Positions 1 through 48,001 of a stretch of 48,001 bases of DNA are shown here, one piece after another. The notes below the pieces were generated by a model. That model was not told the origin of the DNA and searched no databases. It saw nothing but the letters and a program-made list of their open reading frames with translations. Each line of letters starts with the position of its first letter. The stretch's first letter is position 1. The position numbers and the translations under genes are program-made. Source of the DNA: Candidatus Pelagibacter sp. (lineage in GTDB: Bacteria; Pseudomonadota; Alphaproteobacteria; Pelagibacterales; Pelagibacteraceae); NCBI GenBank assembly GCA_016777595.1, contig JADHRE010000002.1:1-48001 (forward strand). Reading direction: 5' to 3'.

Positions 1-2
1 CA

Positions 3-986
3 CATAATGATACAGAAAATGCAGTAGCAAACTCTTTAACAGCTATTCAAGCTGGCGTGAGACAAGTTCAAGGTACTATAAATGGGCTAGGTGAAAGATG
101 TGGAAATGCTAATTTAATGTCAATTATACCAACACTTTCATTAAAGAAATCATTCACAGAAAAATTTGAATTAAATATCAAAAAGGAAAAATTAAGTTCA
201 CTAACAGAGTGTTCGAGATTACTTGATGAGTTATTAAATAGAAAACCAAACAAAAGTTTACCATATGTAGGAGCCTCGGCTTTTTCCCACAAAGGTGGCT
301 TGCATGTTTCTGCTGTTCAGAAAGATCCAAAAACATACGAACATATTGACCCAAAGTCAGTTGGCAATCTTAGAAATATTATTGTTTCTAATCAAGCTGG
401 AAGATCAAATATTTTATCAAGATTAGAAGCTTATGGAATTAAAATAAACTCAAAAGATATTAAAGTACAAAAAATTCTTAATGAAGTTAAAGAAAGAGAG
501 TTTAGTGGATATTCGTACGATGGCGCTGATGCCTCTTTTGAACTATTAGCAAATCGCTTATTAGGTAAAGTTCCTGAATATTTAAAAGTAGAAAGCTACA
601 ATGTAAATGTTTCAAAATCTGAAAAAATTTTAACCAAAGCTAATGTTGTTTTTATAATTGATGGAAAGAAAATCGAATGTAACGGTGAGGGAAATGGTCC
701 AGTAAATGCATTAGATAATGCAATAAGATCTAATTTTAAAAAAGTAGAAAAATATTATAATTTCTTTTCAGACTTAAAATTGTTGGATTATAAAGTAAGA
801 ATTTTAAATACGGGAACAGAAGCAACAACTCGTGTTTTAATCGAAAGCACTGACAAATCAGGAAAGAGTTGGTTTACTATAGGAGTATCTCCTAACATTA
901 TCGAAGCTTCATTTAAGGCTTTAATAGATAGTTTAGATTATAAACTTTATAAAGAAAAAGCACCCGCTAATATTAATGAAAAATAA
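3..986 (+). CDS. cimA: (R)-citramalate synthase, 5' truncated by window edge
   Basis: Frame open from the window edge (HNDTENAVANSLTAIQAGVRQVQGTINGLGERCGNANL); PYVGASAFSHKGGLHVSAVQKDPKTYEHIDP is typical of CimA within the isopropylmalate/citramalate synthase family. Confidence 0.88.
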   Translation, partial: HNDTENAVANSLTAIQAGVRQVQGTINGLGERCGNANLMSIIPTLSLKKSFTEKFELNIKKEKLSSLTECSRLLDELLNRKPNKSLPYVGASAFSHKGGLHVSAVQKDPKTYEHIDPKSVGNLRNIIVSNQAGRSNILSRLEAYGIKINSKDIKVQKILNEVKEREFSGYSYDGADASFELLANRLLGKVPEYLKVESYNVNVSKSEKILTKANVVFIIDGKKIECNGEGNGPVNALDNAIRSNFKKVEKYYNFFSDLKLLDYKVRILNTGTEATTRVLIESTDKSGKSWFTIGVSPNIIEASFKALIDSLDYKLYKEKAPANINEK

Positions 987-1689
987 ATTTGGTTTTATTT
1001 TAGTTAAACCTCAGCTAGGAGAAAATATTGGTGCATGTGCACGTTCAATGAAAAATTTTGGTTTTAAAAAACTGCATATTGTAAGTCCAAAAATTAATTT
1101 TCCTAACCACAAAGCTAAAGCTACATCAGTTGGAGCTTTAGACATAATAAATAAAACTAAAGTTTTTGATGGTGTTGAAGATGCAATTAAGAGTTACGAT
1201 CTAATAATTTCACTAAGCGCAAGACGAAGAGATATAAATAAAAAACATATTTTACTACAAGATTTTAAACAAATTATTCAAAAAAAAAAAAATTGCAATG
1301 TTGGTTTGATGTTTGGACCAGAAGCATCAGGTTTATCTAACAAGGATTTATCATATTCAAATTTTATATTACAAATTCCTACTTCACCTAAATTTAAATC
1401 TTTAAATTTATCTCATTCTTTAACTATTGTTTGTTATGAAATATTTAAAACTATAAGTAAAAAAAAAATAAAAAAGTTTAGTACAAATTTAAAAATATCT
1501 TCTAAATCAAAAATTTATTCTGTTGTTAGTCACTTAATAAATCTTCTCGAAAAAAAAGACTTTTTTATCCCTTTTGAAAAGAAACAATCGATGATGCTGA
1601 ATATTAATAATTTAATCTACAGACTAGAACCGAATGACAAAGAATTGAGGATTTTAGCTAGTATTATCAGTTCATTAAGTAAAAAATAA
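976..1689 (+). CDS. trmJ: RNA 2'-O-methyltransferase, TrmH/SpoU family group 1 (TrmJ-like)
   Basis: ORF with VKPQLGENIGACARSMKNFG and LMFGPEASGLSN ... LQIPTSPKFKSLNLSHS SpoU motifs; overlaps cimA by 11 bp. Confidence 0.85.
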   Translation: MKNKFGFILVKPQLGENIGACARSMKNFGFKKLHIVSPKINFPNHKAKATSVGALDIINKTKVFDGVEDAIKSYDLIISLSARRRDINKKHILLQDFKQIIQKKKNCNVGLMFGPEASGLSNKDLSYSNFILQIPTSPKFKSLNLSHSLTIVCYEIFKTISKKKIKKFSTNLKISSKSKIYSVVSHLINLLEKKDFFIPFEKKQSMMLNINNLIYRLEPNDKELRILASIISSLSKK

Positions 1690-1702
1690 CGTTAAAGCTT
1701 AA

Positions 1703-1730
1703 TTGACAAATTAACTCTAAAGCTTATAAA
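1703..1730 (+). promoter_or_regulatory. Predicted sigma70-type promoter for rpsD (TTGACA N16 TATAAA)
   Basis: TTGACA at 1703-1708 and TATAAA at 1725-1730, 16-nt spacer, 16 nt upstream of the rpsD ATG. Confidence 0.7.
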
Positions 1731-1746
1731 CACTCATTTATCAAAT

Positions 1747-2364
1747 ATGACAAAAAGACTAAAATCTAAACATAAAGTTGATCGAAGGCTTAAAGCAAAT
1801 ATATGGGGTAGACCAAAAAGCCCATTTAATTCCAGAGCTTACCCTCCGGGTCAACATGGCCAAAATAAAAAAGGCAAACCCACAGACTACGGGATTCAAT
1901 TACAAGCTAAACAAAAATTAAAAGCCTATTATGGAAACATTAATGAGAGACAATTTAGAAATATTTATAGAAAAGCACTTTCAAAAAGAGGCGATACTAC
2001 AGAGAATTTAATTGCTTTACTTGAAAGTAGACTTGATACTGTAATCTACAGAGCTAAATTTGCTCCAACAGTTTTTTCTGCTCGTCAAATGATTAATCAT
2101 GGACATATCACAGTTAATAAAAAAAGAGTCAACATTTCAAGCTATATAGTTAAAAGTTCAGATTTAATAGAAATCAGAGAAAAATCAAAAAAGCTAACAG
2201 TGATAGATGGTTCGTTGCAAAGTAAAGAAAGAGAAGTCCCAGAATACATTCTACTCGATGATAAAAATAAAACTGCAAAATTAGTAAGAGTACCTAAATT
2301 TTCAGAAGTACCTTTTCCAGTAATAATGGAACCTAGTTTAGTAATTGAATATTACTCTAGATAA
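1747..2364 (+). CDS. rpsD: 30S ribosomal protein S4
   Basis: [39 protein letters not shown]4 N-terminus; S4 RNA-binding domain. Confidence 0.97.
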
Positions 2365-2437
2365 ATCTCCTAATTAAACACTTTAATTAATTATAAAAAA
2401 AGATTTTTTTTATCATGATTATGTTATTTATATCTTA

Positions 2438-4033
2438 ATGATATTAAAAAAAAAATTAACTTTAATATTTTTTTTATTTTTTTATTTTTTTGTCGGATCT
2501 ACAAACTCCATAAATTCAGGAATTTCATTTGATGAAAATTATGAAGAATTAAATTGGAATTTCAATATAAAAGTAATCCAAGAAATTTCCAACACAAGAT
2601 TTGGAAAAAAAGAATTTAATAGATTAAAATTTGATAAAGAGGTTAAGCGTTTTGTTGGTTATGGGATAGGATTTCAGTTAATTTCACAACCAATTCAATT
2701 CATATTAAAAGACTTCCTTAAAAATAATAAAAATTTAGATCTTTATGGTGCAAAATTATTATCTAAGCATTTTGTAGTTTTTCTATTTTTTTTTATATCA
2801 GGAATAATTTTCTATCTTATTTTAAGAAAACTAATTGATAATGAAAATTTTTGTATTTTAGGTTGCGCATTATATCTAACCTATCCTTATTTATTTGGAC
2901 AAGCTATGTTCAGTCCAAAAGATGTGCCGTTCATGTCAGTGTGGTTAGTATGTACTTACATAAGCTTTAATCTTTTTGAAAAACTATCAGACAATCAAAA
3001 ATTAAGTCTTAAAAGTATATTTTTTTTATCAATCATGACTTCATATTTATTATCAATCAGAATTTCTGGTTTACTTATCTTTATACAGTATAGCATATCT
3101 TTATTAATTTTTTTAAGTGTATTTAAAATTAATTTTTTATTATTTTTAGAAAAGTTTTTTAAAGAGATTATTCTTTTTATTTTTTTTACAATTTTATTTT
3201 TATTTATATTTTATCCAATCTTTTGGATTGATCCTTCATTATTGATTGAAACTTTCAAAATAAATATTAGTCATTTTAACAACGTTGGAACCAACACATT
3301 AGGTGAAACTATGTACTCTAAAAACTTACCAGTAACGTATTTGCCAATATGGTTTTTAGTAAAAGTTCCACTTATTATTTTGATTGGGTTAATAACTATA
3401 CCTTTTGTAGAAAATAAAATTTTTATAAATAAAAAAAAATCTATTTATTATGGAAGCGTTTTATTAACGATATTAATAATTCCACTAATTCTTATCTTAA
3501 AAAAAGTTCACTTATATGATGAAATAAGACAAGTAATGTTTTTATTACCTTTAATTTTGATAGCAGGTTTAGTTTCCTTATTTATTTTTTCTAAATATCT
3601 TTATTATTTACTTGGTGTTTTAAGTCTTTCTTTATTTATTTTTGAAAATATTAAAATCAATCCATACCAATATGTTTGGTTTAACATACCAGCGAGATAT
3701 GTTGATTTGACTAAAAATTTTGAACTAGAATACCAAGGTATCAGCGGAAGAGAAGTTGCCAATTATTTAAAAACGAACATCAATCAAGAAACATGTATCT
3801 TAGCTAATCCGTTGCACAGTGTTCGACATTTTTTAAATGATACTAATTTTAGCTGTTTCGATGCTTGGCAAAAAATAGATACAAACTATAAACGACCTTT
3901 CCTTGCTGTTCAAAATGTCAGGAATCTAAAAAAAAGCACTCCCTATAAATGCTTCTCTATGTATGAAGCAAGTTTTAAACTGCTGTTTCAAAAAAAAAAG
4001 ATTATTACAGCAAAACTTCTAGAGTGTAGATAG
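2438..4033 (+). CDS. Multi-pass membrane glycosyltransferase, GT-C/PMT (ArnT-like) family
   Basis: Many hydrophobic segments; N-terminal FDENYE acidic motif; MFSPKDVPF motif seen in dolichyl/undecaprenyl-phosphate sugar transferases; soluble C-terminal tail. Confidence 0.65.
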   Translation: MILKKKLTLIFFLFFYFFVGSTNSINSGISFDENYEELNWNFNIKVIQEISNTRFGKKEFNRLKFDKEVKRFVGYGIGFQLISQPIQFILKDFLKNNKNLDLYGAKLLSKHFVVFLFFFISGIIFYLILRKLIDNENFCILGCALYLTYPYLFGQAMFSPKDVPFMSVWLVCTYISFNLFEKLSDNQKLSLKSIFFLSIMTSYLLSIRISGLLIFIQYSISLLIFLSVFKINFLLFLEKFFKEIILFIFFTILFLFIFYPIFWIDPSLLIETFKINISHFNNVGTNTLGETMYSKNLPVTYLPIWFLVKVPLIILIGLITIPFVENKIFINKKKSIYYGSVLLTILIIPLILILKKVHLYDEIRQVMFLLPLILIAGLVSLFIFSKYLYYLLGVLSLSLFIFENIKINPYQYVWFNIPARYVDLTKNFELEYQGISGREVANYLKTNINQETCILANPLHSVRHFLNDTNFSCFDAWQKIDTNYKRPFLAVQNVRNLKKSTPYKCFSMYEASFKLLFQKKKIITAKLLECR

Positions 4034-4040
4034 ATTTAAT

Positions 4041-4733
4041 TTAAAGGTTTTCTGTAAAAATATGGCTTATGTTAGATTTACTAGACCATTTTTTTTTATA
4101 ATTAAGATTTTTTAAAAAATTATAAATTTTTGAATTTTCTATATTTGTATTGTCTATTTCAACACAAATGACTTTTGGTTTGTAAATATTAAAATTCAGT
4201 GATGTTAATGCTTCAAAATCAGCACCTTCTATATCAATATTTAAAAAATCAATTTTTTTATTTCTAAATTTTGTATTTTCTATAATTGTATTTAATGTAT
4301 AGCAATTAATATTTTTTTCTTTAATAGGCCCTTGCATTCTTTTTAACGAAACATCTTTTTTGACAGTGGTTAATTGGCTTATTTTTTTTTGGTAATAGAA
4401 TTTTACTTTTCCATTAGTATTTGAAACAGCTGCATTAATATTTATATCATCAGGCCTTAAATAATTAAATAAATCAATTGAATACTCACTCAAATCAATA
4501 TTGATACCTCTCCATCCTTTATTATGTAATAAAAATGTATTACTCAAATGAATAGGGTGATAACATCCAGCGTCTACATAAAAACCATCTTTTGTATTTT
4601 TTAAATAGTTAAGAATAATTAAATCCTCTTTTTCCATTGAGTATGATTTTTTTTTTATAGGATATCTATATTTTATGTAGATGTTATGAAATAATTTTAT
4701 TTTGTGAAAAAATTGTTTTATAAATTTACTCAA
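4041..4733 (-). CDS. FkbM family methyltransferase
   Basis: GFYVDAGCYHPIHLSNTFLLHNKGWRGINID and IDFLNIDIEGADFEAL, SAM-binding FkbM pattern. Confidence 0.85.
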   Translation of the reverse strand: MSKFIKQFFHKIKLFHNIYIKYRYPIKKKSYSMEKEDLIILNYLKNTKDGFYVDAGCYHPIHLSNTFLLHNKGWRGINIDLSEYSIDLFNYLRPDDININAAVSNTNGKVKFYYQKKISQLTTVKKDVSLKRMQGPIKEKNINCYTLNTIIENTKFRNKKIDFLNIDIEGADFEALTSLNFNIYKPKVICVEIDNTNIENSKIYNFLKNLNYKKKWSSKSNISHIFTENL

Positions 4734-4989
4734 CGTTTTTTAATTCACTCTTTATTTTGTTAATAAATTTATTAATTAACACTCTTTCATCCTGCTTAAG
4801 GTAATTCTCTTTTTCTACAGCTTTTTTCATTTCATTCTTAATACTAACAACCATTCCTTTTCTACCTTCTTTTGTTAATAATATATTAGTTTGCGCAGTA
4901 ATTTTATCTAAAGTTTTACCAATCGTAAATTCGAATACTACTATAAGCGCAATGACAGCTATAATTGTTTTGTAAATATAACTTCTCAT
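4726..4989 (-). CDS. Small hypothetical protein with one N-terminal transmembrane segment
   Basis: ORF in operon context between grxD and the FkbM gene; YKTIIAVIALIVVFEFTIG hydrophobic segment; overlaps the FkbM gene by 8 bp. Confidence 0.6.
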   Translation of the reverse strand: MRSYIYKTIIAVIALIVVFEFTIGKTLDKITAQTNILLTKEGRKGMVVSIKNEMKKAVEKENYLKQDERVLINKFINKIKSELKNVE

Positions 4990-4990
4990 T

Positions 4991-5314
4991 TTAATTTTCT
5001 AAAATATTTTTATTTATTAAAATTTTTTTTAAATCACCTTTTTCAAAAAGTTCTTTTACTATATCACACCCGCCAATAAATTCTTTTTTTACATAAAGTT
5101 GAGGTATAGTCGGCCAATCACTATATTTTTTTATACCTTCTCTCAATTGCTCATCCTCTAAAACATTTATACTTTTAAAGTTAACATTTAGATGCTTAAG
5201 AACATTAGATACAGCCATTGAGAAACCGCATTGAGGAGCGTCAGGTGTTCCTTTCATGAATAAGCATACGTCGTTATCACTAATTAAACTCTCAATTTTT
5301 TTAAGTGTATCCAT
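4991..5314 (-). CDS. grxD: Monothiol glutaredoxin, Grx4/GrxD family
   Basis: FMKGTPDAPQCGFSMAV with CGFS active site; WPTIPQLYVKKEFIGGCDI. Confidence 0.95.
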   Translation of the reverse strand: MDTLKKIESLISDNDVCLFMKGTPDAPQCGFSMAVSNVLKHLNVNFKSINVLEDEQLREGIKKYSDWPTIPQLYVKKEFIGGCDIVKELFEKGDLKKILINKNILEN

Positions 5315-5544
5315 TATTTTCCTTCAGTAGTTATTGATAAAGCATGTAATTCATTACCCATTTTACCTTTTAAAGATTTGTAAACAAGTTTATGTTGTTC
5401 AATCTTACTTAAATTATTAAACAAAGAAGATCTAATTGTAGCTGCATAATGATTGCTATCACCCATTAAATCTTTAATTTCTATTGAGGCATCTGGAATT
5501 AACTCTTTAATTAGTTTTGTTATTTCATCAACAGGCAAAGGCAT
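5314..5544 (-). CDS. BolA family protein
   Basis: 76 aa, DSNHYAATIRSSLFNNLSKIEQHKLVYKSLKGKMGNELHALSI is BolA/IbaG-like; adjacent to grxD. Confidence 0.92.
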   Translation of the reverse strand: MPLPVDEITKLIKELIPDASIEIKDLMGDSNHYAATIRSSLFNNLSKIEQHKLVYKSLKGKMGNELHALSITTEGK

Positions 5545-7724
5545 TAGTAATTCTTATACCATTCGTTGTTAATTTTAAATAAATCATTTGTGCTAATTTT
5601 TAATTCCTTTTCGATTTCAAAGAATTCTTTTTGAGTTAAACCGATATTTTCATAATAAGTATTGTTTTCTTTTAAAATTTTTTCGATTTTCCCTAAGTTA
5701 TTTGTCTCAATTTCAACAATATACCTTGCTTGATCTTCTCCAAAAAAATATTCATACAGATTTGTTAATTTTTTAGGTTTAAATATTTTTATTCCATATT
5801 CAGATCCAATTGACATTTCAGATAAGGCAGTAATTAAACCTCCGTTTGAAACATCATGAGATGATAGTATTAATTTTTTATCTATTAATTTTAATAAAGT
5901 TTCACCATTATTTTTTTCATTTAAAAGATTTACTTCTGGGGGCATACCTTCATTTATTGAATAATTTTCCTTTAAAAAACAACTTTGTTCCAGGTGTCCA
6001 AAAGTTTTTCCTATTAGTATTACAGTACTGTTGTTTTTTTTAAAATTATGATTAAGAGGTTTTGATAATTTTTTTATTAAACCCACACCACCAATTACTG
6101 GTGTAGGGTAGATATTTTTTTTATTAGTACCATTATAAAAAGATACATTACCTGAAACAACAGGGTAATTTAAAAATTCACAAGCTTCTTTAATACCCTC
6201 TAAACATTCAGCAAATTCTCCCATAATTTCTTTATTTTCTGGATTACCAAAATTTAAGCAATTTGTTATTGCTAAAGGCTTAGCACCAACTGTAATTAAA
6301 TTTCTCCAATTTTCACAAACAATTTGTTTACCGCCTACTAGTGGATAAGCCTTACAATAATTTGCAGAAGAATCAACTGATACAGCAATTGCTTTGTCTT
6401 TGTTATGAATCCTAATTATTGAAGCATCTGACCCAGATTTTTGAACAGTATCACACATAACATTTTGATCATACTGATTAGTAATCCAACTTTTATTAGA
6501 ATGATTAGGACTTGATAAAATTTTAATTAATGCATCTTCAATCTTTATCTTTTTAAGTTTTTTTAAATCAATTCTAGTTTTTTGAATTTTTTTCTTAACC
6601 CATTTCCTGTTATAAAGTGGTGCATTTGATGCCAAAGCATCAATAGGAATTTCACCTTCAATTCTATTATTAAATTTTAAAGTAAGTTTATTAGTATTAG
6701 TGGTTTTTCCAATCACAACAAAATCTAAATCCCATTTATCAAATATTTTCTTCGCATTTTTTTCTTTTCCATCCTCTAATATAATAAGCATTCTTTCTTG
6801 ACTTTCAGATAGCATTATTTCATAGGGTGTCATATTTTCCTCTCTACAAGGAACTTTATCTAAATCAAGTTCTATCCCAAGGGCTCCTTTAGAAGCCATT
6901 TCAACACTTGAAGATGTTAGACCAGCAGCACCCATATCTTGAATAGATATAATTGAATTATCTTTCATTAATTCCAAACAGGCTTCCATTAATAGTTTCT
7001 CAGTAAAAGGATCTCCAACTTGAACAGTCGGTTTTTTTTCTTCAGAATTTTCATCAAATTCTGCAGAAGCCATCGATGCTCCATGGATTCCATCTCGACC
7101 AGTCTTCGACCCTACATAAACTACAGATTTATTTAAGCCTTTTGCCTTAGAGTAAAAAATTTTGTCTTTTTTGGCATGACCGACTGCCATTGCATTAACC
7201 AAAATATTCTCGTTATAGGTATCATTAAATTTAGTTTCCCCTGCAACTGTAGGAATACCTATACAATTTCCGTAACCACCAATTCCAGATACAACACCAT
7301 TTAACAAGCTTTTAGTTTTAGGGTGTTCTGGTGCACCAAAATGAATTGAGTTTAATAAAGCAATTGGTCTAGCACCCATAGTGAAAACATCCCTTAATAT
7401 TCCTCCCACACCAGTTGCAGCACCTTGATACGGCTCTATATAAGAGGGATGGTTGTGACTTTCTATTTTGAAAATTATTGCATCATTATCACCAATATCA
7501 ATCACACCTGCATTTTCCCCTGGTCCTTGAATTACTTGTTTTCCTTTAGTGGGTAATTTTTTTAAGTGTACTCTAGAAGATTTGTAAGAACAGTGTTCAT
7601 TCCACATTGCTGAAAAAATTCCAAGTTCTAAAAAGTTAGGTTCTCTTTCTAAAAGTTTTTTAATATTTTCGTATTCCTCGAGCTTTAATCCATGTTTTTC
7701 AACTATTTGAGCAGTGATTTTCAT
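5544..7724 (-). CDS. purL: Phosphoribosylformylglycinamidine synthase subunit PurL
   Basis: [43 protein letters not shown]; 726 aa small-type PurL. Confidence 0.97.
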
Positions 7725-8402
7725 TTAATTAAGCAAGCTTGAAAATAGATTAATCCCATCTTTATTTGATATAATATCATCAATCATTCTTTCTGGGTGA
7801 GGCATCATTCCTAAGATATTTTTTTTTAAATTCAAAATTCCTGCAATATTTTCCAAAGATCCATTAGGATTTGTGCCATTGTTTATATTTCCTTTTTCAT
7901 CACAATATTTAAAAGCAATTAAGCCTTCTTTATTTAGTTCATCTAAATGTTTGGGGTCTGTAAAATAGTTTCCTTCGTTATGTGCAATATTAATTTTTAA
8001 TAATTGGTTATTTTTATATTTATTGGAAAACTTTGTGTTGTTGTTCATTACTTTAATATGAACGTCTTTATTAATAAATTTTAAGTTTTTATTTCTTAAC
8101 AAAGTTCCCTTAAGAAGACCTGTTTCAGTTAAAATTTGAAATCCATTACAAATACCTAAAATTAGACAACCAGAGTTTGCAGCTTTAACAACTTCATCTA
8201 TAATCAATGATTTTCCTGCAATAGCTCCAGATCTTAAATAATCTCCATAGGAAAAACCACCAGGTAAAACAACCAAATCAGATTTAGGTAATTTAGTTTC
8301 TTTATGCCATACCATTTGGTTTTTAAATTGCATTTTTTCTAGAGCGATAGCTATATCTCTATCACAATTAGAACCTGGAAAAACAATTACAGATGATCTC
8401 AT
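7725..8402 (-). CDS. purQ: Phosphoribosylformylglycinamidine synthase subunit PurQ (glutaminase)
   Basis: VVLPGGFSYGDYLRSGAIA ... ILGICNGFQILTE ... MMPHPERM class I glutaminase. Confidence 0.97.
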   Translation of the reverse strand: MRSSVIVFPGSNCDRDIAIALEKMQFKNQMVWHKETKLPKSDLVVLPGGFSYGDYLRSGAIAGKSLIIDEVVKAANSGCLILGICNGFQILTETGLLKGTLLRNKNLKFINKDVHIKVMNNNTKFSNKYKNNQLLKINIAHNEGNYFTDPKHLDELNKEGLIAFKYCDEKGNINNGTNPNGSLENIAGILNLKKNILGMMPHPERMIDDIISNKDGINLFSSLLN

Positions 8403-8641
8403 TAAATTTTACTAATTTTATAATCCTCAATAATAAGATTAACTAAAAGTTTTTTACACATTTCATCAACTTTTTTTTCGGCAGTTGTATGATCTTTTTC
8501 ATCAACTTCTATTTGAAAAAATTTGCCTTGTCTTATGCTTTTTATGCTATTCAAGCCCATGCTGGCCAAGGTGTTTTCAACAACTTTTCCTTGAGGATCT
8601 AAAACATCTTTTTTAAGAATAACTGTTACAGAAAATTTCAA
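8402..8641 (-). CDS. purS: Phosphoribosylformylglycinamidine synthase subunit PurS
   Basis: 79 aa KKDVLDPQGKVVENTLASMG..SIRQGKFFQIEV. Confidence 0.95.
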   Translation of the reverse strand: MKFSVTVILKKDVLDPQGKVVENTLASMGLNSIKSIRQGKFFQIEVDEKDHTTAEKKVDEMCKKLLVNLIIEDYKISKI

Positions 8642-8642
8642 T

Positions 8643-9434
8643 TTATTTCTTTTTGAATTTTATTGGAATTGTTTTTCCAAAATTAACTTCACTTATATTT
8701 GTCTCTTCAGGCATAATACCCAATCTTCTTGCAACTTCTTGATATCCTTGAATGATATTGCCTAAATCTTTTCTAAATCTGTCTTTATCTAGTTTTTTTT
8801 CAGTTTTAGAGTCCCATAAACGACACGTGTCTGGGCTTATTTCATCTGCTAGAACTATTTCTTTTTCTTCGTTATCTTTATTCCAAGTTTTTCCATATTC
8901 AATTTTAAAATCCACAAGTTTAACACCTATTCCTCTAAACAAACCTAATAATAAGTCATTAATTCTCAAAGTCATTTTATCTATTGTCTGAATTTCTTTT
9001 TCTGTGGCCCAGCCAAAAGAATAAATATGTTCCTTAGATATTAAAGGATCATTAAGCTCATCTTTTTTGAAGCAATATTCCAATAATGGTCGATCCAGAA
9101 CAGTTCCTTCTGGAATACCGAGTCTTTTTGTAAGTGAGCCGGTTGCAATATTTCTTACTATGAATTCTATAGGAAATATTTCGGCTTTTTTAATTAACTG
9201 TTCCCGCATATTTAATCTCTTTATAAAATGAGTTTTAATTCCACATTGAGCAAGGTTAGTTAAAATATATTCAGATATTCTATTGTTAAGAACACCTTTA
9301 CCTTCCACACTTGCTTTTTTTAAATTATTAAAAGCAGTAGCATCATCTTTAAAGTGTTGAATAACTAAATCTTTATCTTTTGTTTCATAAAGAATTTTAG
9401 CTTTACCTTCGTATAGTTTTTTGCCTTTATTCAT
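8643..9434 (-). CDS. purC: SAICAR synthase
   Basis: KKLYEGKAKILYET ... DEISPDTCRLWD ... FRKDLG. Confidence 0.96.
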   Translation of the reverse strand: MNKGKKLYEGKAKILYETKDKDLVIQHFKDDATAFNNLKKASVEGKGVLNNRISEYILTNLAQCGIKTHFIKRLNMREQLIKKAEIFPIEFIVRNIATGSLTKRLGIPEGTVLDRPLLEYCFKKDELNDPLISKEHIYSFGWATEKEIQTIDKMTLRINDLLLGLFRGIGVKLVDFKIEYGKTWNKDNEEKEIVLADEISPDTCRLWDSKTEKKLDKDRFRKDLGNIIQGYQEVARRLGIMPEETNISEVNFGKTIPIKFKKK

Positions 9435-9438
9435 TTGA

Positions 9439-10734
9439 TTATTTTTTTAAACTTCTGTTAAAAATTATATTAATTCTTTTTGTATGATAACCAAAATCAA
9501 AAAGCTTTTTTAGTTTATTAACAGATATTTTATTTGTAATTTTTTTATCAGATGCAATTTTGTCATAAAATGATGAGTTTTCTTTCCATGCTTGCATTGC
9601 ATTTTTTTGCACAATTTTATATGACTCCTCTCTTGTAAAACCAACTGTAGTTAATTCTAAAAGAACTCTTTGTGAAAAAAACACACCATTAGTAATATCT
9701 AAATTCTTTTTCATATTTTTTGGATATATATTTAAACTTTTAACCATATTGCTTAATCTATTTAGAGCAAAATCTAAAGCTATAGTAGCATCTGGCCCTA
9801 TATTTCTTTCAACTGCTGAATGAGAAATATCTCTTTCATGCCACAGAACAACATTTTCCAAAGCAGGTACAACACTTGATCTAATTAACCTTGCCAATCC
9901 AGTCAAGTTTTCACTTAAGATTGGATTCTTCTTATGCGGCATGGCTGATGAACCTTTTTGTTTTTTACCAAAAAATTCTTCTACCTCAAGAACCTCTGTT
10001 CTTTGTAAGTGTCTTATTTCAACTGCAAATCTTTCTATTGAACTTGCAATAATAGCTAGTGTGGAGAAAAACTGCGCATGTCTATCCCTTGGTATCACTT
10101 GTGTAGAAATAGGTTCTACAGTTAGTTTTAGTTTTTTTGCAACATAACTCTCAACTTTTGGATCTACATTGGCAAAAGTTCCAACTGCTCCTGAAATTGC
10201 ACAAGTTGATATTTCTTTAATCGAATTTTCAAGTCTTTTTTTGTTTCTCAAAAATTCTTGGTAAAATGTTAACATCTTTAAACCAAATGTAATCGGTTCT
10301 GCATGAATACCATGGCTTCTTCCAATGCATAAGGTAAACTTGTGTTTTAGAGCTTGTTTTTTTATGGATCCAAGTAATTGATCAATATCTTTTAATATTA
10401 TTTCTCCCGACTGTTTTAACTGAATATTAAAACATGTATCCAACACATCTGAAGAAGTCATTCCTTTGTGCAAAAATCTTGCTTCTTTACCAACCTTTTC
10501 TGTGATTGAAGTTAAAAAAGCTATGATATCATGTTTTACTTTTTCTTCTATTTGAAGAATTCTTTTAGGATTAATTCTTGCTTTTGATTTGACTTTTTTT
10601 ACAATACCACTAGGAATAATTTTTAACTTTTCCATAGCTTCAGCTGCTGCTAGCTCAATATCTAACCAAATTGAATATCTATTATAATCTTCCCAAATGC
10701 TCTTAATTTTTTTTCTTGAATATCTTTCAATCAT
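9439..10734 (-). CDS. purB: Adenylosuccinate lyase
   Basis: GSSAMPHKKNPILSENLTGLARLIR signature; GMTSSDVLDT. Confidence 0.97.
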   Translation of the reverse strand: MIERYSRKKIKSIWEDYNRYSIWLDIELAAAEAMEKLKIIPSGIVKKVKSKARINPKRILQIEEKVKHDIIAFLTSITEKVGKEARFLHKGMTSSDVLDTCFNIQLKQSGEIILKDIDQLLGSIKKQALKHKFTLCIGRSHGIHAEPITFGLKMLTFYQEFLRNKKRLENSIKEISTCAISGAVGTFANVDPKVESYVAKKLKLTVEPISTQVIPRDRHAQFFSTLAIIASSIERFAVEIRHLQRTEVLEVEEFFGKKQKGSSAMPHKKNPILSENLTGLARLIRSSVVPALENVVLWHERDISHSAVERNIGPDATIALDFALNRLSNMVKSLNIYPKNMKKNLDITNGVFFSQRVLLELTTVGFTREESYKIVQKNAMQAWKENSSFYDKIASDKKITNKISVNKLKKLFDFGYHTKRINIIFNRSLKK

Positions 10735-10739
10735 AAAGT

Positions 10740-11495
10740 TTAAATAGTTTTATTTGACTGAGTAAACACTTCACATCCATTTTTTGTTACACCTATTGTA
10801 TGTTCAAATTGTGCTGACAATGATTTATCTCTAGTAACAGCTGTCCAGCCGTCGTTTAATATTTTAGTCTCATAATTTCCAAAATTAATCATTGGCTCAA
10901 TAGTAAATATCATTCCTGCTTTTATCATTTCTCCATCACCTTTTTTTCCGTAATGTAATATATTTGGCTCCTTATGAAACGTTTCTCCAATTCCATGACC
11001 ACAAAAATCTTGCACTACCGAAAACCCTTTTTTCTCGACGTGTTGTTGAATTGTTGAGCCAATATCACCTAAGTGAACCCCATCTTTAACTATGCTAATT
11101 GCCTTCATCATCGCCTCGTAAGTAGTATTAATTAAATTTTCAGCCTTAATTGAAATTTCTCCAATTTTAAACATTCTACTTGTGTCTCCATGCCAACCAT
11201 CTTTGAAAGCAGTAACATCAACATTTACAATATCACCATCTTTTAAAATTTTATTAGAAGGTATTCCATGGCAAACAACATGATTAGGCGAAGTACAACA
11301 AGATTTTGGAAAACCCCTATAAAACAATGGAGCAGAGTAAGCTTGATGATCGTTGATATACTCATAACAAACTTTATCTATTTTATCTGTAGAAACTCCT
11401 GCTTTAACAATTTTATTAACTTCATCTAAAGCACCCGCAGCTATCAATCCTGCTATTTTAGTTTTTTCAAACGCTTCTTTAAAATCTTTATTCAT
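10740..11495 (-). CDS. map: Type I methionine aminopeptidase
   Basis: GFPKSCCTSPNHVVCHGIP ... GDIVNVDVTAFKDGWHGDTSRMF ... GHGIGETFHKEPNI. Confidence 0.97.
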   Translation of the reverse strand: MNKDFKEAFEKTKIAGLIAAGALDEVNKIVKAGVSTDKIDKVCYEYINDHQAYSAPLFYRGFPKSCCTSPNHVVCHGIPSNKILKDGDIVNVDVTAFKDGWHGDTSRMFKIGEISIKAENLINTTYEAMMKAISIVKDGVHLGDIGSTIQQHVEKKGFSVVQDFCGHGIGETFHKEPNILHYGKKGDGEMIKAGMIFTIEPMINFGNYETKILNDGWTAVTRDKSLSAQFEHTIGVTKNGCEVFTQSNKTI

Positions 11496-12190
11496 TATAT
11501 ATTAATCTTTATTTTTTTATTAAGTTTTATTCCTTTTGAAGTAAATTTACAATCATAGCAAAGAATATTCAGATTGTTTTTAACAGCTTTCTTTAAAGCT
11601 TTTGCATAATTTGGATCTATATCTTTTGCAATATCAAAAGTCTCACAATCACTTCTTTGTATTAAAAAAAGTATAAAAATTTTATAATTTTTTTTTGCAG
11701 CTTTTATCAGTTCATTTATATGTTTTAGCCCTCTAGTTGTGACAGCATCAGGGAATTCTGCTAACCCCTTTTTTCTAGACAAAGTAACATTTTTTACTTC
11801 TATAAATATTTTATTTTTTTTATCAGTAATTAAAAAATCAAATCGAGTATTCTTTCCAAATTTGGTTTCAGGTTTTATCTCTGAAATATTCGTAAATTCT
11901 TTTATTAGCTTATTTTGAAGGGCATTTAACACAATCTTGTTTGTAGAATGAGTGTTAACACCTACTTTTGATTTATTGTCTTCAATAATCTCTAATGTAT
12001 ATTTTAACTTTCTTTTAGGATTATTTGATTTGCTTACCCATACTTTATTTCCTGCTTTTAAAAGACCGTACATAGACCCTGTGTTTGGACAATGAGCTGT
12101 TATTGTTTCATTATTAATTTTAACATCAACAAAAAAACGTTTGTATCTTTTTATAAATAGTCCTGATATAAATTTATTTTCAAAATTCAT
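11495..12190 (-). CDS. sfsA: Sugar fermentation stimulation protein SfsA
   Basis: FISGLFIKRYKRFFVDV ... AHCPNTGSMYGLL ... FIEVKNVTLS..FPDAVTTRGLKHINEL. Confidence 0.93.
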   Translation of the reverse strand: MNFENKFISGLFIKRYKRFFVDVKINNETITAHCPNTGSMYGLLKAGNKVWVSKSNNPKRKLKYTLEIIEDNKSKVGVNTHSTNKIVLNALQNKLIKEFTNISEIKPETKFGKNTRFDFLITDKKNKIFIEVKNVTLSRKKGLAEFPDAVTTRGLKHINELIKAAKKNYKIFILFLIQRSDCETFDIAKDIDPNYAKALKKAVKNNLNILCYDCKFTSKGIKLNKKIKINI

Positions 12191-12207
12191 ATATACTTAT
12201 AACTCCT

Positions 12208-12966
12208 ATGAAGAAAAAAATTAAAAAAATATATGCTGCAATTTTAATAATTGGTAATGAAATACTTTCTGGGCGAACTCAGGATAAAAATATTGCATTT
12301 ATCTCCAATTGGTTGAATTCGAAATGTGGAATTACAGTTAATGAAGTTAGAATAATTCCAGATATAGAAAAAATTATAGTAGAAAACATTTTAATTTTAT
12401 CAAAAAAATTTAATTATGTTTTTACTACTGGTGGTATTGGACCTACCCACGATGACATTACTGCTCAATCAATCGCTAAAGCTTTTAAAGTTAAGTATGA
12501 ATACCACAATGAGGCTTATACAATTTTAGAAAACTATTATGGTAAGAATAAATTTAACGAAGGGCGAAAAAAAATGGCGAAAATGCCAAGAGGCGCAAAA
12601 TTGATTTACAATCCTTCAAGCGCAGCACCAGGATTTATAATAAAAAATGCAATATGTTTACCCGGCGTCCCCTCAATTTTAAATTCTATGGTTGAAAATT
12701 GTAAAAGGTATCTAATAAAAGGATTAAAAGTTCACAGCAAAACACTGAATCTTTATACTGTTGAAAGTAATATTTCTAAAGAATTAGGTTTAATTCAAAA
12801 AAAATTTAAAAAATTTGTAGATATTGGTAGCTATCCTTTTTTCAGACTTGGAAAAATTGGTGTAGCTATTGTAATAAGATCAAGTTCAATAATACAAATA
12901 AAAATGGCAAAAAAAGCAATTAATAAATTAGTAAAACTGAAAAAAATTAGAAAACTTAAAATTTAA
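12208..12966 (+). CDS. Molybdopterin-binding (MoCF_biosynth) domain protein, CinA N-terminal-like
   Basis: AAILIIGNEILSGRTQDKNIAFIS ... VFTTGGIGPTHDDITAQSIAKAF. Confidence 0.88.
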   Translation: MKKKIKKIYAAILIIGNEILSGRTQDKNIAFISNWLNSKCGITVNEVRIIPDIEKIIVENILILSKKFNYVFTTGGIGPTHDDITAQSIAKAFKVKYEYHNEAYTILENYYGKNKFNEGRKKMAKMPRGAKLIYNPSSAAPGFIIKNAICLPGVPSILNSMVENCKRYLIKGLKVHSKTLNLYTVESNISKELGLIQKKFKKFVDIGSYPFFRLGKIGVAIVIRSSSIIQIKMAKKAINKLVKLKKIRKLKI

Positions 12967-13916
12967 ATTAATTTATAAACTTCATCTACTGAAATTGACT
13001 CTATATCAGTTGTGCCATGAATTTTTTTACTATCTAATATCTTTGTATAATTATTTTTTGGAGCAAACTTATCAGAGCTTGTTGGCCCAAATAATACTAT
13101 CATAGGAATATCTGAAAGTGCCATCATGTGCATCACACCATTATCAATTGATATAGCTTGATCTAGTCTTGAAGACAAAGCTGTAACAAGAGCGGGACAA
13201 GATAATCCTGATCTCCCTTCAGGAAATAATGCTTCAGGAACTTGGTTTTTGATTTTTTCAATTAATTGTTCCTGATTTTTTTCAATAAAAAAAACAGGAG
13301 TTTTATTCTTTATTAATGTTTTGTTTGCGAGTGAAATAAATTTATATACAGACCAGCTCTTCTTCCTGTATTCATTGCCTTGCGTAATTGAAAATCCAAT
13401 ATAATTAGATTTTGGTAGTAATTTTTTTGCTTCATTGATTAAATTTTTAGGTAATTTGCTACAATTAAAATTAATAGTTTTTATTTTTTCATTTAAAAAT
13501 ATACTTAAATTTTCAATATAATTTTTTGATTTATATTTAATCTTTTTTGTTGAAAATAAATTATTGAAAGTTGTTGAGTAAAATTGCACATGAGGTATTT
13601 TTTTTAAAATTAGTGAATTTCTAAATTTAGTTTGAAGGTCAATAATCAAATCAAATTTTATCTTATTTTTTTTATTAAAATTTTTTTTAACAAATAAGAA
13701 ATGCCACCATCTAAAACCAAAATATTTAAGATTTAATTCTAAAGTTTGAACTTTAATATTATATTCCTTCAATTTACCTTCAAAGTGATTAGAATGTGCG
13801 CCTAAATAGAAAATATTTGATCGTCTATAATGATTTTTTAGACTTAGTATTAGTGGAATGATTTGTATAGAGTCTCCTAAACCACCGCCTGAATTGTAGA
13901 TTAATATTTTTTTCAC
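12963..13916 (-). CDS. Glycosyltransferase family 9 (heptosyltransferase-like)
   Basis: YNSGGGLGDSIQIIPLILSLK ... IGFSITQGNEYRKKSWS ... SIDNGVMHMMALSDIPMIVLFGPT. Confidence 0.85.
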   Translation of the reverse strand: MKKILIYNSGGGLGDSIQIIPLILSLKNHYRRSNIFYLGAHSNHFEGKLKEYNIKVQTLELNLKYFGFRWWHFLFVKKNFNKKNKIKFDLIIDLQTKFRNSLILKKIPHVQFYSTTFNNLFSTKKIKYKSKNYIENLSIFLNEKIKTINFNCSKLPKNLINEAKKLLPKSNYIGFSITQGNEYRKKSWSVYKFISLANKTLIKNKTPVFFIEKNQEQLIEKIKNQVPEALFPEGRSGLSCPALVTALSSRLDQAISIDNGVMHMMALSDIPMIVLFGPTSSDKFAPKNNYTKILDSKKIHGTTDIESISVDEVYKLI

Positions 13917-13988
13917 TAGATTAATATACTTTATAAAAAAAAAATTATAATATAAAAGTAATATACATATTATTAATAAATTAATTGT

Positions 13989-14074
13989 GCCCTCGTGGTG
14001 AAATTGGTAGACACAAAGGACTTAAAATCCTTGCCCTTTTGGGAGTGCCAGTTCGAGTCTGGCCGAGGGCACCA
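13989..14074 (+). tRNA. tRNA-Leu (anticodon TAA), CCA encoded
   Basis: GCCCTCG acceptor pairs with CGAGGGC; loop cTTAAaa in stem AAGGA/TCCTT; long variable arm; T arm GTTCGAGTC; ends ACCA. Confidence 0.95.
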
Positions 14075-14082
14075 TTTTAACA

Positions 14083-14850
14083 ATGACAAAACCTCTAGTA
14101 ATCTCTGATAAAAATTCAAAATCTTTAATTATAAAAAAAAAAATATTAAATATTTTTAATAAGAGTCAATTAAATAGATCCAATGTTGTAATAGTTATTG
14201 GGGGTGATGGCTTTATGCTTCAAACATTAAAAAAAAATAAAAAAAATAATAATAAACAGTTTTATGGAGTAAATTCTGGAAATTATGGATTTTTAATGAA
14301 CAGGTTTTCAAAAAAATATTTTTTAAGAAATCTAAGTGATGCAAAGTTGATTAGTATTTTTCCGTTAGAAATGACAGCTAGTAACAACCACAAGTTAAAA
14401 AAATATTTAGCAATAAATGAAGTTTCAATTTTAAGGCAAAGCAAACAAGCTGCAAATTTATCTATTAAAAATAATTCAAAATTTATAATTAAAAAACTAG
14501 TTTCTGATGGTGTTTTAATTTCAACACCTGCTGGAAGCACAGCATATAATTTATCTGTTCATGGTCCAATACTTGATTTGAACTCAAATAAAATATCAAT
14601 TGCGCCTATCAGTGCATTTAGACCTAGAAGATGGCAGGGAAAAATAATTAGTGATAAAACAAAAATAACTATTCATAATCTAGATCCAATAAAAAGACCA
14701 GTTAGCGCCGTAGCTGATAATATAGAAATGAGAAACGTTAAAAAAATTACTGTTAAAGTAAAAAAGAATATTAAATTTAATCTCCTTTATGATAAAAATG
14801 CTAGTCTTCAAAAAAAAATAAAATTAGAACAATTAAGAAAAGAAACTTAA
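14083..14850 (+). CDS. nadK: NAD kinase
   Basis: VIVIGGDGFMLQTLK (GGDG), YGVNSGNYGFLMN, SDGVLISTPAGSTAYNLSVHGPIL. Confidence 0.93.
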   Translation: MTKPLVISDKNSKSLIIKKKILNIFNKSQLNRSNVVIVIGGDGFMLQTLKKNKKNNNKQFYGVNSGNYGFLMNRFSKKYFLRNLSDAKLISIFPLEMTASNNHKLKKYLAINEVSILRQSKQAANLSIKNNSKFIIKKLVSDGVLISTPAGSTAYNLSVHGPILDLNSNKISIAPISAFRPRRWQGKIISDKTKITIHNLDPIKRPVSAVADNIEMRNVKKITVKVKKNIKFNLLYDKNASLQKKIKLEQLRKET

Positions 14851-14853
14851 TTG

Positions 14854-15981
14854 ATGAAATTGGTAACAAAATCATTTTTTAAAAAATTTTACAAAAGTTT
14901 AATAATTAAGATATTTCAATTTTTTTATGGAAAGCCAAAATTATTAAAAAAAAATAAAAAAGATGCATCTATAAAAGAATTTAAAATCAATTTTAATAAA
15001 AACAGATATAAAATATTTGAGTTATTAAATGGAACTATTTATACGGACACAAATGACACCACAGCATACATAAGCAGCAATAAATATATATCAAGTGCTT
15101 CTATGCAATACTATAAAATAGATCACATCAATAGCTTTAATGGAGAAATTGAAAAAAATAAAACTCTATTCATTGGAACACCCAAAATAAAAAAAAGATT
15201 TAAAGGTAAAGTATTAAGCTTACTATCAGGTGGAGCATCAAAAAATAATTTTACTCATTGGTTTACAGATGTTATTCCAAGAATAAAAATTTTTTCCAAA
15301 AAATTTAAGTTAAATAAAATTGATAAATTTTATGTTCCAAATCTAAAATATGACTTTCAAAAACAATCTCTTAAACTTTTGGGGATAAATGAAAATCAAA
15401 TTATTAACGGTAATAAATACAAGCATATAAGTGCTGACTACATATATGCAACTTCTCATCCTTGTTTTCATTTACCCATGAAAGTTAAAAAATGGTCTTT
15501 AAACTATTTGAAAACGTCTTTTTCAAAAAACTCATATAAAAATAAATTTAAAAAAATATTTTTAGACAGAGATCAGCTTAAATTAATAGATTTTAACAAT
15601 CTAAAAAAATATAAAAATTTTCGTGTTTTATTGAATGAAGATCAGATTAAAAATTTTTTATTATCAGAGGGTTTTAGTGTAATTAAGCCGGAAGAACATT
15701 CATTTAAAGAGCAGGTAAAAATATTTGCTAGCGCTAGGTTTGTTGTAGGTCTGTACGGAGCAGGAATGATGATGTTAAGTTTTTGTAAAAAAAATACAAA
15801 AGTTTTAGAAATAAAACCATTGTTAGGTGGTAATGAGTTTAAAAATATTTCAAAATTAATAAAATTAAAACATAGACAAATAAATTTAAGGCCACTATTT
15901 AAATCAAATATTCCACAAAACGGCTTATTAACCTGTCCTTTAGAAAAAATTAAAAAAGAGATAAGTTTATTAAATAAATAG
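14854..15981 (+). CDS. Glycosyltransferase family 61 (DUF563-like)
   Basis: LLSGGASKNNFTHWFTDVIPRIKIF ... YKNKFKKIFLDRDQ ... FASARFVVGLYGAGMMMLSFC; ATG at 14854 preferred over TTG at 14851. Confidence 0.75.
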   Translation: MKLVTKSFFKKFYKSLIIKIFQFFYGKPKLLKKNKKDASIKEFKINFNKNRYKIFELLNGTIYTDTNDTTAYISSNKYISSASMQYYKIDHINSFNGEIEKNKTLFIGTPKIKKRFKGKVLSLLSGGASKNNFTHWFTDVIPRIKIFSKKFKLNKIDKFYVPNLKYDFQKQSLKLLGINENQIINGNKYKHISADYIYATSHPCFHLPMKVKKWSLNYLKTSFSKNSYKNKFKKIFLDRDQLKLIDFNNLKKYKNFRVLLNEDQIKNFLLSEGFSVIKPEEHSFKEQVKIFASARFVVGLYGAGMMMLSFCKKNTKVLEIKPLLGGNEFKNISKLIKLKHRQINLRPLFKSNIPQNGLLTCPLEKIKKEISLLNK

Positions 15982-15986
15982 AGTAA

Positions 15987-16062
15987 TGGTGCCCTCACAC
16001 GGACTCGAACCGCGAACCTATTGATTACAAATCAATTGCTCTACCAATTGAGCTATGAGGGC
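15987..16062 (-). tRNA. tRNA-Thr (anticodon TGT), CCA encoded
   Basis: Reverse complement GCCCTCATAGCTCAATTGGTAGAGCAATTGATTTGTAATCAATAGGTTCGCGGTTCGAGTCCGTGTGAGGGCACCA; cloverleaf closes. Confidence 0.95.
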
Positions 16063-16221
16063 TTTCAAGAATATATAGGATAAAAATTATTATTCTTCAA
16101 GTAGTTAAACAATAATAGATTAATTGAATTAATCAAAATCTTTTTTTGATTGTGCTTAAATAACTATTTTCGTACAATTTAGATTTTATCTTCTATAACA
16201 ATTTCAGAAAGATTTGTTTAT

Positions 16222-16593
16222 TTAATAACTTAAAGTTAAATTAAGTTTTTTAAATTTGTTTTTAAAACTAAAAAAAAGTTTATTATGTTTTCCATTATTA
16301 TGTTTTATTGTTTGTTGCCATAAATGCAACATTTCATGCGATAATGTATTTAAAAAATCTATCCTATTTTTATATCTTGGTTTTAATTCGAGAACAAAAA
16401 AACTTGTTCCTTTATAATAAGAAATATTTTCTACGCATTGACCAGAACATTTCATTTTTCTAATTTTAATGTCATTAAACTTATTAAGCTTATTTTTAAA
16501 AAGCTTCTTATTAAAATATTTAAAATATTTCTTAATATCTTTATAATTTGTAGTATATTTTTTACTTGGATTTTTAATATCTTTTTTAATCAT
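16222..16593 (-). CDS. SprT-like zinc metallopeptidase domain protein
   Basis: FLNTLSHEMLHLWQQTIKHNNGKHNKLFFS contains HExxH in SprT-like context; 123 aa. Confidence 0.75.
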   Translation of the reverse strand: MIKKDIKNPSKKYTTNYKDIKKYFKYFNKKLFKNKLNKFNDIKIRKMKCSGQCVENISYYKGTSFFVLELKPRYKNRIDFLNTLSHEMLHLWQQTIKHNNGKHNKLFFSFKNKFKKLNLTLSY

Positions 16594-16780
16594 AATATAT
16601 CTTTTTTTAATAATAATAAGTGCAAAAAGCTATTCATATGTTTAGCATGAAAATTCTTTAAACAGTCACTCTTCAATAATATTTACTTAATTAAAACGTT
16701 TTGATTTTTTGAGAAATATTTAAAATTAGTTATAATATACTAAAATATGAATTGAAAGAATATAAGTTCTTATTACTATT

Positions 16781-17524
16781 TTATTTTATAGATTGAAAAA
16801 TATGATGACATACAACGGAAACAGTATTTGATATATTTAGACTTTCGATATTATTGTTCATATTTACTCTAAATTTAAAATCAGCGTTTTCTAAAGTTTT
16901 AGTTTTAATTCCATAACCTTCAGATCCAAAAAGTAAAATATTTTTTCCATACCATTTGTGTTCAGTAAAATCTTTTTGAGCACTGACATCAAAAGCACTA
17001 ACCCAAAATTCCTTTGTTTTTAAATATTTTAAAGCTGTATTTACATTAGACACTTGAAATATTTTAATATGTTCGGCACCACCGCTAGCACTCTTATATA
17101 AAAGCTTACTTTTTGATGGATATGATCTTTCTTTAACTATAATACCATCAACATTAAAAGCTACAGCACTTCTGATTATTGAGCCAATATTTCTTGGATC
17201 GGATACCTCTTCTAAAGCTAATAAATTAATATTTTTTTTTTTATTATCAATAATAAATTCTTTTAAAGTAATTTCTTCTATTTGTTCAACTTCAGCAACT
17301 AATCCTTGATGTGCAGTTTCATCTCTGCCGCATAAATTATCTAATTCTTTTCTAGATTTGTAAAAAACATTAATTTTTTTAAATAAATTTAAATTTTGAT
17401 TTTCTCTATTGAGTTTTTTTTGAGCATCTTCTGTTAAAAAAACTCTTTCAATTTTTCTATTAGGATTTTTTAAAGCCTCTAAAACAGCATGTTTTCCAAC
17501 AATTAAAAAGGTCGTTTTTTTCAT
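16781..17524 (-). CDS. rlmB: 23S rRNA (guanosine-2'-O-)-methyltransferase RlmB-like (TrmH group 3)
   Basis: GKHAVLEALKNPNRKIERVFLT ... LALEEVSDPRNIGSIIRSAVAFNVDGIIV ... LFGSEGYGIKTKTLENADFKFRVNMNNNIESLNIS. Confidence 0.92.
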   Translation of the reverse strand: MKKTTFLIVGKHAVLEALKNPNRKIERVFLTEDAQKKLNRENQNLNLFKKINVFYKSRKELDNLCGRDETAHQGLVAEVEQIEEITLKEFIIDNKKKNINLLALEEVSDPRNIGSIIRSAVAFNVDGIIVKERSYPSKSKLLYKSASGGAEHIKIFQVSNVNTALKYLKTKEFWVSAFDVSAQKDFTEHKWYGKNILLFGSEGYGIKTKTLENADFKFRVNMNNNIESLNISNTVSVVCHHIFQSIK

Positions 17525-17579
17525 GATTTTAAAGCCTTATTAATCAATTTATTAGCATATTTTAAGGTAAAATGATTTA

Positions 17580-17607
17580 TTGCAATTATTTCATAAATGC
17601 TTATAAA
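17580..17607 (+). promoter_or_regulatory. Predicted promoter for the tRNA-Tyr/tRNA-Gly/tuf transcript (TTGCAA N16 TATAAA)
   Basis: TTGCAA 17580-17585, TATAAA 17602-17607, 16-nt spacer, ~50 nt upstream of tRNA-Tyr. Confidence 0.5.
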
Positions 17608-17657
17608 ACCCTTGTTGTTAAATGCTTTTTAAGTTAGTGGGTATCCCCAAGATTAAA

Positions 17658-17743
17658 GGAGGGGTACCAAAGCGGTCAAATGGGGCGGGCTGTAAACCCG
17701 TTGACTTCGGTCTTCGAAAGTTCGAATCTTTCCCCCTCCACCA
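17658..17743 (+). tRNA. tRNA-Tyr (anticodon GTA), CCA encoded
   Basis: GGAGGGG acceptor, GGGCTGTAAACCC anticodon arm, long variable arm, ends CCCCTCCACCA. Confidence 0.95.
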
Positions 17744-17789
17744 AACTTAAAAACTTTAATAATATAAGGGCGCGATAAGTTTGGATATT

Positions 17790-17863
17790 GCGGGTGTAGT
17801 TCAATGGTAGAACGCTAGCCTTCCAAGCTGGATGTAAGGGTTCGATTCCCTTTACCCGCTCCA
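17790..17863 (+). tRNA. tRNA-Gly (anticodon TCC), CCA encoded
   Basis: GCGGGTGTAGTTCAATGGTAGAAC...CTTCCAA...GGTTCGATTCCCTTTACCCGCTCCA. Confidence 0.96.
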
Positions 17864-17903
17864 AAATTAAAATTAAAATATAATAAAGTGAGGAAAAAAT
17901 AAA

Positions 17904-19103
17904 ATGTCAAAAGAGAAGTTTCAACGAAATAAACCGCATTGTAACATCGGTACAATCGGACACGTAGACCACGGTAAAACAACGTTAACTGCAGCAATAA
18001 CAAAAGTATTATCTGAAGCTGGTGGCACAAGTTCAGCAAACTTTGTTGCTTACGATCAAATAGACAAAGCCCCTGAGGAAAAAGAAAGAGGGATTACAAT
18101 TTCAACTGCACACGTTGAGTATGAAACTGAAAAAAGACATTACGCGCACGTAGATTGTCCAGGTCACGCTGACTACGTAAAGAACATGATAACAGGTGCA
18201 GCGCAAATGGATGGAGCAATTTTAGTAGTTAATGCTGCTGATGGTCCGATGCCTCAAACTAGAGAGCACATTCTTCTAGCTCGTCAAGTAGGTGTGCCTG
18301 CAATAGTTGTTTTTTTAAATAAAATTGACACTGTTAAAGATAAAGAGTTGGTTGACCTTGTTGAAGAAGAAATTAGAGAATTATTAACCTCTTACAAATT
18401 CCCAGGTGATAAAATTCCCATAGTCAAAGGATCTGCTTTAAACGCCGTGGAAGGAAAAGACGAAGCTACAGGAAAAAATGCAATCATGGAATTAATGAAA
18501 GCTGTTGACGAAACAATTCCTCAACCTGATAGACCAAAAGATAAGCCTTTTTTAATGCCAGTTGAAGATGTTTTCTCTATCTCTGGTAGAGGAACCGTAG
18601 TAACTGGAAGAGTTGAATCTGGTATTATCAAAGTCGGTGAGGAAATTGAGATAGTTGGTATTAGAGACACAAAAAAATCTGTATGCACTGGAGTAGAAAT
18701 GTTTAGAAAACTTTTAGATAGCGGTGAAGCAGGTGATAATATAGGAGCACTATTAAGAGGTGTAGAAAGAACAGATGTTGAGAGAGGACAGGTCTTATGT
18801 AAACCAGGTTCTATTACTCCTCACACAGAGTTTGAATGTCAGGCTTATATTTTAAAAAAAGAGGAGGGTGGTAGACATACTCCCTTTTTTACAAAATATA
18901 GACCTCAATTTTATTTTAGAACTACAGATGTAACTGGAGAAGTTACGTTACCATCGGGCACTGAAATGGTGATGCCAGGTGATGACGGCAAGTTCACGGT
19001 TAAATTAATCACACCTATTGCGATGAATGAAAACCTTAACTTTGCAATAAGAGAAGGTGGAAAAACAGTTGGAGCTGGAGTAGTAACTAAAATAATTAAG
19101 TAA
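17904..19103 (+). CDS. tuf: Elongation factor Tu
   Basis: [22 protein letters not shown] ... [26 protein letters not shown]. Confidence 0.99.
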
Positions 19104-19108
19104 CGCTT

Positions 19109-19184
19109 AGGAGCGTAGTTCAATTGGTAGAGCGCCGGTCTCCAAAACCGGAGGTTGTGGGTTCGAGTCCCTCCGCTCCTGCCA
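19109..19184 (+). tRNA. tRNA-Trp (anticodon CCA), CCA encoded
   Basis: AGGAGCGTAGTTCAATTGGTAGAGCGCCGGTCTCCAAAACCGGAGGTTGTGGGTTCGAGTCCCTCCGCTCCTGCCA. Confidence 0.97.
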
Positions 19185-19199
19185 AACCTATTTAAATTT

Positions 19200-19391
19200 A
19201 TGATAAATCCACTAAAATTTATTCAGGAAGTAAAACAAGAAACTTTTAGGATAACTTGGCCTACAAAAAAAGATACAATGATGGGGGCAGTTATGGTTTT
19301 TGCATTAGCTTCAATAGCAGCAATCTTTTTTTTAATTCTTGATCAAATTTTAAGATTTTTATTAAATCTAGTCTTAACAATTAATTTTTAA
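19200..19391 (+). CDS. secE: Preprotein translocase subunit SecE
   Basis: MINPLKFIQEVKQETFRITWPTKKDTMMGAVMV; start corrected from ORF-track 19155, which lies in tRNA-Trp. Confidence 0.93.
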   Translation: MINPLKFIQEVKQETFRITWPTKKDTMMGAVMVFALASIAAIFFLILDQILRFLLNLVLTINF

Positions 19392-19393
19392 TA

Positions 19394-19918
19394 ATGAATT
19401 GGTATATAGTACAAGCTTATTCAGGTTTTGAAAAAAAAGTAGTCGAGTCTATAAAAGATGAACTTAAAAAACATAAAGTTTCTGAAAAACTAGAAGAAAT
19501 ACTAGTTCCCACCCATCAAGTCACGGAGGTTAAAAAAGGGAAAAGGACCAAGAAAGAAAAAAAATTTTTCCCCGGGTATGTTTTAATCAAGATTGAGCTT
19601 ACAAAAGAAATTTTTCATATGATTAAAAATCTCCAAAAGGTAAGTGGTTTTTTAGGATCAGCTGATAAACCTACACCTATTACGGATAATGAAATCAAAC
19701 GAATTCTTGGTCAAGTTTCTGAGAGTGCTGTTACTCAAAAAGCAGGTATTAATTTTGAGATTGGGGAAAAAGTTAAGGTTTGCGATGGTCCTTTTGCCTC
19801 TTTTAATGGTTTAATTGAGGAAATTGACGAAGAAAAATCTAGACTTAAAGTGTCAGTTTCTATATTTGGTAGAGCAACCCCTGTAGATTTAGAATTTAAC
19901 CAGGTGGAGAAAAATTAG
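19394..19918 (+). CDS. nusG: Transcription termination/antitermination protein NusG
   Basis: MNWYIVQAYSGFEKKVVESI ... FFPGYVLIKIEL ... KVCDGPFASFNGLIEEID (KOW). Confidence 0.97.
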   Translation: MNWYIVQAYSGFEKKVVESIKDELKKHKVSEKLEEILVPTHQVTEVKKGKRTKKEKKFFPGYVLIKIELTKEIFHMIKNLQKVSGFLGSADKPTPITDNEIKRILGQVSESAVTQKAGINFEIGEKVKVCDGPFASFNGLIEEIDEEKSRLKVSVSIFGRATPVDLEFNQVEKN

Positions 19919-20344
19919 ATGGCAAAAGAAATAACGGGATACGTAAAATTACAAATTAAAGGTGGGCAAGCAAATCCAGCTCCTCCAGTGGGACCAGCTT
20001 TGGGTCAAAGAGGAATAAATATAATGGAATTTTGTAAAGCTTTTAATGAAAAAACCAAAGCTTTTATGGGAAAACCTGTCCCAGTAGTTATAACAGTTTA
20101 TAAAGATAAGAAATTCGATTTTATAATAAAATCTCCTCCGGCTTCACATTTTATAAGAGAAGCAGCAAAATTAAAAAGCGGTTCAAAAGAACCTGGTCGA
20201 GTAGTAGCCGGCTCAATTACAATGAAACAAGCTGAAGCTATTGCAAAAGAAAAAATGAAAGATTTAAATGCTTTTGATATTAAAGAAGCAACAAAAATTA
20301 TTTGCGGTTCTGCTAGATCAATGGGTATTGAAGTAAAAGAATAA
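19919..20344 (+). CDS. rplK: 50S ribosomal protein L11
   Basis: [37 protein letters not shown]. Confidence 0.98.
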
Positions 20345-20348
20345 AAAC

Positions 20349-21035
20349 ATGAAAAAAAATTCAAAAAGATATAGAGAAATTTTAAAAAATCTTATTAAAG
20401 ATAAAAAGATTAACATAAAAGAAGCATTAGATTTAGTTAAAAAAAACTCTACAACAAAATTTGACGAGTCCATAGATATCTCCTTAAAAATAAATTTAAA
20501 ACAAACTAAAGGTGGCGATTTTAGTTTAAGAACAGTTGTGAATTTACCAAATGGTTCAGGTAAAAAAAATAAAATTGCTGTTTTATGTGAACCAGATATG
20601 ACCGATGAAGCTAAAAAAGCTGGTGCTGATATTGTTGGATCAGACGATCTTCTAGAAAAAATTGCATCAGGAAAATTTGATTTTACAAAACTTATTTGTA
20701 CTCCGGAGATGATGGGTAAAATTGGAAAGTACGGTAAAGTTTTAGGACCAAAAGGTTTAATGCCAAACCCAAAATTAGGAACAGTAGCTACGGATTTAGT
20801 AAAAGCAATAAAAGATATTAAAACTGGATTAGTTGAAATTAGAAATGATAAAGATGGCAATCTTGCATCCACGATTGGAAGAAAAAGTTTTTCTGCTGAA
20901 AAACTTTTAGAGAATTACAATCATTTTGTAGAAAGTGTAAAAAAAGAAAAACCTGATACTATCAAAGGTGAATTTATTAAAGGAATTTTTTTAACTTCAA
21001 CGATGGGTATATCTTACAAATTAGGAGCTAAATAA
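20349..21035 (+). CDS. rplA: 50S ribosomal protein L1
   Basis: KFDESIDISLKINL ... MMGKIGKYGKVLGPKGLMPNPKLGTV. Confidence 0.98.
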   Translation: MKKNSKRYREILKNLIKDKKINIKEALDLVKKNSTTKFDESIDISLKINLKQTKGGDFSLRTVVNLPNGSGKKNKIAVLCEPDMTDEAKKAGADIVGSDDLLEKIASGKFDFTKLICTPEMMGKIGKYGKVLGPKGLMPNPKLGTVATDLVKAIKDIKTGLVEIRNDKDGNLASTIGRKSFSAEKLLENYNHFVESVKKEKPDTIKGEFIKGIFLTSTMGISYKLGAK

Positions 21036-21039
21036 AATT

Positions 21040-21552
21040 ATGATGTCAAAAGAAGCAAAGAAAAATTACGTTGAAGAAATGAAAAAAAATTTTACCGATA
21101 ATGAATCTGTAATGATTGCTCAATATCAAGGTCTTAATGTAAATGAATTAGATGCATTAAGAAAAGAATTAAGAGAGAATGGTATTCTCTTTAAAATAAC
21201 TAAAAACAGAATTACAAAAATTGCCGTTAAAGAAACATCAAAAAAAGATCTAGAAAAATATTTTACTGGACCAACAGCAGCAGCTATTTCCTCTGATCCG
21301 ATTTCTACTGCAAAAATATTAACAAAATTCTCAAAAACTAATGATAAACTAAAAATAATAGCCGGCTTTATGGACGGAAAGGTTTTGGATGAAAAAGAGG
21401 TGTCTGTTATTGCCACACTACCTTCTTTAGAGGAAGCTAGAGCTAAAATTGTGGGAATATTGGCGACTCCAGCTCAAAAATTAGTGAGTATTTTACTTGC
21501 ACCTGGCTCAAAAATTGCTAATTTAGCGCGCGCAAAGAGTTTAAAAAATTAA
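21040..21552 (+). CDS. rplJ: 50S ribosomal protein L10
   Basis: MIAQYQGLNVNELDALRKELRENGILFKITKNRITKIA; ATG at 21040 or 21043. Confidence 0.95.
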   Translation: MMSKEAKKNYVEEMKKNFTDNESVMIAQYQGLNVNELDALRKELRENGILFKITKNRITKIAVKETSKKDLEKYFTGPTAAAISSDPISTAKILTKFSKTNDKLKIIAGFMDGKVLDEKEVSVIATLPSLEEARAKIVGILATPAQKLVSILLAPGSKIANLARAKSLKN

Positions 21553-21567
21553 ATCACAGGATTAAAA

Positions 21568-21939
21568 ATGGCAGACTTAAATAAAATTATAGATGAACTT
21601 TCTACTTTAACCGTTGTTGAAGCAGCAGAGTTGTCTAAACAACTTGAAGAAAAATGGGGAGTTACAGCAGCAGCCCCAGTTGCAGCAGCACCAGCAGGTG
21701 GCGCGGCAGCACCAGCAGGTGAGGAAAAATCAGAATTTTCAATTTTCTTATCATCCGCAGGTGACAAAAAAATAAATGTAATTAAAGAAGTAAGAGCAAT
21801 AACTGGTTTAGGTTTAAAAGAAGCTAAAGATTTAGTAGAGGCCGCACCAAAAGAAGTTAAGGGTGGTGTAGCTAAAAAAGAAGCTGAAGAATTTAAGAAA
21901 AAACTTGAAGCAGCTGGGGCTAAAGTAGAATTAAAGTAA
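21568..21939 (+). CDS. rplL: 50S ribosomal protein L7/L12
   Basis: Ala/Pro hinge and [46 protein letters not shown]. Confidence 0.98.
21685..21721 (+). repeat. 16-bp perfect direct repeat GCAGCACCAGCAGGTG in the L7/L12 hinge
   Basis: Copies at 21685-21700 and 21706-21721, 21-bp period. Confidence 0.85.
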
Positions 21940-21954
21940 ACAAAATTAAAGACT

Positions 21955-21995
21955 AAGTTTTATTGCAAAGTAAAAATTTGCAATAAGACTTTTTT
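21955..21995 (+). terminator. Hairpin plus T-tract between rplL and rpoB (candidate attenuator)
   Basis: Arms 21955-21969 and 21977-21991 (core TTATTGCAAA/TTTGCAATAA perfect), 7-nt loop GTAAAAA, T run 21990-21995. Confidence 0.75.
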
Positions 21996-22002
21996 ATATT
22001 TA

Positions 22003-25000
22003 ATGCAATTATCTTTTACTCAAAAGAAACATATTAGAAAAAACTTTGGTAAATTAGTCGAAGGTTTATCCATTCCAAATTTAATTGAAGTACAAAAAAA
22101 TTCTTATGATGAGTTTCTTAACTCAAAATCTTTAAATGACCAATTAAGCGATTTATCAAAAGGCATCGAAAAAGTTTTTAAAAGTATTTTTCCAATTGAA
22201 GATGGAAATGATAAATCAACTTTAGAGTATATTTCTTACAAATTAGAAAAACCTAAATTTGATGTTATTGAATGCAAACAAAGAAGCTTGTCTTATTCTG
22301 CAGCTTTAAAAGCTAATTTAAGATTGGTTGTTTATGACATAGATGTAGAAAAAAATACGAAACAAATTTTATCTGCAAAAGAACAGGAGGTTTTTATTGG
22401 AGATCTTCCATTAATGACTCCAAGCGCCACCTTCATAACAAATGGCGTTGAAAGAGTAGTAGTAAACCAAATGCACAGAAGTCCTGGAGTCTTTTTTGAT
22501 CACGATAAGGGCAAAACACATGCTAGCGGTAAACTTTTATTTAATTGTAGAATTATACCTGGTAGAGGTTCTTGGTTAGATTTTGAATTTGATCCTAAAG
22601 ATATTTTATATTTTAGGATTGATAGAAAGAAAAAACTTCCAATAACTACTTTTTTATTTGCGTTAGGTTTTTCTAAAGATAAGATTATAGAAACTTTTTA
22701 TTCAACAAATATATATTCTTATAAAAAGGAAACTAAAAGTTGGATAACAGAATTTAATTTAGATAATTATAAAAGACCCTTAAAGTTATCTTACGACCTA
22801 ATTGATGCTAAAAATAATAAAAAGGTTTTAGGTAAAGGTGAAAAGCTAAATATTGTAATAGCTAAAAAGCTAAAGGAAAAAGGTTTAACCTCTATTTCAA
22901 TTCCAAATGATCAGATTGTTGGTAGATATATTGGTCGTGATATTAAAGATAAAAATGGGGATTTATTAGTAGGAGCTGGTTTCGATATTACAGAGGATCA
23001 ACTAGAGAAAATTATTGCTCAAGATTATAAGGAGCTTAATATTGTCAATATAGACCCAATTAACAAAGGTCCATATATTTTAGAAAGCTTAAAAATAGAT
23101 AAAAATATAAACAAAACTGAAGCACTAAATGATATTTATAAAGTTTTAAGACCTGGAGAAGCCCCTTCGCCTGAGGTAGCAGAAGATGTTTTCAACAATT
23201 TATATTTTAAGAAAGAAAGGTATGATTTATCTGAAGTTGGAAGAGTTAAACTAAATTCAAAATTAGATTTGAACACTAGCCACAAGAAAACCATCTTAGA
23301 AACCGAAGATATAGTAGCGATAATTAGATTCATGCTTAATCTAAGAGATGGTAAAGGTGATGTAGATGACATTGATCATTTGGGCAATCGAAGAGTAAGA
23401 TCAGTTGGAGAGCTTGTAGAAAATCAATTTCGAATAGGTCTTTTACGGATGGAACGAACAGTAAAAGAAAAAATGTCAACTTTTTTAGAAATTGAGTCTG
23501 CTATGCCTCAAGATTTAATAAATGCTAAACCAATCACAACATCATTAAAAGATTTTTTTGCTACATCACAACTTTCACAATTTATGGATCAAACGAATCC
23601 TTTGTCTGAGATTACGCATAAAAGACGAGTTTCCGCTTTAGGTCCAGGTGGATTGACTAGAGAAAGAGCAGGTTTTGAGGTCAGGGATGTCCACCCAACA
23701 CACTATGGAAGAATATGTCCGATTGAAACTCCGGAAGGCCCAAACATAGGCTTAATTAATAGTTTAGCTACTTATTGTAGAGTAAATAAATTTGGTTATA
23801 TTGAAAGTCCATATAAAAAAATTGTTAATGGCAAAGTAACCTCAGAAATTAAATATTTATCTGCAATAGAAGAAGAAAAATATACTATAGCTCAAGCAAA
23901 TTCTTCTTTAAATAATGACGGTTCATTTTCTGAAGAGCTTGTAGCCTGTAGAAAAAATCTTAATTTTGAATTATCCTCAAGAGATAACATTGATTACATT
24001 GATGTTTCTCCTAAGCAACTAGTATCTGTTGCAGCAGCTTTAATTCCATTTTTAGAAAATGATGATGCTAATAGAGCATTAATGGGTTCTAATATGATGA
24101 GACAAGCTGTTCCATTATTAAAACCAGAGGCACCTTTAGTGGGTACCGGTATAGAGTCAGATGTTGCGTTAGACTCTGGTGTAACTATCGTTGCCAAAAG
24201 AAGTGGCGTAGTGGATAAAATTGATGGAAAAAGAATTGTTGTAAAGGCAACTGATGTTACAGATTTATCTCAGTCTACAGTTGATATTTATAACCTCTCA
24301 AAATTTCAAAGATCTAATCAAAATACATGTATTAATCAAAAACCTTTAGTTAAAGTTAGCGACAAAATTAAAAAAGGAGACATTATCGCTGACGGTCCAG
24401 CAACTAAACTAGGAGAATTAGCCTTAGGAAAAAATGTAACTGTTGCCTTCATGCCTTGGCAAGGATACAACTTTGAAGACTCAATATTAATTTCAGAAAG
24501 ATGTGTAACAGACGATGTATTCACATCTGTTCATATTGAAGAATACGAATCAATGGCAAGGGATACCAAACTTGGCGCTGAGGAAATTACAAGAGACATA
24601 CCTAATGTAAGTGAGGAAAGTTTGAGAAACCTCGATGAGTCTGGAATAGTTTATGTAGGAGCTGAAGTAAAACCGGGCGATATATTGGTAGGTAAAGTAA
24701 CTCCAAAAAGTGAAACGTCATCAAGTCCTGAAGAAAAATTACTAAGATCAATATTTGGTGAAAAAGCTACCGATGTAAGAGACTCTTCTCTAAAACTACC
24801 TTCAGGTAGCTCAGGTGTAGTCATCGATGTAAGAGTGTTTAATAGACATGGGATAGAAAAAGACGAAAGATCTATTGCAATTGAAAGAGCGGAGATTGAA
24901 GTAGTCCAAGAAGACAAGAAAGTTGAAGAAGAAATACTTAATAGAAATATTAAGCTAAGAGCTATAGATTTGCTTAATGGAGAGCCTATCAACAAACAAT

Positions 25001-26094
25001 TTAAAGATTTAAAACCAGGCACAACCCTTAATCAAAATGATCTCGAAAATATAAATTTAAAACAGCTTTGGAAAATACCTTTACAAAAACAAGATTTAAA
25101 TACTGATTTAGAAAAATTGAAAAATCAATTTGATAATGCTTCTGAGGATATTCGTTTGAGATTTGAAGATAAGGTTACAAAAATTCAACAAGGGGATGAT
25201 TTATTACCTACCGTAATGAAGGTGGTAAAAGTGTTTGTAGCGATGAAGAGAAGATTAATGCCCGGGGATAAGATGGCTGGTAGGCATGGAAACAAAGGTG
25301 TTGTAAGTAAAATTGTGCCAATTGAAGATATGCCATATATGGAAAATGGTAAACCTGTCGATATAGTGCTTAATCCATTAGGTGTTCCAAGTCGTATGAA
25401 CGTTGGTCAAATTTTAGAAACTCATTTAGGTTGGTCGTGTTCCGAGTTAGGTGATCAAATAAAAGAACATTTAAAAAATTTTGATAAAGAGATTGATAAA
25501 ATTAAAGAAAAGTTAAAAGAAATTTACGGAAAAACATACTATGATAATGTTATTTCAAAACTATCTAATAAAGAAGTTGCAGAATTAGTACAAAATTTAT
25601 CTAACGGAGTACCTATCGCGACTCCTGTTTTTGATGGTGCTAGCACGGAAGATATTACAAAAATGTTAGATTTAGCTAAACTACCCAATTCTGGTCAAAC
25701 AAATTTATGGAATGGACAAACTGGAGAAAGATTTGATAGACCGGTAACTGTTGGAATAATTTATATGCTTAAACTTAATCATTTAGTAGAAGATAAAATT
25801 CATGCAAGATCAACTGGTCCTTACAGTTTAGTCACACAACAACCGCTTGGCGGTAAAGCACAGCTTGGTGGACAAAGATTTGGAGAGATGGAAGTTTGGG
25901 CTTTAGAAGCTTATGGTGCATCTTATACTCTTCAAGAAATATTGACGGTAAAATCTGATGATGTAGCTGGAAGAACTAAAGTTTATGAAACTATAGTTAA
26001 AGGAAATAATAATTTTGAGTCTGGAGTACCCGAATCATTTAATGTTTTGGTTAAAGAAATAAGAGCACTTGGATTAAACATAGAATTAAATTAA
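22003..26094 (+). CDS. rpoB: RNA polymerase subunit beta
   Basis: [39 protein letters not shown]; 1363 aa. Confidence 0.99.
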
Positions 26095-26096
26095 AA

Positions 26097-29000
26097 ATGG
26101 AAAAAAACCTTACAAAAAATTTTGAGAATCAAAACATCACTCAAGAAAATAATTTTAATAGCATAAAGATAACTTTAGCTAGCCCAGAAAAAATTAAATC
26201 TTGGTCTTATGGCGAAATCAAAAAACCAGAAACAATAAATTACAGAACTTTTAGACCAGAGAAAGATGGTCTTTTTTGTTCCAGAATATTCGGTCCAGTC
26301 AAAGACTACGAGTGCTTGTGCGGTAAGTACAAAAGAATGAAATTTAGAGGCATTATTTGTGAAAAATGTGGAGTAGAAGTAACAAAATCCAACGTTCGTA
26401 GAGAGAGAATGGGGCACATTGATTTAGCTTGCCCAGTTGCACATATTTGGTTTTTAAAATCCTTACCAAGCAGAATTTCCTTGGCGATTGATATGAAGCT
26501 TAAGGAAGTTGAAAAAGTTTTATATTTTGAGAGCTTTATAGTTGTAGAACCTGGTCTAACGACATTAAAAAAAGGACAACTTATTTCAGAAGAAGCGTTG
26601 ATAAAAGCCCAAGAAGAGTTTGGTGAAGATGCTTTTTCAGCAGGAATTGGTGCAGAGGCCGTTAGAGAAATTCTTGTTAATTTAGATCTTAAAAAAGAAC
26701 AGCAAAAATTAAGAGATTCTCTAAAAAACATAAAGTCGAAAGTAACTGAGGAGAGAACAATAAAAAGATTAAAATTAATCGAGTCATTTATAAATTCAGG
26801 AAACAAGCCGGAGTGGATGATTTTAAAATCAGTTCCAGTTATTCCTCCAGAATTAAGACCTTTAGTGCCTTTAGATGGAGGCAGGTTTGCCACATCAGAT
26901 TTAAACGACTTATATAGACGTGTAATCAATAGAAATAACAGATTAAAGAGACTTTTAGATTTGAAAGCTCCAGATATAATTGTAAGAAACGAAAAAAGAA
27001 TGCTCCAAGAGTCCGTTGATGCATTATTTGACAATGGAAGAAGAGGAAGAGTAATCACCGGTACAGGTAAAAGACCTTTAAAATCTCTAGCAGAAATGCT
27101 TAAAGGTAAACAAGGAAGATTTAGACAAAATCTATTAGGTAAAAGAGTTGATTATTCAGGAAGATCAGTAATTGTAGTAGGTCCGGAATTAAAACTTCAT
27201 CAGTGTGGTTTACCAAAAAAAATGGCTCTAGAGCTTTTCAAGCCTTTTTTATATGCGCGTTTAGATAAACTGGGATTGGCTACAACTATTAAACAAGCAA
27301 AAAGATTAGTAGAAAAAGAAAAGAGCGAGGTGTGGGATTGCCTTGAGCATATAATAAGAGAACACCCTATTTTATTAAATCGAGCTCCTACGCTTCACAG
27401 ATTAGGCGTTCAAGCTTTTGAAGCAAAACTTATTGAAGGTAATGCAATCGAACTTCATCCTTTAGTTTGTGCTGCATTTAATGCTGACTTTGATGGTGAC
27501 CAAATGGCTGTTCATATACCCTTGAGTTTAGAAGCTCAATTAGAAGCTAGAGTTTTAATGATGTCTACAAATAACATTTTAAGCCCATCTAATGGCAAAC
27601 CAATTATTGTTCCAAGTCAGGATATAGTTTTAGGAATTTATTATTTGTCACAAGCTGAAGAGTCCGAAAAAAAACCTAAAGGAATATTTACAGATATTGA
27701 GGAAATCGATCAAGCTTTAGAAAATAAATCAATCAGTTTGCACTCTAAGATAGTGTCAACTTTTTCAACCTTAAATCAAGAAGGTAATATGGTAATTGAA
27801 AAATACACTAGTACTGCTGGAAGATTTTTATTAGCAAATGTTTTACCTAAAAATTATAATATAAAATTTGCTTTAGTTAATAAACTATTGACTAAAAAGA
27901 ATGTCTCTGAAGTTATAGATACTATTTTCAGATATTGTGGGCAAAAAGAAACAGTAATTTTTTGCGATAGAATAAAAACACTTGGATTCAAACATGCTTT
28001 TAAAGCAGGTATATCTTTCGGAAAAGATGACTTAATTATTCCAAAAACAAAAGTAAACTTAATAAGCAGCACAAAAAAACAAATCGAAGAATATGAAAAA
28101 CAATACTCTGATGGATTAATCACTAGAGGGGAAAAATATAATAAAGTTGTAGATATCTGGTCTAAATGCACTGACACAGTTGCAAATGAAATGATGAAAG
28201 AAATATCATCTGCAGAAAAAATATATGATGATGATAGAATAGAAACAAATTCTGTATACATGATGGCTGATTCTGGTGCTAGGGGATCTCAAGCACAAAT
28301 GAAACAATTGGCGGGAATGCGAGGACTTATTGCAAAACCGTCTGGAGAAATTATTGAAACACCAATTATAGCTAATTTTAAAGAAGGTTTGTCAGTTTTA
28401 GAATATTTTAACTCAACGCACGGCGCAAGAAAAGGTTTGGCAGATACAGCTTTAAAAACAGCTAATTCAGGTTACTTAACTAGAAGATTGTGCGACGTTG
28501 CTCAAGACGTTCAGATAACTAAAGCTGAGTGTGACCCAAAAAAAAGATCTTCAGTAACAATTTCTGAAATTATAGAAGGTGGAAACATACTGGTAAGTTT
28601 ATCTGAAAGAGTTCTAGGAAGAGTAATTGCTGAAAATATTAAAAACCCAGTAACTGGCGAGATAATAATAAAAAAAGATAAATTAATTGATGAATTTGAT
28701 TGTGAAAAAATTGATGCCGCAGGAGTTAAAGTAGTTAATGTATATTCAGTTATTACTTGTGCCTCAACCAAGGGAGTTTGTCAGGTTTGTTATGGAAGAG
28801 ATTTGGCAAGAGGAAAACTTGTTAGTATAGGTGAAGCGGTAGGAATGATCGCCGCACAATCAATTGGTGAACCTGGCACACAATTAACAATGAGAACTTT
28901 TCACGTAGGTGGAACAGCGCAGATCAAAGAAGAGTCACAAATAATTTCACAAACTAATGGAAAGTTGAACATTATTAATAAAAATTTAATTGAAGATTCG

Positions 29001-30284
29001 AAGAAAAACATAATTGTAATGGGAAGAAATACTCAATTAAGTATTGAAGATGATCAAAAGAGACAGTTAGCAATTTATAAAGTTAATTATGGATCAAAAT
29101 TATTTTTTAAAGATGGTGATATGATTGAAAAAGGAAAAAAAATTGCTGAATGGGATCCGTATACACTTCCAGTTATTGCCGAAACAGGAGGTATAGTAAA
29201 TTATATGGATTTAATGGAAGGAAGTTCTTTAACAGAAACTCTTGATGATGCCACAGGTCTATCATCAAAATCTGTTACAGACTGGAAGTCTTCATCTAAG
29301 AATTCTGAACTAAAACCAAGAATAACTTTAAGAAACGAAAAAGGTGAAATTATTAAAAAAGCAGATGGAAATGAAGCTAGATACTACTTAGTTCCTGACA
29401 CTATTCTATCTGTTAAAGATGGTCAAAAAATTTCAGCTGGAGATGTACTAGCAAGATTACCTAAAGAAACTTCAAAAACAAAAGATATCACCGGTGGTCT
29501 TCCACGAGTAGCGGAATTATTTGAAGCAAGAAAACCAAAAGATAGTGCAATTATAGCAGAAAATGATGGGATGATAGAATTTGGCAAAGAAGTAAGAGGA
29601 AAACAAAAAATTTCAATAGTCTCAACTAATGGTGAGACTTCTAATTATCTAATTCCTAAAGGCAAACATGTTAATTTTAACCAAGGTGAAAAAATAAAAA
29701 AAGGTGAGTATTTGTTAGACGGAGCTCCATTGCCTCATGATATTTTAAGAGTCTTAGGTGTAGAAAAGCTAACAGAGTACTTTGTTACTGAAGTTCAGGA
29801 AGTATATCGACTTCAGGGTGTTGTAATTAATGATAAACATATAGAGACAATAGTAAGACAAATGCTAAAAAGAGTTGAAATTAAAGACCCTGGGGACTCA
29901 GATCTTTTATCAGGTGAAGTAATCGATTTACTGGATATTAATGTAATTAATGAAAAACTAAGAGAAGAAAAGAAAAAACCAGCTATTTTCGAAAGAGTTC
30001 TTCTGGGTATAACAAAGGCCTCTTTACAAACTAACTCCTTTATTTCAGCTGCCTCATTTCAAGAAACAACAAGAGTATTAACTGACGCTTCACTTAAAGG
30101 AAAAGTAGACTCATTAGAAGGTTTGAAAGAAAATGTTATAGTAGGAAGGCTAGTTCCCGCCGGTACCGGCCTTACAAAAATTAGTTGGGACAAAGAAGCT
30201 GGGGCACAAGATAAAGCTCGTCTTGAGGAATTAAAGAAACAAGAGCTAGAATCAGCTACAGAAGTACCCGAACAGACAGCTTAA
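26097..30284 (+). CDS. rpoC: RNA polymerase subunit beta'
   Basis: [16 protein letters not shown] catalytic motif; zinc motif [20 protein letters not shown]. Confidence 0.99.
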
Positions 30285-30346
30285 TTATCAATCAAATCCC
30301 CTTAAATATTGACTTTTATCAATTCAATGCTAATTTACGGCAAATT

Positions 30347-30376
30347 TTGAATGTTAGATGTAAGGCAGATTATAAC
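30347..30376 (+). promoter_or_regulatory. Candidate internal promoter before rpsL (TTGAAT N18 TATAAC)
   Basis: TTGAAT 30347-30352 and TATAAC 30371-30376 in the 151-bp rpoC-rpsL gap, the largest gap inside the array. Confidence 0.4.
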
Positions 30377-30435
30377 CTTAAACACTAACAAAAAATCTTC
30401 AAAGGTTTTCCTTATCTCAACTTCAAAATATTATT

Positions 30436-30807
30436 ATGCCAACAATTAATCAGTTGATTAAAAAAAGCAGGATTAAACCAATAGCTAGAAATAAAGTTCC
30501 TGCTCTTGAAAAACAACCTTTAAAGAGGGGCGTTTGTATTAAAGTTTACACAACAACACCTAAAAAACCTAACTCAGCTTTACGAAAAGTAGCTAGAGTA
30601 AGGCTATCTAATGGTTTTGAAGTAACAGCTTACATACCAGGTGAAGGACACAATTTGCAAGAACACTCTGTTGTACTTCTGCGTGGCGGACGTGTAAAAG
30701 ATTTACCTGGTGTTCGATACCACATACTAAGAGGAAATTTAGACACCCAAGGTGTTGCTAATCGTAAGAAAAGAAGATCTTTATACGGAACAAAAAAGCC
30801 GAAATAA
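30436..30807 (+). CDS. rpsL: 30S ribosomal protein S12
   Basis: [11 protein letters not shown] ... [21 protein letters not shown]. Confidence 0.99.
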
Positions 30808-30810
30808 TTT

Positions 30811-31281
30811 ATGTCAAGAAAAAGAAAAGCACCAGTTAGAAAAGTCTATCCTGATCCAAAATTTCATTCAGAGGTAGTTTCAAAGTTTATTAATTCTATT
30901 ATGTATGATGGTAAAAGATCTACAGCAGAAAAAATCCTTTATGATGCTCTTGAAAAAATAAAATTAAAAAATAGTGAAGACCCATTAAAAATTTTTAATA
31001 CAGCAATAACAAACGTAAAACCTAATCTTGAATGTAGGTCACGACGAGTTGGTGGTGCAACTTATCAAGTTCCAGTGGAAGTAAAAGCTAAAAGAGCTCA
31101 AGCTTTGGCATTAAGATGGATAATGGACGCTACTAGAAAAAGAAAAAACAAAACAATGGCAGAAAAATTATACGCAGAAATTTTAGATGCATCTCAAAAC
31201 AAAGGTTCAGCAATAAAAAAAAGAGAAGACACACATAAAATGGCAGAGTCAAATAAAGCTTTTGCTCATTTTAGATGGTAA
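30811..31281 (+). CDS. rpsG: 30S ribosomal protein S7
   Basis: [27 protein letters not shown] ... [14 protein letters not shown]. Confidence 0.98.
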
Positions 31282-31287
31282 AAAATT

Positions 31288-33360
31288 ATGGCTAAGTACA
31301 CTTTAGATAAATATAGAAATATTGGAATCATGGCCCATATTGATGCTGGTAAAACAACTACTACTGAAAGAGTTTTATACTACACAGGGAAAAGTCATAA
31401 AATTGGTGAAGTACATGACGGTGCTGCAACAATGGATTGGATGGAGCAAGAACAAGAAAGAGGTATTACTATTACTTCTGCAGCCACAACCTGCTTTTGG
31501 CGAGACCATAGAATTAATATTATAGACACGCCTGGCCATGTAGATTTTACAATTGAAGTAGAAAGATCTTTAAAAGTTTTAGATGGGGCAGTTTGTGTTT
31601 TTGATGGAGTTGCAGGTGTTGAACCTCAGTCAGAAACAGTTTGGAGACAAGCTGATAAATACAAAGTTCCAAGAATATGTTTTGTGAACAAACTTGATCG
31701 AACTGGTGCAGATTTTTACCGTTGTGTAGATATGATCAAAGAGAGACTTGGTTGCAAACCTTTAGTTTTACAATTACCTGTTGGTTCTGAGGCTGATTTA
31801 AAAGGCGTAGTAGACTTAGTAAAGATGAAAGCAATTATTTGGCAGAACGAAGACCTAGGCGCTAAGTTTGATATTGTCGATATTCCAGATGATCTAAAAG
31901 AAAAATCAAATATTTACAGAAAAGAATTAATTGAAGCTGCTGTAGAAGAAGATGAAAAATTAATGGAGATGTATCTGGATGGAAAAGAGCCATCAGAAGA
32001 TGATTTAAGAAAATGTATTAGAAAAGGTACTTTAGGATTTAATTTTGTTCCTATCACTACCGGTTCTGCATTTAAAAATAAAGGCGTTCAACCATTATTA
32101 GATGCGGTTATAGACTATCTTCCTAGTCCAAAAGATATTGGGTCTATAGAAGCAACAAAAATAAACTCTGAAGAGAAGCTAGATATGAAATTTGATGATA
32201 ACGAACCATTTTCAGCTTTAGCTTTTAAAGTTGCAAATGACCCTTTTGTTGGTTCTTTAACATTTATAAGAATTTATTCAGGTAAAATACAAGCTGGTAC
32301 TTCAGTATATAACTCTTCAAAAGAAAAAACAGAAAGAGTTGGAAGAATGCTTTTAATGCACGCAAACAGCAGAGAAGACATCAAAGAAGCTACAACAGGA
32401 GACATAGTTGCATTAGCTGGGCTAAAACACACAATAACGGGACACACTTTATGTAATGAAAATAAACCAATTTTATTAGAGCCAATGGAATTCCCTGATC
32501 CTGTAATAGAAATTGCAGTTGAACCTAAAACTAAAGCAGACCAAGAAAAAATGGGAGAAGCTTTAGCTAGATTAGCTAAAGAAGATCCATCATTTAGAGT
32601 TACTTCTGATGAAGAATCAGGACAAACAATTATAAAAGGCATGGGTGAATTACACTTAGATATTATTGTAGATAGGATGAAAAGAGAATTTAAAGTGGAA
32701 GCCAACGTTGGCGCACCTCAAGTTGCTTATAGAGAAACAATTTTAGGATCAACAGAAGTCACTTATATTCATAAAAAACAAAGCGGAGGTTCTGGCCAGT
32801 TTGCCAAAGTTACTTTAAGCGTTGAACCACTTGAACCAGGGCAGGGCCGTGAAGTTGAAAATAAAATTAAAGGTGGAGCAATACCAAAAGAATTTATTCC
32901 AGGTGTTGAAAAAGGTGTTTTAAGCGTTGCAGAAAGCGGAATATTAGCAGGTTTTCCAGTTATAGATTACAAAGTAACAATTTTAGACGGATTGCATCAC
33001 GATGTTGACTCTAGTGTATTAGCTTTTGAAATAGCATCAAGAATGTGTTTTAGAGAAGCCTGTCAAAAAGCTACTTTGAAACTGTTAGAACCGATGATGA
33101 AGGTTGAAGTAGTTACGCCTGAAGATTTTATGGGCGATGTCATCGGTGATTTGAATAGTAGACGTGGCCAAGTAGCTTCTACAGAGGCTAGAGGTAATGC
33201 AACTGCAATTAATGCAACTGTGCCACTAGCAAATATGTTTGGATATATAAATAACTTACGTTCTTCCACACAAGGAAGAGCTCAATACACGATGCAATTT
33301 AGTCATTATGATAAAGTTCCACAAAACGTACAGGATGAAGTAACAAAGAAACTAGCTTAA
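31288..33360 (+). CDS. fusA: Elongation factor G
   Basis: [26 protein letters not shown] ... [19 protein letters not shown]. Confidence 0.99.
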
Positions 33361-33363
33361 TTT

Positions 33364-33672
33364 ATGGAAAATCAAAATATAAGAATACATTTGAAGGCTT
33401 ATGATAATAAAATTCTAGATTTATCTACTGAAGAAATTGTTAATACTGCTAAAAGAACTGGCGCTCAAGTTAAAGGACCAATTCCCCTTCCAACAAGAAT
33501 TGAAAAGTACACAGTTTTAAGATCTCCGCATATTGATAAAAAAAGTAGAGAACAATTTGAGTCAAGAACACATAAAAGATTAATAGATATTATTGAACCA
33601 ACACCGCAAACAGTAGAAGCTTTGATGAAATTAGATTTAGCTTCAGGTGTAGATATTGAAATAAAGATATAA
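33364..33672 (+). CDS. rpsJ: 30S ribosomal protein S10
   Basis: [14 protein letters not shown] ... [29 protein letters not shown]. Confidence 0.98.
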
Positions 33673-33675
33673 ATT

Positions 33676-34380
33676 ATGAGCATTGGATTAATAGGAACAA
33701 AAATAGGGATGACTAGAGAATTCATGGATAGTGGTCAATCTGTTCCTGTAACAGTTATAAAGGTAGAAAAAGGTAGAGTTTTGGATGTAATCTCAAAAGA
33801 GAAAAGAGGCTATAGTGCGGTTAAATTAGGTTTTTTCAAATTAAAAAATTCTAAACTTACTAAGCAGATGAAAGGTTATTTTGCTAAGAAGAATACGGAA
33901 CCTAAAAAAATCCTTAAAGAATTTAGAGTAGAAAATAATGACCAATACAAAGAGGGTAACGAACTAGGTTTGGAAATCTTTAAAGATAAAAAATTTTTAG
34001 ATGTTAAATCAAAGACCATAGGAAAAGGTTTTGCCGGTGTAATGAAAAGATGGAATTTTGGCGGTCTAAGAGCTTCACATGGTGTTTCTGTTTCTCATAG
34101 GTCGCATGGTTCTACAGGACAAAGACAAGATCCTGGAAAAGTTTTTAAAGGAAAAAAGATGGCTGGGCACATGGGTGATAAATTACGAACAATGTTAAAT
34201 TTAGAAGTAATAAAGTCAGATTTAGAAAATAGTTTATTATATTTAAAAGGTTCTATACCAGGTTCAAAAAACTCAACTGTATTATTAAGAGAGTCAGTAA
34301 AAAATGTCACTAGAAAAACTATTAAAGAAAAATATGAAGCAAAAGTTAAAGCTGCTGCCGCTAAGAAAGGAAAGAAATAA
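33676..34380 (+). CDS. rplC: 50S ribosomal protein L3
   Basis: [13 protein letters not shown] ... [28 protein letters not shown]. Confidence 0.98.
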
Positions 34381-35016
34381 ATGAAATTTCCTCTTCTAAG
34401 CATTGATGGAACGAAAGCAGATACAATAGAGATCTCAGATAAACTAGTTAAACTAAAAGTGAATCATAAATTAATTAAATTTGTTATAGATTGGCAATTA
34501 AATCATGCGAAACCAAGAACTGCTAAAACTAAACAAAGAAATGAAATAAAAGGTTCTACTAGGAAAATTGTACCTCAAAAAGGCGGAGGTGGAGCTAGGC
34601 ATGCTAGTAAAAAAGCACCTTTATTTGTTGGTGGAGGTGTTGCTCATGGTCCAAAAGGTGCAGTCTACAAAATTAAAAAGATTAATAAAAAAGTAAGAAA
34701 ACTTGCTCTTGCTCAAACATTATCAAAAAAGAATTTAGATAAGAATTTACATATTTTAGCAGATGTAAAAAAAGAAATAAAAAAAACAAAAGAGTTCAAT
34801 AAGTTTCTTGTTAAAAATAAATTAGTGAATGTGTTAATAATTTCTGACAGTGACTCAATAAAAAATATAGATAAGTCTGCTCGAAACATTAAAGATGTAA
34901 AATTGATAAAAGACGATGGTGCTAATATTTACGATTTATTTAAATATAAAGACGTAATAATGACGTCTTCATCAATAAAAAAAATTCAAGAAAGGGTTTT
35001 AAATGAAAAAAATTAA
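34381..35016 (+). CDS. rplD: 50S ribosomal protein L4
   Basis: GSTRKIVPQKGGGGARHASKKAPLFVGGGVAHGPKG. Confidence 0.97.
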   Translation: MKFPLLSIDGTKADTIEISDKLVKLKVNHKLIKFVIDWQLNHAKPRTAKTKQRNEIKGSTRKIVPQKGGGGARHASKKAPLFVGGGVAHGPKGAVYKIKKINKKVRKLALAQTLSKKNLDKNLHILADVKKEIKKTKEFNKFLVKNKLVNVLIISDSDSIKNIDKSARNIKDVKLIKDDGANIYDLFKYKDVIMTSSSIKKIQERVLNEKN

Positions 35017-35296
35017 TCATATAGACTCGATTAGAAACCCAATTATCACTGAAAAAGCTACAATTTTATCAGAACAAAATAAAACTGTTTTCAAAGTACA
35101 TGAAAAAGCTAATAAGAAAACTATTAAAAAAAATATAGAAAAACTTTTTAAAGTTAATGTAATAAAAGTAAATATTATTAATCAAAAGTCCAAACTAAAA
35201 ATGAAGCAAGGAAAAAAATCTATCAAAAGTGGGTATAAAAAAGCAATAATAACACTTAAAAAAGGTCAAAGTATAGATCTAACTACAGGAATTTAA
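35003..35296 (+). CDS. rplW: 50S ribosomal protein L23
   Basis: RNPIITEKATILSEQNKTVFKVHEKANKKTIKKNIEKLFKVNV. Confidence 0.96.
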   Translation: MKKINHIDSIRNPIITEKATILSEQNKTVFKVHEKANKKTIKKNIEKLFKVNVIKVNIINQKSKLKMKQGKKSIKSGYKKAIITLKKGQSIDLTTGI

Positions 35297-35298
35297 TA

Positions 35299-36132
35299 AT
35301 GGCACTAAAAACATTTAAACCCTATACAAAAACTACAAGAGGAACAGTAATAGTAGATAAAAGTAGCTTATGGAAAGGGTCTTCATATAAGCCATTAACT
35401 AGAGGCCAGCATGTCACTGGTGGTAGAAATAACGCAGGGCGTATTACTTCAAGACATATGGGTGGTGGCTCTAAACATAAATTTAGGATTATTGATTTTT
35501 TCAGAAAAAAGAAAAATATGAAAGCTATTGTAGATAGAATTGAATACGATCCTAATAGAACTGCTTATATTGCTTTAATAACATATGAAGACAAAGAAAA
35601 AGCATACATAATTTCACCTCAAGGTTTAAAAATAGGAGATACCGTAGAAGCTGGTAAAAATGTAGAAATCAAGACTGGTAATTCACTAGAGCTTAAAGAT
35701 ATACCGCCAGGCACTTTTATACATAACGTTGAGTTAATACCCGGCAATGGCGGAAAACTTGCTAGATCTGCTGGTTCCTCAATAACTCTATCTGGGTATG
35801 ATGGGGATTATGCCATATTAAAGTTATCTTCAGGCGAAACAAGAAAAGTAAATAGTGCTTGCACTGGAACAATTGGAACAGTTTCAAATCCAGACCAAAA
35901 AAACGTTAAAATTGGTAAAGCGGGAAGAAATAGATGGAGAGGAAAACGTCCTCAAACAAGAGGTGTTGCGATGAACCCTGTAGATCACCCACATGGAGGA
36001 GGTGAAGGAAAAACATCTGGTGGAAGAAGTCCTGTTTCTCCGTGGGGACAATCAGCAAAAGGTTTAAAAACAAGAAGACCTCAGAGAAGTGATAAATTTA
36101 TTATAACTAGAAGGAATAAAAGGAAAAAATAA
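35299..36132 (+). CDS. rplB: 50S ribosomal protein L2
   Basis: [26 protein letters not shown] ... [18 protein letters not shown]. Confidence 0.99.
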
Positions 36133-36440
36133 TGGCTAGATCTATATGGAAAGGACCTTTTGTTCACCCAAGTTTACTGAAAAAAATTGATAAACTTAAA
36201 AATGAACCCAACAAAAAACCAATTAAGACTTGGTCAAGACACTCGACAATAATCCCTGATTTTATAGGACATAGCTTTATGATTCATAATGGAAAATCTT
36301 TTATACCAATAACTATTTCGGAGGAAATGGTTGGTCACAAACTAGGTGAGTTTGCTCCTACTAGAACATTTAAAGGTCATACTCCAGCAGATAAAAAAGC
36401 GGCTGCACCTGCTGCAAAGCCAGATGGGGATAAAAAATAA
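36132..36440 (+). CDS. rpsS: 30S ribosomal protein S19
   Basis: [17 protein letters not shown] ... [27 protein letters not shown]. Confidence 0.98.
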
Positions 36441-36808
36441 TGGAAAAAAATATTTCTTTAGTAAAAGCAATAAACAAAAATGTAAGAACAAGTCCTAGAA
36501 AGCTAGCGCTAGTTTGTAATTTTATTAAAGGAAAGAAAGTAGACGTTGCATTGAGAGACTTAGAGTTTTCAAGAAAAAGAATAGCCAAAGATGTAAGCAA
36601 AACAGTTAAGTCTGCCATATCAAACGCAGAAAACAATAATCAATTTGATATTGATAATTTGTTTATAAAAGAGGCTTATGTTGGTAAATCATTGGTTATG
36701 AAAAGATTTAGACCTAGAGCAAAAGGCAGGGCAAGCCCCATAAAAAAACCGTTTAGTAGGATAACTGTAATTTTAGAGGAAAAGAAAAATAAGAAGGTAA
36801 ATAAATAA
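36440..36808 (+). CDS. rplV: 50S ribosomal protein L22
   Basis: [28 protein letters not shown] ... [23 protein letters not shown]. Confidence 0.97.
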
Positions 36809-37494
36809 TGGGACAAAAAATAAATCCTATAGGATTAAGACTTGGAATTAATAGAGGATGGGATTCTACATGGTTTGCTAAAAAGAAAGATTTTGGTAGA
36901 TATTTAATAGAAGATTTTAAAATTAGAAATTATATTAAAAAAAACGTAATTAACTCGGGTGTTTCTGAGATTATTATTGAGCGTTCCTCAAAAAAATGCA
37001 CTGTTTCAATTCATACATCAAGACCAGGGTTTGTAATTGGAAAAAAAGGTGCAGACATAGAAAAAATTAAAAAAAATATTATGAAAATCACAGATGGTGA
37101 TGTTAACGTAAATATAAAAGAAATTAAAAAACCAGAACTAAATTCAAATTTAGTTGCCGAAAATATAGCACAACAATTAGTTAAACGAATTGCATATAGA
37201 AGAGCCATGAAAAGAGCAATGCAATCTGCGATGAGGCTTAACGCAAAAGGAATAAAAGTTATGTTAAGCGGTAGATTAGCAGGCAATGAAATTGCTCGAA
37301 CTGAGTGGTTACGTGAAGGAAGTATACCTTCTCACACACTCAGAGCCGATATAGATTACGGATTTGCGGAAGCTCTAACTACCTATGGAATTATCGGTGT
37401 TAAAGTTTGGATTTATAAAGGCGAGTTAATGGCTAAAGATGTTGAAAAAGAAAAAAAAGAAAGGGTGAAAAATGCTACAGCCAGTCAGAACTAA
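36808..37494 (+). CDS. rpsC: 30S ribosomal protein S3
   Basis: [24 protein letters not shown] ... [16 protein letters not shown]. Confidence 0.98.
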
Positions 37495-37876
37495 ATACAG
37501 AAAAGCATTCAAAGGTAGAATACATGGCAATGCAGCAAGAGCTGTTAAATTAAATTATGGTCAGTTTGGACTAAAAGCTACTCAACCAGAAAGAATTATC
37601 GGTAAACAAATTGAAGCAGCAAGGGTAGCATTAACAAGATACATGAAACGTACCGGTAAAGTTTGGACGAGAATTTTTCCAAACATTCCAGTTTCAAAAA
37701 AGCCTACCGAAGTGAGAATGGGTAAAGGTAAAGGTTCTCCCGAATACTATGCTTGTAGAGTTAAACCTGGTAGAATTATATTTGAAATAGATGGAGTGAG
37801 TGAAGAAATTGCAAGAGAAGCGTTGTATAAAGCCTCAGCTAAACTTCCTATAAAAACAAAATTTATAAAAAGATAA
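37472..37876 (+). CDS. rplP: 50S ribosomal protein L16
   Basis: [21 protein letters not shown] ... [20 protein letters not shown]. Confidence 0.98.
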
Positions 37877-38064
37877 TGCCAAAAAAAAAAGAGGATAAAA
37901 AATTGACTAAAGACCAAGCGGAAAAAAAGATTTTAATGTTGAAGAAAGATTTATTTAATATCAGGTTTAAAAAAATAAATAATCAAATTAACAATCCCGC
38001 TCAATACAATGAGATTAAGAAAAGTATTGCAAGATTATATACGACAGTAAAAAATTCAAAATGA
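37876..38064 (+). CDS. rpmC: 50S ribosomal protein L29
   Basis: 62 aa, [35 protein letters not shown]; position between rplP and rpsQ. Confidence 0.92.
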
Positions 38065-38288
38065 CAAAAAAAATTTTAAAAGGAACAGTCACAAGCGCAA
38101 AAAACAACAAAACTATTGTTGTTCAAGTTACAAGGAAATTTAAACATCCTTTTTATGAAAAGGTAATTAAAAGATCAAAAAAATATCATGCTCACGATGA
38201 AAAAAATAAATTTAAAGAAGGTGAACAAGTTTCAATAATTGAATGTAAACCTTTTTCAAAAAAAAAAACTTGGCAGGTAATTGAATAA
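38061..38288 (+). CDS. rpsQ: 30S ribosomal protein S17
   Basis: [42 protein letters not shown]. Confidence 0.97.
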
Positions 38289-38656
38289 TGATACAAATTC
38301 AAACTGAACTTACAGTTGCGGACAACACAGGAGCAAAAAGAGTTGAATGTATTAAAGTACTCGGTGGTTCAAAAAGAAGATATGCTTCTGTTGGAGACAT
38401 AATAGTAATAAGTGTAAAAGACGCAATACCAAAAGGGAAGGTAAAAAAAGGAGCTGTCCACAAAGCTGTTGTAGTAAGAACAAGAAAAGAAATTTTTAGA
38501 GATGACGGATCTAAAGTCCAATTTGACAAAAACGCAGTTGTTTTAACCGATGATAAAGGTGAGCCAATAGGTACTCGTATTTTTGGACCTGTTACTAGAG
38601 AGCTTAGAAATAAAGGACATACTAAAATAATTTCACTTGCCCCGGAGGTTCTTTAA
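38288..38656 (+). CDS. rplN: 50S ribosomal protein L14
   Basis: [48 protein letters not shown]. Confidence 0.99.
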
Positions 38657-38657
38657 A

Positions 38658-38909
38658 ATGTATTTAAAAAAAGGAATGCAAGTAGAAATTATCACTGGAA
38701 AAGATAAAGGTAAAACAGGTGAAATATTAGAAATTAATAGAAAATTAAATAAAATAAAGATTAAGTCAATAAACATGATCAAGAAGCACACTAAACCTAC
38801 AAAAGAAAACAAGGGTGGCATAATCTCAAAGGAAAGCTTTATTCATCAATCAAATGTTAAAAACATAGATTTAAAAAAAAATGAAAAGAAAGTAGCTGAT
38901 AAAAAATAA
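38658..38909 (+). CDS. rplX: 50S ribosomal protein L24
   Basis: MYLKKGMQVEIITGKDKGKTGEILEI; internal ATG 38658 preferred to ORF-track start 38637, which overlaps rplN. Confidence 0.93.
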   Translation: MYLKKGMQVEIITGKDKGKTGEILEINRKLNKIKIKSINMIKKHTKPTKENKGGIISKESFIHQSNVKNIDLKKNEKKVADKK

Positions 38910-39457
38910 TGGCAAGGTTAAAAAATACATATGAAAAAGAGATAATAATTAAGCTAATGAGCAAGCTTTCATTAAAAAATAAACATGATGTGCCTAAGAT
39001 TCTTAAAATTATTTTAAACATGGGTTTAGGTGAAGACGCCTCAGATGGAAAAAAAATTAAAGCTTGTATTGATGATATGGCCTTAATAGCAGGTCAAAAA
39101 CCAATTGTAACAAAATTTAAACAATCAATCTCAAACTTTAAAACAAGGAAGGGATCAAATGCTGGTATTAAAGTTACATTGAGAGCACAAAAAATGTATG
39201 AGTTTATGGACAGATTAGTAAACATAGCATTACCCAGAATCAAAGACTTTAGAGGTTTGTCTTCTAAAAGTATTGATAACTCCTTTAATTATTCCTTTGG
39301 AATTAAAGAACACATAATTTTCCCAGAGGTTAATTTTGACAAAGTAGACAAAATTAGAGGGTTAGATGTCACAATAGTTACATCAAGTAAAAGTAAAGAA
39401 GGAACATTAGAATTATTAAAAGAATTCAATTTTCCATTAAATGAAAAGATAAACTAA
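38909..39457 (+). CDS. rplE: 50S ribosomal protein L5
   Basis: VPKILKIILNMGLGEDASDGK ... GQKPIVTKFKQSISNFKTRKG. Confidence 0.98.
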   Translation: MARLKNTYEKEIIIKLMSKLSLKNKHDVPKILKIILNMGLGEDASDGKKIKACIDDMALIAGQKPIVTKFKQSISNFKTRKGSNAGIKVTLRAQKMYEFMDRLVNIALPRIKDFRGLSSKSIDNSFNYSFGIKEHIIFPEVNFDKVDKIRGLDVTIVTSSKSKEGTLELLKEFNFPLNEKIN

Positions 39458-39465
39458 GGACAGGT

Positions 39466-39771
39466 ATGGCAAAAACAAGCGCAGTACAAAAAAACTTAAA
39501 AAGAATTAAATTAGTTAAGAAGTATGCAAAAAAAAGAGCTGCTTTAAAAAAGATAATTAATAATAGAAAATTAGAGTTGTCTGAAAGATTTGAAGCTCAA
39601 TTAAAATTAAATAAACTTCCAAAAAATTCTGCAAAAATAAGAATTAGAAACAGATGTGAGGTATCAGGTAGACCACATGGAGTTTATAGAAAATTAAAAA
39701 TATCAAGAATTGCACTAAGGGATATGGCTTCCGCTGGTAAAATTCCTGGTATAACTAAATCAAGCTGGTAG
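39466..39771 (+). CDS. rpsN: 30S ribosomal protein S14 (101-aa form lacking the zinc motif)
   Basis: IRIRNRCEVSGRPHGVYRKLKISRIALRDMASAGKIPGITKSSW. Confidence 0.98.
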   Translation: MAKTSAVQKNLKRIKLVKKYAKKRAALKKIINNRKLELSERFEAQLKLNKLPKNSAKIRIRNRCEVSGRPHGVYRKLKISRIALRDMASAGKIPGITKSSW

Positions 39772-39778
39772 GAGAAAT

Positions 39779-40177
39779 ATGACATTTACAGATCCAATAG
39801 GTGATATGTTTTCAAGAATTAGAAATGGACAGATGAGATCGCTTAATTCTGTTGCAATACCTTCATCTAATTTTAGAAAAAACATTTTAGAAATTCTTAA
39901 AACCGAAGGTTATATTAAAGATTATTTTATTGAAAAAACCGAAAACAATAAAACAAGTTTAAAAATTTCATTAAAATATTATGAAGGCGATCCAGTCATT
40001 AAAGAAATAAAACGTGTATCCAAACCAGGTAGAAGAGTTTATTCTAGAGCAACAAGTATTCCAAAAGTGATGAATGGGCTTGGACTCGCGATACTATCTA
40101 CACCAAAAGGAGTTATGAGCGATGCCGAGGCTAGAAAAAATAATGTTGGCGGAGAGGTAATTTGTAGGGTCTTTTAA
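39779..40177 (+). CDS. rpsH: 30S ribosomal protein S8
   Basis: DPIGDMFSRIRNGQM ... LGLAILSTPKGVMSDAEARKNNVGGEVICRVF. Confidence 0.98.
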   Translation: MTFTDPIGDMFSRIRNGQMRSLNSVAIPSSNFRKNILEILKTEGYIKDYFIEKTENNKTSLKISLKYYEGDPVIKEIKRVSKPGRRVYSRATSIPKVMNGLGLAILSTPKGVMSDAEARKNNVGGEVICRVF

Positions 40178-40719
40178 TGTCTAAAATTGGAAAAAAAAAT
40201 ATTATAATTCCAAAAGAGTCTTCAATAAAAATTGAAGGAGCTCTTTTAACTATTACAGGACCTAAAGGAACAAAAAAATTAACTATTAATGATAAAATTT
40301 TTTCATCAAAATTAAATGAAAGTGAATTCCAAATATTACCTCTTGAAAAAAAAATTGATAAAAAAACTTCAATAATGTGGGGGACTTATAGAAGTTTAAT
40401 AAATAATGCTGTAGATGGTGTATCAAAAGGTCATGAAAAAATTTTAGAACTTAGTGGTGTCGGTTTTAGAGCAAATTTAAAAGGAGAAATTTTAAATCTA
40501 CAAATTGGTTTTAGCCATGATGTAAATTTTAAAATACCAAAAGAAGTCAAAATTACTGTTGAAAAACAAACTATAATTAAGATAAGTGGCGTAGATAAAG
40601 AGTTGGTTTCAAAAATTGCAGCTGATATTAAGAATTTAAAACCAGTTGAACCTTATAAAGCAAAGGGCATAAAAGAAAAAGGTCAATTCGTTTTAAGAAA
40701 AGAAGGTAAAAAGAAATAA
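40177..40719 (+). CDS. rplF: 50S ribosomal protein L6
   Basis: MSKIGKKNIIIP ... ELSGVGFRANLKGEILNLQIGFSHDV ... EPYKAKGIKEKGQFVLRKEGKKK. Confidence 0.98.
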   Translation: MSKIGKKNIIIPKESSIKIEGALLTITGPKGTKKLTINDKIFSSKLNESEFQILPLEKKIDKKTSIMWGTYRSLINNAVDGVSKGHEKILELSGVGFRANLKGEILNLQIGFSHDVNFKIPKEVKITVEKQTIIKISGVDKELVSKIAADIKNLKPVEPYKAKGIKEKGQFVLRKEGKKK

Positions 40720-41072
40720 TGAATAAAATTAATAATAAAATAAAAAGAAAGCTAAGAAATAGAAAAAAATTGAAGCTTGTAAGTGAAAATAGGTACAGAA
40801 TTTCTGTAAATAAATCACTAAACAATCTGTCAGCTCAAATAATTGATGATAAAAAACATATAACTTTAGTTTCTGCTTCTTCTATAGAAAAAGAATTTAA
40901 GTCAAAAAAAATTAAAAAGATGGAAAAGTCTAGTCTCCTTGGTGAAATTCTTTCAAAAAGAGCTAAAGAAAAAAATATTAACAAGGTTTACTTTGATAGA
41001 GGTGAGTATAAATATCACGGTAGAGTAAAGGCATTTGCTGAGACATTAAGAAAAAACGGATTAAAATTTTAA
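40719..41072 (+). CDS. rplR: 50S ribosomal protein L18
   Basis: [31 protein letters not shown] ... [28 protein letters not shown]. Confidence 0.96.
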
Positions 41073-41073
41073 C

Positions 41074-41592
41074 ATGGCTGATTATAAAAAACCTGAAAGT
41101 GATATTAAAGAAAAACTGGTTGCAATAAATCGAATTACAAAAGTTGTTAAAGGCGGCAGAAGATTTGGATTTGCAGCTTTAGTAGTTGTTGGAAATCAAA
41201 AAGGATCTGTCGGTATTGGTCAGGGTAAATCTAAACAAGTACCTGATGCTATTAGAAAAGCAACAGAAGTAGCAAAAAGAAATTTAATTAAAATTCCATT
41301 AAAAGAAGGCAGAACACTTCACCATGACGTCAAAGGAAAAAACGGTTCTGGTAAAGTTCTTTTAAGAACAGCTCCTGCTGGAACAGGTATTATTGCTGGT
41401 GGTGCCATCCGTTCAGTATGTGAAGTCCTTGGAGTGCAAGATATTGTTGCTAAGTCATTAGGCTCGGCAAATCCTCACAATGTTTTAAAAGCATGTGTTA
41501 ATGGATTAAAATCTCAAAATTCCCCAAAAATTTTATCAGCTATAAGAGGTAAAAAAATATCTGATATCGTTTTAAAAAGAGAGGCAAAATAA
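41074..41592 (+). CDS. rpsE: 30S ribosomal protein S5
   Basis: [50 protein letters not shown]. Confidence 0.98.
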
Positions 41593-42044
41593 TGCAACTA
41601 AATAGTTTGTTAAAAACTAATAAAAAAAAAATAAGAGTTGGTAGAGGTATTGGTTCAGGTAAAGGTAAAACTTCCTCAAGAGGTCATAAAGGTCAAAAGT
41701 CAAGATCTGGCGTAGCTATAAAAAGTTTTGAAGGAGGGCAAATGCCTTTATACAGACGTTTGCCAAAGAGAGGTTTTAAATCAATAGGTAAGAATGTTAC
41801 AGCTGTTCTAAATCTTTCTAAAATTCAGAATATTATTGATAAATCAAAATATCATACAGACAAGATTTTAGATTTGAAAGTTTTAAAGGAAAAAAAATTA
41901 ATAAATAAAAAATTTAAAAAATTAAAAATCCTTGGTTCAGGTGAAATTAAAAAGAATATAGAAATTTCAGCACATTTTTTTTCCAAGCAAGCTTTAGCTA
42001 AAATTGAAAAAGCGGGCGGCAAAATAAATATTGTAAAAAAATAA
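41592..42044 (+). CDS. rplO: 50S ribosomal protein L15
   Basis: RVGRGIGSGKGKTSSRGHKGQKSRSG ... EGGQMPLYRRLPKRGFKS. Confidence 0.97.
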   Translation: MQLNSLLKTNKKKIRVGRGIGSGKGKTSSRGHKGQKSRSGVAIKSFEGGQMPLYRRLPKRGFKSIGKNVTAVLNLSKIQNIIDKSKYHTDKILDLKVLKEKKLINKKFKKLKILGSGEIKKNIEISAHFFSKQALAKIEKAGGKINIVKK

Positions 42045-42050
42045 TAATTT

Positions 42051-43355
42051 ATGTCAAGTGATACACTGAATACAACTGGTGCTTTTAGTCAGGCTAAGGA
42101 TCTGAAAAATAGAATATTTTTTACAATATTAATTTTAATCATTTACAGATTAGGCACGTATGTTCCTTTAGCTGGAATAGATCCTTTGGCTTTAAAAGAA
42201 ATTATGGCCACTAGTCAAAAAGGCTTGTTGGGAATGTTCAACATGTTTTCTGGAGGAGCTGTAACTAGAATGGCAATTTTTGCTTTGGGAATTATGCCTT
42301 ATATATCATCTTCAATTATAGTCCAACTACTTACTGGTGTTTCTGATTATTTTAAAAATTTGAAAGAACAAGGCGAAATTGGAAGAAAAAAAATTACGCA
42401 GATTACGAGATACGGAACAGTTTTAATAGCTTGCTTGCAAGGTTATGGAGTTTCTGTTGGTTTAGAAAATGCTGGAAATTTAGTCATTGAACCTGGAATG
42501 TCATTTAGGGTAATTACCACTATTTCTTTGGTAGCAGGAACAACTTTTTTAATGTGGCTTGGAGAACAAATTACACTGAGAGGTGTTGGAAATGGAATAT
42601 CATTAATAATTTTTTCAGGAATAGTCGCAGAAATACCCAGAGCTTTAGCATCAACATTTGAACTTGGAAGAACTGGCGCTTTATCAGCGTTAATGATAGT
42701 TGCTATATTTGTATTAGTAATTTTAACAGTTTTATTTATTGTTTTTTTTGAAAGAGCAATGAGAAAAATATTAATAAATTACCCTAAGAGACAAGTAGGA
42801 AATAAAATGTATGGAGGCGAGTCTTCACATCTTCCTTTAAAAATTAATACAGCTGGGGTAATCCCAGCAATTTTTGCTTCAGCATTGTTATTATTACCAG
42901 TTACTATTTCAAACTTTGGATTTGCTGAGTCCGATACGTTTTTAAAAATCTCATCTATGTTTACTCAAGGACAACCGCTTTACATGCTTTTATATGCATC
43001 GGGAATAATTTTCTTTTCTTTTTTTTATACTTCAATTGTTTTTAATCCAAAAGAAACAGCTGAAAATTTAAGAAAGTACGGTGGTTATATTCCTGGAATT
43101 AGACCTGGAGAAAGAACAGCTGAATATATAGACACAATTCTGATAAGACTTACAACTGTTGGCGCTCTTTATTTAACTTTTGTATGTTTAATGCCAGAGT
43201 TTCTAATAGCAAAATATCCTATTCCATTTTATTTAGGCGGCACATCTATACTGATCGTTGTTGTTGTAGCAATGGATACTGTTACACAAGTACAAACTAG
43301 ATTAATGAGCTCACAATACGAGTCTTTAATAAAAAAAACAAAATTTGGTAAGTAA
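42051..43355 (+). CDS. secY: Preprotein translocase subunit SecY
   Basis: ALGIMPYISSSIIVQLLTG ... GNGISLIIFSGIVAEIP. Confidence 0.98.
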   Translation: MSSDTLNTTGAFSQAKDLKNRIFFTILILIIYRLGTYVPLAGIDPLALKEIMATSQKGLLGMFNMFSGGAVTRMAIFALGIMPYISSSIIVQLLTGVSDYFKNLKEQGEIGRKKITQITRYGTVLIACLQGYGVSVGLENAGNLVIEPGMSFRVITTISLVAGTTFLMWLGEQITLRGVGNGISLIIFSGIVAEIPRALASTFELGRTGALSALMIVAIFVLVILTVLFIVFFERAMRKILINYPKRQVGNKMYGGESSHLPLKINTAGVIPAIFASALLLLPVTISNFGFAESDTFLKISSMFTQGQPLYMLLYASGIIFFSFFYTSIVFNPKETAENLRKYGGYIPGIRPGERTAEYIDTILIRLTTVGALYLTFVCLMPEFLIAKYPIPFYLGGTSILIVVVVAMDTVTQVQTRLMSSQYESLIKKTKFGK

Positions 43356-43362
43356 TAATTAG

Positions 43363-44013
43363 ATGAATATTGTTATCTTTGGACCACCCGGAGCTGGCAA
43401 AGGTACCCAATCAAATTTTATTGTAAAAAAATATAAACTACATCAATTATCTACAGGTGAACTTTTACGAAATGAAATAAGAAATAAAACAGATCTAGGA
43501 AAAAAAATATCATCTTTGATGAATTCTGGGAAACTTGTCTCAGACCAAGTTGTTAGCAATTTAATTGAAAAATTTATTTCGGACAACAAATACAATAATC
43601 GACTTATTTTTGACGGATATCCTAGGAACAAATTACAAGCTAATAATTTAAAAGATCTTTTAAAAAAATATGATCAAGAAATTGATTTAGTTTTAAAATT
43701 ATCAATCTCATTAGATGCAATCAAAAAGCGCATTACAGGTAGATCAGTTTGTTCAATCTGTGGAAAAATTTATAACAAATTTTTTAATCCAGCTCCTGTT
43801 AATTCTGAATGTTGCGCATCTAAATTTTTACAAAAAAGATCTGATGATACATTAGACATAGCTGTTACGAGGTATCAGACTTATGAGAAAAATATCGCAC
43901 CTGTTATAGACTTCTATAAACAAACAAATTTATTGAGAGTGGTAAATGGTGAAAGGTCTATAGTTGAAATTAGCAAAGAAATTAGCGACTTAATTGAAGG
44001 TATCAAGGGTTGA
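43363..44013 (+). CDS. adk: Adenylate kinase
   Basis: IVIFGPPGAGKGTQSNFI ... LIFDGYPRNKLQANNL; Cys-containing LID. Confidence 0.97.
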   Translation: MNIVIFGPPGAGKGTQSNFIVKKYKLHQLSTGELLRNEIRNKTDLGKKISSLMNSGKLVSDQVVSNLIEKFISDNKYNNRLIFDGYPRNKLQANNLKDLLKKYDQEIDLVLKLSISLDAIKKRITGRSVCSICGKIYNKFFNPAPVNSECCASKFLQKRSDDTLDIAVTRYQTYEKNIAPVIDFYKQTNLLRVVNGERSIVEISKEISDLIEGIKG

Positions 44014-44037
44014 CTTTGGGATATTAGACAATATAAA
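44010..44037 (+). promoter_or_regulatory. Predicted internal promoter for rpsM-rpsK-rpoA-rplQ (TTGACT N16 TATAAA)
   Basis: TTGACT 44010-44015 overlapping the adk stop; TATAAA 44032-44037; 53-bp adk-rpsM gap. Confidence 0.65.
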
Positions 44038-44066
44038 TACGCAAGAATAAATAAAATCATTAATAT

Positions 44067-44450
44067 ATGGCTCGTATCGCAGGGATAAATATTCCACAAA
44101 ATAAAGTCGTAAGTATAGCTTTAACCTATATTCATGGAATTGGTTTGCACTCATCTAAAAAAATATGTAAAAAATTAGAAATCCCTCAATCAAAAAGAGT
44201 GAATGACCTTTCAGAGGAGCAAGTTTTAAAAATACGAGAATACATAGATGCTAATCATAAAGTTGAAGGTGATTTAAGGCGAGAAGTTTCAGTAAATATT
44301 AAAAGATTGGTAGACTTGGCGTGTTATAGAGGTTCAAGGCATAAAAAAAAATTACCGGTAAGGGGTCAAAGAACGCAATGTAATGCTAGAACAAGAAAAG
44401 GAAAAGCAATAGCAATTGCCGGAAAAAAATTAACTCCCTTAAAAAAATAG
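44067..44450 (+). CDS. rpsM: 30S ribosomal protein S13
   Basis: [26 protein letters not shown] ... [16 protein letters not shown]. Confidence 0.98.
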
Positions 44451-44455
44451 TTTAA

Positions 44456-44902
44456 ATGAATAAAAAGAGCGAAAAAGTTGAAAATAAAGCTGAAACAAAA
44501 AAAGTTGAGTCAAAAAAAGTCAGCTCTTTTAGCAAAAAGAAAAAAGTTAAAAAAAATATTACATCTGGTATAGCTTATGTTTATTCAACATTTAATAACA
44601 CTATCATTTCAATAGCTGATGAAAGTGGAAACGTTGTATCTTGGTCTTCAGCTGGTGCTAAAGGATTTAAAGGATCAAGAAAATCTACACCATATGCAGC
44701 TCAAGTTGCAGCTGATGACGCTGGCGCTAAAGCTTTCGAACAGGGTTTAAGAACTTTGACCGTTCAAGTTAAAGGACCTGGCTCTGGTAGAGAAACAGCT
44801 TTACGTTCTTTACAATCCAGAGGATTTAAAATTTTATCAATTAAGGACACTACGCCTATGCCACATAATGGTGCAAGACCGCCAAAAAGAAGGAGAGTAT
44901 AA
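44456..44902 (+). CDS. rpsK: 30S ribosomal protein S11 with Lys-rich N-terminal extension
   Basis: [46 protein letters not shown]. Confidence 0.97.
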
Positions 44903-45936
44903 TGCAAACTATATCAAACGTTTTAGACAAAAATTGGAAAGCTCTTATAAAACCAAAAAAATTAGAGATTACAAGCAATGATGATAAAACAATAGCAACA
45001 ATTATAGCAGAACCTTTAGAAAAAGGTTTTGGCCAAACTATTGGTAACTCACTTAGGAGAATACTTCTATCTTCAATACAAGGTGCAGCTGTAACAGCAA
45101 TACAAATTGATGGGGTTTTACATGAATTTTCCTCTATAAAAGGCGTAAGGGAAGATGTAACTGATATAGTTTTAAATGTAAAAAATTTAGCAATTAAATC
45201 TTCTTCATCAAGCGAAAAAAAAATTATTTTAGATATCAATGGTCCAAAAGAAGTTAAGGCAAAGGATATTACTTTAGTTTCAGGAATTGAAATATTAAAC
45301 CCAGAACAAACAATCTGCAATCTAGATGAAAAAACTAATTTTCATATGGAATTGATGGTAAATACTGGGAAAGGTTATGTTCCAGCACCAAAAAATAAAA
45401 CCGAAGATAGTCCTCTTGGTTTAATTTCGATCGATTCTTTATTTAGTCCGGTAAAAAAAGTTTCCTTTTCCATTGAGAACACAAGAGCAGGAAGTGCTCT
45501 CGATTATGACAAATTATTAATGACTATTGAAACTAATGGCACAGTAGATGCGGAAAATGCTATAGCCTATTCAGCTAGAATTTTTCAGGATCAATTGTCA
45601 ATGTTCGTAAACTTTGATGACCCACAAGAAATAGTAAAAGAAGTTAAGTCTTCAGAACCTGAATTTAATAGAAACTTACTAAAAAGAGTTGAGGAATTAG
45701 AGCTATCAGTTAGGTCAATGAATTGTCTTAAAAATGATAATATAATTTACATAGGAGATTTAGTACAAAAAACGGAACCTGAAATGTTGCGGACACCTAA
45801 TTTTGGAAGAAAATCACTTAATGAAATCAAAGAAGTATTAAATACGATGTCATTATATCTTGGAATGGAAATACCAAATTGGCCACCAGATAATATCGCT
45901 GAACTTTCAAAAAAATTAGAAGAAAATAATTATTAA
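44902..45936 (+). CDS. rpoA: RNA polymerase subunit alpha
   Basis: [37 protein letters not shown]-terminal [21 protein letters not shown]. Confidence 0.99.
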
Positions 45937-46385
45937 TGAGACACGGTATAGGTTATAGGAAATTAAATAAAACAGGAGAGCATCGTAAAGCTTTATTTAA
46001 GAATATGTTAAATTCTTTAATAAAATACGAACAAATCATCACAACTCTACCAAAAGCTAAAGAGTTAAAGCCACAAATAGACAAAGTAATAACAATTGGT
46101 AAAAAAAATATATTAAGTAATAAAAAAAGGCTTTTTTCAAAACTTCAAGACAAGAAATCAGTAACAAAAGTATTTGATGAACTGTCTAAGAGATACAGTT
46201 CAAGAAAAGGTGGGTATTCAAGAGTTTTAAAAGCCGGATTTAGAACGGGAGATGATGCCCCAATGGCTGTAATTGAATTAGTTGACAGAAATCCTGAAGC
46301 AAAAAAAATCGATAAACCAAAAAAAACTGACAATAAAGAAAAAACTAAAGAAGCTCAATCAGAGTCAAAAGTAGCAAGCAAATAA
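45936..46385 (+). CDS. rplQ: 50S ribosomal protein L17
   Basis: [44 protein letters not shown]. Confidence 0.97.
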
Positions 46386-46396
46386 ATTAAGTTTCC

Positions 46397-47296
46397 ATGC
46401 CGAAATCTTTTAAAGTTGATGAGGATTATAACGACTCACGTCTTGATAAGTGGTTTAAAGATAAAATAATAAACTTACCTCATTCTTTAATAGAAAAAAT
46501 TATTAGACAAAATAAAATTAAAGTTAATAAAAAAAAAACTAAATCATCATACAGATTAAAAATTGAAGATGTTATAGAGATTTATGATATCTCCAAATTT
46601 AAACCAACTGAAAAACTTAAAAAAATAAAATATTCACCCAAGAAACAAGAAATTGGTGAGTATGATGATTATGTAATTGAAGATAATGAAAACTTTATAA
46701 TAATTAATAAACCTACAGGTATACCTGTTCAATCAGGTACAAAATCATTTAAAAATATTATAGATATATTAAAAAATACAAAATATTTTAAAAACTCTAA
46801 ACCATTTATTGTTCATAGGCTAGATAAAGAAACATCTGGAGTTTTAATAATTGCAAAAAATAGAAAATTTGCTCAACTTTTTACATCATTATTTAGAATA
46901 AGAAAAATTCACAAAACTTATCTTGCTATAGTGTATGGAAAAGTAAATAAATCTATTAAAATCATGAAAGACGATCTTGTTTATTTTGAAAATAGTAAAA
47001 AGAAAACTCAAAAAGCTATATCTAATCTTAAGGTTATTAAATTAAATGAAAGTTACTCATATTTAGAATTAAAACCAATTACAGGAAGAAAACACCAATT
47101 AAGAAAACAACTTTTAAATATTGGAAATCCAATTGTAGGGGATGACAAATATTTTTTAAATGACAGAAAAAGAATTAAAATTAAAAATCTTTTATTGCAC
47201 GCATATAAAATAAAATTTATGATAAATAACGTTCAATATAATTTTAAAGCAAAATATAATAGTATATTCGAAGATTTTTTAAGTAATAATATTTAA
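46397..47296 (+). CDS. RluA-family 23S rRNA pseudouridine synthase (RluC-like)
   Basis: S4-like N-terminus; FIVHRLDKETSGVLIIAKN catalytic HRLD motif; LKPITGRKHQLRKQL. Confidence 0.9.
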   Translation: MPKSFKVDEDYNDSRLDKWFKDKIINLPHSLIEKIIRQNKIKVNKKKTKSSYRLKIEDVIEIYDISKFKPTEKLKKIKYSPKKQEIGEYDDYVIEDNENFIIINKPTGIPVQSGTKSFKNIIDILKNTKYFKNSKPFIVHRLDKETSGVLIIAKNRKFAQLFTSLFRIRKIHKTYLAIVYGKVNKSIKIMKDDLVYFENSKKKTQKAISNLKVIKLNESYSYLELKPITGRKHQLRKQLLNIGNPIVGDDKYFLNDRKRIKIKNLLLHAYKIKFMINNVQYNFKAKYNSIFEDFLSNNI

Positions 47297-47304
47297 ATAT
47301 TATT
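47285..47304. repeat. 20-bp perfect palindrome AATAATATTTAAATATTATT at convergent gene ends
   Basis: Exact self-reverse-complement; includes both TAA stops. Confidence 0.9.
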
Positions 47305-47904
47305 GATATTTTTAACAAAAATTTCAGCCAATTTTTTTTCAAAATTTTTAGGTTTAACTCCTGTTTCTTTAAAAATTGATGTTATTTTTTTATTATTTAA
47401 ACCACACGGAATAATTTTTAAATACTGATTTAAATTATTTGAGATATTTATTGAGCATCCATGATAGGCAACCCATCTTGATACCCTTATCCCTATAGCT
47501 GATATTTTTTTATCATTAACCCATATACCAATATTCTTCTTATCTGTTAAGGCTCGAATATCGTAGATTTTTAAAAACTGTATTACACTTTTTTCTAAAA
47601 CATTAATCAATTTTTTTATATCTTTTTTTTTTTTATTTAAATCTATAACAAAGTAAACAATCTTTTGCCCAGGATTGTGTAGGGTAATTTTTCCCCCTCT
47701 ATTCGACTTAATTAATTTTATTTTTTTATCTATTATTTCTTTTTTGTTGAAACTTACACCAGCTGTATATGTAGTAGGATGTTCTAAGACCCACAATAAT
47801 TCTCTATTTTTAGCATTTTTTACTTCTTGAACTCTTTTATTGAGATAAACCATTGCAGTTTCATAGGAAATACGTTTTTTGCTAATTTTAATTTCTATAC
47901 TCAT
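47293..47904 (-). CDS. lipB: Octanoyltransferase LipB
   Basis: LLWVLEHPTTYTAGVSF ... SNRGGKITLHNPGQKIVYFVIDL ... ISAIGIRVSRWVAYHGCSINI. Confidence 0.93.
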   Translation of the reverse strand: MSIEIKISKKRISYETAMVYLNKRVQEVKNAKNRELLWVLEHPTTYTAGVSFNKKEIIDKKIKLIKSNRGGKITLHNPGQKIVYFVIDLNKKKKDIKKLINVLEKSVIQFLKIYDIRALTDKKNIGIWVNDKKISAIGIRVSRWVAYHGCSINISNNLNQYLKIIPCGLNNKKITSIFKETGVKPKNFEKKLAEIFVKNINNI

Positions 47905-47964
47905 TTAAATTGAATTTTATCATTTTATAGACTAATAGTCTCAAAAAAACTTTAAGAGGTATTT

Positions 47965-48001
47965 ATGACTTTACCAAAATCAACAGAAACAAAAAAAGTC
48001 A
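47965..48001 (+). CDS. Start of an unidentified protein, truncated by window edge
   Basis: AGAGGT followed by ATG, MTLPKSTETKKV...; too short to identify. Confidence 0.35.
   Translation, partial: MTLPKSTETKKV

Follow-up and report, generated by a model that had tools for sequence, protein, structure and literature searches.

The rplL-rpoB junction of a SAR11 genome

The stretch of DNA analysed here (the window, 48,001 nt) belongs to a SAR11 (Pelagibacteraceae) genome of 481,694 nt that is 67% complete, and the closest named match of its RplL comes from an uncultured Pelagibacteraceae genome (98% identity). The genes nusG, rplK, rplA, rplJ, rplL, rpoB and rpoC follow each other in this order, with gaps of 0 (nusG-rplK), 4 (rplK-rplA), 4 (rplA-rplJ), 15 (rplJ-rplL), 63 (rplL-rpoB) and 2 nt (rpoB-rpoC), in agreement with the 0-15 bp that a preliminary description, made from the sequence of the window, had given for most junctions of the array. 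The 151-nt gap between rpoC and rpsL is an exception to the short junctions of the array. In that gap, at positions 30335-30432 of the window, the full model of the Rfam family RF01823 (rpsL RNA) could be matched in the expected place, with a sub-threshold score of 19.2 bits (cut-off 37); on this match, the region probably represents the SAR11 rpsL motif in a divergent form.

The gap between rplL and rpoB contains a hairpin, the parts of which are listed in Table 1. Its anatomy is as had been described, with a perfect core of 10 bp (21960-21969/21977-21986) extended to a stem of 15 bp that includes a single U-G wobble (21959/21987), a loop of 7 nt, and a T6 run ending 7 nt before the ATG of rpoB. 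Two T's of this run sit in the stem, which leaves four unpaired U's after the hairpin, and the end of the stem lies 11 nt from the ATG. The spacer between the rplL stop codon and the stem (ACAAAATTTAAGACT-like) shows a strong sequence conservation within the genus, the reason for which is not evident.

Table 1. Features of the rplL-rpoB junction (positions in the window)
Feature	Position	Strand	Remarks
rplL (ribosomal protein L7/L12), upstream gene	21568..21939	+	Stop codon 21937-21939; open reading frame and translation; RplL match 98%
Spacer from rplL stop to stem, 15 nt, ACAAAATTAAAGACT	21940..21954	+	Genus alignment; sequence well conserved
Stem, 5' arm, AAGTTTTATTGCAAA	21955..21969	+	15-bp stem; fold and covariation
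Loop, GTAAAAA, 7 nt	21970..21976	+	Sequence and length vary among relatives
Stem, 3' arm, TTTGCAATAAGACTT	21977..21991	+	15-bp stem; fold and covariation
T6 run	21990..21995	+	Its first two T's form part of the stem; unconserved outside part of the genus
AU-rich linker from stem to rpoB ATG, 11 nt	21992..22002	+	No Shine-Dalgarno-like motif; putative endonuclease entry site
rpoB (RNA polymerase beta), downstream gene	22003..26094	+	Open reading frame and translation; rpoC 2 nt further on

The hairpin stands out from chance. The fold of a 91-nt region had a z-score of -3.7, and none of 200 shuffled sequences folded as well. With -15.4 kcal/mol it is also the most stable of the 1154 local hairpins of at least 8 bp found on both strands of the 48-kb window, where the runners-up are located, judged by position, inside genes.

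Conservation and covariation of the stem

The rplL-rpoB gaps of related bacteria were cut from loci found by RplL searches in the genus, the family and the order, and a hairpin was regarded as significant when it was better than 95% of dinucleotide shuffles. A significant hairpin was detected in 120 of 136 distinct gaps from the whole order, 11 to 23 nt past the rplL stop codon. Among the 16 gaps without one, some (L045, L050 and L079) show stems that are evident by eye and escaped the scan on account of their long loops or bulges. In genus g2 of the family, on the other hand, a comparable hairpin is absent from the gap (8 distinct gaps) and rpoB still comes after rplL, indicating that the hairpin is not indispensable. 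The g2 loci without hairpin are L081, L084, L085, L086, L088, L089, L092, L110 and L120; in some members of this genus only a pair of 5-6 bp arms (e.g. GGTAC...GTACC) is present about 4 nt past the rplL stop codon, and a search for a comparable hairpin elsewhere in g2 gave nothing convincing.

An alignment of 48 gaps from the window's genus rendered 94.8% of the cells of the 15-bp stem as paired, with 9 of the 15 pairs changed on both sides, and 61 both-side-changed cells as compared to 19.2 in shuffles, a signal of covariation that is abolished when the arms are slid. Parsimony on a tree built from the flanking coding DNA counted 30 compensatory changes of both partners, 68 single changes with pairing retained and 27 breaks, 15 of these 27 falling in the two pairs at the loop end. 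Covariation was also found, independently, in 25 gaps from other genera, which have a different stem sequence. The compensatory changes that the preliminary description had proposed to look for in an alignment of these gaps are clearly present, with the stem both conserved and covarying in relatives. Many orthologues have a short stem of 6-10 bp that is also weak (about -5 to -9 kcal/mol), and neither the loop nor the stem sequences are conserved between genera.

The stem cells also indicate at which level the pairing is kept. G-U occurs in 77 of them and A-C in 8, and since a G-U on this strand is an A-C on the other, such an asymmetry points to selection on RNA transcribed in the rplL-to-rpoB direction. 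Although the DNA forms a near-perfect inverted repeat, as a transcription factor site or a bidirectional element might, we consider a role at the DNA level extremely unlikely, because pairing is retained despite sequence change and only one of the strands tolerates G-U; a DNA palindrome was rejected on this asymmetry. As judged from these alignments, what SAR11 keeps in the rplL-rpoB mRNA hairpin is the pairing, and not its sequence or its U-run.

Placement of the hairpin relative to rplL and rpoB

In the 120 significant hairpins, with kinship ignored, the spacing from the rplL stop codon to the stem has a mean of 16.2 nt and a standard deviation of 2.6 (14-22 nt in the genus), while that from the stem to the rpoB ATG has a mean of 9.6 and a standard deviation of 3.8 nt, with a range of 1-22 nt. 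The first distance being the tighter one, the hairpin seems to be tied to the end of rplL. Taking into account the footprint of a ribosome stopped at a stop codon, these spacings suggest that the hairpin is part of the rplL end and would lie just outside a ribosome halted there.

Hairpins past rplL are not exclusive to SAR11. In a sample at the level of the class, a significant hairpin was found in the first 130 nt past rplL in 33 of 46 alphaproteobacterial loci, one of which (L150) repeats a SAR11 genome. In a second sample, which may overlap the first one, the hairpin was significant in 39 of 51 non-SAR11 loci and in 27 of 28 SAR11 loci, with a single T-run of at least 5 in each of the two groups. 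The hairpin after rplL of other Alphaproteobacteria is nearly always devoid of a U-run, and it is usually located far from rpoB. Two loci lacking a recognisable rpoB after rplL (L155 and L276) differ from most loci at which rpoB follows, in that the hairpin just past rplL is terminator-like and has a long tail rich in T; the missing rpoB may reflect contig ends or divergence.

Alternative explanations

The preliminary description had taken the hairpin as a deliberate attenuator, i.e. a partial intrinsic terminator at which hairpin and U-run would free a fraction of the polymerases before rpoB. The part of this claim that stands is that the hairpin is under selection and sits at the boundary occupied in E. 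coli by the attenuator/RNase III site, whereas the terminator part is not supported, the U-run being unconserved and the stem AU-rich. A stable hairpin is indeed present and U's follow it in the window, but only four of these are unpaired. T-runs of 5 or more near the end of the stem accompany 44 of the 72 significant hairpins of the window's genus and none of the 48 found outside it (in other Pelagibacterales genera and family f2), so that the run is missing, with the stem retained, in all 48 of the latter and in 28 of the 72. A generic terminator scan did match the rplL-rpoB hairpin, with 15 pairs, but it returned 9 sites in the window against 8.4 expected from shuffles, no excess, and is therefore unusable as evidence. 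The control at the genome scale consisted of 360 kb from G020, a near relative, taken as stretches (loci L199-L216). Of its 54 co-directional gaps of 30-300 nt, 7 contain a hairpin with an energy of -10 kcal/mol or lower. The six strongest of its gap hairpins have six G-C pairs each, four of the six run into T-rich tails, and in those that are terminator-like the G-C pairs mostly adjoin the T-run, as in AAGACCCCTCAAAATCATTTTGAGGGGTCTT followed by T6; they are of use as a reference for terminators in SAR11. Going by their composition, G-C-rich, T-tailed hairpins of this type represent the terminators of this clade. In the rplL-rpoB stems G-C pairs number 2 at the median and 4 at most, placed in the middle of the stem and not beside a U-tract, which as compared to the six of G020 makes the rplL-rpoB element a different kind of hairpin, and no hairpin like it was found among the co-directional gaps in the 360 kb of G020. 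In E. coli K-12, the corresponding gap of 319 nt holds a G-C-rich hairpin with T5, 36 nt past the rplL stop codon, and attenuation there has been published (Barry et al. 1980, as cited in PMC2777011). In spite of this precedent, partial termination at the SAR11 hairpin is, on sequence grounds, rather unlikely, and it comes into question mainly for those hairpins that bear a T-run. Together with the translational role considered next, it is the main rival of the explanation that we prefer.

A similarly small probability is given to a translational role, in which the hairpin before the rpoB AUG would act as a brake or insulator, lowering the initiation of rpoB or uncoupling it from that of the heavily translated rplL. 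In most of the family the hairpin ends about 1-13 nt before this AUG, within the region that is covered by the 30S subunit. Shine-Dalgarno motifs are little used by the genes here (about 13% against a background of 8%), so that accessibility of the start site should matter, and a dual role has been suggested for structures of this kind (PMC5927463). However, spacing from the stem to the AUG varies more than that from the stop codon, the reverse of what an element acting on the start site would predict, and the distance to rpoB in other Alphaproteobacteria also argues against it. A single-sequence fold also contains an outer helix between the spacer and the rpoB AUG, which shows no covariation and was rejected, and so was sequestration of a Shine-Dalgarno motif, which is present in only 9 of 147 gaps, in some of them inside the stem, and belongs to a type of motif rarely used here. 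A promoter of rpoB in the tail (TATATTT) was set aside, this sequence being found in only part of the genus. It could also be the case that the hairpin is a processing site for RNase III, a smaller counterpart of the E. coli one, but we deem it quite improbable, since many orthologues have only 6-10 bp, short of the length that RNase III is generally thought to need. The analogy draws on the 15 bp of the window's stem, on the presence of RNase III in all 15 genomes tested and on the E. coli intergenic region as a reported substrate of this enzyme (PMC2777011). Less probable still would be a site for a protein, such as L10-L12, L1 or RNA polymerase, exerting a feedback control of rpoBC. A conserved RNA element in an operon of ribosomal proteins and RNA polymerase invites this idea, and ribosomal-protein operators on mRNA are common, but protein operators usually keep sequence-specific contacts, and neither the loop nor the stem is conserved in sequence between genera.

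A predicted 3' boundary of the ribosomal-protein message

The explanation that we prefer, to which we give about half of our confidence, is that the hairpin is an intercistronic element for 3' protection or processing that makes the rplKAJL mRNA more stable than that of rpoBC, which would yield the two products in the proper ratio. It would mark the point at which the ribosomal-protein portion of a nusG-rplKAJL-rpoBC mRNA ends on its 3' side. Transcription would pass through the whole operon, an RNase E-like endonuclease would cut downstream of the hairpin, in the AU-rich linker or in rpoB, and the hairpin would then stop 3'-to-5' exonucleases, so that the rplKAJL segment would outlast rpoBC and the mRNA for L12 would be in excess over that for beta and beta'. 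L12 is present in multiple copies per ribosome and is needed in excess over RNA polymerase.

Several features that such a protective hairpin would call for are found here: a stable, conserved hairpin 3' of the upstream gene within an operon, with no need of a U-tract, and the genes for an enzyme of the RNase E type and a 3'-5' exonuclease (all 15 genomes tested, that of the window included, encode RNase E/G, RNase III and PNPase). Order-wide conservation of structure without that of sequence, and a rather constant placement relative to the rplL stop codon, speak for protection. Against it, many of the orthologous stems may be too short and weak to block exonucleases well, g2 has rplL followed by rpoB without the hairpin, and in most of the family the hairpin is so close to the rpoB AUG that a translational role would fit too.

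These roles could be combined. In the streamlined gap, a single SAR11-wide hairpin might do several jobs, capping the 3' end of the ribosomal-protein mRNA after cleavage, hindering rpoB initiation on the uncut mRNA and leaving, after the cut, a near-leaderless rpoBC mRNA, a proposal that we put forward as speculative and unlikely to hold in full. If true, one hairpin would stand in for what larger genomes divide among an attenuator, an RNase III site and a Shine-Dalgarno leader. How unequal amounts of L12 and RNA polymerase are obtained from one operon is a classic question, solved mainly in E. coli. SAR11 has shed most of its spacer DNA, yet nearly all the lineages sampled retain the hairpin. 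A hairpin without U-tract is also usual after rplL in other Alphaproteobacteria. Taken together, these observations suggest that the class generally relies on post-transcriptional control to this end.

Comparison with known systems

No Rfam family scored above its gathering threshold for the rplL-rpoB hairpin (best score 22.6 bits, cut-off 70). Meyer et al. 2009 (PMC2704228) searched the gaps of 'Cand. Pelagibacter ubique' and reported motifs upstream of rpsB, rpsL and ffh, among others, and in a search of the text of that paper rplL and rpoB were not mentioned. A description of the element was not found in the open-access literature, most subscription papers lying outside the scope of the search, and the hairpin is provisionally regarded as a SAR11-wide RNA element new to the literature. 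Similar in setting is the rpsL motif (PMC2704228; RF01823), also a SAR11 RNA element of the same gene cluster, in the next large gap downstream; that motif sits before rpsL, whereas the hairpin sits before rpoB. The attenuator and RNase III site of E. coli share with it the operon boundary and the presumed purpose, an output of rpoBC lower than that of rplJL. However, the E. coli gap of 319 nt comprises a G-C-rich hairpin, a T5 tail and further structure, and the SAR11 gap of 63 nt a single AU-rich hairpin whose T-tail is not conserved.

For the predicted role, the comparison is with hairpins involved in differential mRNA stability. In E. coli operons that decay differentially, Dar and Sorek (2018, PMC5927463) report a stable hairpin lacking a uridine tract at the 3' end of the upstream gene, the longer-lived one, and RNase E has been reported to cleave A/U-rich sites beside stem-loops (PMC2777011). 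As in SAR11, malE-malF and the Dar and Sorek set (PMC5927463) have a hairpin that is conserved and stable and directly follows the upstream, more abundant gene, with no need of a U-tract; in that set protection was established by experiment and the hairpins often lie in the downstream ORF, while in SAR11 protection is predicted and the stems are AU-rich. The intercistronic hairpin of the puf operon of Rhodobacter capsulatus, linked to segmental mRNA stability (Klug et al. 1987, as cited in PMC6238624), is likewise alphaproteobacterial, in a different operon, and the likeness is drawn independently of sequence. In Clostridium cellulolyticum, 3' stem-loops mostly without U-runs set the stoichiometry of operons through selective RNA processing and stabilisation (PMC4423207); they belong to another phylum and to other genes, and it is only there that processing sites have been mapped, but their 3' position and general lack of U-runs are those of the SAR11 hairpin.
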